From Isoetes taiwanensis (Eukaryota > Streptophyta > Lycopodiopsida > Isoetales > Isoetaceae): 64,000 nt of DNA. Positions within the stretch are counted from its first letter, which is position 1. Each line of letters starts with the position of its first letter. Below are positions 1-64,000 of the stretch, piece after piece. The notes beneath the pieces were generated by a model. It ran no database searches and was not told where the DNA came from. It saw only the letters and a program-made list of their open reading frames with translations. The stretch lies in the NCBI GenBank assembly GCA_021234155.1, contig JAJEKV010000019.1:4006356-4070355 (forward strand), in the 5' to 3' direction. The translations under genes and the position numbers were made by a program.

Positions 1-489
1 TGACCTCTGAATGTCCTTTCTATACTACTAATCAGAAACTAATCCATTCCTTATCCTGACAGAAATCAATACACAGTGTTTAATTTTGAATTTTAATAGT
101 GGGTTATGCTTAAACCGCAGAATTTCCCGAACCAAGTACTATGGGCTCTTCCAAACTCTAATTTCCAAACTTCAAATGAGTGTCTTTCAAATTTTAAAAC
201 CCAGAGTCTTCTAGAACATATCCTTGATCAAATGTTGACCACAAATAAAGTACCTCTTATGGAGTTTGACCTTGAATGCTTTGTGTTGACCTTGAAGATA
301 GGTCTCTTTTGACCTTCACATCAACGTTGGCTAACAAGCTCTTCCAAACTTTGACTTAGTCTCCTAGGGCAATTGACCTAGTCTTAAAGCATAAACCAAC
401 AATTAGTATGTTCCCTTTGGGGGCAACACATGCATGCCATTTTGTGGCAGCAATGGCATGTGGAGAACTTAGTCATACATGGATTCTTA
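1..489. other. Intergenic, no gene recognised
   Basis: AT-rich sequence with only short open frames lacking recognisable motifs or credible splice context. I see no gene, RNA or repeat that I can support here. Confidence 0.5.
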
Positions 490-700
490 CAAAACCATAA
501 AAAACTACACCTAAAAAAAAACACCACCTTAAAAAACCACGCCTTAAAAAAAAACATCCCCTCAAAAAACTATACCCCCTTAGAAAACAACACATCCTTA
601 AAAAGAAACTACAGATCCTTAAGAAACCATACATTCTTAAAAAAAAAAACTATAGCTCTTTAAGAAAAACTATAGCATATCCTCGAAAAACCACGCCTCC
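490..700. repeat. Degenerate A-rich tandem array
   Basis: A run of roughly 16-20 bp units of the form CCTTAAAAAACCACG, each varying by a few bases and A-run length. About ten units are visible. The open frame across it encodes only Lys/Asn/His/Leu repeats and is an artefact of composition. Confidence 0.6.
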
Positions 701-2882
701 ACATAACTACGTGTAGTGTTTTTGGTAATCTTCAAAAAGACAATGCATGGTCTAATTTTACTGTTGTTTTCGACCGTGGACCAAATGTTGGGGTTGTTGT
801 GTTTGATTCATTTAGTTCCTTCTGAAAGTATTCAACAACCAATTCATTGACATCTTTGAGAAATTCTCTGATCTTGATTACTTTGGCATCTAGCTTTACC
901 GTCAATTGCTTGTATTCTCGTTACTTGCCTTGGAATTCTCTCTTCGAGGTCTACCCACATTGCAAATTGGTGTACCTCTTCCGCTTCCAACACCTCCAGT
1001 CACTATTTGATTGTTACACGATCTGCATCTGTCTTTCTATTCTCCCTTCTCATCTCTTCTACTTGAATCTCGATGGTGGCTATTTTTCTAGCCTACTCTC
1101 CTACCATTTTCTTGACTTCAATCATGCTATCCATCTTGTTCATCAATATGGCCTACTGATTTGCTAAGGTATGCAGAATTGGTGCGATAGACTGTTGGCT
1201 GTCATTGCCTTCCAACCCCTTCGCCAATCCCTTCATTGATCTTGCTGCTTAGCTTTTTATGCAAGTATGCCTCTATTATGCTTCTATGCTTGGGGTACTT
1301 TCGAAGATTTCCTGCTGCTATACTGTTGCCCGTATTTTACATTTCAAATCTTTTCTTGATTCTAGAATATCCATGTACGCTAGTCATAACTATTCATGCC
1401 GCCCCATCATTTATTGTGGTGCCACTCTCTACATTCTCCCAGTATGACTTGGCTTCTGATTCCAATTCCATTGTGTACAATTTCTATGCCATTCCTTATG
1501 ATTGCTGCCCTTTTTATATCCCAAATTTGTGATGGAAGTCAACCTATTGGCACCGGCGGTAAAAGCCACTCACTCATATCAGAGGCTTTTATTCCTATTT
1601 CGGCAGTGTGTGGTTAGGATGCACAGCTACCACTCCAGAGGTAGTGGGTTCAAGTCCTATTCAGACCCTTAAATGTGACAGGCAGAGGCATTACCACACA
1701 GTCTCAGACTTATATATATTGTATAATCTTAACCAGCGGCGATATGTACCGCACAGTCCTGGCTATTTAGTAGTGTAGAAATACACTATAGCAGGGAGTA
1801 CCACTCTGTCCTGATGGCTGTTAGTTTGGATTACTTCGTACACTGTTGGTAGAACCACTCTGTCGTGTGAATATGTTGATGGGACCATGCCACTCTAATA
1901 GCTTGGAATTATTTGAAGGCCCATTAGTTGACGCAAAAGAGATTCTTTAACGTCATTTTATTCCATAAGGCCATTACCCATGGTATATGAGCTCAGCTTC
2001 TAGCATATCTGGCTTGCATGTTATCCATAGTGAGATATTATCTATTCAACAACTAATTATGTTATGTTCCTTCTTTAAAACATTTAGCATACTTACCAAT
2101 AAATTGTCATCCTTAGATAATAAATTAACCCTTTAGCATCTGTTTAGCATCATTAGGTAACAAATCAACCGTTTAATATCTTCCAAGCAGGAATTATACA
2201 GATCAACCAAGCAGCTTCATATACTATCAGTATATTATGCGCCATATCTATTCATCATCGAAAACACTTTGGATATACAAGATCATATATTAAAGCAATA
2301 GAAGAACTGTACATAGCGCTATTATCATTTTAATTCTTATATCTTCCGCAATGTAACCTCAAAAAATTGTATTCGCATCCTGCAGCCAGCAACTTGCAGA
2401 AAGGCCTTAATGCAGCATTACATAGATACTCCCGTGCTATCTCTCTCAAAAATTTTCCCTTTTTAGAATTGAGTTTGATCATATCAGAAACAGCTATTAT
2501 GAATATAAATAAAATAAAAAACTAGTCAAAAGCACGTTTGATTATTTTTTACAGTAATTACATATTTGATAATTTTCTTTTGCCTCTGTAATTTGTAATA
2601 TGAAGTTCCCTATATCAATGTCATCAAAAGTGCGCCAAATCAAAACCATTTGGATCCTGTCTCCATGCTTGGAGGGGAAGCTCCATCTTGAAAGCACCTC
2701 TGAAAGCAAAGTTGGCACCATGTATAGTCTGAACCGATCCCTTGTAAATAAGGCGAGAGAAAAGGATTATGTGTCTCTGCAAAGTAGAATGCATCAGGGC
2801 AGGTTGACAAATGCTTGAATGTTTTTCGACTTTTTCCAGGTGAATGTCACAGCTGATCACAAGATAATATATGGTTCTGGAG
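701..2882. other. Intergenic, no gene recognised
   Basis: Several short open frames occur between about 0.85 and 1.6 kb on the plus strand but show no motif, no consistent splice structure and much frame overlap. Apart from the tRNA-like patch near 1.6 kb I see nothing that can be named. Confidence 0.4.
1605..1672 (+). repeat. tRNA-like patch, possible SINE head
   Basis: The B-box-like sequence GGTTCAAGTCC lies at 1647-1657. It is preceded by a small stem (CTACC...GGTAG, about 1628-1645) and by a TGGTTAGGAT segment resembling a degenerate A box. The acceptor stem does not close, so this is not a functional tRNA. A tRNA-derived SINE head is the likeliest reading; no tail or second copy was established. 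Confidence 0.35.
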
Positions 2883-3224
2883 GGGGGAGATGTAGTAGAT
2901 ACGCCCCACAATTTACTTGGCCGACATCTATTTTTAGTTTTGGGGACTCTCTAACTGATACTAACTGATACCGAAGCACTTCCAATAGACCCATTTTTCT
3001 GGTCCGTATACGAGGAACTTTGCTTATTAGGTTAGCATGTATATGATGCCATCAGAAGCACAACCGGTGTATTGATGAAAATACGTCTGCCTATAGTACC
3101 AATTTTTATCTAAGTGCCCAGGAAAGACTACTTCGGCATTTCCGGTATTAGTTAGAGAGTCCCCAAACCTAAAAATAGATGTCAGTCGAGTAAATTATGG
3201 GGCATATCTACTACGTCTTCCCCC
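2883..3224. mobile_element. MITE-like element with ~85-bp inverted ends
   Basis: The left arm (from GGGGGAGATGTAGTAGATA at 2883 to about 2968) and the right arm (about 3147-3224, ending CTACGTCTTCCCCC) are reverse complements with roughly ten mismatches. The ~170-bp core is non-coding. Total length near 342 bp and long imperfect terminal inverted repeats fit a non-autonomous DNA transposon. I could not fix a target duplication, so the superfamily is open. Confidence 0.65.
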
Positions 3225-3712
3225 TTTGACTATCACCAGCAGAAGATCGACTTTTCAGATCGGCCTTTCCTAACGAAAGCAAAAACATTACAAAAAAGGG
3301 AAAAAAAAGAACACGGATTTAGACAAAAGTTCTACCTGCAACAAAGGTTTACCCAACTACTTCAGCCGGAGGCATAAAAATGAATCATTTCAAAATAGAA
3401 AGAAGCATCAAAATGATAAGAAATAATGCCACCTGACAGTTATTTGTAGTTCTTTCCCATAGCTATTTCAAAGGATTTGCTTTTTCAGAGCTACTTCACC
3501 CGCGGATAGCTCTTACCGCGCAAAGCTCAGAGGCGGATTATTTTATGCCGTGTGACATAGCCGAAAAAGCTGCATCATCACCTAATGATGTCTCAGTGAA
3601 ACCCCTCAGCAGAAACCCTCGCCATGGCTTCTTTAGCATATGAGCAGATGTGAAATGTATATATAAATTAATCGATATGATACTTGCTTCTCTAGCTCCT
3701 GGACTGATGGAG
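3225..3712. other. Intergenic, no gene recognised
   Basis: Mixed-composition spacer between the MITE-like element and a dispersed repeat. No coding or RNA signal seen. Confidence 0.4.
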
Positions 3713-3941
3713 AAAATTTGTTATGCTGAACAGAAACAAGGATCGGAGAAGCGGTAGATCCTCAAGCGCTCCTAACTACCCTAAACATGTGGAATTTCCA
3801 TTAATTTCCACAGCCCTAGATGAAATCCAATGCTTCTAAGTGTATTCACGTGAATAAAAATCCTAGTTGTCAGCAACGTGGACACTCTAGAATTGCTTCA
3901 AAGTGTCCACTTGTGTTTGTGCAAACGTGCGAAAAACAAAA
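3713..3941 (+). repeat. Dispersed 230-bp repeat, copy 1
   Basis: About 95% identical to 8273-8504, beginning AAAATTTGTTATGCTGAACA in both and ending in an A-rich stretch just after GCAAACGTGC. It has no coding potential. Copy 1 ends in a short interrupted A-run (GAAAAACAAAA). Confidence 0.7.
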
Positions 3942-5689
3942 TATGTGGTGGCGCCACCTAAGGAGACATGTAATTTCCCATAAACCTTTATGCGGTGCCA
4001 CCTCACCTCTATATTAAGTATGGTGCAATTTCTTTGCACCTTCCTTAACCTTAAATCAATGGCCAAGATTTAACTTCTCTCATATCCGACGGTCCAGGCA
4101 TGTGGTTCATGCCCCATGCATGCCCATACATGCCCCCCATCAGATCAGAGGGCCACAATTGCGCCACCTCTGTTCTCCAAGAGTGAACGGCCGAGATCAA
4201 CACCCATATATAACCTGTTCATGATGCCCCAGCATGTGATATACGTTTATATATATTAATGACAAGTATTTATACTATGAGGAGTGTACGAAGTCGATTG
4301 GTGACTTACTAAGAAGTCATAGTCAAAGTTGCAGTCACAGTGAAATAAAAAAAAGATATCAGTAACTAAAAGTGTAGTTACTCTTGCCATGGATATTATC
4401 TTAATTGTTTTTATTCAATGAGCATCCATTCCTGGTGTCAGCGTGCGGGGTGTCTTTGGTTTAGATAAGTCGAATTCAATGTCTCCTCTACCAAGTAGCA
4501 TAAGCGTATTTGTTGAACAGCCTACAGAAAATGCATCCACACACACTTGCAACCTACTGAAATTGTGAATGTAGCTCGTTGTTATATTCCTAATCATCTC
4601 AAACAAGTGTCAGCATGTAGAATAATTTGACAACTTGGTGAGTATCATGCCAGATAACTTGTTCGACCATGTGCTCCCTTGACTGTTGAAAAAGGAGAGA
4701 ACCCATAACTTGAGGTTTTGCATTGCCAACAACCTTGGGTGCACCTTTCAACCGGCCAACGTCAACAATGCTAATTCTTATTTTACACACGAACTTTTAT
4801 TTCACATTCAAAGCCATTCACGGACCTTCATTATTGAAGATTTGGATAGAAATTATAGGCGTGAGCGTAAAAGTTGATTTACCATTTACCTGTTGTGTTG
4901 CTTGACTTTCATGCTTTACAAAAGTATATTTACCCACATTTGTTACCTATGTACAAATGTGTGTGCTCGAAGTAAAAAAAAACTTGTTTACAAAATGTAT
5001 AAGTCAAGTTAGATAAATCGAATGTAAGGCTTGAGCAACCATCTTCTCAAAATTCTTTAAAGAATCCCCCATATTGTATGGGATATAAGGGATGAATGCG
5101 TGTTAAATCGAGAAAATACATGATGATGACCTCTCTCTCAATGTAGTTGATTTAGGATGGAACTAGAGATGGTTGGTTGTATGGGCTGAGATTTCTTTTC
5201 AATGTGTGTGTTGCATTGACCAGGTGCAAAAAGCCTGATAGAATGTTAAATCTAACATTGCACAATGCAAAGGTTTACTTCCATAACTCTAAGTTGGGGG
5301 CAAAATAGAACAAGATCAAGCATATAGTATAGTATCCCGACATCAAACTACGTTAATTGTTGTGGCATGATTAAAACTGTAAGCATGATGTAGACTACAT
5401 GTTAGTTACATGCATGTCAGTTTCAATTACATGTTAATTACATGCATTTCACATTCTTCCTTTCTTTTTCATTAGATATCTAAAGACCAAGAAGCTAATC
5501 TAACAGTGCCAATGAACTTACAATCTTTATTGCACCAGTCTAGCAGCTCAACTACAGCCACAGCCGCATACAATGGGTCGAAGTAGGAGCAAGGTCCAAA
5601 ACAAAAATCGGCCCTTCCAGAATATTTTCTAGACCAAGTAGACAATAGAATTTACCTTTCACCGTTTTGAAACTTGTTGTTTTGAAGCT
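3942..5689. other. Intergenic, no gene recognised
   Basis: AT-rich sequence with scattered short frames on both strands, none with a recognisable motif. Nothing else supported. Confidence 0.4.
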
Positions 5690-6615
5690 TGTTGGTTGGC
5701 CGTAAGAATTTTATCATAACTTTCAAACGTAAGCTCTATCTTCCCAGCAAGAGTATCCATCAAAAAGATCAAGGGAAGACCTAAGAATAATGCTAGGCAT
5801 ACAATTTTCAAATTCCTACCGTAAATGGCCCAAATCAAGGGGGCGTCACCTTGTAGAACCTGTCAAAACCACGTGCATCAATGGGAGGGGGCGATTTTTT
5901 ACCCTTTTCCGTATGTATACTAGGGGTCATAGGGGTTTTGGAATGTTCTTCTAGTTGTAAAACCATACGGAAAGGGGTCAAATTTGCCCATCAAAACACG
6001 TATACTAGGGGTTTTTCGGCTACCCTATGTACGCAGGTGGCATATCCCGTATAAAGAAGGTGGATCCCCCGGGGCCCAAATATGCCAAAATGCATTTGCT
6101 GTTCTAATTTTACAGCAGTGTAGAAAGAGAGCCATAACTTGAACAAGCAAACTCTGTTTATCAAGCATGAGCATGCATTAAAAAGTTCAAAGAATTATCT
6201 ACGAAAGTCGTTAGGTACATGTTTTTCAAATTCATTGCATAAACATGTCAAGTAAACCAGAATGCTCTAAATCCAAGGCCTGCTTTCTGGCTGGCCATAA
6301 GAACTCTAATATAACTTTCAAATGCAAGCTCTATCTTTGCATCAAGAGTATCCGTTGAAAAGATCAAGGGAAGACCTAAGAATATTGCTAGGCACACAAT
6401 TTCAGATTTGTAATCGTAAATGGGCCAAATATGGCAAACGCATTTGTTTGTTCTAATTTTACAAAGAGCGTAGAAATATGGCCATAACTTCAGCAACCAA
6501 ACTCTGTTTCTCAAGCATGAGCATGCATTGAGAAGCCCAAAGAATGATCTACAAAAGTCACTAGGTACATATTTTTCAAATTCATTGTGTAAACATGTCA
6601 AATAAACCATAATGT
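5690..6615. repeat. Tandem duplication, two ~340-bp units
   Basis: Unit 1 (5690-5835 continued at 6073-6262) and unit 2 (about 6283-6615) align along their length, sharing landmarks such as AAGATCAAGGGAAGACCTAA and CAAGCATGAGCATGCATT at about 85-90% identity. Unit 1 is interrupted by a 237-bp insertion that unit 2 lacks, so unit 2 acts as a natural empty site. The 161-codon minus-strand open frame across unit 2 is not conserved in unit 1 and is discounted. Confidence 0.7.
5836..6072. mobile_element. 237-bp insertion with 9-bp target duplication
   Basis: Exact direct repeats GGCCCAAAT flank it at 5827-5835 and 6073-6081, and the parallel unit at about 6.42 kb has the uninterrupted site. The ends are loosely inverted (left CAAGGGGGCGTCACCTT, right complement CCGGGGGATCCACCTT). 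A 9-bp duplication with inverted ends is typical of Mutator-like non-autonomous elements. It encodes nothing. Confidence 0.6.
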
Positions 6616-8272
6616 TTCTAAATTCAAGGCCTCCTTTATTAAGAATGTTGTATGTACACGGCAAAAGAAATAACTTAAACTGAAACTTAAATTGGAACAT
6701 ACCTAATTTATCTCTCAAAGAGAATGTTGCCAAAGCAAGAAGGTTGTGGTAACATTTTCCTTATTCCATAGAATAAGATGAAAAGCCACAGACAATATCT
6801 GAGCATCAAAAACCTTAAATCACGATAGCACACATCAGCCACGCCAAGAGACCATTCCTCGTTTTGAAATCGTCATCATAGTGAAGTGCATCTCAATCAC
6901 CATCGTAGTCAAGTGCATATCGTCTTGTCTTGTAAGAAATGCATATCAGTGCAACACCTTGACCTCGACAGACGCCCTGCAGAGGCAAAAACAACAGTAT
7001 TCAAGCCAACATTTGTAGGTCACCAATTTGCTTCACACTGCAGATACAGAAAACTCATTAACCTGGACTGTCAATGACAAATTGGATGGACTGCCATGCT
7101 GCTTCTTCTCAGTAACTTCCAAAGAGACAACCTCAACCTGATTTGTGTTTATTTGCAGAGGCACATTGCCATGACCAACTTCATAAAATGGTATGCCTGC
7201 AAAACCACATTACCTGTGGTGCTTAACATGTACAATAAATGTGGGATGCGAATAGGAAGAAGATGCCAGGGGTATTTTTTAAATGCCCAGAAGAAGCTGG
7301 AGAGCAAAAAATATGCTGGCCCAAGCTGACACAGAAATCTAACGGCATATCTGATATGAACAAATGTAACTAGTGCAACAATGGGAAGCAAAATTATAGA
7401 CTTATCGCTCAACTTACCAAAGAGGCCCAAATCGGTTCTTCACTGAACCTCCTTGTCCGCCTGAGCAAAAGTCATGCTAGCTGGTAATTGATCCGAGCTC
7501 CATCTGCAAGACCAAAACAAGTCAAGCCAGCACTTTCCACTTTCTGCATCTAAACCACTGTTACCAAACTGAAGCACAAAGCCATCATTCCGTACAGCAA
7601 TAATCAGACGATTCCAACATGCTTGATACCATTTACAAAGACAATTTTTTTTTTCTATTTGCTTTTGCCTTGGTCGGTGGAAGATTGGCCGAAAATTCAA
7701 AATGGCTAAAAGAAGCTCCTCGACATGGCAGATTCCGGAGCAACAGGCCAGCCCCCCCTCTGACGTGGTATTATGTCAGCCCTTGATTTACAGATTGTAT
7801 GGCCTGGATCCATGCCACGTCAGGTGGGGGGCTGTAAAACGAAGGTGTCCCGCAGGCAGCCAGAGAATATGCTTTTCCAACTCCGGTTAATCCACTTGGT
7901 TCGATGATACGGTAACAGTAGAGAAAAGAAATCTAAATGAGAAACAAACAAACCTGATACCGGCAAAACTAAAAATACAACTCCAGAATACAAAACCTGA
8001 AAATGCAGAAAGCTCTTTTCCAAGCACGAGTGTTGCCATGCCATAGACCTCATAACGCAAAAGGTTCACGAAGGAAAAAAATCTGAAGGCAAAGTTTAAG
8101 ACAGGCCACGCTTCGCTTTAACAAATAATAGAGCTGCATTATAATGCCATACACAAGTGGAGCAATTGAAGACCTAAATGCTTTCTAAAAATGTGTGGGA
8201 GAAAGCAAAGGGTCGCGGACTCAAAGGAAGCTGATGCCGTGAGCCGACCGCCATAGCTGCGTTTGCAATTAT
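6616..8272. other. Intergenic; one unassigned minus-strand frame
   Basis: Mostly without features. A minus-strand open stretch at about 7440-7640 reads as moderately complex sequence (it includes GFVLQFGNSGLD and WSSDQLPASMTF) and could be a gene exon or a retroposed fragment, but I recognise no family and find no partner exon with confidence. Confidence 0.3.
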
Positions 8273-8504
8273 AAAATTTGTTATGCTGAACAGAATAAGG
8301 ATCGGAGAAGCGGTAGATCCTCAAGCGCTCCTAACTACCCTAAACATGTGGAATTTCCATGAATTTCCACAGCCGTAGATGAAATCCAACGCTTGTAAGT
8401 GTATTCACGTGAACAAAAATCCTAGTTGTCAGCAACGTGGACACTCTAGAATTGCTTCAAAGTGTCCACTTGCGTTTGTGCAAACGTGCTAAAAAAAAAA
8501 AAAA
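8273..8504 (+). repeat. Dispersed 230-bp repeat, copy 2, poly-A tailed
   Basis: Near-identical to 3713-3941 but ending in a run of 14 A after GCAAACGTGCT. The pure A tail at the shared 3' boundary suggests retroposition (SINE-like). No tRNA-like promoter boxes were recognised inside it. Confidence 0.65.
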
Positions 8505-9558
8505 TGGATATCTCACACTCCTTATCATTGTGCCCCCTTTGTGCTTCACATCTTGGATCCGCCACATTAATGTCTCCACGGATTGCATAAACCGCTTCCT
8601 TGTTGCTCGACTGTAATTGATGGCCTATGCCCTATGTAATTGACATTAAATCTATTCTTGTTCTACAATTTTATCAACGATTCTGGATTCCGCCAATGAA
8701 GACCAACATTATGTCTTACTTGCAACATTGGACACTCATCATTTTCCAAGAATTCCAACCAATCTTTCTGCAAATTAACATAAAAATCTTCCAAATTCTT
8801 ATCTTTAGGAGGTGGAAAAAGAAATGCATTAAAAGCAGAAGCTTTTTTAAAGTGTGTTTACACAAGCTCAAGCACATCCTTATGGCTAATGCTAAAACTA
8901 CAAGAATTTCTTAAACAACAATCAACTTTAGAAAATTATGTCAGACAGTAAGCCTAAAAAATCTAATCAAAGAGAAGTTTATCATTCCCTTTAAAAACTT
9001 CTGTCATTGCAATAACAAAGTTGAAGGCAATGGCTAGGTCAATACTAGTTCTCGATGTGCTTATTATTGAAAGAAACGACTATAAGACAAATCGTAGTAG
9101 TGGAAATAAAAACAATTAGGACTATAAATAACAAACATTTATGCCAAAGCAATCCATAAAGCAACCCTCCACTAAACAACACTGAACAATTGAATACATA
9201 ATCACGAAAACAAAAGCATTTTACGCTCTATTTAATCGAAAGTACAACATCGACTCTTATCATTTATAAGATGATAACAGTCAATAAATACAAAATATCG
9301 AATAAGGGTCAATAAACACAACGATCTTTGTCACCTACATGGTAATCACAATAGTCTGTAATTGTGCATGCATCAATGGCTCCTCTAAAAGGCAACCATT
9401 AATGCGTTAGCATCTTGTTTCCCTTAAAATTATAACACGCACATGGTTAACGCATAGAGGATAACGCATAGAAGCACTGGACAAACCGTCAAAAGTAACT
9501 AGCTTTCGGTTTAACGATTAACTGTCCGTTAGTTTCTGGGCACTGGGAAGTACCCGAA
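8505..9558. other. Upstream region of the kinesin gene
   Basis: AT-rich, with one 95-codon plus-strand frame of biased Ile/Lys/Phe composition that I discount. The promoter of the downstream kinesin gene should lie here, but I see no element distinctive enough to mark. Confidence 0.4.
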
Positions 9559-12500
9559 ATGGAAGCGACGAATCCCCTTTGCCGGAGGAAAGAAAATTTG
9601 ATGGTACTCACAAAAATCCCTTTTTTGTTCAGCTGAAGAATGACATAATCTCCTTGTGCTTTTAGAAAAAGATAAAGGTGTGTGTCAGAGTCCGGCCATA
9701 TTGCTTCAACTTGAAATCAGCTCAATGTGGCCAACATCAGCGCACATGGGTAAGAAGGCTCATATTTCCGTCTGCAGACAGGCCATCTATATCTTGAACA
9801 TATAAGATTGAATCTGAATTTGTGTCTCGTTGTTCCAGATTATAGATCCAGAGAGGCATGCATTAACCTTGCAAGTTTCAAGAACCAAGACATCTGATGG
9901 CAAAGGAAGTAAGAAGCCATTTGATGGGGATAAACTATATAAAGTGGATTATGTCCAGGATGATACTATGCTTCCTCACCATGACATCGAAAAAACGAGA
10001 GAATCACAAGAACAAATGTATAATGCCATTGGTCTTCCATGTGTCGACCATGCTATGGCTGGACATAATGTTACGGTATGATTATCCGCTTTCAATAACT
10101 CCAGACACCGTTTTAGATTCTAATCTTCAAAGTTTGAGTGAAACATTATGGTCACTTTGTTTTTGTGTTATTAAAAATTATGCCATTTCAGATTGTTGCG
10201 TATGGGCAAACAGGAAGTGGAAAAACATATACTATGACTGGCGATGGCACATATGCAGGAAGGGGCATAGTATGTCTCTGTTGTGCATGTTTAACATTGT
10301 AATGCAGCAAAATGGTCTTATTTGTGTAGCAAAATTGCAGGTCCCAAGGCTGGCTAATGAACTTATATGTAGAACACAGAGCATGAGGGAAAATGGCCTG
10401 CAATTAAATATACAGGTTGTCACTTTTCTCTTTCTAGAACCAAAACGTGTTCATGCAATTAACGTGCCTTGATTCTTGTCCTGGTTTGAAAATTCTAGCG
10501 CAAGTTCTCATTTGCAAAAGATCAAAGTATTTAAAAAAGTGACACCTTGCTTTCTCGTATAGCTTGGCAGGTTAGCTACCTAGAAATATATAAGGAGAAA
10601 ATACGAGACCTCTTAAATTTTGAAGGGGAACCCTTTGATCTAGACTATCAGAAAGACCAGAATGTAGGAAAGATGGATGAAGTAACAGATGACGATTGCT
10701 TTTCTATTTCTAGTGATATGGAGAGTTGTTCCAGCATCAGCCAACAAGACACAACAGAAACCATCAGTGTTGATGAGGAGGACATTCAAAGCATAAAGTG
10801 TCTTGGAATGTCTGCTAAAGCATCTTCAAACTTGTTAAAAAAGAATCGTGTATATGCAGTAAAACCAAATAAAGAAAAGACCAGTGGACAACATGCTCAA
10901 TCTTCAACATCAAGAATGGCCACTTCCCTGAACAAAAAGTTTTTGAGAATAAGGGAACATCCAGTTGCTGGACCATTTGTTGAAAATTTGACATGGAAAG
11001 AAGTCAGAAGCTGGCTAGAAGTTGAGAGACTCCTTAAACATGGAACAGCAAATCGCACAATAGGAGAGACAAATAAAAATAAAGATTCAAGCCGCAGCCA
11101 TACCTTACTTACAATTAAGTTAACTTGGGTAAGTTACCTACCAAGGCATGATGTTTGGGATTAGATAGAAAATAGACTCCCCACTTACAGTTGTCATTAC
11201 AGGAATCTTTGGCTTCTGTCAGCTACCTTAATCTTGTGGATCTTGCAGGCAAGTTTCAAATCTGATCAACCTGTTCTTTCCTGTATTCACAGTGTTTTCC
11301 CATGGCAGGAAGTGAGAATTTAAATAACACAAAGTCATTGGATAAGGAAAGGTTCTTGGAATCTAAATGCATTAATCGTTCCCTTACACTCTTAAATGAA
11401 GTAAGTTGAAGTAAAATGGTTATTTCTAGCCTCATATTTCAGATTCAGCATGTAGATAATGAGCTTAAAAACAGTATGTGATAATTCAGTCCCTATTGTT
11501 ATCCAACCCAGGCTTCTGCAAAGTCTGATACCAAATGATACAGGTTATCTTGAATTTATCAGCAAATTCATTTGCTTCATTTCGTAGTTCAGCATTGACG
11601 TGGCTGTTGAGGGACTCCCTTAAAGGCACGGGACGAACTTACATGGTTGCAAACATTTCTCCAGACGAGCAGGTTAGCATCCAGAAACTTTCGAGCATTC
11701 ATAATTTAGATGTATACATGTAAACATAAACGTTGTATGCAGGATATATCTGAGAGTCTCAGGACATTACATTACGTCACAAAAGCTGGAAACATTCAAA
11801 GATGCCCTTCTACAATTGAAACAAAATCCAAGGATATCGAAATGTTGAAGATGAAGGATGAAATATGTTTTCTTCGTGATTTGCTTGCGACATTGAGAAC
11901 AAATGAAAATAACATTGATTTTCATCCAATTTATGGACCCTCTGTGGATGCCGCTGTTCAGGTAATCTTTAGACCTAACAATCAGTGAAAATAAGTTATG
12001 TTCTCAGGCGAACAAAGTAATCTGGAATACAGGCACCATAACACCATTTACTTACACTTACTAATTTCTAAGGACCCGAGTCTATAAACTGAATTTTTCT
12101 CTCCTCTTACTAAATCCCATATTCCTTCTACTGGAACTGCCACTGGACTTGGATCTTCGGTATTCCTTAGTCAGACTTGTACAATAACAATGTCCCTGCA
12201 AATTTGTCTTTTTTGACTTAAATGAAAAACGTTTACCCTTATCCAACGGCTTGCCATTTTGCTTCTTTTTAGCAATAACTTCTTCTGCAATGCCTCAAAG
12301 TACCATTGGAGAAAAATATCCACATTACTCGCCATTTTATATGTCCCTTATACAGCATAGGCTTGTTTTCATTTTAACATGTATGTTATAATCATGTTTT
12401 GATTTCTCTTCTTTTGATTCGATTGAATAGGTAGACTTGCCAAGGGAATTGGAATGTGAGGAGGAAATTGCAAGAAAGCATTTGGCATCAAACGGTGCAT

Positions 12501-13462
12501 TCTCAGTTACTGAAGTTCCTGCAGTTGCCTCGGTTAGCAAATTATCAGAGGACTGTTCATTTGATACCAATCTGTCTGAATCTACAAAAATCAGTTTAAG
12601 CATTCCTTTTTTTAAAGAGGCCAGTGACCTCCACGAGGATGATAGGAACATGCCAATGGTTGTAAATGAAAATGGTACCCCTGAAGCTCTGCTAGTCGGT
12701 GATTTTTCCATTCCAGGTAACAATATTAGGGAAACAAACATGGAAGATGGGCCGGAAAAGCCATCAGATGTTATGTCCTCTGATGGCATATTTCAAGCAT
12801 CTGGAAATGTGACTAAAATACCGCGGAGACTGGGTTTCCACATGTCTAAATCAAAGTTAGAATTCATCCTTCATTGTGTTTACACATTCGTGAAGAGAAT
12901 GATTGCTGTGTATCTCACAAGAAGATGCGACCTAGAGAATAATATAAGAATCAGAAAGTATGATTCAATGGCAGAATTGCAATCTGAGCATGAAGAGAGA
13001 GTTCCTTTTCTTGTTGGGAAATTCAAAAATGAGAAATTTATCACTTACAGCAACAGACGTCCTTTGCAAGTTGAACAAAGAATAATGGAAAGATTATATG
13101 ACTGCACTGGCAAGAACGAATGGATGATTATTTTTCTGGAGTCAGGTGTGACGCAGGTGGGTTCCAGAGAAAATGCGCAGATAAGAATTCAAGGCCTGGA
13201 AGATGAGCACCTTGAAATCATATATATGCCTGAGCAATGTTGTTTGAATAGGAAAGGATTCATCGCTGTGAGAGGGCTTGCGTTTGCAGAACTGAACAAC
13301 GAACCAATCTTTCAACTTGAATACCTGAAAACGGGTGATAAACTTTCTTTGAGAGGTTCAGAGAGCAATATTTACACGTTCTACTACTTCAGGTCATTTG
13401 AATCTTTCATACACCAGATAAAAAGCGCTGGTTGTCCCTCTGCATACATGTTTTCATCCTAA
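9559..13462 (+). CDS. Kinesin-3-like motor protein with C-terminal FHA-like region
   Basis: A microtubule motor ATPase, reconstructed as 11 exons: 9559-9603, 9666-9749, 9839-10075, 10192-10269, 10341-10415, 10571-11128, 11203-11248, 11309-11400, 11544-11672, 11743-11961, 12431-13462. All junctions keep frame, giving about 864 residues. Motor hallmarks appear in order: KIKVCVRVRP (first strand), P-loop AYGQTGSGKTYTM, switch I SSRSH, switch II LVDLAGSE, and INRSLTLLNE. The segment LRIREHPVAGPFVENL closely matches the kinesin-3 pattern. A ~110-residue acidic/Ser-rich insert precedes it, after the ...RDLL motif. Near the C-terminus, VGSRENAQIRIQGLEDEHLE resembles an FHA domain, which kinesin-3 proteins normally carry just after the motor. 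Intron 7 is GC-AG. The ATG at 9559 was chosen because its short exon joins in frame to the motor's first strand; its 5' splice site (GTACTC) is weak, so the N-terminus is less certain. The cargo and cellular role are not deducible. Confidence 0.85.
11249..11308 (+). other. GC-AG intron in the kinesin gene
   Basis: The exon ends GATCTTGCAG followed by GCAAGT, and the next exon starts after CATGGCAG. Joining there restores the invariant DLAGSE motif (switch II), so the non-canonical GC donor is required. GC-AG introns are a known minor class spliced by the major spliceosome. Confidence 0.8.
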
Positions 13463-13545
13463 GGACGGACATTTCAGAAAAGAACGTCTCAAAACATATT
13501 TTGCAAAGGAGAAAAAGTTTTACTCCTCGACTATTATGTGGCCTG

Positions 13546-13551
13546 AATAAA
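13546..13551 (+). promoter_or_regulatory. Candidate polyadenylation signal
   Basis: Canonical AATAAA, 84 bp after the kinesin stop codon, in an A/T-rich 3' flank. Plant poly-A signals are loose, so this is suggestive only. Confidence 0.4.
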
Positions 13552-13876
13552 AATCAGACGTCTTCCCCACTTGTGGATCTAAAACTAGGGCAGAGCTCTT
13601 GTCAATCCCTTTGCTAAACAAAGCCTTGGGAAAATTACCGAAATGCCTTTACTTAAAGTTCCCAAAATCTCCTGTTTGACCCACTCTAAACCCTAAAAAG
13701 GTGTATTTCATGTAATTTAAGCTAGTCAGGCGAATACAAAAATCTATATTTTTAGCCAAAAAATATATAAAATTTTGATGGCAAATTTCCCATGTCGAAA
13801 ATTCTGAATTTTAACAGGTAGGATGCCAAAGTTCCTGAAATGTGTCATCTACAATTATACAATACAAGAATTTAGC

Positions 13877-14060
13877 GCGCTGGCGAAGCCAGCGCCCATT
13901 GGCCTTGAGGCCCTTTTTTTTTTTTTTTTTATGGGCTCTCGTTTGAAGTGTTTATTGCAACTCTGGGAATTGAACCCAAATGTGGCCATTGTTCCGTTGT
14001 CCATAGTGTAGGAGGAGCATCGATGGCATAAGTCATTAATAAGGAGGGTTTGACAGGCAG
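13877..14060 (-). repeat. tRNA-derived SINE-like copy with poly-A tail
   Basis: Read on the minus strand, a B-box-like GGTTCAATTCC (about 13968-13978) is followed by about 55 bp and then 18 A residues (T-run at 13915-13932). Just beyond the tail is a perfect hairpin GCGCTGGC-GAA-GCCAGCGC (13877-13895) and a smaller one GGCC-TTGA-GGCC. The order promoter box, body, A-tail fits a SINE. The 5' limit near 14060 is approximate. Confidence 0.4.
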
Positions 14061-14099
14061 ATACAGTTGGATTTGGAGGCAAAGAGGGCGGGATCTGAA

Positions 14100-15150
14100 A
14101 CAAAATAGGTCTTGCAGCACAGGACTATTCCTAAGAACGGAAGCAAATGGCTTAGAAACGTTGGAAAATATAATCTTTAGTCCATTCTTGATCCAAATTG
14201 AAGACATATATTCTCTACTTTGGAAAAGCACAAAAATACCATTTTGAACTAGAATTTTGAGGATTAGATACTTGTTTGGTCAAAGTAAACAAATGTCTAT
14301 TTCTCATGGAGCATGGGGCATTGCATATTGTGCAAGGCCACAAAAAACTATCGTGAGCATAGGCTTACATGACCTTTTGAAAAGCTTGAGTATATCATGT
14401 CATAGGTCTGCACATGACCTTTACAAAAACTTGATGGTGTTTGTCTCATTTGTGATTTTTATGGTACGAAAATCAACAATAGTGGTATATTCTACTGGAT
14501 GAAAGGAAAGCGGTTCAAGGTCAACTGTTAATTGGTCTTATCCAACTATGCACTTACAGAAATCGATTTAGGGTATTCCAGTATGATCTTTTTTTGAACA
14601 ATAAGCTATGATGCAACATTAACAATGCACTAAAAAACAGGAGAAAGTTGAATATGCCTACCCAGGCTATTGTCAGAGAACATTGAGAATGTTGTGTTTC
14701 AATCTAGCAGGGGTTTTTTACCACACCATAAATATCTAGTGAAGGATTTCACAAATAGAATTTATAGGCGAAACAGTGGGGATACTTAGCCTCAAGATCA
14801 AACCTTTATAATGCAAAAATCTATCTACAAAATCAAAGCTTTGTAATAGTTTTTTGATGAAGAATGGGTCATATCCTTAAGAATGGAAGCAAACGGCTAT
14901 AACGTTAGATCCATTCTTGATATTTGAAGTTCTATTCTCCAATTCTTGCTTACAAATGTTTGGAGACATAATCTTTGGTGCATTCTTGATCCAAATTGAA
15001 GACATATTCTGTGCTTTGGAAAAGCACAAAAATACCATTCTGAACTAGAATTTTGAGGATTGAGTATTTGTTTGGTTCAAGTAAACAAATGCCGGTTGAC
15101 TGTGGAGCATCGGGGATTGCATATTGTGCAAGGCCACAAAAAATATCATG
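14100..15150 (+). repeat. Local direct duplication, ~250-bp units
   Basis: The segment 14125-14360 recurs at about 14877-15150 with 80-85% identity. Shared landmarks are TTGATCCAAATTGAAGACAT, GGAAAAGCACAAAAATACCA and ATTGCATATTGTGCAAGGCC. The right copy carries an extra ~75 bp. About 500 bp of unrelated sequence separates them. No open frame is conserved between the copies, so it is non-coding. Confidence 0.65.
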
Positions 15151-16584
15151 AGTGTATCATACGGCTACGCAATATTATTGTGCCGAATATTTCTATAGTA
15201 AAGATTGTGGTAAATGCTCTGTCTAATTTGTGGCACCAATATGCATGAACTGGTAGCTTCCCAGTTTTACAGGGCAGATATCCGATGTGATAAATCGATG
15301 CCAAAAGTGGATATGCCGGTCTGTGCCATACAGGGTCTTGTTGAAAAAAGCAAGGCTTTTAGCTGGAAAATTGGATAACGGATCCCTAAGGCAGATCTTA
15401 GTCACACAGTTATATTACAAATATGGTAGAGCATATTGGCTATAATGGAGCATGTTGGCAGCATATATGGTGGCAAAATACGCCTACAATCTATAAATAC
15501 ATCGATTCACAGTCGAAGATGCTGTTGTCCATTCTATATCTTGGTTTTAATCCATGTTTTTCAAAATCAAATTATAAGAAATGATAGTTCTACCATAAGC
15601 TGGTGATGTCGGCCTACTTGACAGGATTCCTTATTCATACTCAACTACGGAGGTGCATTGATGCCATAATATTTACCTAGTCATGGCTCACTCTTTCAAG
15701 CAGAGTTGCAGAATCCCTTTTTGCATTTGCGGGCTCGTTGGTCCCAATATTGGGTGATTCCCCTTTGAAAACCGATGCTTCCAGATCCTCTAGAAGAAAA
15801 TAGATCCACTTTAATGGGAAACAGAAGGGTATAATTCCCCTTTCTGATGGCCTGGATTGCCTTGTGAATCCTGGAATTGAGGCAGCTGCATGTTAGCCCT
15901 GTCACTTCTTATCCGCTATGCCTGTTAGCTTGATATGCGACTGCAAACCCATGTATTTGCAAACAGTCTGATTAAGTTATGTGACAGAGTATGGGTTCCA
16001 GTGTTTATTTTTGTTCTTCTGCCAACACCTGGGCGCATCTCGGATGAAGCTGGGTTAATCCATTCACAGGTCTGACTTTTTTTCCAGAACGAACAAAAGA
16101 ACACGTATCTTTCCAATGTCAACTCTGTGGCAAGTTTTTCCCACATTTCCACATAATCAGACCTGGAAATCACAGGAATGTTGCAGCAGCATAAAACCCA
16201 GAACTAGATTTGCATAACTCAAGAACCCACTTTTGCCAATCCCATAGTAAGAAGCGGGGTATGTTTTGGTCTGTGTCCATAAGTCTGGGCAAAAAAAAAC
16301 CCTCATGCCCTTTAAAACATAGGCTTTGACGATGGAGTACCGACCACGGCTATAAATTCGTAGCTTTAAATTAAACTCAGCATAAGTCTTACCTTACGCA
16401 GTTCATGCTGCAACATGCCCACCGTATTATTTGGGCACTGCTGACTTGCACTATGGCATCTTAATAAGCTTAGCAAAAGCTTTGCTTGCTCAATGTTACG
16501 ATAAGCAGATATGCTCTGCCACATTTGTTGAGCCAGCTCCAATCATGCCCAATACTGTATTCAAAGAAGCAGAGGGGATTTTAT
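15151..16584. other. Intergenic, no gene recognised
   Basis: Short open frames on both strands without motifs. Nothing else supported. Confidence 0.4.
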
Positions 16585-16632
16585 CCCCAAACCCGACTTG
16601 CAGCAGAGCCCCAAACCCGACTTGCAGCAGAG
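16585..16632 (+). repeat. Tandem 24-bp duplication
   Basis: Two exact copies of a 24-bp unit (16585-16608 and 16609-16632) containing CCCAAACCCGACTTGCAGCA. It lies in a C-rich stretch whose two overlapping open frames (16.43-16.88 kb) have no recognisable motif. Confidence 0.8.
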
Positions 16633-16929
16633 TGTCTGAGATTCACATGGGCTTCAGTTACCAAAAAACAAAAGGGCAAAAAACAAACAACAAATCCACG
16701 CCGCCCTTACCTGCCGCTCCTTCTCCCCTTGAATCCATCGGCTCTAAACCACCTTCTCCAAACCCATCTTTCTTTTGCTCAGCTCGACCCACCCTGCCGG
16801 AAAACACACCCGGAAAAACCCTTCCAAAAAACATCACTAATTCCAATTTTTTTTTTTCTAGTAATCTTATATTTAGTTAGATAATATAGTTTTTGTGGTT
16901 TGAAGCATTGTATCGGAGTTGAAATTTGC

Positions 16930-17361
16930 TAGTTATGCTCTTTGACTTGTTATTTAAAAACACATATTTAAAACTCTAAAACTTAGAGCTTTTGGTGTTG
17001 AAATCCACTTGTTATTTAGAAACGCATATTTAAAACACTAAAACTTGAAGATTTCAACTCTGTATCAGATGATTTTACTGTCAATCACACTCGTCTATAA
17101 GTTTTGTGAAGGTCAATTTCTTATTCAATAGGTCACAAATATGTTCTTGCAATGTTAGTCACACACTATGTTTTTTGCGGCATTTTGATAATTTTAGCAA
17201 AATATAGGAGAACTTTGATATTTTATAAATAATAGGCTTGAAGTTAACATGGCAAATGTAAATGGTGTTGTACACTATAACTAGAGATTCCAACTTAGTA
17301 TCAGATGATTTTACGCCTATTTACTCTCATCTATAATTTTTGTGAAGCACGATTTCTATTT

Positions 17362-17397
<36 letters not shown>
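16930..17397 (+). repeat. Interleaved direct repeats and a 33-T run
   Basis: One ~65-bp repeat (around ACTTGTTATTTA...CATATTTAAAAC) occurs at about 16945 and 17008. A second ~70-bp repeat around GTATCAGATGATTTTAC occurs at about 17047 and 17291. The block ends in 33 consecutive T (17365-17397), which could be the A-tail of a minus-strand retroposon, but no body was recognised. Confidence 0.5.
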
Positions 17398-17398
<1 letters not shown>

Positions 17399-17916
17399 TT
17401 TTGAGGCATTTTGGTGATTTTAACATAATCTAGAGGAGTTTCATTATATTCTTGATGTTAACATGGTAACTGTGAAATTTTAATGTCCATCTTCATGATG
17501 TTTATCTTACTAGATCATGGCCATTGCATTCTAGTTCCTATCGCAACTTCAATAAAAAAGTTGTCCTCTCTAAAATCTATATATGGTCGTAGCATTTCTA
17601 AGGCTTCCCCAACTTTGACCACTTGATTTCAAGGGTCAGCATAGCAGGTTCTCATGGTTGAGATATTTGTAAATATATCTCATCTTATTTCACTAAACAC
17701 TCTTTGATGTTATTTGATCTAGAAACTAGTTATTGTCATGAGCAGGGCTTGTGGAAGAAATATCTAAATAACGATATGTTTCAAAATAATTTGTTGACCA
17801 AAATAGAGATCGCTTTGTCCAGCATTGTAGTTGTCTTTGAACTTAAAAAAAAAAAGAAAAAAAAAAAACAAAAAAACTTCTATTAGAAAAAATAGAAATC
17901 CAAAATGTGACTTAAT
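17398..17916. other. Intergenic, no gene recognised
   Basis: AT-rich spacer including an A-rich run near 17844-17876. No gene or repeat boundary seen. Confidence 0.4.
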
Positions 17917-17989
17917 GCGCTTGTAGCTCAGTGGATAGAGCGTTTGTTTCCGAAACAAAAAGCCATAGGTTCGATCCCTATCTAGCGCA
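17917..17989 (+). tRNA. tRNA-Arg (anticodon CCG)
   Basis: A complete 73-nt cloverleaf: acceptor 17917-17923 with 17982-17988, D arm GCTC/GAGC, anticodon stem TTTGT/ACAAA with loop TTCCGAA (anticodon CCG at 17950-17952, reading CGG), T arm ATAGG-TTCGATC-CCTAT, discriminator A. The acceptor stem has one T-T mismatch at its sixth pair, and CCA is not encoded, as expected for a nuclear gene. A T-rich stretch just downstream may serve as the Pol III stop. The mismatch leaves some doubt about function. Confidence 0.88.
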
Positions 17990-18004
17990 CACATGTTCAA
18001 TATT

Positions 18005-18525
18005 TTTATACAAAATTTTCTAAAACAATTTTGTTGCAAAATACAAAGTCCTTTTGAACATTTTTGTTTTGAGATGACCATACGTTTCTTGTCCAACATG
18101 CAAGTACAAAATTCTTTAGAACATTTATGTTTTGAGATGAACCATACATTTCTTATCTAGTATGCATATAAAAGAGCTGCCAATTATATTTGATTGAAAA
18201 AGAACCATAGTTTTGTTATTCATCTAGCATGCATTTACTATATCATGCAGTTATGTAAAGTATTCTTGGTTATGTATTAAGAGTTTTGTATATTAATTTT
18301 TTTTTTCAATACAAATTTTAATAGAACATTTTTGTTGCAAAATACAAAAGCTTTTAGGACATTTTTGCTTTTTTTTTTTTTGCTTTGGAATGAACCATAC
18401 ATTTCTTATCTAGCGTGCATTTAAAAGAGGTGCCCATTATTTATGATTGAAAAGAACCATAGTTTTCTTATCCATCTAGCATGTATTTATTAGATCGTGC
18501 AATTGTGTAAAATATTCTTAGTTAT
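18005..18525 (+). repeat. Tandem duplication, two ~240-bp units
   Basis: Unit 1 (about 18010-18285) and unit 2 (about 18300-18525) share ACATTTTTGTTGCAAAATAC-like, AACCATACATTTCTTATCTA and AAAGAACCATAGTTTT segments in the same order at about 80-85% identity. Unit 1 contains a partial internal repeat of the ACCATAC segment. No coding signal. Confidence 0.6.
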
Positions 18526-18792
18526 AAGAACTACATACTGCGCATTCTTAGCCGTGATACCAAGCCCTAGCTACAGTGTGGTGGAGGGATTTTTTTCCCC
18601 CCCTTTTTTTTTTTTTGGGGAGGGGTCATGTATGTCTTCAAAATTATTGTCCTCCTCATTGGCAGGAATAGCATCATCTCAATAATGCCTGGCCCAGGCC
18701 ATTCCTTTCCACAGGCACAAAGCCTGCTGGCAAACCAAATAAGATCATCCTCATGTCGGACGGCTGCAGTGGCTAAGATTTAGCAACACTCT

Positions 18793-19563
18793 CTAGGCTT
18801 CTCGAACACGGTGCTCATTGATATGAGCCGTGTTTGAAGGTATGATCCAAGAGCTAGACAAAGTAAACTTCCCAGATCGAATCATTCTAGCCAAGGTATA
18901 TAACAGACTAGCAGTCAGCCTATGATTCCCATGGTAATCCACAAAATGTGCAGCTCGATTCAAAAGATTCTTATTGTTAAGAACAACAAGGTTCTTCGTA
19001 TCATCAGCTCCCCATCTCAAATACAGGTCTTTTCCCTTCTCAATAGCAGCGTCACTGACATTATGGAGGTGACAAACATAATGGACTTTCTCGAAATCCT
19101 TCATGCAATACCCAATCATGCCTTCAAAACAATGAAGGCGACTGTTTTTGAGGGCCTTGCATACCAGAATCACACCCGGTGGCTTTGAAACCCAATTGAA
19201 ATCCTTTTTTATAGCATCGTTCATGGCCCTGGGGCCCTTGAACCGAGCTCTAAAAATAGCCTGGCAATGCAAGTGATCAACACTTGCACCACGCTCCATG
19301 GCCACGGCTCCCGCCAAACACCTTCGATTGCAAAAATCAACAAGGGCATCATAAGAACTTGTGGGCACATCTTGCCCAGAAAGACCTAAGGTCACGTTGA
19401 CATCTATGACACTCCAATCCTAACCAAGAGAAGCACCAGCAGAATGTCCTCCAGTATGAGGCTCTCCAGAAGAGGACCCAGTTTTCAAAGAACTCAGAGA
19501 AGGAGGCACAGCCCAAGCAACACCCTTCCCATTCCTCGTTGCTCTCTTCCAAGCAAACCCGGC
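18793..19563 (-). pseudogene. HUH-endonuclease (Rep-like) ORF, Replitron-type candidate
   Basis: The minus-strand frame from 19422 to 18793 is open for about 208 codons. It holds the two signatures of HUH single-strand endonucleases in the right order: a His-hydrophobic-His motif (DHLHCQ, codons at about 19278-19261) and, 52 residues later, a YxxK motif (GYCMKD, about 19113-19096) that would carry the nicking tyrosine. A basic/aromatic C-terminal region follows, ending in HRVREA. An in-frame TAG (19420-19422) separates it from a further open Ser/Gly-rich stretch (to 19563) that looks like the former linker. No helicase domain is present, unlike Helitrons or viral Reps. Replitrons, described from green algae and other eukaryotes, are transposons with a lone HUH protein, and the C-terminal part would suit that family. 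The family is inferred from motifs, not a search. It is truncated and probably dead. Confidence 0.55.
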
Positions 19564-19743
19564 TTACCTGTAACAGAAATCCGCTGACAGAAAACTGGAG
19601 ATGTCCTTCTGAAGACCCGAGGCGATCCCTGCTTCTTGTGTGATTCAAAACAGAAAGGATGACAGAGCGACGACACATACCTAGCACCGCCTTCGCCATT
19701 TCCGCCATGCCCATCTCCCCACGACGTGAGAACACCCAGTTAG

Positions 19744-21946
19744 AAGAATAACATTCTGTGGGAAAGTTGGAAGAATTCGACAGATACTGTGCTCATGCAG
19801 CAGCCATTTAATAACCTGTCAGGCAGGATATATATAAGAGATAACGTGTTTTATGTGCAATATGGCTTCTATAATTTTAGCCAGCGACTGAGTTCATCCA
19901 TACAGAGCGCGAAAATAGTACAGTATTCATCTGACGAAAATGTTTACCTGGCCTTCACAAACAGTACTAGTGGCGTAGTTTCTAGCATAACCCTGCAGAT
20001 TCCTAAAGGCGTAACAGAATTATCTAAGTGCTTTCTTCACCTAGAGGTACGCGGATTTTCTATGTATTGCCTTGTAGGAAGCATCTGGAGTGTTCAACTG
20101 AATGATCTAAGCCAGCCACAATATTTTATTACAAACTCATCCTTAGGCTTAAACTCGAGCTACTATTGTCCAAGACTAGATGTTCCTTGGTCTCGCACAT
20201 TGATCATATCCTTTGAGTCCTTGCTTAGTGCCCTCTTGGTCTTGCTTCTCTCTTCAGAGATCTTATTCATCATTGATAGAAACAACAACCCATATCAAAA
20301 ATTGCCTTTCCTTATAATCTCTAGCCTTATTACATCTTCAATTGCTATTGCCCTGTTGAGTGCCGAAGAACGCTGGATTGTTGATTACAATGAAAATCCT
20401 AGGTTTGCAGCTCTTTCTGGTGCCTTTGATATCTTCATGCTACATATAGTAAACATAACCCTCTCTTGTGTACTTAAACAAAGTACTCGCAGCTCCGAAA
20501 ACTTCCTTGTTGTATTGATTATGTTTAACATGATTACACTTTTGAGTACACATGTTGGGGTTATTGCATTTCGCCATCTATATAAAAGAGGGTTTCAAGG
20601 ATATGCTTTTGCTTATTTTGTGAGCACTGGTTTTTTATCAGCTACAAATACAATATACTTCCTTGTGCTGAGACTACCAGGCCCTAAATGGTGGCCACTC
20701 ACTTGTTCGTGCAGCACTCGTACTTGCGGCCAATGGTGTAATGACATTCTTTAGTTCATTACTTGCACTTGGAATAGGGGGCAATGACAAGCCCAACCCT
20801 ATCTCTCCTCTTCAGCAAAAAATTCCTGATGATGCATTTTGGATATGCTTATGGGTTGTAAACATGATTCTTCTGCTTGTGATGGCCTGCGCATGCTACT
20901 TTCACCAGTTAATCACAATGCGACAAATTGCAGCAATAGTTCAATCAAATATACAATCTGTGCAATTCTGGTGTAGTATATATACAGAAAAGAAAGTTGT
21001 TGATGACTCTAGTCACTTGCCTTTTGGGAAGACCACGTCCAAGAAATGACAGTGATGATGAAATCATGATGTCTTTGACCAGTTACAGCTATGAGGAATT
21101 GGAGGTGGTTACTGATCAGTTTAGTGAACTAATTGGTAGGGAGGCTTTGGGGGAGTGTATAAGGGAATCCTTTTGGATGGAAAGGAAGTGGCAGTTAAGA
21201 AACTGGAGAGCACTAGCCAGGGAAAAAGGGAATTTAAAGCTGAAATTGAGACTTTAGGAAAGGTGCACCATTAAACTTGGCTGGTTTACTAGGATTTTGT
21301 GCTGAGGGATTTCATAGGCTTCTAGTATATGATCTGATGGCCAATGGCTCCCTTGATAAATGGATATTTGACGATGGACCTTTCTTAGACTGGCATACCA
21401 GAATGAAAATTTTAGTGGGAACAGCTCGAGGTCTAGCCTACCTACATGAAGAATGTGATCCAAGAATAATTCACTTGGATGTGAAGCCTAACAACATTCT
21501 ACTAGATAGGTGCTTTAATACAAAGGTTTCAGATTTTGGGCTATGCAGGATTTTGTCTAGAGACGAGAGCTCCCTAATAATGACAAGAATGATCAGAACT
21601 ATGGGCTATTTGGCACCCGAGTGGGTACATGGCACAGTAACAGAGAAAAACGATGTTTTTTAGTTTTGGAATAGTGGTGCTAGAGGTTGTAAGTGGTATT
21701 AGAAACTATGTAAGTATTAATAAATACTTCCAATGTTGGGTTTTAGAAAGGATGCATAACAACAGCTTGGTGGACTCTAGATTATCAAATTGCATTAATG
21801 AAGAAGAAATTAGGAGGGCAATCAAAGTGGCATTTTGGTGTACTGAAAGTGATCCGAATATGTGGCCTACAATTGGAACTGTTGTGAAGGTGTTGGAGGG
21901 TCGCAATAAATACTCTTCTACTATAAACATAGAATATGTAGCATAA
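19744..21946 (+). pseudogene. Seven-TM protein joined to receptor-like kinase, frameshifted
   Basis: The first frame (19744-20754, opening after a splice-acceptor-like CAGTTAG) encodes ~150 residues with several Asn-X-Ser/Thr sites, then hydrophobic helices at about residues 138-162, 172-191, 206-229, 238-261 and 271-295 (counted from 19789). After a 1-nt shift near 20690, two more helices follow (AALVLAANGVM..., ICLWVVNMILLLVMA), making seven. A second shift near 20995 leads to SYEELEVVTDQF and a kinase domain: glycine loop GGVYKG and VAVKKL (in a third frame), HLDVKPNNILLD, SDFGL, MGYLAPEW, then SFGIVVLEV after another slip at about 21655. Motifs match the plant S-domain/LRK10-like kinase group (HLD rather than HRD). 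Further 1-nt lesions sit at about 21135 and 21275, so it cannot make one protein as it stands. Kinases of this group usually have a single TM; the polytopic fusion is unusual. Confidence 0.75.
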
Positions 21947-22387
21947 TAACAGGGGGTTTCTTTTGTATTTTTGTACGTTTTTTCCTATGGTTTTCATATG
22001 ATTTGGTGGTCGTATTACATAAGGTGTACTAATTGGTACATCTAGAGTGCACCAAGTATTTGCATACAACTTGTGTTTTTTTTTTTTGCTGTCCCTAATG
22101 GTGAAGATCGAAGGGCTTACAAAAAAGTCCTCTTAAAAAAGACAACATCTAAGGGCTTACACTAAAAACCCTCCTTATGGAAAAAAAAATCAAAAAATTA
22201 AAAAAAAAGGGAAGACATACAAACCATCGTGAATATGAGATTAGAGTTTCAGAAAGGGCTTCATGGAGCCAGAGGACTAGGGCAAGGAGCGATTATGGGC
22301 AAGGAGCAGTTATGGGCTGCATCTTCCCCTACAGATTTGGTTGTTGCCTTTGGCTTCTGACTTTTGTATTTCTGTAAAGCTGAAGAA
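21947..22387. other. Spacer between broken genes
   Basis: Contains the 3' flank of the kinase pseudogene and a poly-T tract near 22077-22089. No independent feature seen. Confidence 0.4.
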
Positions 22388-23196
22388 ATGGCGCAGAAGG
22401 ATGGAGCTTGGAGCTGCATGGCATCATTCGGTTTAAAATTTCTATGCGTTCTACTCAGGTCTTTGATGATATGTGCCTTTGCAAGATGGCTTCTCATATG
22501 GATAATGCGACCCACTTCCAGATGGAAACCCTTCTGGAAGTCTGTCAACAAAAAACACACGTTCTTTGGCACCTCAGGTTTGGATTTGCTTATGTGTTGC
22601 TTTTGATGGCAATTAATATCATATCTAAAGAATGTCATTTATGGCCTTAAAGAACTTCGTGCCTGTTTACTTACCAAAGGCTCTGTTTTAAAAATTCTCG
22701 TTGCTAGCATAGGAGATGGTTCTGCAGCTGTCTTTGATTGCGAAGTTGATCATATCATCTAATGTAGCATGCTTGAAGTGCATTATATCTGATTTGATTC
22801 TTGCTTATTTGCAGAGCCATTTCTAATTTTCTTCAGTTGCCAAATATTAATCATTTCACTTGTCGGTACGATTTACTCAAGGATCAAAGTGAAAAAGAAG
22901 GATGTGTATGTAAATTGAACACACAGTTTCAGATCTCGCTTATTTTGGAATGTGTATTCTCCTTAATAAGTTTGTCTATTTTTCTTAGGATACGCAAAAG
23001 GGCACCAAAGTTTAGCATATGTACGTATCCTATCCATGGTCCTTTTAGGACAGCTTCAATTGCAGAAATGTTTATTCTAGCAATATTTGTGGCACTACTT
23101 GTATGGATATTCGTGATCTCTCTTGTTGGCAATTACTCGTGGTGTTGTGTGGCACAATTCTGGAGATATGCAGCGGAGTTCCTAAGACCGTTCTAG
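22388..23196 (+). pseudogene. Ferric reduction oxidase (FRO)-like N-terminal fragment
   Basis: Two exon-like pieces. The first (22388-22606) starts ATGGCGCAG and includes a membrane stretch then RPTSRWKPFW and TFFGTSGLDLLM, recalling the N-terminal pattern of plant FRO proteins (MPT...W...TYFG..G...L). The second (about 22816-23196, after TTATTTGCAG) contains one TM segment, then HGPFRTASIAEMFILAIF and a further helix ending LVWIFVISL, matching the next FRO region. FROs are plasma-membrane haem flavoproteins that reduce Fe(III) chelates. The first piece runs into a stop, and the haem-ligand helices and FAD/NAD domains are missing, so this is a truncated copy. Assignment rests on remembered family patterns. 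Confidence 0.45.
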
Positions 23197-23401
23197 AAAA
23201 AAAAAACAAAAAAATTTGGAAGGCCTTTTGCAATGGGATTTCTCCGGCTGCCATGCGAGCCAAGCCCTGGCTTTGAAGCTGTCGCCCCTTCTCCCTATTT
23301 GATGCTTTCATATTTCCTCATGTTCTACTGTTCAGGCTGCAGCTCGTCACTATTATTCCCCTTATTTGGGTCCAAGACTTCGGGTGAGTTCATAACATTT
23401 G

Positions 23402-23857
23402 TTAAACAATTTGTATTCTCGAGCATTTGCCCAGCTTTGTATGTGGCAGCTTCGTGAGGCATTCCTTGATGGGTTTTGTGGGCTTTGGCAGCCAGCAGTT
23501 TACCAGATCTGCTCCAGCCGGAAGAATGGCTTTCTTGCATCTGTCTACCCCTGTCATTTGGATTGGATCTGCCAGAGCATTTCCTCCTGCTACTAGAGAG
23601 GAAAATCCCGCTCTAGATGATAGCAGAAACATTCTCCTGTCCATTTCTGAAAAATCCAGCCCCTTTTCTTCCCCTTTGCTGCATCTAATCGATCCTCTGC
23701 TTCTTACTCTGCGCTGCCTCTTCTTCTGAAACCTTGATTTTTGAAAAATGGAACTTGGCTTTGCCATGAACTCTTCGCAGATCCCAGATTCTGAAGCATT
23801 ACCCCTTCCTGAATCCCCATCCCACCCAGCGCCATAGCTAGCTGAGGATTGGCCATG
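23402..23857 (-). pseudogene. Polyphenol oxidase-like first-exon fragment
   Basis: From the ATG at 23857 a Ser/Arg-rich leader resembling a plastid transit peptide is followed, after one frame slip near 23740, by MDRRMFLLSS (compare the DRRN..L thylakoid-transfer motif), an Ala/Gly-rich stretch, then ALADPIQM, DRCKKAILPAGADLVNCW. In plant polyphenol oxidases the mature N-terminus has the same order (ADPI..., Cys, LP.GA...NCC), these cysteines forming disulphides. The copper-binding histidine domains are absent and the frame ends at 23402. This copper oxidase would act in the chloroplast lumen if intact; here it is a fragment, lying tail-to-tail with the FRO-like fragment. Confidence 0.5.
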
Positions 23858-24633
23858 CCTAGATCCTGCGAAATGAACTGCTTGCACAAGGATTATATAC
23901 CAAAAAGATCCATACTCTGTTCTCTCCAGAAACAGCCTAGAAGGTACAAGAAGTCGCTCCTCCAGTTTATCATATTCAACTGGCACAAATATATGAGCTT
24001 GAAAATGGAGAGAAGATAGCTTATCTATGTTGATATGCAAGAAAGACTTCAAGCCAGTTGAGATAGCTTTAATTCATAATGGTGCATTTTGATGTGTAAA
24101 GTCAATCAGGATACAAACATGGTTATGAGACTAAAACTTCTGAAGTAGATATATTCAACGTAAATGCATTATCCACAATAGTAGTTTTCTGTATCACATT
24201 GTTCTTAAAAACACATTGTTGACATTTTAAATGTTGAAAAGTTCAAAGTTCAAATGTATTCAGGGATGTGATGTTGTGTTAAAATGTATTTAGGGATGTG
24301 ATGATTGCAGCTTCGGATCAACGTCATAAAGGTGACTTAGATGTCTCAATCTAGTTGCATAAAGATAAGCAGAACTACATCTCCAAACATCATAGAAGCA
24401 TTGACTAGCAGGATTTTTAGTACCTCCATTAATCGAAGCAGGGTATTCGGAGTCTCAGGCTCAAAAGTCTAAATTAGGCTTTGTATAAATTATGCAATTT
24501 AAAATGTATGGTTCGGAATAACACATCATTCATTTTGTATTTTTATTTCATTCGATCTTTGTTTTCTTGTTTACCTCAAAGTTTATCTATGTTCGCTTCT
24601 TTTGGGGCCCGAAGGACCCAAAACATTTTCTAA
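23858..24633. other. Intergenic, no gene recognised
   Basis: AT-rich, with a short repeated phrase (GGGATGTGATG, twice near 24265-24305). No gene seen. Confidence 0.4.
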
Positions 24634-25088
24634 TATAACAACCAACATAACCGTTATTACATTAATTAACACAAACTATTACATTCAACATGTTTTAATT
24701 AAAACCCCCCTAAAACCCCCTTTGGTTTGGGTGCATATTCACACGGGGGGTGACGTAGGGCAGCGAGAGCCCCTAAAATTATGTTTCGCCTGTACAAAAT
24801 GAGCATTATGTAGTACATTACCTCAAATCTTATAGTATTTTACAAATCTTCTTATACAGTATAGCAAATTTTGTACATGCATACCCCACAAACGAGGAAC
24901 TTTATGTACAGTGTAGATCAAGAAATAAAGGGTGCATATGCCTATCCAACAGCTCTCGATGCCCGAAGTCACCCCCGTGTGAATATGCACCCAAACCAAA
25001 GGGGGTTTTAGGGGGATTTTAATTAAAACATGTTGAATGTAATAGTTTGTGTTAATTAATGTTAATAATGGTTATGTTGCTTGTTATG
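24634..25088. mobile_element. MITE-like fold-back element with ~135-bp inverted arms
   Basis: Left arm about 24634-24775 and right arm about 24955-25088 are reverse complements with only a few mismatches (shared CATGTTTTAATTAAAA, CCCCCTTTGGTTTGGGTGCA). The ~180-bp centre is unique. The element could fold into a long hairpin. It encodes nothing. The target duplication was not resolved. Confidence 0.7.
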
Positions 25089-25392
25089 CAAACATAGATA
25101 ATGAAAAAGCAGCTATATTGTCTCATATACAATTGAATTGAATTGAATTACTTTTCACATCCACATCACAAAGACCAAATGATCTATTGAGACTCATACA
25201 ATGTACACAAAAATGCACACAAAACCATCACTATGCAGACTTCTGAAAATTTTGATCGACCCAAACCAAATTAAAATAAAATGACACATCGAGGAGTTGC
25301 CCCTTGGAAAGGATGATGTTAATTTATTCACTGCCAATGTTGCATCTCACGCATATCCATCCATCCATCCATCCCAAACTTGGTGGTGAAAC
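25089..25392. other. Spacer with ATCC microsatellite
   Basis: AT-rich spacer containing a short (ATCC)n tract at about 25357-25375. No gene seen. Confidence 0.5.
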
Positions 25393-25500
25393 TCTATAGA
25401 ATAGAATAGAATAGAATAGAATAGAATAGAATAGAATAGAATAGAATAGAATAGAATAGAATAGAGTTTTTATCGTCCACGGGGACTAATTGGCCTATGG
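25393..25500 (-). repeat. Simple-repeat-tailed retroposon 3' end, (AATAG)n
   Basis: About 14 units of AATAG (complement CTATT) are followed by TTTTTATCGTCCACGGGGAC and GGCCTATGGGACCCAAACA. On the minus strand this reads ...GGGTCCCATAGGCC...GTCCCCGTGGACGATAAAAA(CTATT)n, the same 3' signature as the copies at 39305-39448 and 42033-42170 and the LINE at about 37790-39100. How far the element extends to the right is unclear. Confidence 0.65.
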
Positions 25501-25802
25501 GACCCAAACAGAAGGGTTGTTTATGGGAAAAACCGTAACAGGAATAGCTTTGCTGTCAAACTATACAAATATAAATACAAATATATATCATGGGGGGCAT
25601 AAATATGTACATGTATCAGGTAAGTGCCCGAGGACCCAGCTGATTTCCGCGATTCATGATCTCTTGAAGGTACGATCCTAACCTCCGTACCGAGCTCGTG
25701 CTCAGCATCTCATGCAGGGGTTGGCCAGAACGAACCAGCTCAGCATAGCATATCCGAATGTCATCATATGCTCGACAACTCTGAAGGGTGTGGCATTAAA
25801 AA

Positions 25803-26020
25803 AGCGGTGAAACTTTACCACGGTGTGTAGGGGAAGCCTTGTGGGGAAAATAGCTCGGCGCCAGGATAGAGAAAAAAATTAACGCCTCCTATTCCCATTC
25901 TGAATCAAGAAAAGCGGTGAAACTCTACCGCGGTGTGTAGGGGAGACCTTGTGGGGAAAATAGCTCGGCACCAAGATAGAGAAAAGCTTACGCCACCTAT
26001 TCCTCTTCCAAATCGAAGGT
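25803..26020 (+). repeat. Tandem 111-bp duplication
   Basis: Units 25803-25913 and 25914-about 26020 share GCGGTGAAACT...ACC, TGTGTAGGGG and CTTGTGGGGAAAATAGCTCG at about 88% identity. Non-coding. Confidence 0.75.
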
Positions 26021-26039
26021 TGTCTTCTTCAAAACGCCA

Positions 26040-26104
26040 TAGAAATGAATTTTGACTTCTTCCTATCACACACACATAGCACACGCACATACACGCACAC
26101 ACAC
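26040..26104. repeat. CA-rich microsatellite
   Basis: Interrupted (CA)n tract at about 26067-26104 with CG and TA interruptions. Confidence 0.7.
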
Positions 26105-26987
26105 TTTATTGGTTATGGAGGACAGGAGTGATGTCACCCTGAACACGAATTAATTGGTATTTATTGTTCTTGTTGTGAACATTCGAATTGGACTAACACA
26201 AGTATGTTAGCATCGAAATAGCAATAAGACTCGGATTTATCATGGATCTACCACTCAATAATGGAGGGGTTCACCTATGTCTACAGGCCATGTGCTTGCC
26301 ATGTCGTAGGATGACTAAAAACACCCCTATATACGGGTTTTTAAAAGGCATCTTTGACCCCTTACGAATGAGATTTACACTACATAAGTGCCAAGAAAAC
26401 CCCTAACCCCTAAGTATATGTATGGTTTAAGGAGTCAAAAACCCCTATGAGTCACTTAAGTATCCCATATGAGTTTCAAATATGAACCTCTCTTGTTTAA
26501 CACTAGACCTGTCCCTGGGACCATTCCTGATCCATGGACCAGAACTGGCCCACATGACCTCTGCCACTTAAACCCATGTAACTCACGAAAGAAATTTCAA
26601 TTTTATAATATACCACCATCATTTGAGTCTTCACTTGTTTCTTAATGACATCTGAGAATTTCAAGACCAATGGGGTCACCTATATCTTGTGGTGATTCCT
26701 CAAACATTGGAGAATTTGGCAGTTTCTGCACCAGTCCATAACTGCCTTCTTCGATATTTCTATCATAAAGTGACTTAAACCTTGCTAAATTTGGAGGTCA
26801 TTTAATACCGGTGGAAGCCGCCAAACCCTATCTTGATCAAAAAAGCTGCTTGAGGTTCAAGAATTATTTCTCTCTCATTATAACTAGTTTTGACTTAATT
26901 CTTGTGGCCATGAGTTGCTAACTATACGAGATATAGTTTCATGATTTTTTGGAGTGCTTATAAGTCATGTTAACCTATTTACTAAAA
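26105..26987. other. Intergenic, no gene recognised
   Basis: No coding signal. Phrases such as ACCCCTAA and TTTGACCCCTTACG near 26330-26450 recall the insertion at 5836-6072, but I could not establish a second copy. Confidence 0.35.
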
Positions 26988-27065
26988 TTATCTTCTTATC
27001 GTGATACGAAGATAAGTTCAATTCTCAAAACCAGCAAGCAACTCACAAGGAGAGAGAAACTGAAA

Positions 27066-27198
27066 GAAAAGCCCCATCTGGGTGTCTCCACTAAATAATA
27101 CAATGTACAAATAGAAAAGCCCCATCTGGGTGTCTCCACTAAATAATACAACGTACAACAATGCTGAAAGCCACATCTGGGCATCTCCACTAAAACCA
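27066..27198 (+). repeat. Three tandem ~48-bp units
   Basis: Units starting near 27066, 27113 and 27163, each containing a version of AGCCCCATCTGGGTGTCTCC (the third degenerate). The neighbouring element at 28.3 kb has only one unit, so the array expanded in this copy or contracted in the other. Confidence 0.75.
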
Positions 27199-27514
27199 AC
27201 AACAAGAGTCACAATGCTGATAGCAAGCTAGTGAAACCATTATGGCCGGGATTAAAAAACCTCGCCCTTTCGGGTTTTTGAGGAAAAACCCTGACAATAA
27301 TAACCAATGCTAGGTCCAAAAACACAACAGATCTTGTACCCTCATGCTGACTAGCCTTATTGGGTGAAAATACATTACCGCAATGAAGTTGCCAAAGACG
27401 AAACATGTTTGAATTGTCTTCTCCATAGATCTTCATCTTGTGCTTCGAATCCACAGCTCTCTTCCACACAGCCACGCTAAACCCTGCATACACAAGAAAG
27501 ACGAACCAAAAGCC

Positions 27515-27880
27515 ACCAAGGCCATCCAGGCACGAAGGCCTCCAACCAGGGACTAGGGCCTCCAACCAGGCACAAAAGCCTCAACCAGACACACAGGCCT
27601 CACCCAGGCACAACGGCCCCAACCAGGCACTAGGCCTCCAACTAGGCACGAGGCCACAACAAGTCACAATGCTCAAGCTCAAGAGCCACAATGCCACAAT
27701 AATAGCCACACAAAGAGCCACACATTAGCCATCATGCTAATGCTGCTCAACTCAAGGCCACCATGCCACAAAAGGCCACACATTAGCCACCATGCTAATG
27801 CTGCCCAACTCAAGGCCACCATGCCACAAAGAGCCACACATTAGCCAACATGCTAATGCTGCCCGAGCCACAATGCTCCT
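27515..27880 (+). repeat. Two tandem arrays (18-bp and 57-bp units)
   Basis: About eight degenerate units of GGCCTCCAACCAGGCAC-type (27515-27660) are followed by three ~57-bp units (about 27712-27870) containing CACATTAGCCACCATGCTAA. Internal to the 26988-28256 element. Open frames through them are compositional artefacts. Confidence 0.75.
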
Positions 27881-28118
27881 CTACAGTCTGCACAACAGAG
27901 AAATCCAACAAGAGTACAGGATTAGTGGAAAACAAATGTCGAGAAGGTTTGGAGGAAGAGCAGGCGAGAGAAAAAGCTAAGATCAAAAGAATGATAGAGA
28001 TCAGAGAGCATGAGGGCCTTTACCACGACCATACCTTCAATAACGCATAACCACCAAGGTAAGGAACATATTAAAATGACGAGTAAAAGAGTAAGGTGTG
28101 GGGTGGGGTGGGCGGGTG

Positions 28119-28256
28119 GGCAAGTAGGCTAAAGGGAGAGTCGACAAGAGGAGAACACAGATGAGCTGATGGAGATGAAAAGGGAAGAAAGGGCATATGA
28201 AGGAGAGGCATCGTAACTACCTAACTAACTATTGGCAATGGTTTCGAGAATTACAC
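28119..28256 (+). repeat. Shared 3' end of tandem elements, copy 1
   Basis: Matches 31578-31725 almost exactly from GGCAAGTAGGCTAAAGGGAG to GAGAATTACAC. The second copy has about 10 extra bp (around CAAGTGAGCC). Confidence 0.8.
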
Positions 28257-31200
28257 TTATCTTCTTATCGTGATACGAAGATAAGTTCAATTCTCAAAAC
28301 CAGCAAGCAACTCACAAGGAGAGAGAAACTGAAAGAAAAGCCCCATCTGGGTGTCTCCACTAAATAATACAATGTACAACAATGCTGAAAAACAGAGGCA
28401 GAAAGTCTAGGGGCTTAGGGGTTGAAGAGCTCTAACCCACGGCAGGAGATACTAGTAATCGTTGAAAAGGAAAACCATTGTTGCAAGGCTGGAAAAGCAT
28501 AATTCTAACAGGAATATTGAAGGCAAATGCCGTACTTGACAACACCTCATAATAGTAGTCGTAAAGGCTACATAATCACCAGCTCTAAGAATGAGGCCAA
28601 GCAAGCCAATAGCCCTTCCATATATATCAACAAGTCTACAAAGGCACCAAAGCTAGTAAACGGATCTCCAATTCAAGCAACTCATCATCACCATCCATGG
28701 TATTCCCAGAGAATCCCAAATTATCAGTCAGGCTTTTGTATTCAGCTAGGGACCAAACATGCAATAACACCTCAATACCTCATCAAATCCGATGGTATCA
28801 TAGCTATGGACATCTCTACAAATCAACTAACTCATTATCGCGATGCATGGCATTCCAAAAGCATCCTAAATTCCTGAACAAAATGTCTACAAATAGCAGG
28901 GAAAGTCTATGTATTGAATATCTCAAATTGCAAAGCAAATGCGAGAAAGGGGTAATGTGGGAGGACATAAACATATATCGACTTTCTGAAAACCTAGCCA
29001 GACTGCTTAAGCATCCACAAAATGCCCAAGTCTTGTGCATAAAACAGAGGCGGAAAGGAGTAAAAAAACAAGCTGTTTGAGCAAGATAACAACGGACTAC
29101 ATGGGAGAACAACGAGGTAGTAGTAATGGCGTCAAATAACATTATTACAATTTAATCAAATGTTATGCAACAGAAGGCAGGTCTGAAAGGGAAGGTGTCA
29201 AGTAATCTCTATAATATCAGCAAATTCTGACAATCCCTCAAACAAGTCTTCATACTCAAAACTTCTCACTACACAATTTTGAAGTAGTAGGGCAAGATGG
29301 GAGAGACAACATAGTAGAAACATGGAAGACTTAAATAATGGAATGGTCTATCACAATTTAAATAGAATTTGAGGACATTGGGAGGATATGTCTAAAGGGG
29401 AGGTATCCAAGGCGTGTCCGGAAATAAGTATAATCCACATAACATCCATATCACCAAACTCTCACAATGACAGAAACTATCCACAAAGTCTAGGCACTCA
29501 ACCCCATCGAATGAAGCTTTTAGAGCCAATCATAACTTACAGGAACAGATCAAATTGGACTATAGTTAAACCTTTTTATTTGTCAACCTAACAAGTCACA
29601 CCACTGTCTAAGCATGACTAAAATATGAATCAGCCATTTTCTTCCATTTCTCGAAGGTGAAACTAGACGAAATGAGATGGCTTAATTGGACAAAGTATAC
29701 TGTTAACTAAGCGAACTAGACTAAGCCACCATGTTCTTAAAGTCAAATGCAGATACCTACCCTTCTGTGAGGCCATGGTAAAAGGAATGATAATCGGTCA
29801 ATGGTAGGATTAACAAATGCAAAGAGATAAAATTCGATATAAGTGAACCATACAATACTAATCTCCATCATACAAAGCTAGAACTTCCACTCTAACAAGA
29901 TCAGTAATTGTCCTACAAATTGGAAAAGAAAAAAGGAGATTCTATTCTAAGGCAAGTGCACATTTGTTGAAGAGCAGATTGGTTAATATCCAATATGACA
30001 AGGCATACGATATTGATTTTACCAAAGTAAGCAACAAACATGACAAGCTTCCAGCAAACGATTCAACACAAATTCCATTACTTGTCCAGTACAATGAAGG
30101 TTACTACTCCATACAAGGCTATAATATCCAACACAAACTCCATCACCACTTCAGAGATTAAGTCCTTGCACACTATTGATTAGAAGATTACTAGAACCAT
30201 AATGACAACAAGATTGCTTAGATGATCTCATCTATCCCAACCCTGACGCATGCCACAACCGAGCAACAAGGAATACCATGGCAGAGGCAAAGTACACCTA
30301 CTAAAGAACATAATGAAATTATTATAGAGAAGGAAAAGGGGACAATTTGCTTATCTGAATACTGCCTCCAGAACTTGCCATTAATTCTACTCAGCACATA
30401 AAGCATAAGACTCTTGAGGAACACCTCCAATACTTTCAAGAACTAGATGCTGGAGTGCTCGTGAAAAGCTGGTATCCAAATCTGCTGCTGTTGCGTGCAT
30501 TGGCGTTGCCACTTATGCCACATACATTGTAATCCCTGTCAAAAACTTGTCTAGAATGGAGAAACGGCTTGAAAACCAGGTCTGTTCTTGGTAATCCTGT
30601 ATATACTTGTTGATCCTGCTATAGACGAAACACTAAGATGTTCATGCATTAAATTGGACAACTTATGCAGCCTTTCTTCAAGACAAATTCCTGTAAATGC
30701 CCTTGAAGGCTTAGGAAGGAGAAACGCAGGGCAGAACTTTGGAAACCATGATTTGTGTAACCCAAACTGGGAAATTCATCGAAATGCAAGGGAACCAGAA
30801 ACCGCAAAATGAACTTTCCACTGGAGTGTCCACCAAGACTCTGTTTGGTGCTTTAAATAAAATCGTTCTGCCGAAAAACATCACCATCGATCTTGAAACA
30901 ACTCTACAATTATTGATTCACAACCTGAAGCATCGCAAACTCTAAGCATGACGATCACTTGAAACAACTCTATTAAGGATTGGTTCCCAGCTTCAATGAA
31001 TCTTGGATGGGCAACGGAATAAAATGCCCCAGACAAATGGGCTTACAGCAGACGAACTCTGAAATGAATAGCCAAGTCTTCAAAGAAGGTCGATAGCAAA
31101 ATGGAATGGAAAAAACACCGATAAATCAACCACTTCGCTAAGTAGGGAAATTCGCAACAAAAGCTCCAAAACCGCATAATAATCTCGAACAGATGGCTCT

Positions 31201-31725
31201 GCAGATGGAAACAAGCTTTGCGCGGCAAGATCTTGCACAAAAAATAGAGCAGAATAGCTCTACAATGAAGTACCACGATCTGGCTGCAACCCATGGAAAT
31301 TCCGCTAAAACACCTCGGAACTGGTTTACACATGAGCCAAAAATTCGAAATGGTTGTGGCAAAAGAAAACCCTAAATCAAATGGAACCTCTTAAGTCTGA
31401 AATGCAGCCAGAACAAGCAAAAAAGAGAACTTCTTAAGCCTGTGATGCAGTCGGAATAAGCAACGGCACGGGAGAACATTGAGGAATGAAAATCATTCTC
31501 TCCGAAAATTAGATAAAACCCAGAAGCACGGATTTCCAAAGAAATTTATAAGGCTTGAAAGAAGCTACGGACGACATGGCAAGTAGGCTAAAGGGAGAGT
31601 CGACAAGAGTAGAACACAGATGAGCTGATGGAGATGAAAAGGGAAGAAAGGGCATATGAAGGAGAGGCATCGTAACTAACCAAGTGAGCCTAACTAACTA
31701 TTGGCAATGGTTTCGAGAATTACAC
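28257..31725. mobile_element. Non-autonomous element, unit 2 of a head-to-tail pair
   Basis: Starts directly after unit 1 with the same hairpin end (28257) and finishes with the same ...GAGAATTACAC (31725). Its first ~135 bp equal unit 1's, and 31578-31725 equals 28119-28256. The 3.2-kb interior is unrelated to unit 1 and shows no coding sequence I can recognise on either strand. Shared ends with different interiors resemble families that capture foreign DNA. Confidence 0.55.
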
Positions 31726-34700
31726 AAATCTACTATACAGAATTCTGGACAAAAGTATATGTTAAAATGCTCCAATAATAACCATCCATAATGCCATATG
31801 GGTAAATAAATGATGCATTCTACTTATATCTACATAGAATATAATTCTTATCAACTTACATATAGTATAACTAGGGTGTAACCATGCATTTTTTGAAATT
31901 CAAACATGATGTACAGCAGCCGGATTAATACATTAGAGCATAAAAAGTTGGGTCAACTCCACAATTATAGGCCCAAAACTCCACAACGATTATAGTTAGC
32001 GATGTGTATTGATGAATTCAAGTGAATGTTGTGAAGTTTAGCCATTACAATATATAAATAGACCAATTAACATTTCATATATGCTGCTTTGGTTCATAGA
32101 AAGACACACCACATTTCCCCAAATATGCCTTTAAAATAGTTCAAAATGTGAGAAATGACATATATAGAGATCTCTTATATAGGTTGTATGATCTTATTGA
32201 AAAAAATACCATGAAATTTGCTTATTTCTTACTAGCATAAACTTCATATCTGTGTTACTGCTATAAATCATTGTCATCCAAGTAGAATAAAATTGCATCT
32301 AGGTTATCTTTCATGTATATTATATTTTTTATGGATGCAAACCTTTCTTAGCAATAGAAATCTCTAGTTGCATGTCAAAGTAACATGTTATTTCTAAGGT
32401 TTTAATTTATATAAGCACGCATTACCATTTATAGTCCACGAGACCAATTGTATAGAGCATATATCTCTCACTAAATTTATCCATTTTGCTCCATAGAATG
32501 ATATTATCGCTTTTTAGCTTCGATCACATGATTTTGAAAGGTGTAAGTGAAAATCCATGTAGGTTCAATTGGTCACAAGTACCCCATAAATTCTCAATTT
32601 TTTATGCTTCAACCTTACCCTTAAATTATGCAAGCTAACCTAATCAATTAATTTTGTCCTATAGAGAATCATACAAGTAAATTATATGTGAAAGTTGAGA
32701 TCAAAACTGATTAAGGTGGCATCATTAATAATTTTTAAACTTTCAGTCATTTGGACCAATGATGGTCTGCAACTGGACTGTAGACAGCGGTCTATCTTGA
32801 TTTTTTATAGTAAAAGTTTTTCATATTTTTCCTTGGTTCTTTTTGCATTGGTTTCTTGATATGAGATATTTTGAGGATGTGATTTTGTAAAGTCACACCT
32901 TAGGGCACAAATCTAGAATAAACATGGAAGATATAATATAATTGATGCTATCTATTTCCTCAAGATAATGAACAACAAATATTTTTTGTGAACAAAATGG
33001 TCCAAGAGCTACCCATGTCCCAAAACTCAACTTAAAATGGACTAATATAAGGATATTATCAATTTTTTAATGAACTATGGACCAGTAATGGGCATGTACA
33101 GATATCGTTTTTGAATTTTTTTTACCATGTCTTTTGCTCTTTTCACGAGCTTATTTTTGCATTGGTTTCACATCCTTATAAACTTTCATAATGTGATTTT
33201 TTGGAGGACAACCTAGACTCATATATGGCAATGCTATCCATTTGTATAAATTCCCTAAAATTGAAAATAGAAGTAAAAGTCAAAACATCAAATTCAAACT
33301 CAACAAACATTTTTCTATGATGGAGGACCTCGTGAACTACTTATATGCCAAATTTGAACTCAAAATTGATCTTCTTCTGAAAGTTGTTGTTTTTAGATTG
33401 CAATTGCTTTCTGGGAACCAGTACTGGTTCTCAGAAGGCAGAGGACAGTTTTGGCCCTGTCATGTTTGAATTGCTCTATCTTCCTTTACAAACTTCGAAT
33501 CGGGATGTGGTTTTTTGTACGTTGCTCTATATCTCGTGTAGAAAAATAACATTATAACAAAAAAAATCAAAAAAATCTTTTCATTAGGACAGTTTTACTT
33601 TGTGTGAACATGAAGCTTTTGGTACTTGACCCCCTTGGGTTTGCTAGAGCGTAACTTACAAGAATGGGAGCTGATACATTTTTATGTATTTTTCATGTGA
33701 AGCATAACTGCCATATACGAACTCTTAGGAAGGGTTTGGCGAGTTTTTGTGTTTTTTATTTTATATGTTTTTTTTGTGAACCTTCAAAATGCCCTTTAAT
33801 GGTCCATCATGGGACAGGTCTAGTGTTAACAAGTGGTACATTGAAGTTTTATTGTATATATTGACCATGAGTGCATGAGAATTAGATGCAACTCAATCAA
33901 TATGATGAATAGTTTTGAGATTCTCAAGGCAGTTCCTCTAGAGACGTATTATCCAATTAGACTTCTTGCCCTCTGTTTCTAATAATTCCAAAAATTTACC
34001 TCATGAACATCGATCCATTAAAAATTAAGGCTTTTGCTCTTCAACAAAGTTACTTACTTGACATTCAAGACATGATTTGAGAAGCTAAGAAACATGCAGA
34101 ATAGATGGAGTCAATTTAAATTGTATTGGTTAACATTAACATGTTTGGTTATGAAGATAATAGTGCCGAAGAATACAAGAAGTGTGAGATGAATCGCAGT
34201 TGTGATGGGCATGCGGGGTTAGCCCTCCAGGTAACCCGAGATCCCATCTAGACTTGCATGAGATAATGACAAGTTGGTGAACAAATCTTGTCAAAGAATT
34301 TAATCCTTATAACGCATTTAAACCTTACAAAAATGATAACACATAAAAGTGTATTCTATAGTCCATTAAAGGTATAGAACACATAAAATACATACAATGC
34401 TCAAATCATAACTTTCATATATCTACAAGCCTTGCTAAAGGTTGGCTTATAAAGACCCCTTAGGCTTCTAACTCAATTGCGGCACTCAACACATCATCCA
34501 AGTCTCTTGTCTATCTTCATACACCGTGAACACGTGGGATTAGCATACAGACAAGTAGGGCACTAATAAATGCCCAATGCTGAGAAAATTTCACCCGAGC
34601 TTTCCATTGCAAAGAAATTTTTAATCTCATTCGTTGAATTAGCATATCTAATGGTACAAAAAAATGTTCCATCGTCTCACCTCCCTGGGATTTTCCCTTT

Positions 34701-34930
34701 AGGCAACCCAAAAATAGCAAGGGTCCTACCTAGCTCGAAATCAATGGGGCGTACGTGTGAAGGCTAGGGCCTCCAGATGACTATAGACAGAGTCATGACA
34801 ATCCGGACAAATCCTGCCTTGTACAACCCTATCAAATCACGATATCCACAACCAGGCAAGCTTTTATGCACATGCTGCATGTAATTGGGATTTATTGGGT
34901 CTAGGCTAGAAGCATCATCTACAATGGCTA
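31726..34930. other. AT-rich intergenic, no gene recognised
   Basis: Over 3 kb with only short, motif-free open frames. No RNA gene, no clear repeat boundary. Confidence 0.4.
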
Positions 34931-35252
34931 GGGTAAAAGCATGTTAGGGTGTCCCTTAAAAAGTATTATTTAGTGACCAAAAAAGTACCTAAAAAGGTAG
35001 CCAGGACTGGGTACTGGGTACCTGTGTAATATCTCAATATAAAGTATGTTTTAGAACTTTTTATACATATATTGGTCTCCGATAGCATCATCTTTATCTT
35101 AACTTTGAATATTAACATGTCCTTGACTTTTATTTTGGATTTTTGTATTAGTTTTAATGAAAAGAAAAATGAGAAAGTACCCAGTTCTGAAGTACCTAGT
35201 GTATGTACTTTTGCAGGTTCCAAAAGTGGTACACCCTAACATGCTTTTACCC
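34931..35252. mobile_element. MITE with 22-bp inverted ends
   Basis: Ends GGGTAAAAGCATGTTAGGGT (34931) and ACCCTAACATGCTTTTACCC (to 35252) are exact inverse complements over at least 20 bp. A 4-bp direct repeat GCTA abuts both sides (34927-34930, 35253-35256). Inside, a weaker inverted pair GTACCTA.../...AGTACCTAG is visible. Non-coding, 322 bp. Confidence 0.75.
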
Positions 35253-35297
35253 GCTACTAGGTCTTTAACCCCCTTTCCTCATAACACAAGAGGTGCA

Positions 35298-35322
35298 AAC
35301 AATGATAATAATAATAATAATT
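35298..35322. repeat. AAT microsatellite
   Basis: (AAT)n tract of about six units followed by TTAATTTTAA. Confidence 0.7.
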
Positions 35323-35495
35323 AATTTTAATGTCATAATGGCCCCGAGGGTCTTATGACAGTTGATACCAGGGATAGGTTCTTTACGTACAAAATTATTT
35401 TTCTGGATGTATGACATCTAAAAATACGTATTTTTAGGTTAAAAACGTATTTCCCGTAGTTTTCCCTCGCCGACCGAAAAAATGAAATTTTGCAT

Positions 35496-35585
35496 AAGCG
35501 AAACCTCAGTTTCGCTTACGCGAAACAGTTTTCGCGTAAGCGAAACTGAGGTTTTGCTTACGCAACACACACGCGCGCGCGCGCG
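35496..35585. repeat. 29-bp-stem hairpin next to an alternating CA/CG tract
   Basis: Arms 35496-35524 and 35531-35559 pair over 29 bp with one G-T mismatch and a 6-nt loop. Each arm contains the sub-palindrome-like TTTCGCTTACGCGAAA. It is followed at once by ACACACACGCGCGCGCGCGC (35565-35584), an alternating purine-pyrimidine tract. Confidence 0.8.
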
Positions 35586-36592
35586 TCTTTGTACTATGTA
35601 AGGTCTGTATGAATTTGACTGTACCTATTTTGAGGATTGTAGCCAGTCAATTGTATGAGTTAATGTCACTAACATTCGTGACAATACGTGTGAGATTCCA
35701 TCAGATTTTAGAAACTTTGTTATTTCCTTTACTAGATTTTATAAAGATTTGCAAATTTCTTGAATATTCATCGACCTTTCATAAAGGTGAACACGGTTTT
35801 GATACGCTTGCTACACAAAATCATCCTTGCAAAGTGTGAGGGATTCATTGTGATTAACAATAATGATTCCTCTAGATTCATTTAAGATTCGCAAAGATTC
35901 CCTTCAGATTATTCTTGAAGATTCCCATAGATTCGTTGAGATTCTGTCAAGTTTCGTTAGATTCAAAAAAGACAAACCAATTATAGGTAGATATTAGGTG
36001 GAATATCACCAGTTCTCAATCCAAACAAAGAATGTTATTGCAATTGTGCAAAAATTCACACCTTAATCTTTTGAATGGATATTGGTCCAATTGGAAGATA
36101 CGTTCGCATCATGAGAAAATCATGATGCAAGCTACTCAAGAGCTCAACAAAAGCACAATCCACTCCGATTTAATATACAATTGCTTGGCGAGAAAATGAC
36201 ACATGCAACCTCTTTTGTATGTCCCACCTCTTAATCTTCTTTTCCTTCTAACAACAGGTTGCTGAATTTCCATCTGAGCATGGTCCTCCCCTTCCAATGC
36301 TTTTTCTTTCTTTCTGCTTCTCTTCCTTGAATATTCTCAATTGGCTTTGGCTGCTATTCATTTGCATTAGGAGAATTTCCCATTTGATTAGGATGTTATC
36401 CATCAACAGCATCAACTCCTCTACTCCATTTGATCTTGCGCTTCTATTTTACTTTATTTGGCATTTCAATTGGATGTTGATCCTCACTAAGGTCCTGAGG
36501 CCCATAACTGCACCAGTACCTACAAGCCTAAACATAGAACAGCAAAACAAACGGTGTCATTTGCCAAACAAATGGTGTCATTCAATTCAAGT
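35586..36592. other. Intergenic, no gene recognised
   Basis: Includes a short cluster of AGATTC repeats near 35870-35970 (AGATTCATTTAAGATTCGC...). The plus-strand open frame at 36.3-36.67 kb is Leu/Phe/Ile-rich without motifs and is discounted. Confidence 0.35.
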
Positions 36593-36868
36593 TTACATTG
36601 TGGAATTTAGATGGCTATTCATATCTGGCTTGCTCAAAGAACCAAGCTTCCTGCTTTTACAGACTTTCTTGTAGAAGCTTGTTGGGGAATGGACATTCTT
36701 CATCTCTCCTGCGATAAAATCTGATAAGCGTGTAGTGAGAATGTAGCAAAATTCGGCTGGATCTCCTCTTGCTTTTCTTACTGTCCATTCAAGATCATTT
36801 TGGCTGAACGAACCCTTAGGTGGATTCTGAATCTGGATTGGATTCTGGATCTGAAATACATCCCGCAT
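36593..36868 (-). CDS. Hypothetical protein exon, unrecognised
   Basis: A 91-codon minus-strand frame after a splice-acceptor-like TTCTTTCATAG, with mixed, protein-like composition: an IQIQNP repeat near the start, then KGSFSQNDLEWTVRKARGDP and FCYILTTRLSDFIAGE. An upstream open stretch (about 36970-37080, ending CTTGCAACAG with a GTAAGA donor) could be a 5' exon. I recognise no family. It could be a real small gene, a captured exon or chance. Confidence 0.3.
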   Translation of the reverse strand: MRDVFQIQNPIQIQNPPKGSFSQNDLEWTVRKARGDPAEFCYILTTRLSDFIAGEMKNVHSPTSFYKKVCKSRKLGSLSKPDMNSHLNSTM

Positions 36869-37708
36869 CTACTATGAAAGAACACCACCACAGGAATTTG
36901 GGAAACAAGGCTCATCATTTTGCATGCAAAATTTGAGCAAAACAAAGAAAGGATCATAATTCTTACCTGTTGCAAGCAGCTGCTCGATGGATCAGCCCCA
37001 TAAATCAGCTCTGGCCAGGTTCTATCGATCTTCCATTCCGTTCCAAACCCTAAATCACCGTTCTTGCAAATGAAAAGAGCAGGAGGAGAGTTGCTCAAAC
37101 ATGACTTCCAACAACAATGGTACGGGCAAGTAGCTGGTCTGTACGTAGCGTAGCTGGGTGAATTTATTATGGGATGGATGGCAGAGGGAGGATGGAGGCA
37201 TGGATCCATATGGATCGATTGGATGGGGGCGGAGGCATGTCATATTTGAACCAAGAAAATTATGGTGGTTTAAACATGACCATGGTTGTCAAATAAGGCA
37301 CTCACTTCTTTTTGGTTGCCTTAGCCTTTTTGGTCTGTAATCTTTATGCTTTGAGCCTCTCAGCTTCAGCCCTCATTATTTCTCCATCCGTAGTCTCTCA
37401 TAAATGTTGCATTACTGATGTGGACAAGACCACTCATGTCTAGTCCCTTGCCTTTCCTCCTGGTCTGCACATCTTGTGTTGATTGAGGTTGAGGTAACAA
37501 TGTCCTTGTTGCAGCAGTGGTTTAAGAAGGTTTGTGCATGTTTCCTGGACAGTAACTTGAAGCGTCGCCATGTTCACAGGTTGCTGGCAACCCCATTACC
37601 TCCATGTGAAAACTGTCTTGTTGCACATGGCAGCAGATGTGGTGACCCTCCATGCACACCTAGGGAATTTACATGTTCCACAAGTTGTGGTATGATGTGC
37701 TGGAAGCC

Positions 37709-37737
37709 ATTACCATTGCCATTACCATTGCCAGTGT
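37709..37737 (+). repeat. Hexanucleotide repeat (CATTAC/CATTGC)
   Basis: About five units of CCATTACCATTG-type sequence. Confidence 0.7.
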
Positions 37738-37789
37738 CCACCTGATGTGGAATGTCATTGCCATGGGACACCTCATATCTTATGTGTTC

Positions 37790-39100
37790 AACCTCCACAT
37801 TAGCTGTCGTACATAATAGGTCCTCATCATCTTCTTCGCAACACCCTATCCCGGAGTTCTATTACAGGGGACAGGAAGTAGAGATGGTGCGGAGCTTCAA
37901 GTATCTGGGAATTGATTTCACTACTAACATGCTGTGGGATGAGTGTGTGGAGAGGAGAGCCAGTGCAGGCTGGAAGGCTTTATATGCAGTGCAAAACGCG
38001 TGTTGCCGGATAGATCTCTGTGACTGGGCGAGGAGAGCACACCTGTTTAGGGCTTTGGTTGAGCCGGTGCTGCTATATGGGGTGGAGGTTTGGGGCCCAG
38101 CAGTTAGCAAAAATACGTGGGATAGGTTGGAAAGGGTGCAGAAAGCTTTCTTGACATATAGCTTGGGAGTGAAGGACACCGCATCGTATCATCGATTTTG
38201 TTGTATGAGACGGGGTTACGGCCTTTACAACGATTACGCTATCGCGAAGGCATCTTACTTGCTTCCATAAGGTGGATGGGATGGATGAGCATCGCTTGCC
38301 CCCACAAAGGCCGTGTTGTTAACGCCAGGGCCCCAAATGCTGAAGAGGGTATGGCACGAGCAATCGTAAGGGATGGTTTAGGAGGTGGTCTATGGATTAC
38401 CAACAGATGGTGGCACTGGCAGATTCTGATGCGCAGAATGGGCAATTGGATGCGGGCTATGCTGCCACTCTGTGGGATGCCTCTACTCTTGCAAAGCCCA
38501 AGACAGAGCACTATCACGCTCAGATTAAACCTGGCCTTGAGCATGGACCCCATCGGTACTTGAAAGCACACATCTCTGTGAAGAAACGGAGAGCTATTGC
38601 CGCCATAAGGACGGGTTCCCATTACCTCGAGAATTGAGACAGTCATTTGGGGGTGAATGGCGGGCACGAGATCCCCAGGGAGGAGAGGATATGTCAGTGT
38701 TGTGAGATGCACGTGATAGAGGATGAGCACCATGCCCCCGGCCGGTGCCCAAAGATATGCCCATGTCCGAAAGCAAAGGCACACTGATCTTAGATGCTCT
38801 GACACACCGCTACATCAGTTACTCGCATCACCTATGGTAGCGCGACTGGGAACTTACATCCTGCAGATTTCGGCCGTTAGACTTGCTCTTCTGGGGCATG
38901 GTATTTGAGAGCCTACTGTTAGGGTTTTTCCTCCCAAGTGGGGGTTTTTTCATCCCGGTAGTAGGGTTCTACTGTACAGTTACATTGTTTGTTTTTGGTG
39001 TTGGGGTTTTTGGCTTTTTGCCTGTTCTGTGCCGTCTCATAGGCCTCTGGCCTCCGTGGACGTTAAAATAAACTTCCTTCCTTCCTTCCTTCCTTCCTTT
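37790..39100 (+). mobile_element. 5'-truncated LINE, 3' end with (TTCC)n tail
   Basis: Frames at 37.83-38.27 kb encode YRGQEVEMVRSFKYLGIDF and VEPVLLYGVEVWG, typical of the thumb/post-RT region of non-LTR retrotransposons. Further on, RICQCCEMHVIEDEHHAPGRCP (38.69-38.75 kb) is the Cys-His cluster found near LINE C-termini. Several frame shifts break it. The 3' UTR ends GGCCTCCGTGGACGTTAAAA followed by (TTCC)n (39073-39100). The RT catalytic core is missing. The clade is not L1, judging by the lack of poly-A and the post-RT motifs; which one is open. Confidence 0.7.
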
Positions 39101-39304
39101 ATTATCTTGAGTATATGTTAGGTTCGGTAATACTTTGTGTTAACCTATGGTTTATCCCCTTAGCTTTCATGCAGTCTAAGTGCATCTCCATACAATGAGG
39201 CTTTAGCCTTTGTATTATCAAAGGGGTGAATTCCAGTGGCTTTGAACCAAAGCCTTATATCTTTTGGACTGTCCTATGCAATTGTATAGTGTGCCAGCAT
39301 GCTT

Positions 39305-39448
39305 ATTACTGCTAAGGTTTTTCCTTCGGGGCGGGGGTTTTTTAATCCTGTCAGTAATACGCTTGCTGCTCTCTTTTTGTTTGGGTCCCATAGGCCAATT
39401 GGTCTCCGTGGACGCTAAAAACCTATTCTATTCTATTCTATTCTATTG
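39305..39448 (+). mobile_element. Short retroposon with (TATTC)n tail
   Basis: Starts ATTACTGCTAAGGTTTTTCC and ends GGTCTCCGTGGACGCTAAAA plus (CTATT)n. It matches 42033-42170 from the same start to the same end and carries the 3' signature of the LINE just upstream. Two copies with the same 5' limit suggest either a SINE that borrowed the LINE tail or a preferred truncation point. Confidence 0.6.
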
Positions 39449-40263
39449 CATTAGAGATTAACTCTGCAATCTCCTCCCTCTTTGGTTCTTACCCCTCATC
39501 ATCATGTGCTGACCTCTAAGCCTTTTGAATGCAGCTTTGAAGGGGCAAAGCAGGCAACAACAGGGGGTTGTAACCTGTGGAACATGTGTGGAGGCAGCAA
39601 GGCAAAATGGATGCCATACTCTTTGGCAGCAATATAATCTCTAAGTCGACATGGCTGCTGTGCCCATCTAGAAATATATAATGTGTAAGATCCCCCCTTC
39701 CCCCCAAAAGGAAACCTCATTTGAAAATGTGCAAGCCATGATTTGAATAGTTCTATGGTCATCCATGCATTTGGCTGTATTGCATGGACTGCCTCTTCTT
39801 CACACCTGCTAATATAGTCTGCCTTCATCCTCTTTTCCTTGAATATGTACAAGTCAGGCAGGCCGTAACCTTAGGGACCCTCAAATTTCCTGTTTCAGAC
39901 ATTTTTTTTAAGGTAACTTTACGATCCTAGTTTCTGGTGGCGACGTGGTGGCGCCGCCAAGGTCTGCGCCCGCCCTATTTCTGTCATAAAGATTCCAGAT
40001 CAAGGCCGGTATAACCTGTTTCTAGACATTGCTGGAGCTTCACTGGAACACAAAGTGCTGGAGCTTCCGTGAATTGAGTATCTTCTCATCTGCTCTGTTG
40101 GCCAGAATTCTACAGAAGCTCTATGCACGTTGTTTTCTGTTCCAGTGCCCATACTCCCTGTTTGCCTTCAAATCTAACAAAAAAAAAGAACATGAAAGCT
40201 TGAATCACAGATCAAGCCAAGAACTGATTACAAAGGAAGCCGGATTAAAGGAAGGCTAAGGAA
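39449..40263. other. Spacer before the copia element
   Basis: A 116-codon minus-strand frame at 39502-39852 has no recognised motif. Nothing else supported. Confidence 0.4.
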
Positions 40264-40268
40264 ATTTG

Positions 40269-40610
40269 TGATGCAATTTGATTCCTGAGCAGATTCGTGC
40301 AGCAATACTGCAGCCGAGAGCCCAAGCGGCCTCTTCAAACCTGCCACTGTTATCCCCAAAGTGATCCCTGCTCTGATTCAATTTTAGGTCAGAAGAAAGC
40401 TTGCAGATTAAACTGCAGCCCCTGCAGACTCCCAACACTACTTCTTGTGTAATTGATCTGCTTTCTTTCGAACTGATCCTCTCCTCTCTTATTTCCAGCT
40501 CTACACTGATGGACACGGCTTTCCTTTTTCTCAACCGCTTGGTGTACCCAGCCGGACATGAACACCGATCTTTTATGACATGTGTATTGCAAAGGCTACT
40601 ATTTCTAACA
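40269..40610 (-). repeat. copia 3' LTR (complete, 342 bp)
   Basis: On the minus strand it begins TGTTAGAAATAGTAGCC just after a polypurine tract and ends ...TTGCATCA at 40269, the expected TG...CA. The first ~143 bp match 50071-50213 at about 92% identity. Confidence 0.9.
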
Positions 40611-40623
40611 TTCTCCCCCTTAG
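40611..40623 (-). other. copia polypurine tract
   Basis: Minus-strand AAGGGGGAGAA directly upstream of the 3' LTR, the priming site for plus-strand DNA synthesis. Confidence 0.8.
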
Positions 40624-41066
40624 CCTTTACAATCCGTGACCCCTACTTGGGACTCAGCAATCACTAACTTGGGCCCAGAAAGAACCTTTATGAGCATATC
40701 GGCCTGCTGTAATGCTGTCGATATATATTCCACATTTATCTCCCTCTTTTCCACCTCATCTCGTATGAAATGATGGAGTATTTCAATGTGCTTCGTTTGG
40801 GAGTGATGAACATCGCCAACTCCGCTCTTGTTATCGCAGTATAATATGGTGGCATCTGTTAATAAACTCCCTAATTCTCTAAGCATTCTGCGTAACCAAA
40901 TTATTTCTGATGCCGCTATGGATACTGCTACATATTCGGCTTCTGTGCTAGATTTGGCAACGCACTCTTGCTTCTTGCTTGCCCATGATATTGCAGCATC
41001 TCCAAGTTTACATATATATCCAGAAGTGGACTTCCTTGTCATCAACGTCTCCTCCCTAATCCACAT
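40620..41066 (-). pseudogene. copia RNase H domain
   Basis: Open frame with STSGYICKLGDAAISWASKK, CVAKSSTEAEYVA (the conserved SSTEAEY motif with acidic catalytic residues), YCDNKSG and HSQTKHIEI...HHFIRDEVE, all standard copia RNase H landmarks. It degrades the RNA of the RNA-DNA hybrid. It is offset in frame from the upstream RT. Confidence 0.92.
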
Positions 41067-41694
41067 CTATATACCCAATCTTATTTTCTGCAGATTTTGA
41101 AACACAAATCCCATGTGTCATAGTTCCTTTTAAATACATGATCACCCTCTTTGCCGCCAACCAATGTTGTACTCCCGGATTATTATTGTGTCTGCTAAGT
41201 AAATTGACTGCATACATGATATCCGGCCGAGTACAATTTGCAATATAAAGTAAGCACTCAATCAAAGACCTATATGGTTTTGTTTCCATTTTCTTCACCA
41301 CTTCAAATGTTTTTGGACACATCTCCTTGTAAATCCTTACTCCTGATGCCATCGGTGTTTTTGCCGGATTACAGCCAAGCATTCGGAACCGAGCTAAAAC
41401 TCCTTTGATGTTTTGTTCTTGTGTAAGGTAAAGTACTCCGCCTTCTCTATCTCTTCGAACTTCCATTCCCAGTAACTTCACAAGATCTCCCAAGTTTGTC
41501 ATCTGGAATCGGTTTTTCAACAGATGTTTGCAATTTTCCAGCATGGTTTTGTGATTGCGTACAATGACACAATCGTCTACATAGAGGGCCATAATTAAAC
41601 ATTTATCCCCATCCTTTTTCATGTATAAATTCCCTTCAGTTTTAATTTTATAAATCTGGCGGAGTTCAAGAACCTGTTCATGCACAAATACCAC
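41056..41694 (-). pseudogene. copia reverse transcriptase, C-terminal half
   Basis: Contains the catalytic LYVDDCVIV (YVDD box), LGMEVRRDREGGVLYLTQ and YRSLIECLLYIANCTRPDIM, the usual copia RT end. It is separated from the N-terminal half by a stop/frameshift at about 41700-41770. Confidence 0.93.
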
Positions 41695-41768
41695 TGTCTA
41701 GCTGCTTGTCTAAATCCGTAAATAGCCTTTTTCAATTTGCACACTACTTCATTGCCTTGCTCATATCT

Positions 41769-42008
41769 CTACGGCTGCTCCATATAGATTTCTTCTTCTA
41801 AATCCCCATTCAAAAAAGCGGTCTTAACATCCATATGATTTATCTCCATGTCTTTCTGTACTGCAATCGCAATGAGTGCTCTTAGGCTAGTTATTTTGAC
41901 CATAGAAGAGAAGGTATCTTTATAATCCACGCCTTCTTCTTGGATATATCCTTTTGCAACCAAACGTGCTTTATACTGCTCTATTGATCCATCTGCCTCA
42001 GTAGTCAT
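41769..42008 (-). pseudogene. copia reverse transcriptase, N-terminal half
   Basis: Encodes YKARLVAKGY, the aspartate-bearing MDVKTAFLNGDLEEEIYMEQP and the intervening fingers region. The upstream KWIFKIKRK portion lies beyond the short retroposon inserted at 42033-42170, so RT is split by that insertion. Confidence 0.92.
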
Positions 42009-42032
42009 TATCTCCGCTTGTCTAGTATCATC

Positions 42033-42170
42033 ATTACTGCAAAGGTTTTTCCCTTGAACACCTTTCGAGGCAGGGGTTTTTTAATCCTAGTAGTAATGAT
42101 CGTACTAGCCCATTATATGGGTCCCATGACCTATTGGTCTCCGTGGACGTTAAAAAAACTATTCTATTCT
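42033..42170 (+). mobile_element. Short (TATTC)n-tailed retroposon inside copia RT
   Basis: Starts ATTACTGCAAAGGTTTTTCC and ends GGTCTCCGTGGACGTTAAAA then ACTATTCTATTCT. It is the same family and same 5' limit as 39305-39448. It splits the conserved RT block between KWIFKIKR and YKARLVAKG. No unambiguous target duplication was seen. Confidence 0.7.
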
Positions 42171-42173
42171 TCC

Positions 42174-42963
42174 TTTTGATCTTAAAAATCCATTTACTCC
42201 CCACAACATTCTTATCCTTTGGTCGAGGTACAAGTTCATATGTACCTGTCTTCTTGAATGAATCTAACTCATTCTGCATAGTTTCTTTCCATTTGTCTGC
42301 ATCTTGTCCTTTCATTGCTTGTCCCACCGTCTCTGGTTCCACTGTACAAGATATAATCTTTGGTTTTCGTGGTCTTGTTGTTCTTCCACTCTTTTCACTA
42401 CCGTACATTCCTGTATCAAATGGCACTTCAGCTTTCAGACATTCTGCATCACTTCCTCGGACTCGTCCTGCTGTTCTACTACTTCCTTCTGCTGCTTGGT
42501 GTCCAGTTTTTGGTGCACTATCGACCTCAACAGTCTCATGCACCCCCTCTGATTCAAGTTCCGGCTCATGAGGTGCACTATCAATCTCTATGACCTCATG
42601 CACCTCATCCGGTCCAATGTCAGTCTCAACATCTATAATGTCGGGTTTTATGACTTCATCAGTCTCTGAATCTATGTCTGCTTCATCAAACTTAGGTGTT
42701 GAAACTCCTGTTTCCTCCTCATTACTTTTTAGACCATGTTCCAAATCTTCTGTCGGTATCCATGTCTTAGCTTTATGCTGGTCTAGAGTCCTTCTGTCTC
42801 TATACAGTACACACTCATTAAACACTACATCTCTACTCACATACACTTTGCATGTGACTGGGTCATACAATCTGTATCCATTCGTCTCCTCATCATATCC
42901 TACTAAAAACGTGCACACGCTGCGGTCATCTAGTTTCTTTCTCAATTCTTCTGGTACCAACAT
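42174..42963 (-). pseudogene. copia integrase C-terminus, linker and RT start
   Basis: Starts with CTFLVGYDEETNGYRLYDP and SRDVVFNE (the GKGY/post-integrase region), followed by an acidic variable linker and WKETMQNELDSF...YELVPRPKDKNVVGSKWIFKIKR, the first RT block. Confidence 0.9.
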
Positions 42964-43002
42964 ATAGGCGAGACATCCATAAACTTTAAACCGTCGTACA
43001 GA

Positions 43003-43630
43003 CTATCTTCTCCCTATCCAAACCTCTTCCGGTACTCCATTTTTTACTGCAACTGTGGGTAATCTGTTCTGGATATAACAAGCTGCTGCGACCGCTTCTC
43101 CCCATTGATTGTTTGGTAAACCTGTATGCTTAAGCATGGATCTTGCTGCATCCATAATGGTGCAATTTTTGCATTCTGCTACTCCATTTCGTTGCGGCGT
43201 ATATCTGCAAGTGTATTGTCTTCGTATTCCTCGCATCCGGCAACTCTCCACCAAGGTCAAACCTTAAACGCATAACTTGCAATGATGTCTCCCTTTCAAC
43301 TTCGGCGATATACAATCTAAAAGCATCAAACACTTGATCCTTGGTTTTTAAAAAATAACATTTTGTGCATCTACTGAAATTGTCTATAAATGTAGCAAAA
43401 TAAGACTTAGCGCCACGACTTTCAACTTGCATGGGCCCACACACATCTGAATGCACTAATTTAAGCAATCCATGCGCTCTTCTTCCTTTATTTCTAAAAG
43501 CCAATCTATGCTGTTTTTCTAACATGCACGCTTCGCAGACTTCATCAACCTCAGTGTCTTCAAAATGCAACTCATCCAATAGATTATCCCTTTTAGCAAT
43601 CTTGATATTGTTGTAATTTACATGACCCAA
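43003..43630 (-). pseudogene. copia integrase core
   Basis: Starts with the pre-integrase zinc-finger remnant (GHVNYNNI... CEACMLEKQHR), then HSDVCGPMQVESRGAKSYF and FIDNFSRCTKCYFLKTKDQV (first catalytic Asp in HSDVCGPM), and later YTPQRNGVAE (normally YTPQQNGVAER). A frame shift near 43250 and a broken conserved block (DLGGELPDARNT where FDNGGEF... is expected) mean it is inactive. Confidence 0.9.
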
Positions 43631-43731
43631 CCTTAAGTGCCAAAGTCTTATGTTATCAAGGGAGATACTTCATTGATAGTATCTTTGATTGTTTTAATGT
43701 CTAATTTAAACAAATTCCCTCTCCTTTGAGC

Positions 43732-44064
43732 TTATAGCTTAATATCTCCTTTAATAAACTTGCATCCATATTTATGAAAGAACAAATCATATCCATTATC
43801 TACCAAATTCGCAACTGAAATCAAATTAAATAGCATCCCTGGGGCATATAATATATTTGGCACACTCAAAACATTCTTTCCATTAACTATTAACTGCAAA
43901 TTCCCTTTGCCATGCACTTCCTGCTTTGCTCCATTGCCCATTTATATTGCTTTGAAATCCACATTTGGCTCAATATACTTTAACATACCTGGTGAGCCCA
44001 CTATGGAGACTTCAGCTCCAGAGTCTACAGTTAATATATTAGATTTATCCGAAACTTCCTTCTC
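43732..44064 (-). pseudogene. copia aspartic protease and pre-integrase region
   Basis: Minus-strand reading gives LTVDSGAEVS at about 44010-44040 (the DSGA active site), then MGNGAKQEVHGKGNLQL and VPNILYAPGMLFNLISVANL, standard between protease and integrase. The L1 insertion begins just upstream of the protease. Confidence 0.85.
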
Positions 44065-44078
44065 AATATTGACTTTGG

Positions 44079-45540
44079 TCTTGATTCCATCAAGCATGCC
44101 CCCTTTGGAAACTGGATCTGTGATGCCCTCTGCCCCTGTGCTTGGGAAGGGATCACTTGCTGGTGATGCGCCCTCTTCTAGGGTGCATGTAGCTGATGTG
44201 TCTCCTGGGGTGCCTCTGGATACCTCTCAGGGTGCCAGGGCGGCAGCCCCAAATCCTGTGCGCCCGGCCTGGCGGAGCAATGACACTGTTGCTCGCATCA
44301 CTCGGCCGGGGTTTTCAGATTGGATTAAGCGCAAGGCTCCGGAGTGTAGAACTGCCCGTGTTCAAGAAGCTCAAGTTTGTGGAGGATCATCACTGTTGAC
44401 TTGGCTGAGCTCTTGAGAGACTCCATGGATAGATATTGATCATACCGGGCATGTTCGGACCATTGAGAATCTAGTTTCATTTTGCGGTGTTGGGCTATTT
44501 CACGGGTTACATATTGGACACGAGGAGGTTTAGCTCTTGGCTTCTTTGGACATCGAGGCGGATTGGTTTGCCAGGTATCGGTCTCGAAATTCTTACCAAA
44601 TAATTTCTTCCTAATCATGTTTGAGGCTGAGTCTTCTATGCGGCAATTGGTTAGTCGGGGGTGGATATCGTTGGGTGATTCATATGTGTTGTATCGAGAT
44701 TATACTCGGCAATGTCCACGGTTCTTTTGACGGTTAAAATCCGTGTTGGTTCAGATTCGAGGATCTTCCTCCCGACTGATGGTGCCTGATTTCTTGGTTT
44801 CTATGGCCAATGGCACGGGTATATATTTGGCTCATTCTATTGTGCGGGTCCCCAAGATGCGTGTTGCTCGCTTTTGCTGCGACTGTGCCCACTTCTCTTC
44901 CGGTCGCGTAGTGGTCCCCGGCATTTTCTTTTCGATTGAAGCTTTTGAATGGCTCGAGATCCGGTGGATGTTTCCATCTATTGTGCTACCATTTGACCCC
45001 GTTGATGATCCCGCTAGTCCTGGCTGGTGCTTGTGATGTGGTAGGGGTTGCGGTGTTGTTGATGGGGGCCCGGGATTCCTCGGTTCACGAGGTCTGGCGA
45101 GAGAGGACTCCGTGGTGCGATGAGTGGAGTTGGACGAGGTGGTGTGGTTGGGAGAGGTGGTGTGGGGCCGAGGCCGGGGCAAGCTTCTTCTTGGCCGCCC
45201 TTTGATGGCGCGGGGCTAGGGGCGTGGTGGCTGGGGGGAGGGCCTCGAGATGATTTGGTTGTGGCTAGATCCGAGGGACGGGGTTGTGGTGGGGCTGGTG
45301 ATCCTGGCTGGGGATGTCCCAAAGAGTGGTATGTCTTGAGCATGAGGTGGCTGGAGCAACCCGGTTGGAGGTAGAGACTAGTGTGGCCCATGACTCTATG
45401 GAGGTGCACAGGGGACTTCCAACACGTGTTGGAAGTGGAATATCACGAAGTTGTGGCCCATGACTGCGTGGAGGTGCACAGGGGACTTCCAACACGTGTT
45501 GGAAGTGGAATATCACGTAGAGCGGGCCGTGGGTCACATT
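44079..45540 (+). pseudogene. LINE 5' region and ORF1 remnant
   Basis: A Pro/Ala/Ser-rich open frame starts at the insertion edge (SAPVLGKGSLAGDAPSS...), then short frames encode basic Trp/Phe-containing segments such as LLRDSMDRY. This corresponds to the nucleic-acid-binding ORF1 of plant L1 elements, but I could not see an intact CCHC knuckle and the frame is lost several times. Confidence 0.55.
45382..45518 (+). repeat. Tandem 70-bp duplication, each with a 20-bp palindrome
   Basis: Units 45382-45451 and 45452-45518 differ at a few bases. Each contains the perfect palindrome CTTCCAACACGTGTTGGAAG (45416-45435 and 45486-45505). It lies between the ORF1-like and endonuclease regions of the LINE. 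Confidence 0.85.
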
Positions 45541-45639
45541 CTTTGTGATTAATCCTCGGCTCTAGATGCCGACTCGTGGAGTGGGCTGATGGCCCGGTGG
45601 GTAGGCATGTGGGGCTGGACACTTCTCCTCCGGGATGAA

Positions 45640-46360
45640 TAGGTCGATCCTCGGTTGGAATGTCTTGGGGTGCGGTCCTCTAGTAGTAAGAGGGCCCGTG
45701 TTTCTTTGGCACCCGGCGATGCGTCGATATTGTTTGCATTCGGGAGCATAAGTGTCCTGAGGGTGATATGTCCAGCTCATGAATATGGTTGGTAGGCGGT
45801 TTGGCTTTATTGCTTCTTCTTCTGGGCGGACTAGTGGGGGTACTCTTATTGCTTGGAAGATGGATGTGCAGGTCACATACTCTGCAGCAGACATGTTTGG
45901 TCGGTGGGCAATAATTAAGTGGTTGGAGGGCGGGCAAGAGTGGGGGATTGTTAATGTTTATGCCCCTAATCAGCCTTCTCGGTGGGGTGCTTTGTGGGCC
46001 CTGAGTCAGGAATAAGTTCGCGAGGCCCTTGGTGGGTTGCAGGTTGCTTGGTTGTTGTTAGGGGATTTCAATATGGTAGAGCGAGTAGAAGATCGCCACG
46101 GTTTGGCACACCAAGCTTGTGCGGGGATTTGAGAGGGACCCGGTGGTCTCGTTTGTTGCAGGATTTGGCCTTGGTTGAGGTCCCGGGGACTTGTCTTTCA
46201 CCTATTGTAATAGGCAGATTGGTGCGGGCCGGGCGTATGCTAGGCATGACCGGTGCTATGCTTCCCCATGCGCATTGGATGGTGTGCCCTCTTTGCGCCG
46301 GAGTAACATTCTGTCTACCTCCATTTCTGATCATTACCCTCAGGTTTTGTCCAGTCAGGG
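45640..46360 (+). pseudogene. LINE endonuclease domain
   Basis: Reading across frames: RFGFIASSSGRTSGGTLIAWK, WGIVNVYAPNQPSRW (the conserved NVYAP), LLLGDFNMV (the GDFN metal-binding block) and LSTSISDHYPQV (the SDH catalytic end). This nuclease nicks target DNA to prime reverse transcription. Stops and shifts occur near 46013 and 46150. Confidence 0.88.
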
Positions 46361-46909
46361 TGCGGTTGCCTCTCGGCCTTCTCGGACGGTGTTCCGTTTG
46401 AACACCCGGCTTCTGGCTGATGCGGATTTCTCGGCCCAGTGCCAGGAGTTGTGGCTTGATACCTTTTCATCTCTGAAGGGTATGTCTGGTATGGTGACTG
46501 CGTTGGCCAGGGTGAAGCGTTTTGCTAAGGTCTTTGGTAGGCGTGTGCGCAGGAGCGGCGGGGAGTTACATAGTCTTTATCGGGAGTTGAGAAGATTTGG
46601 GCTGTGACCTTCGATGGCATTAGGGAGAATGCAGTGTTGCAGCGTATTGTTGCTTTGGAGCAGGTTAAAGTGCATGAGGCGCGTGTGAAGGCAGCCCTTA
46701 CCTGGTTGAAGGAGGGGGATACAAGTTCGTCGGTGTTCTTCAGAGCAGCTAGGCAGCGGCGATATGCAGCATCTATGGCGTCCCTTGCTTTGCCTGATGG
46801 CCGGACTTTGGAGGATCCCGCTGAGTTGCAGAGGTATGTGCATGCTCATTTCTCAGGGTTTTTTGCGCAGCGCACTCTTCCCTATGAGCGGGGAGATGCG
46901 GGGAGCTTG

Positions 46910-47760
46910 TTTTGGGGGTGTTAAACCATCTATTTTGCCTCACCAACGTGAGAGCTTGGGGCAGAGCTCTCGAGAGGATTTTAGCGGAGGCATGTATGTG
47001 CATGGCCAAGGATAAATGTCGGGCTGGATGGCATCCCCTGTGGAGTTCTTTCGGACTTATTGGGAGTGGGGCTGGTGAGTGCATTGTACCAGTGTATCTT
47101 GAGTTGCTGCGGTCTTCTCACATGGATAGGATCTTGAATACCGCATGCATTTCCTTGATTTCTAAGGTTAAGCGACCTTCTACTATTAATGATTGGAGGC
47201 CTATATCCTTGTTGTCCTCGTGTACAAGATTATTCGGAAAGCCCCCGCCGAAGTTGAAGCCGGTGTTGACTTCTTCCATTAGTAAGGTGCGATGCGGGTT
47301 TGTTCTGGGAGGAACATTTTGACTAATGTTGCCGCAGACTTATGAGGGCCTTTATTGGGCGGAGAACAGTCAAGGCATTGCCTATCTTAAGCTTGACTTT
47401 GCCAAAGCTTATGATAGTGTCCGTTGGGAGTTCTTATGCGCCATGATGTTAGCGTTGGGTCGTGGTCCACGCTTTACGAGACGATCATGAAGCTGCATAG
47501 GTCGGCCACCGGCTACGGTGGTGTGCGGGGGTGAACCCTCCGCCTTTTTCTCCTTAGGCGGAGGGGTGCGTCGGGGTGCCCTTTGGCACCATTTTTGTTT
47601 GATTGTTGGCGGAGGCAGCCGTCTCGATTGTTTTTGGCTGCAAAGTGGAGGAGGGTGGTGGATGGGCTTCGGATGCGGGGATGGTAGTCGCCAGATTATT
47701 AACCAGTTCGCCGATGACACTTTTCTCTTCTTGGTGGCGTAAGAGAGGAATTTGCGGAAT
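46910..47760 (+). pseudogene. LINE reverse transcriptase core
   Basis: ISLISKVKRPSTINDWRPISLLSS (47150-47220), YLKLDFAKAYDSVRWEF (47380-47430) and NQFADDTFLF (47700-47735, the FADD catalytic box) mark successive RT blocks. They sit in different frames with at least two shifts between. Confidence 0.9.
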
Positions 47761-48268
47761 GTGAAGGGTTTTTTGGATACTTTCTCCTTGGCCTCGGGCA
47801 TTCTTTGAATTGGGGTAAATGCTCCGCATTATGGGCCCAATTGACTCCCCTCCCCTTGTTTGGCTCTATTCCCTTGGAAGGTGCTTCCGTGTAATGTGTG
47901 TACTAAGTCGTTGAGTATTCCCTTTGGAGGGGATGTTTCCATGGGGAGGGTGTGGGATGAGATTTTGCAGGGGTTGCAGAAACACCTCAATTGGTGGAAG
48001 GGTAGCAAGTTGTCCATGGCAGGTAGGATCACTATTGCCAAGTCAGTACTTTGTAGCACTCATGTGTATACAAAGACATCTGCGATGTTAGCTCCCGAGG
48101 GTAAAATCTGGGCTTTGGATAAGATTGTTCAAATTTTGTGTGGGGGGGGATGATGAAGGGGTTGTTGTTAAAGTGGCTTGGTGGAAGTGTCTCCGCCCCC
48201 AGGGAGGATGGGGGCTTGGCCATTCCGGATTTGGCAACGCATAGTAAGGTGTTGGTCTCTAAGTTTAT

Positions 48269-49420
48269 TTGGAGCATTCTGCAGGATGGAGCATCTTCTC
48301 CTGGTGCGGCACTATTGTGGCAATCTCTTCGCCATTGTGTGGCATTTGGAAAGTCGTCTGTGCATGTAGAGTTGCCCTGGGCACTGTTGTATGGTCTCCG
48401 GCCTTTCCCACATGCATCCCCTTTTCTCACGGGGGTGTTGCGGGCTTGGGATCACGTGCGTGTGCTCTTCCAGCTAGATTATGCCTCAGTTTATCACCAC
48501 TCTTCTCCTTTCTTGTGGGTTCCTCTACCTCCTGGCATTACTTGCCCTTGGTCGCCACTTTGTGCATGCTTTCGGGACTTGAGGCCCGTTGGAGGCGAGC
48601 TGCTGTGCTCACCTTGGAGGATTGGTATTGGGATGGTCAGCTAGCTTCGTGGGAGTTCTTTCGAGCTCGCTTTCGCCTGAAGGACAGTGACCGGGCTATC
48701 TGGGAACAAGTGGCGGGGAGTATTCCGCTACACATACCTATAGTCCCTCAGGGTGATGTGGTGGTGCAGGTTTGGAAGGTTCATCCAGATGTTGTATCTT
48801 CTTGTTTTGTGCGGTCTTGTTACCGGGTGTTGGCTATTCATGACACTCTGCCCCCTTCAGGCAAGTGGTCTCTGCAGCTTCCGGGTTCTCGATGGCGCTC
48901 GGTTTGGACGTGGACATGGAGCTCACTTCCCCCACCGAAGGTTCGGGTGCTTCTGTGGCAGGTGGTGCACCGCTGTATCAGGGTGAATGTCCTTGTGAGT
49001 CAGTTTAGGCCGGGTGTGAGCCCTCTTTGCCCTTGTTGTGGCCTTCATCGTGAGACTGTGGAGCATTGTCTGGTTTTATGCCCTCACTTGCAGGTTGCCT
49101 GGGATTGGGTCAGGGCTCTGTTTCAGGTGAGATTGAATAGCCAACAATTGCTGCTTCATGTATATCCTGGTGCTTGGCCGCTCGTACGGCAGCAAGCCTT
49201 GCATCTGTGCGTGGCTTGGTTGGTGTGGTTGATTTGGAAGCGGCGGCGGTTGTGGATCTTTCAGGGGATTCAGCAGCCTGCAGCCTCTCTGATTCCTCGA
49301 CTCAGGTACAAGCTATTTCAAAGCTTTTTGGTGTTCCCGGGATTAGTAGAGCGGAAGTTTTCCATTTGGCGGGACTTCTTGGGTGTGGTAGATGGTGATG
49401 GTCAGTTTGTACAGCAGTAG
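48269..49420 (+). pseudogene. LINE C-terminal domain with zinc-binding cluster
   Basis: The longest surviving LINE frame, 383 codons. PPPKVRVLLWQVVHRCIRVN followed by PLCPCCGLHRETVEHCLVLCP is the RT-associated zinc-binding region of plant L1 elements (CxxC...HxxxxC). It ends ...DGDGQFVQQ with a stop 120 bp before the 3' end. The homologous region is seen on the minus strand at 59.3-59.8 kb. Confidence 0.88.
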
Positions 49421-49557
49421 AGTTGCAGTTGTTGTGGAGTGTCGAGGTATCACTGTCTCTTTGGGGCAGTTCTCCTTCCTCCTCACTTGCTTTGTAACAT
49501 TACCATTCTTTTAATATATTGCTGACACAGTTCTTCAAAAAAAAATATTGACTTTGG

Positions 49558-50065
49558 ATATAGTTTGCATAAGCTCAAAATGGAAATTGCATTTACTTAC
49601 TTTTTCTTCTGTGAGAACTCCTATCGTTGGTGCTTCTTTACTCGACGTCTCTCCAATGATTGCCACGACTGCGTGTCCCCTTCCTCGACCAGATGAACCA
49701 CGTTCTCGGCTCCATTTCTCTTGATTTGGACATTCTGCTTTGATATGCCCAAACTCATCGCATCTGTAGCACTGTATATGTTTTCTCCCCCTTCCTCGAC
49801 TTCTTCCACGACCTCGACCCCTCCCACCTGTATACAAGGTTACATGATGTTCTTCCTTTTCACCTTCTACGGGAGGAGTCACTTTCACCAGCACGTCTTG
49901 CTCAAGCTCCGTCCTGATTGCTTCCACTGCCTCATCCAGAGTGGATGTTGTTCTTCTAACCAACATGGCAAGATCCTTAAATGAAATCTGAAAAGCTCTG
50001 GTCAGGGCCAATACTTTTTGTTGCTCATTATAGTGTATTCCTGCTCCTTCCAAATCATGTATCAT
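49558..50065 (-). pseudogene. copia gag, C-terminal part with zinc knuckle
   Basis: Open frame starting beside the truncated 5' LTR. It encodes a helical capsid-like region (YNEQQKVLALTRAF...), an Arg/Gly-rich segment and CYRCDEFGHIKAEC, a CCHC knuckle (CX2CX4HX4C) that binds RNA. The N-terminus of gag is deleted. It is separated from the protease by the LINE. Confidence 0.92.
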
Positions 50066-50070
50066 GCTCT

Positions 50071-50213
50071 TTCGAATTGATCCTCTCCTCTCTTATTTCC
50101 AGCTCCACACTGACGGACGCGGCTTTCCTTTTCTCAACTGCTTGGTGTACCCAGCCAGACATGAACACCTGTCTTTTATGACACGTGTATTGCAAAGGCT
50201 ACTATTTCCAACA
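50071..50213 (-). repeat. copia 5' LTR, truncated
   Basis: Minus-strand start TGTTGGAAATAGTAGCC, about 92% identical to the first part of the 3' LTR. Similarity stops at about 50071 and the sequence passes directly into gag, marking an internal deletion. Confidence 0.88.
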
Positions 50214-50251
50214 ATTTGAAGGTCCGCTAAGGTTACGACAGTAAAAATTCA

Positions 50252-50356
50252 TGGGCAAGGAAGTTTTAGGAAGAAACTTCTTGGGGCCGGCGGCGCCCTT
50301 GGTTGCCGACTTCGCCGCTTCCGCCGCCAGCAAGTTTCTTCCTGAAACTTCCTGCT
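50252..50356. repeat. GC-rich fold-back
   Basis: GGCAAGGAAGTTTTAGGAAG (from 50252) is inversely repeated at about 50331-50356 with two or three mismatches, enclosing a GC-rich centre (GGCCGGCGGCGCC...GCCGCC). It is non-coding and lies between the copia element and the TIR transposon. Confidence 0.6.
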
Positions 50357-50650
50357 CACGAAAGTTTCCCCTTCAAAAACCCTTTGCCTTCACACAGTTT
50401 CCCCTATTGAAAACCTCCACCAAGAAGGGTTTTCTGTCATATTAGACAGAGTCCATGCAATGATTCTCAAATGCTTTTGAATGATCGATTCCATTTCGAA
50501 GATGCTCGATTGATCTGTCTGCCGAATTGAAATCCTTTGCAGTCGTGTGGATCAAATTCAGGTTTTTAGCAGGCTTTACGATACGTGGATGGAATCACTG
50601 TGATGGTTGTAGCACAAGCTCAATCCAGATCGACCCAATAGTGTAACCTG

Positions 50651-51368
50651 GGCTCAGGATACTTTTACCCTTGATTCGGTGATCCCGGAGATAAATTTAC
50701 CGGCCTCCGGGATCCTGGGTCTCTCTCGACGGGGTCCGTTGGGGAGACCCCGTTCTGAGGTACGGCAGACGCCACGTCGGCCCAGACCATCCACGCTGTC
50801 CAAACCCCCATGCAATCGTGGTCGTCCGCGCCTCAGAGATCCCCGCCTCCGGGATCATCCACGCGATCCCCTCCTCCGGGATCCCCACGGTCGCTGGCTG
50901 TTAACGACGGACGATATCCGCCGAGGTGATCCCCTCCTCCGGGATCCCGGCACCGGGACGCGGATCCCCTTCTGGGGATCACCCGACAGGTGGCTGATGC
51001 TTGGCGGACTCTATCCGCCGAGTTGATCCCCACCTCCGGGATCCCCGGGCACCCCGGACGCGGATCCCCTCCTCCGGGATCACCCGGCCGTGGCTGATAA
51101 CGGCGGACGCTATCCGCCGTGGTGATCCCCTCCTCCGGGATCCCCGACACCCCGGACCCGGATCCCCTCCTCCGGGATCACCCCCCTGGCTGATAACGGC
51201 GGACGCTATCCGCCTATGTGATCCCCTCCTCCGGGATCCCCGAGCACCCAGACGGGGATGCCCTCCTCCGGGATCACCCCGCGTGGCTGATAACGGCGGA
51301 CGCTATCCGCCGTGGTGATCCCCTCCTCCGGGATCCCCGATATGGTGACGCGGATCCCGTGACTTGGA
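50651..51368 (+). repeat. Left terminal inverted repeat
   Basis: The outer ~190 bp are unique-looking (containing GGTCTCTCTCGACGGGGTCC). The inner part is an array of ~90-bp units, each with palindromes like GATCCCCTCCTCCGGGATC separated by ACGGCGGACGCTATCCGCCG-type segments, themselves inverted repeats. GC content is far above that of the surroundings. Confidence 0.92.
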
Positions 51369-51645
51369 ATTCACTGTTAGATGCAAACCGAGGTGGTTTG
51401 ACCATACCGTCCTCCGGGATCACCACGTCATTTGCCCCTGTGATTCCGGAGGCCAGAATATGAGAACGTTTGGACGGTGGAGATAGCGGCGTGGACTAAT
51501 CAGGTGGTCCAAGTTTGAATTTTGCCAGCCCATGCACGGACAAACCAATACAATGAAAACACGTGGACGTTCTGAGACCACCCTCCGGGATCACCATCTG
51601 AGTGTGGTTCATCCCTGTTGCGTGTTGATGTCGAAGTAGCGAGGC
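51369..51645 (+). other. Subterminal spacer of the transposon
   Basis: Contains two degenerate CCTCCGGGATCACC units (near 51410 and 51583) and otherwise unique sequence, likely including the promoter of the adjacent plus-strand ORF. Confidence 0.5.
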
Positions 51646-52199
51646 ATGGAGGAGGAGCGCAATGCGGCTGTGGCTGCGGCAGCTATGGACGAGTTAGAGG
51701 AGAAGAGAGAAGAGGTAAGTTCAAGGGCTTTAAACAAGCGTTGTCATTTTGTGTTTAATGTTTTTATTTCCAGCTTAGGGCTGAAATACAGCCCGAAACA
51801 CCTCCAAATGGCCTGTTTGATCATGGCAACTTACATTGGTATCCTGAAGAGCATTTTGTACCTGATATTCAAGGGGGTGGCCAGATGCTTGTTTGGACTT
51901 GCTACATCCATACAGACCGGGTCCAAGATTTCGTTCTTGGGGAGCAGAGGAATTGTGAAGCACCTGCCAATTTCTATCTAAGAAGTTCAGTGCCTGAGAG
52001 AGTGTTAAAAAGACCCTACAAGGATTCCTATATGATCCTCCGGGATCCCGCGTCCGCCTGCCTGGTGATCCCGTCCTCCATCACAGGATTGAATATGTTA
52101 ATATATTATTTATCATATCCCTTAACCATTGAAATATGTCTTGGAATAACCATTGAAATATGTCTTGGAATAGTGGAAACATTGAAGTATTACTTTTAA
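51646..52199 (+). CDS. Transposon-internal ORF, two exons, unassigned
   Basis: Exon 1 51646-51714 (MEEERNAAVAAAAMDELEEK...) and exon 2 from about 51773, joined by a short GTAAGT...TTCCAG intron. The joined protein continues with a hydrophilic region including LFDHGNLHWYPEEHFVPDI, then DRVQDFVLGEQRNCEAPANF and VPERVLKRPYKDSY. The last phrases loosely recall the segment upstream of SWIM zinc fingers in plant transposase-like proteins (low confidence). The frame then runs through a GATCCC palindrome unit and ends in low-complexity repeats, so it is probably a truncated former transposase or accessory gene. Confidence 0.4.
52036..52083 (+). repeat. Internal palindrome unit
   Basis: A lone GATCC-type unit (ATCCTCCGGGATCCCGCGTC...GGTGATCCCGTCCTCC) of the same kind as in the 53.1-kb array, lying within the open frame of the plus-strand ORF. 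Confidence 0.8.
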
Positions 52200-52344
52200 T
52201 AAGCTTTGAAACATTGAACTTAATACAATGGCTTAAAACTGACATTCCAATTCGGAATCACTCTGAATCTACCTCCTGCACTGTTGCCATGGCTTCTGCC
52301 CGGACGTCCTCCTCAGTTACATCTGGCACACCGCAGGGTAGTCT

Positions 52345-52830
52345 CTACATCATGTGATCGAAGATATCGCATAGGGTTGGCTCAGACCCCTCTAGGACAT
52401 CCCTGATCAGAACCTTCTTTCGCAGCCTCCGTGCAGCATACATTTCCTCGAAGCAGGCTTTTAGGGTGTTGCCTTCCCAGACAACGTCCGTAGCTAGCAA
52501 ACGCTTCAAAGCCTTGCCCTGGATAATACACTTCTTCAATTCCCAAAGCAATGCCCTATGGGTTGGCCTACTACCGGGAACATAGTCAAGAGGCCTAGGG
52601 GTCTCCCTGAATTCCCCATTCTCCACGGTCTCTGCATGAAGCATGAGGGGATCATGAAAATGAAAGTAGAACATGAATATGAAGCTTACTTCTGACGTTT
52701 TGATGCCGTCAGGTTGGGCGAGCTCTAGGCCCACATCCTCCTGAATTTCATTCAAGTGGACGAGAATATCCTCAAGACTATGGGCATTGATGGCACTGCT
52801 CTCAGCAACCTGTTGTCGGGTCCTCACCAT
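52345..52830 (-). CDS. Transposon-internal ORF, unassigned
   Basis: A 161-codon frame, starting MVRTRQQVAESSAINAHSLE, with a helical, charged N-terminus (LEDILVHLNEIQED), a probable intron or insertion around FIFMFYFHFHDP, then a basic region (ALLWELKKCIIQGKALKRLL, AARRLRKKVLIRDVLEG). I do not recognise a family. A short further open stretch in the same frame follows the stop (DVTEEDVRAEAMATVQEV), so the original protein may have been longer. Confidence 0.4.
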   Translation of the reverse strand: MVRTRQQVAESSAINAHSLEDILVHLNEIQEDVGLELAQPDGIKTSEVSFIFMFYFHFHDPLMLHAETVENGEFRETPRPLDYVPGSRPTHRALLWELKKCIIQGKALKRLLATDVVWEGNTLKACFEEMYAARRLRKKVLIRDVLEGSEPTLCDIFDHMM

Positions 52831-53096
52831 TTGGCTTGAACAGTAAGCAATTGAACTGAGAGACTGCTACTGAACTCAACTGAGAGACTGCTACTGAACT
52901 CAACTTTCTACCAAGAACATGTAAGGCAAGAGTATATATAGACTCATGAGCCAACCGTTGTACTATCCGTTGTACAACGGTTAAGCCATGATTTCAATTT
53001 CTAAAGGTAAGACCATAGGATAAAAGGTTTACAGTTTAGCCGAGTTAAGACCATTGAACCTTGGACCATAGTACCAAAAAGTAATAAAAATACGTG

Positions 53097-53390
53097 CAGG
53101 GATCCCCTCCTCCGGGATCCCGCGTCCGCCTGCCAGGTGATCCCGTCCTCCGGGATCACATATTAATTAAAACGGGATCCCCTCCTCCGGGATCCCGCGT
53201 CCGCCTGTAATTTGATCCCGTCCTTCGGGATCACACACTAACGAAAACGGGATCCCCTCCTCGGGGATCCCGCGTCCGCCTGCTTGGTGATCCCGTCCTC
53301 CGGGATCACACACCCCTTAAAAATAGATCCCGTCCTCCGGGATCCCCCGTCCGCCTGCTTGCTGATCCCGCCCTCCGGGATCACAGTATT
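53097..53390 (+). repeat. Internal array of ~60-bp palindrome units
   Basis: Five head-to-tail units, each pairing GGATCCCCTCCTCCGGGATC with a GATCCCGTCCTCCGGGATCA half, separated by CGCGTCCGCCTGC linkers and short AT-rich spacers (ATTAATTAAAAC, CTAACGAAAAC). The same palindrome core builds the TIRs. Confidence 0.9.
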
Positions 53391-53781
53391 GAACATGTTA
53401 ATATATTAGTTATCATAGGCCGACCATTGAAATTATGAATATATTAACCATTGAAATTATGAATATATTATTAACCATTGGAATATGTCTTGGAACAGTG
53501 GCAATAATAAACTTTGATGTTGAAACTATGGTGGAAGCTTTGAAGCATTAATCTTTGGTGCATTGAGTCATTGCACTGTCATAAAACAATAAAATTACAC
53601 TAACTCAAAAGCCAAAATTACATTCAAGTGTTCCAGTTTTGACATTGAAGTCTTGAAGAAGATATTCACATTCAAGAGAATTACATTCAAGTGTTTCAGA
53701 TATTCACATTCAAGAAAATATTCACATTCAAAGTTTTTTGAGATATTCACATTCACAAATTTTTAGATCTTTACCAGAATG
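53391..53781 (+). repeat. Short local repeats
   Basis: AT-rich repeats: ACCATTGAAATTATGAATAT twice (53425-53475), similar to the run at 52128-52175, and ATATTCACATTCAAG-type units several times (53665-53755). Non-coding. Confidence 0.6.
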
Positions 53782-54977
53782 TCAAGGACCATGTACCAGC
53801 AAGCGGGTCTGGATCCTGCTATCACCCGTGTCACCCTGGGGTAAGTAAAAGGTGGACTTCCCTGCAGCCAAGCAATCGTGTAGTTTCTGGAGCATTATCT
53901 TGAAGCCTGACCTCATGCAATCTATGTCTTCTTTTTTGAACCAATCACGGTTAATGAGAATCTGCATTAAAACATGAATTTAGCCATGAACTGAAAATTT
54001 GGACACAAAAAAAAAGAAACAACAAACATAAACTCAAAGACTCACATTATCCTCCTTGCCACTGATGTCTTTAACAAATTTCTTCACATAATTTATGACA
54101 TACACACCACAGTCCGAATTATTGTGCTGTTGGGGAGTTTCTAATGGGGTGCATTATGCAATGCACCTTCCTCATGCCTCCACCTCTTAAACACGTCTGT
54201 GAGGAATCTGCAAGTATGAATAAGAAATTAGCTTCAATCATAATGCAAAAGATTAAATATTTCGAGATAGAGAGGAATACTTACAGTGTCACAAAATCTC
54301 GGGTAGATGCATGCAAGGGAGCATATGAATCAAGGTGCAGAATGCAAGGGCAGGGCTTTCCAAGCCGAGCACATGCCAGGCCATCAGTCACTAAGATGAA
54401 AAGGCTCCAATGGCCACTAAGAAATAGCAAATTGAAAGGCAATTAAAATAGATTTAAAACTTAAATAATCAAGTGATCGTGAGTTTACCCAAAGATTGAC
54501 AGGAATATAATAGAATTGTGCTTTGTGCGGATCTTCCAACGCGTGCCCTACCAAAGCGGGTTGTCGAGGGGATGAGCTTGGCAAACCGCTCATAAGCCCC
54601 TCGCCAACCCAGGCCTTGCTTCCACTCAAGAACAACCCGAATGCGGCGGGGATGCAAGAAGACATGATGACACCTTTTCTCGGATAGGAATTGAGTGCGA
54701 AATTACCTGCATAAACCAATTGAGCAATTGAGTGCAATGAAAACGAAATTGAAGAAACTTAAGAACTTAAAACTTACAGGAGATAAGAACCAATGCAATC
54801 CGAGTCCACATCGCTCTCCAGATCCCCGAGGCCAGAAGGGATTGTCATAAATTTTAGGGCCTCGGCTTCTTGGATGTAAAACTCGACATTTGGCCGACTT
54901 CTTTGCCGACCTTGATGAAGGGGCTCTCAACCACCACAGGGAAATTTAATGTGAAGGGCACCGCCATCGATCGGCAT
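53782..54977 (-). pseudogene. Ulp1-like (C48) cysteine protease, disrupted
   Basis: Five exon-like segments on the minus strand: about 54977-54778, 54706-54490, 54416-54285, 54207-54046, 53961-53782, with GT-AG borders. The last three show the SUMO-protease catalytic set: GHWSLFILV (His), ILHLDS (Asp), PQQHNNSDCGVYVINYVKKF (Gln and Cys; Cys codon 54109-54111). The final exon encodes ILINRDWFKKEDIDCMRSGF. Upstream, FYYIPVNL just before the His exon is also typical of the family. Frames do not join at two places (around the 54.49-54.42 kb intron and near 54150), so it is inactive or misassembled. Ulp1-type domains are repeatedly carried by plant DNA transposons; here it sits between the TIRs. 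Confidence 0.7.
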
Positions 54978-55026
54978 CAACACACCTCTTTGGTAGTCCA
55001 AAACAGAATCTAGAAAATGCACAGGA

Positions 55027-55709
55027 TCCAAGTCACGGGATCCACGCGCCACCATATCGGGATCCGGGAGGAGGGGATCACCACTACGGATAGGCCCCCC
55101 AAGATCCCTTATCGCCCATCTGGAGGGGGTGATCCCGGAGGAGGGGATCCGCTGGCCCCGGGTGCCCGGGGATCCCAGGAGGAGGAGGGATCAACTCTAC
55201 GGATAGAGTCCGGCTGCTATCGCGGGATCCCGGAGGAGGGGATCACCACTGGCAGATAAGGCCCAAGTTATCACCACCACGGGTGATCCCTGAGGAGGGG
55301 ATCCCAGATCCTGGGTGCCCTGGGATCCCTGAGGTGGGGATCAATCTACGGATAGAGTCCGCCAAGATCACCACCACGGGTGATCCCTGAGGAGGGGATC
55401 CGTCCGGGTGCTCTGGGATCCCTGAGGAGGGGATCACCTCTACGGATATCGCCCACCGCACGGCCGGCGACCGTGGGGATCCCTGAGGAGGGGATCAGGT
55501 GGATGATCCCTGAGGCGGGGATCTCGAGGCTTGGACGGCCGCTGAACCGCGGGGGTTTGGACGACGGGGATGGTCTGGGCCGACGTGGCGTCTGCCGTAC
55601 CTCAGAACGGGGTCTCCCCAACGGACCCCGTCGAGAGAGACCCGGGATCCCGGAGGCCGGTAAATTTATCTCCGGGATCACCGAATCAAGGGTAAAAGTA
55701 TCCTGAGCC
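55027..55709 (-). repeat. Right terminal inverted repeat
   Basis: Inverse complement of the left TIR. The outer ~190 bp are near identical. The inner palindrome array differs in unit number and in a CTCCTCAGGGATC variant, showing that the two arrays have diverged or been shuffled. Confidence 0.92.
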
Positions 55710-55717
55710 GTAACCTG

Positions 55718-56270
55718 GTGGAGCCTCCTGCAGCGTGGCACGACATGAAGCCGCTCCCCTTGGCTTTTGTTTTTTTTTTTTTTGGGGAGGGGGGTTGGGT
55801 TTTGGGCGAGGTTGGGGGGCAGCCGTCGACCAAAATTGCAGGTGTACTTGCACACTTTGTTAGACCTTTTACAATTCTTGACTAGGATATTAATAATAGG
55901 GCAATTTGCGACAGAGGGCGCTTTGAAAACTTGTACACAGCATTAATGGCACATGTATGAGTATGGCTCCACACACTTCTTTGCAGCAGAAATTTTCCTT
56001 TTCTACAATCTCTGTTCTTTCGTCCCTTGTCTTTTCTGGATCAGGGGTACATTTAGGAACTTGTGCGGAAGTAGATGCGTCGGAGAACAGATCAAACATT
56101 TTAAGGTCAACAGCATGAAGGAGCTGCATGCTGTGCAATAGCAATTCTTAAGCCTTGGAATGTTCTGCTCAAGCTGTGTTCCTTTTGAGGTGAGTATTTT
56201 CTGCAGAGTTTGATCCCGTTAGAAATTTTGCCAGTTCTAAGCTATTGACCTTTTGTAGACATACATCAAA
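55718..56270. other. Upstream region of the LRR gene
   Basis: Holds a G/T-rich tract near 55766-55830 and AT-rich sequence. A promoter is expected here but no clear motif was marked. Confidence 0.4.
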
Positions 56271-59200
56271 ATGCGTCACATATGCAGGCTCTTTATTTCC
56301 CTGGCTTTAGTTCTTACGGCCGCTTTCTGTCATGCAATGAATGAAGGTACTTGATTTTGTTAAGTTTGGTCTGTGCAGCTTTAATATGAATCTGCTTTCT
56401 TTACCCCATTTTCATGCTGTAGATGAATCTTTGCTTGCCTTCAAAAACCAAGTTGGTATGAATAACACATATCTTGACTCATGGAAAAATGGCACTGATC
56501 CCTGTAAAGACTGGTTTGGAGTAACATGTAGTGGAGAGAAGGTTACTAAATTGTAAGTGTTTAATTTTAGCATAGTAAAGCTCTCCCTATTTTTGGTCAA
56601 TTTCTTCCTGAATGTAAAATAAGCACTCAGCTGCAAACACCATTAAAAGCTTAGTAAGAATAGATACTTGGTGTCAAGCTTGGAGATTATTCTCATCATA
56701 CATGCCACTTGCTGGGCCTGTTTGTGTCCATTAAGTGATCAGTGATGTGTGGTAGGTCTTTAGGAAGGGTAAGGATATGGTCAAAGGTCTTTCAGCAAAT
56801 ATTTCAATATGCCAGCGTCATCAAATCTTATGTTTCTAAAATGTTGTTAAGAGGCCAGAAGTGAAAGAGACTACTGCATAAGATCTGTATCAGAGCATGT
56901 AATAGGACTATATTTCCATCTTGACCTGCAGACTCATTGGAGAAACTCATTTGCAAACTTATTCACACATGCTATGCCAACTCAAGCAGCCTTTAAATAG
57001 TTATCATTTTGGTGATATGCTACGTCTCTTGAAAGTTTAGCCACTCCCTACTGACCTATGTTGTCCTTAAATTGGATCTGTGTTAGGCTATAAAATTTTA
57101 GAACCTTTAACACAAGTATTATATGTTGCTCTTTGTGAGAACTGCAGCACAAACTTTTTAATGATTGCACTGTCATGCGGCAAATGAAAATAAGTCATGT
57201 TGGAACTTTAAGTAATAGATACTTTTATTACTAGAGTCTATCTCTTTCATTTATCAAATACATTTTCCATGTTGTTTCTTCATACCAGAATTCACTATGC
57301 CCTTGATCAAATCTGGTTTCCATTTCTGTTGAAGTATGCAGTGCCAATAGCCAGCCACTTCTTATTTGTAGGGTGTCTTATATTTGTTCTTGTCAGATTG
57401 TTCAAAATTGTTCAAGAAACTTTAGATGAAACATGACCTTACCTAATTATAAACCAACATAACTTGATATCATAGTCCATAAGGCAGATGGTCCAGATTG
57501 GTAATCAATTCATAGCGTTTACCAGAATCAATATCTTTCAATTTCTAGTTTATGGTATACCATATAAATTGTGGTGGATCTGCATGTGGTCTGGAGTTTT
57601 TTTCAAAGACTAATATGGGGATTAGAAGGTCTAACAAGGAAGATAGCAATGAAAAGTTTCATAAGCTTTAAGATGCAAAACTTTAGAACTTGGTTGGGGT
57701 CCAATAAGGTACGTGGCCTAATCAAAGGTAATAGATCCATACAATTTACACCTCCACCCATGTTACACATGTTTTGCATATTCAAATCAACAATGTTCTA
57801 ACTATATAGTTCTGTTTTGTAGAAACCTAACAAGCATAGGCCTAACTGGAAAAATACCAACGGAATTAGGAAACCTGGTGAATTTACAAGTTCTTGATCT
57901 TCACACCAATAGCTTGACAGGAGATGTACCTTCTTCATTTATAAATTTGGTCAATCTCAAAGCAATGTAAGTATCTACTAGATCCATATTTAAAACGATT
58001 CATTATAACATTAATTATGCTGATTACGAATTATGCCTATGCACTTTATTTGCTTGGAGTTAGGGCTAGACAAGAATTTTTGCTTTCCCAATTTTATGAG
58101 AACATTAATTTGCTCACTCCTTATAAACAAGAATACACGCACCTTCTTTCTTTTGCATTTTTTATGAGAGCTCAATCGTTACAAAAAAGACTATGTAAAA
58201 TGGAAAAATACGATCACCAAGCATGCAAATTTAAAGTAAACGCCTATGCTTTAGCGCTTGCCTTGAGTTTGAGGGAGTGTTATTCTCTGCCTTAACTTAT
58301 GAGATGATAATAGTACAAGGTTTGGTGATGCTAACAAAACATACATGCAATGAGATGCTCACATATAGCGCTTTGCTTTTTTTTTTAAGCTCCTTCATGA
58401 GCTCCTATTTGCATTTGCGTTTTCATTTTCATTTTCATTGTTTGTCTCCTAGACTACACAGTTAATGAGATGGTGAATAAGTCTTTTATTTATCTTGGCA
58501 TTTCCCTTTTCCACTTTTGCATCACTTATATATTAAATCAATTTGTAGGAGAGTGTTTAGGACACTTTTAATACCTATCATAAAATCTCCTACATTCCCC
58601 TAAATAATTGGATATTTTAAGTTCCCAAGAAAATTTGAATTGTATCTAATAAAAAATACAGGATAATTTTGACTTTTTATATTTCTTCGTTATTTTATAT
58701 AACGATATCTTTTAATGGAAGGTAAAAAAAAGAGTACATTTATCTCTAACAGTACCTCTTAACTACTAGTGTGAAGGACAAGCTCATTGTAGAAGTTAGG
58801 TTAAGTTGATTTTAGGAGCTTAATCTAAATGGTCCATAATCGGTATAGTGAAAATGCATATCTTCGCAATCCTTTAAGTTAGTCTTAATTTAATGACTTT
58901 AATGAGAAAGCACAACGTATTTCTCGTTCAATCCTGCTTCATCCCAATATTATTTTCTATCTTTTTGATGTCATCCATAAGGACAAAAAAAAACCAAAGC
59001 TTTTTGATGCAACCACATTAAAGTTAGTTTTTTTTTTTTTTTTTTTTAAGGACGAAAGCCAAAAAATTTATTAATCATATATAAAAAGTACAAAATGTAC
59101 ATGTCTCATCTAACTGTGCAAGCATAAAAAGATGCCACAGGAGCACGAGCCTGAACCACAATGTACTTACTCTAGAATAGGAGATTAACGATAAGAATCA

Positions 59201-62200
59201 ATTTGAAAATACTGAATCCAGATACGTTCCGTCATTTTTGACTTTAGGGAGGAACACTCTTAAGTTGTCAATATCTTTTTCTGGGCCACCGTAATAACAC
59301 CATATACAGATGAATAAATGCTCTGAAAGATGTGATGTTGGCGATGCTCCCATATCGACCACAGGAGCCAACCAGAACCAAGATGGAATGCCCTCTGTTT
59401 AGCTGGGGCCATGCATTGGGATAGGATGCCAAGAGGATGCATCGCCAGTCCAATGCACTGTTAAACAAACCTTGTAGCCAGGACCACGTCGGCTGAACCT
59501 CCGAACAATAGAAGAGACAGTGCTCAAGAGTCTCAACATCTGAAAGGCAGAGCGGGCCTATTGCAGATATGCAAGGATCATAACGATGTCGGAAGGCATT
59601 AACACGCAGGCACCTGTGAATAACCTGCCACCATAGTACAGAGACTTTAGGGTGAAGCAACTTATCCCAAAGCCATCGCCATGTACGATGCAAAGTGGGA
59701 TGTGGAACCTGTATGTGCCACCCATCTGGCAACTGGAGGGGCTGTGGTGCTAAAAGAAGGCGATATACTGATTTGACAAAGTGCTTACGTTTGTGAATAT
59801 TTTCATGACAGTCCCAAGGCACCTTTTGTCACACCAATCTGCACCATAAGGGGCAAATTTTCTGCGACCTTCTCCCATACAGACGCATCCCAACGAGAGA
59901 GTAGAAACTTTGCCTGAAATTCAGGCCAAGAACGTAGGCGACCGGCTTCATACCATGCTTGAATAGAGATAACACCTGCGAGAACCGTCTCTGTGTAAGG
60001 GGATGAATTGATGTTGCCAGTGGAGTAGAAATGTGCAGGATTTCAAGAACCCTTCCTTGGAAGGTTTTTGAGGGAAAAACTTTACAGTTATGAACATACT
60101 GATGAATATGTACATGCACATGGTCAAAGTTTCACCTGTCAAACCTCCATGATATAAGATGCTAGTACCACATCCGCAAAAGCACATGTAGTGATTGATT
60201 AGGCGTAATCAAACTAATATTTTTTCTTCGGTATGCTGGGATACGACATTTGGATTTAAAGAAAAAGCAAGCCCAAATGAGCTATAGGCGTGTTTATTAC
60301 ACCCTAAATCCATATGGTTAATCAACACACCAAAGGGGCAGATCCTTTGTGAAAATCTTTATCCAATGGGCCCATACCCCACAGACCATATCAATTCCTC
60401 CTCTTCCTCTAGATGCTTGCCCTCAGCAATACACCAATGTTGCTATGAGAAATTGAATCTTGGGCCCAATACCAAATGTTGCAACCTAAATCCATAGGGC
60501 TAACCAGCACCCCAAAGGGACGAATCCTTGACAGAAATCCCTATCCAATGGATCCCAACATTTCCAAGGCTTTATTCCATACCCCACAGACCAATCAGTG
60601 TCGTATATGCATTATATGCCATCATGCAGGTCTAATTTGTCCCTTTTTTATTTATTTACCATGCCTATTTTTTCACAAGTTTAAGCATTTTTTTGCCAAA
60701 TTAGATCTTAGTCATGTGAGGTCGCCTTGGGGATGGGCTCATTCAGACCCTCCTCAAATTGTGAGCCTCATTGCAAATAGCATGTAATTACAAATAATCT
60801 TTGATATCTTCTATTCTCTTCATAAGGTTGATTAACAGCATTGCTATATGTGTGATACAAGTGCGGGACCAACATTATTTCTCGCAGCTTGCATATTGAC
60901 TTGAACATTTATTACATACATTTAGATATGGGTATAATGGACCCATATGTCGAAATATATGATGACATTCAGTAGTGCGTGCTATATTGGTTGAGGAATT
61001 TAGTGTTTGCATTGTTGTAGCATAATTGACAAGGTTTAGCCTTGTGACAAATGATTTACTGCAATTTCGTATTAAAAAAGTTCTATGGCAATGCACATCA
61101 ACTGATGCAGGTCATTCTATCACACAATTTGGGAGACAACTGTTCCAAGTATATGACGTCTTTGGCTTGATCATTCGATCACACAATTTGGGAGACAATT
61201 TCTCCAAATATATGACATCTTCGACTTGATATTGGAGTCAAAATAGTAATTCAAAATGGCTGACCCAACCATTAGGGAAGTTTGAGACCATGGAATCGGT
61301 CTTCGGTCAAACAACCCACCCCAACATAGTATAACATGGTATAAAGATAAAGATATTATAAAGCATAAATGGAGGGGATCCAAACAATGATATAGATTCG
61401 ACTGTACCCCCCTTTAGAGATCTTTCGAGATAGTGAGACTTGTCTCTGATCGAAACCCCACCACATAAAATTCAACATGTTATACTAAAAAAAAGTGTTT
61501 ATTATGCTGATGGATTTATGGGATAGTAAGATCTCTATTCTCTGACTAGGTTCGAGCTAAACCAATATCTTGACAAGGCAGATAGACTTGCCACTTGGAG
61601 GTACCATGGCCAAAGCTATGGATGAGATGAAACTTATTCATTCGAGAGTAATTATGATAATTTAGAAGGGCTAGGATTGTCCAAAATGGTAGGGTTCAGG
61701 CTTGGTAGCAAATGATATAAATTGAGGGATGCCTATGGGGTATGGGATAAAACTTGGAAAGTTAGGGCCTACTAAGTATCCACCCTTTTGGTGGTTTGAT
61801 TATTATTAGAAGTGCTAGTTTCATAACGTTTGGTATCAGAACTCAAGGTTAATTTTTTTTGGTGGTGTCCACGTGCTTGAGTGCAAGCATCCCAAGAAGA
61901 GGAGGAAGTTAAGGACCACTAAGGACACAAGGAGGAACATATGATCAGGAATGCTTATAAAATATGGGATAAAAACCTGGAGAGGTTAAGACCCACTAAG
62001 GATCTATCCTTTGAGTAGTTGGTTATCCTTAAGTATTTAGATTTGTAACAAGATGGAGATGATATCATACGAGGGATGCTTATGGGTTATGGGATAACAT
62101 CGAAGGTCACCCACATGCCATATTTTTATTGGAGATGAAAAGATATGTTAATCTCCATGAGGCTACCTCAGGTATGTCGTATCACATTACTTAAGAGTTC

Positions 62201-63184
62201 TTATAGATGTGTCATGCGTATGAATTATGGAATAACATCAAAGATCAGACATATGTCAATTTAATTGGATATGAAAAGATATCACAGGCTCCATGAGGCT
62301 ACCTCAAGTAGATAGAAAAATAGACAATAAGTTCTAAGTCACAGCACACGATATCTACCTTTGGAGATACTCCCATTGTTTCCATCAACTAGAGATCATT
62401 GAGATGTTTAATTTGGTGGAATACAATAGAGATTTGATAGATAAATGTGAAATTCAGTCATTCTTATGTAAGGATCAAGTGATATTTTCAAAACCTTCAC
62501 AATTATAATTCTCAATTGTCAGGTGGGAGTTTCCAATTATTGTATGGTATTTCAATTCATTGCACATGTAAATCTTCAATTGAGACTCTCAAAAGGGCAT
62601 ACTATTACCATCTAAGCTATAAGAAATAGAAAGAACTTTGTATGAAAAACCTAAAAGCCTAGAAAATACAAGTAGCATACAGTTGCCTAGATTCTCAACT
62701 ATGATATGACTTCATTGAACACTTTTCTTTTGATGATGAGGAGTATCACATCAATCTTTTATTTCTATAACACGCATGTGAATATTTGCATGCATTGTCT
62801 TAGATCTAAAGATTGATATGTAACATCTTGAGGGTTGGTACCATATTGGACTTCGTTGTCCATGTATGGCCAGATAAGACAGCGGAGAGTTCAATGTTGA
62901 TGTTTGTACTAGTTTAGGCTAGTCCAAGACCCCCCTCTCTTTTTTTTTTGACTCATTGTCTTTATTTTCTAGGAACTTGAGCAGGAATCCATTTGGAGTT
63001 CCCTTTCCAAATGTTCTTTTAAAGATATCAAATCTTGTCGATTTGTAAGTGCCCGTTAGCTTATGTGCTAAATACTTAATCTATATCTAATTTTCTGCAC
63101 TCTGTCTTACAGTCGTTGTGGTGGATGTCAACTCAGTGGACAACTACCAAAGAATATTGGGAAACTTGAAAAACTCGAGTTCTT
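56271..63184 (+). CDS. Leucine-rich-repeat receptor gene, 5' part (partial)
   Basis: Exons 56271-56346, 56423-56552, 57823-57966, 62973-63044 and 63113-63184, all joining in frame. The gene continues past the window, so the kinase (if any) is not seen. The product starts [18 protein letters not shown] (signal peptide), then [10 protein letters not shown]...[11 protein letters not shown] (the cysteine-capped LRR N-terminal domain), then repeats [55 protein letters not shown] and [21 protein letters not shown]. Each 72-bp exon (or 144 bp) encodes one (or two) 24-residue LRRs in the same phase, the classic plant LRR-RLK gene structure. It is probably a plasma-membrane receptor; the ligand is unknown. 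Introns of 1.3 and 5.0 kb carry repeats. Confidence 0.88.
56553..57822 (+). other. LRR gene intron 2
   Basis: AT-rich intron without recognisable elements. Short frames at 57.57-57.80 kb lack motifs. Confidence 0.6.
57967..59027 (+). other. LRR gene intron 3, first part
   Basis: AT-rich intronic sequence with short frames lacking motifs and a small TTTTCA microsatellite near 58420-58440. Nothing else supported. Confidence 0.5.
59028..60187 (-). mobile_element. 5'-truncated L1 LINE in the LRR intron
   Basis: A 20-T run (59028-59047) is the poly-A tail of a minus-strand LINE. The 184-codon frame at 59268-59822 encodes [19 protein letters not shown] and then [19 protein letters not shown], the RT-associated zinc region also found in the 44-49.5 kb LINE, though some cysteines are lost. 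Frames at 59.83-60.19 kb continue upstream protein with shifts. No target duplication was confirmed; the 5' limit is approximate. Confidence 0.8.
60304..60597 (+). repeat. Local direct duplication
   Basis: AAATCCATATGGTTAATCAA... (from 60304) and AAATCCATAGGGCTAACCAG... (from 60487) align for about 90-110 bp, both ending near CATACCCCACAGACCA. About 80% identical. Non-coding, intronic. Confidence 0.65.
61112..61229 (+). repeat. Tandem 59-bp duplication
   Basis: Units 61112-61170 and 61171-61229 share ATCACACAATTTGGGAGACA and ATATGAC.TCTT.G.CTTGAT. Confidence 0.8.
61230..62972 (+). other. LRR gene intron 3, last part
   Basis: AT-rich with loosely repeated phrases such as GGGATGCTTATGGG...TATGGGATAAAA (about 61730, 61960, 62080) that suggest an old tandem or retroelement remnant. 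No protein motif was found. Confidence 0.4.
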
Positions 63185-63263
63185 GTGAGTTTTAATAAAT
63201 AGAATAGATCTAACACAGTCGTAAAAATGCTCTATATACATCTACAATAATATAGGCACATGG

Positions 63264-63264
<1 letters not shown>

Positions 63265-63294
<30 letters not shown>
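63265..63294 (-). repeat. 30-T run, possible retroposon tail
   Basis: Thirty consecutive T in the LRR gene's next intron, followed by CGGCAAGTTTTGTTTATGAA. It could be the A-tail of a minus-strand retroposon, but no body could be identified. Confidence 0.5.
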
Positions 63295-64000
63295 CGGCAA
63301 GTTTTGTTTATGAATCACAACATAAAATACAAAGACATGATTATAACCCCAGCGGATATAAGAAGATACCCTTCATAATAGTCTTTAATTGATGGATAAT
63401 AATCTTACATAATAATCTTTCACTAGTTGATAATTGTCCTTCATTAATTGATGGTGTGCCAAACGAAAATGATATAGCCTTTAAATGGAGGTTGGCAAGA
63501 TGTTCTATAGAAGAGTCTATGTTGAACAAATATATCTCGAATTCGAGGTTGCCTACAATAGCATTCAATGTAAGTGGTTGGGGAAAGGACTCAACAAAGG
63601 AATGTTAATGTTAATGTTAATGTGGTGTGTATGTCATATGCCCAATCAGATGCGGCAATCATTTTTGACACAACACAAGCAGTTTGTGTCAAGATAGTAG
63701 CATTTGTTGACACAAAATTGACACAAGATCTGCGGCTTGTCACAAAGGTTGACACTATACCCCCCATCCTCTTGTAGTGAATGTGGCACGACGTAAAAAT
63801 TCCTCCTCCTACTCCACCTCTATGGTAGACTACGAAGGGCTACTTATCTGTATATTTATAATCTACATCTTTGTTTATGTATTCAACTTACCATTTCTAC
63901 CCTCGTACTTCTTAATTTTAATTTTCATAACAAACTTTTCTTCATGCACTCCCATTTCGGTTCAATTTGTTATCTATATGTTTGCTTCCAGAATTAAACC
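63295..64000 (+). other. LRR gene intron continuing past the window
   Basis: AT-rich sequence, with TGACACAA-type short repeats at 63670-63760. No further LRR exon was recognised before the window ends. Confidence 0.4.
63603..63622 (+). repeat. TTAATG microsatellite
   Basis: Four or so units of TTAATG. Confidence 0.75.

Follow-up and report, generated by a model that had tools for sequence, protein, structure and literature searches.

A probable foldback-type Mutator-like transposon of Isoetes taiwanensis with ends built from arrays of oriented near-palindromes

The 5,059-bp insertion at positions 50651-55709 of a 64,000-nt stretch of Isoetes taiwanensis DNA (the window, to which the coordinates below refer) is, with a probability of about 0.9, a non-autonomous, internally deleted, foldback-type Mutator-like (MULE) cut-and-paste transposon. 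The assignment is made because relatives with the same ends carry a MULE transposase and show 9-bp target duplications. Mutator elements of the foldback type with complex ends are best known from nematodes and insects, and this one adds a lycophyte plant to their hosts. The window copy and its junctions comprise the following features.

50643-50650: left target-site duplication, GTAACCTG, 8 bp; the 9 bp GTAACCTGG would be expected, one G having probably been lost
50651-50837, plus strand: outer left terminal inverted repeat, ahead of the palindrome array, recognized by its identity to the other end and by genome matches
50838-51335, plus strand: left palindrome array, in which 10 GATCCC-N-GGGATC sites with exact arms are interspersed with GGCGGA-N5-TCCGCC segments, site spacings mostly ~37 and ~61 bp
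51646-51714, plus strand: transposase remnant, coding segment 1, MEEERNAAVAAAAMDELEEKREE, matching the C1072 and C1108 copies
51774-52035, plus strand: transposase remnant, coding segment 2, ended by a deletion at ~52035/52036; the MULE catalytic core is gone
52348-52830, minus strand: small gene, a 161-aa open frame of unknown function, partly present in C1072 and C1108, with no Pfam match
53101-53382, plus strand: internal palindrome array, 8 sites, with the small gene on one side and the Ulp1 gene on the other
54043-55031, minus strand: C2H2-Ulp1 gene remnant, comprising the Ulp1 (C48) part and the C terminus of the part that bears the C2H2-like stretch
55060-55523, minus strand: right palindrome array, 8 exact-arm sites, in orientation opposite to the left array
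55524-55709, minus strand: outer right terminal inverted repeat, recognized by its identity to the left end
55710-55718: right target-site duplication, GTAACCTGG

Both ends of the insertion open with an identical 30 bp, GGCTCAGGATACTTTTACCCTTGATTCGGT. The outer 184 bp of the two ends are 92% complementary, and the outer 187 bp are 93.5% identical to the opposite end. The longest collinear inverted alignment between the ends covers 497 bp at 87%, and further in the ends are arrays without a common register. A sequence-only reading of this DNA had placed the boundaries at 50651 and 55709 and proposed a DNA transposon with matching ends, all of which was borne out. Its inverted ends of ~700 bp stand as the extent of the arrays but not as a single clean repeat. 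Mutator elements characteristically have terminal inverted repeats longer than 100 bp, as is the case here, and the best-scored matches in a genome search with the outer 190 bp were 93-100% identical.

The window copy is flanked by an 8-bp duplication, GTAACCTG, with a G next to it on both sides. Eight long relatives with both ends were taken for a check of the duplication. Exact 9-bp duplications were found in five relatives (C1108, C1046, C907, C301, and C1072), and C1013 has 9 bp with one mismatch; C898 sits within a GTG repeat, which leaves its duplication ambiguous, and comparison of the flanks gave no matching duplication at C1034a, nor at C1045, a copy besides these eight. The target duplication of the family is 9 bp. 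Since the relatives show 9 bp and a G adjoins the 8 bp on both sides, one G has probably dropped out at the left junction of the window copy. Unoccupied sites were also found. The C907 copy, for example, is inserted in a repeat, and at least 40 paralogs of its target (89-96%) continue across the junction, several of them ungapped and with a single copy of the 9 bp. A tandem paralog in the C1046 flank is unoccupied too. The element family has been mobile in the past. For the window copy, one paralogous site spans the junction, a weak match (77%), and the genome search gave no empty site across the junction for C1108. The exact 8-bp duplication proposed earlier thus describes the window copy but not the family, which has 9 bp in the relatives and in the C907 empty sites. 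Mutator duplications measure 8-11 bp, usually 9 bp, and the five exact cases, the one with a mismatch, and the C907 empty sites all agree with this.

The genes of the element are best seen in full-length-type relatives. C1072 (10.2 kb), C1108, and C301 encode a transposase on the strand corresponding to the plus strand of the window. In its catalytic region it matches Pfam MULE PF10551, at an E-value of 8.6e-19 that passes the curated cut-off, as well as a ZSWIM RNaseH-like family (1.7e-09). A CxxH (ICIWHV) and candidate D/D/E residues can be read from its sequence, and a sequence search of the PDB gave no relatives. The opposite strand carries a C2H2-like stretch (zf-C2H2, E 0.019, which does not reach the cut-off) followed by a protease domain of the Ulp1/C48 type (PF02902, E 7.8e-07). 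Judged by their order and strand, the two would form one gene. Between this gene and the transposase is the small opposite-strand gene. The proteins used in searches were joined by hand over frame breaks and probable introns, and the exon limits are approximate. Several copies keep individual coding segments open, and no fully intact copy was seen among those examined. Ratios of dN/dS for the transposase and C2H2-Ulp1 genes are scattered from 0.2 to 2.5, with most pairs below 1 and few changes.

The sequence-only reading expected transposase-bearing relatives in the host genome, and they are there. It also knew of no described superfamily with this design, a view that no longer holds, as Mutator (MULE) fits and PF10551 occurs in relatives with the same ends. 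Membership of another superfamily with 8-bp duplications (hAT, P, or KDZ), or of a new one, would accommodate the 8 bp seen at the window copy, a single copy. That value is not the family's, no matching transposase accompanies it, and the relatives combine 9-bp duplications with a MULE transposase, and such a membership is rejected as extremely improbable.

The window copy differs from C1072 by two large deletions, and the main blocks that remain are 92-97% identical, with the right end at 83%. One deletion removed ~2.9 kb, including the transposase core; the other, of ~2.3 kb, took out part of the C2H2-Ulp1 gene together with the inner right end, its junction lying between 55019 and 55125. 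The window copy has no intact transposase, the PF10551 region being deleted, and is therefore non-autonomous. Pack-MULEs are marked by a captured piece of a host gene between their ends; in the window copy, the coding parts that can be recognized are pieces of genes that the element itself carries.

The most striking feature of the element is its arrays. GATCCC-N5..9-GGGATC occurs 26 times within it (10 in the left end, 8 internally at 53101-53382, and 8 in the right end), compared to 0.003 per element expected from mononucleotide shuffles, and with exact arms it is absent from the other 59 kb of the window. This agrees with the earlier description of ends built of repeated near-palindromes with the same motif inside. 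A second inverted segment, GGCGGA-N5-TCCGCC, occurs four times in the left end, and spacing in the end arrays alternates mostly between ~37 and ~61 bp. Arrays are also present in C1072, C1108, and C301 at the position matching 53101-53382; in C1072 they occupy both ends and two internal intergenic gaps (sites 4279 to 4485 and 5435 to 5754 of that copy). Arrays have been retained at both ends of every long paired copy examined. The number and spacing of the sites differ from one end of a copy to the other and vary widely among copies; such long composite inverted ends with a variable number of subrepeats are typical of foldback-type elements. The ~250 ends with differing site numbers make up a large natural series with which to study the need of some transposons for long, arrayed ends.

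The genome searched comprises 1,110 contigs with 1,658,258,908 bases in all. A search that allowed up to one mismatch found 128 + 124 copies of the 20-bp terminus (control 0), and the exact ends listed include 28 head-to-head pairs, which span 1.7-29.9 kb and lie mostly near 10 kb. The exact 19-mer of the site occurs 1,513 times (control 0) and GATCCC-N7-GGGATC 5,552 times, versus 99 in the control. Of the 100 19-mers listed first, 64 are situated on the inner side of an exact element end, no more than 15 kb from it, and every one of the 25 listed within 1.2 kb of an end is on the strand of that end. The earlier reading had named as its own refutation a genome-wide palindrome satellite with no relation to the element ends; this possibility is mostly rejected by these 64 motifs, by the 25 strand matches, and by the lack of the exact-arm motif elsewhere in the window; 36 of the listed motifs remain, some of which may belong to decayed copies or sister families. 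One palindrome cluster, at G000:C12:64552-70139, consists mostly of a CACCTC-type spacer variant, and none of the exact family termini listed is on the C12 contig; it is perhaps a sister family. There is also a 257-bp miniature (L017, 9592-9848) in which 20-bp termini face each other within a 42-bp inverted repeat and whose flanks show no matching target duplication.

The searches with the coding regions reached further. At least 150 places, from 1,527 candidates, were scored for a transposase segment and fall into several identity groups, and the C2H2 region gave 96 matches. Sister MULE lineages have transposases 66-93% identical. The C2H2-Ulp1 protein appears to diverge faster than the transposase; at some loci (e.g., C1058 and C1038), the transposase segment is ~80% identical and the C2H2 region 44-47%, the two regions lying on opposite strands a few kb apart. 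Two contigs with similar transposases, C168 (93% identical) and C329 (86%), have no exact 19-mer in a listing that covers both. This is a hint of an array motif particular to one lineage, but the C168 and C329 copies may be truncated.

What the arrays do depends on whether the unit is conserved as a sequence or as a structure. Substitutions and covariation were counted over 345 sites from ten elements. The consensus is an oriented 19-bp near-palindrome, GATCCC[C/G]TCCTCCGGGATC. Substitutions per position number 0.028 in the spacer core (positions 9-12), compared to 0.056 in the right arm and 0.106 in the left. If the palindromes were hairpins or cruciforms, with a single strand of the excision DNA or of RNA folding as a requirement for transposition, transcription termination, or silencing, it would be natural that the left array folds as RNA far better than its shuffles (z -7.1) and that arrays also sit in intergenic gaps adjoining gene ends. 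However, compensated arm changes number 4, versus 5.45 expected by column shuffling, and the best conserved part of the site is the core, which a hairpin would leave unpaired. Selected hairpins, and with them the earlier reading of the nested palindromes as hairpins, are therefore not supported and seem rather improbable. What is conserved would be the oriented sequence and not base pairing. Compensation is not in excess and the left arm is less conserved than the core, so that the unit has the appearance of a directional binding site for a protein and not of a hairpin under selection. Of course, repeat homogenization alone could yield the pattern of core conservation. A striking palindrome pattern need not imply selection for a hairpin.

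The arrays are probably, in our judgment of the sequence data, a binding platform for a protein that the element encodes. Complete-type relatives, most often ~10 kb long, would supply a MULE DDE transposase from one strand and the product of the C2H2-like and Ulp1-protease gene from the other. The transposase, possibly with the C2H2-Ulp1 protein, would bind the oriented 19-bp near-palindromes that fill both ends, so that each end would be marked jointly by many weak sites. The two ends would then pair, and excision and insertion of the element would follow, giving rise to a 9-bp target duplication, while unequal exchange would change the length of the arrays. A less likely course of events is that an initial pair of binding sites was expanded by unequal exchange and replication slippage and that the extra copies have no function. 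The wide variation in array length and spacing fits such passive growth, as does the case of Tetris, a Drosophila foldback element that fed satellite arrays (PMC4079207), but the retention of arrays at both ends of all the long paired copies examined, the uniform orientation near the ends, and the strongly conserved core speak against it. Recognition of the ends by a binding protein, taken alone, does not explain the palindromes in the internal intergenic gaps. It is conceivable, if doubtful, that end and internal arrays are a shared platform for the C2H2-Ulp1 protein, which may set family specificity, and that the ends and this second gene coevolve as lock and key, apart from the transposase.

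Several known elements resemble this one in part, and foldback elements are thought to be mostly relatives of Mutator (PMC4079207). Tm1, a Mutator/Foldback family of root-knot nematodes, is likewise a foldback-type MULE with composite ends and 8-10 bp duplications, but its ends consist mainly of 13-15 bp tandem repeats (PMC3169594), whereas in the Isoetes element near-palindromes of 19 bp alternate with a second inverted segment, and this element also has an Ulp1 gene, internal arrays, and a plant host. Muta1 of Aedes aegypti, a MULE termed a type-2 foldback element, has 8-9 bp duplications and a terminal palindromic motif with subterminal tandem repeats; it differs in its 145-bp ends, 12-bp repeats, length of 3.2 kb, and single transposase (PMC5225508), compared to the far longer composite ends, ~10 kb, and several genes of the Isoetes relatives. 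Ulp1 domains are known in plant MULEs in either orientation, and KI-MULE combines a Mutator transposase with a reversed Ulp1 protease domain (PMC2528002). That arrangement is found here too, but KI-MULE has no terminal inverted repeats (PMC2528002), and those of the Isoetes element are very long. Plant MULEs with multiple long terminal inverted repeats have duplicated end sequences, proposed to aid recognition by the transposase (PMC3310237); they duplicate whole ends in tandem, whereas the Isoetes element arrays short sites. The Drosophila element Galileo works alike, with long foldback-like ends in which multiple binding sites for the transposase domain have been shown, but it belongs to the P-element superfamily, has a THAP domain, and is not related to the Isoetes element (PMC3688188). 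No description of palindrome-array ends in Mutator elements was found in the open-access literature searched. Judged against that literature, what is new is the combination of near-palindromic, oriented units with a second inverted segment, the arrays in intergenic gaps, and this host.

The surroundings of the transposon in the window hold other mobile elements. Two open frames matching zf-RVT (PF13966) flank it in opposite orientations, at 48269-49420 on the plus strand (E 1.9e-11) and at 59268-59822 on the minus strand (E 2.1e-08), and both are likely LINE remnants. A Copia-type retrotransposon fragment with RVT_2 and SH3-like matches lies at 41056-42963 on the minus strand. An open frame of 200 aa at 18793-19395, also on the minus strand, has a match to Pfam Replitron_HUH (PF21859, E 2.9e-18) and may mark a replitron-type mobile element. 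A match to the kinesin motor domain (PF00225, E 1.6e-20) at 10547-11164 on the plus strand is probably a host gene exon or a pseudogene, and Rfam places a tRNA gene at 17917-17989 on the same strand.
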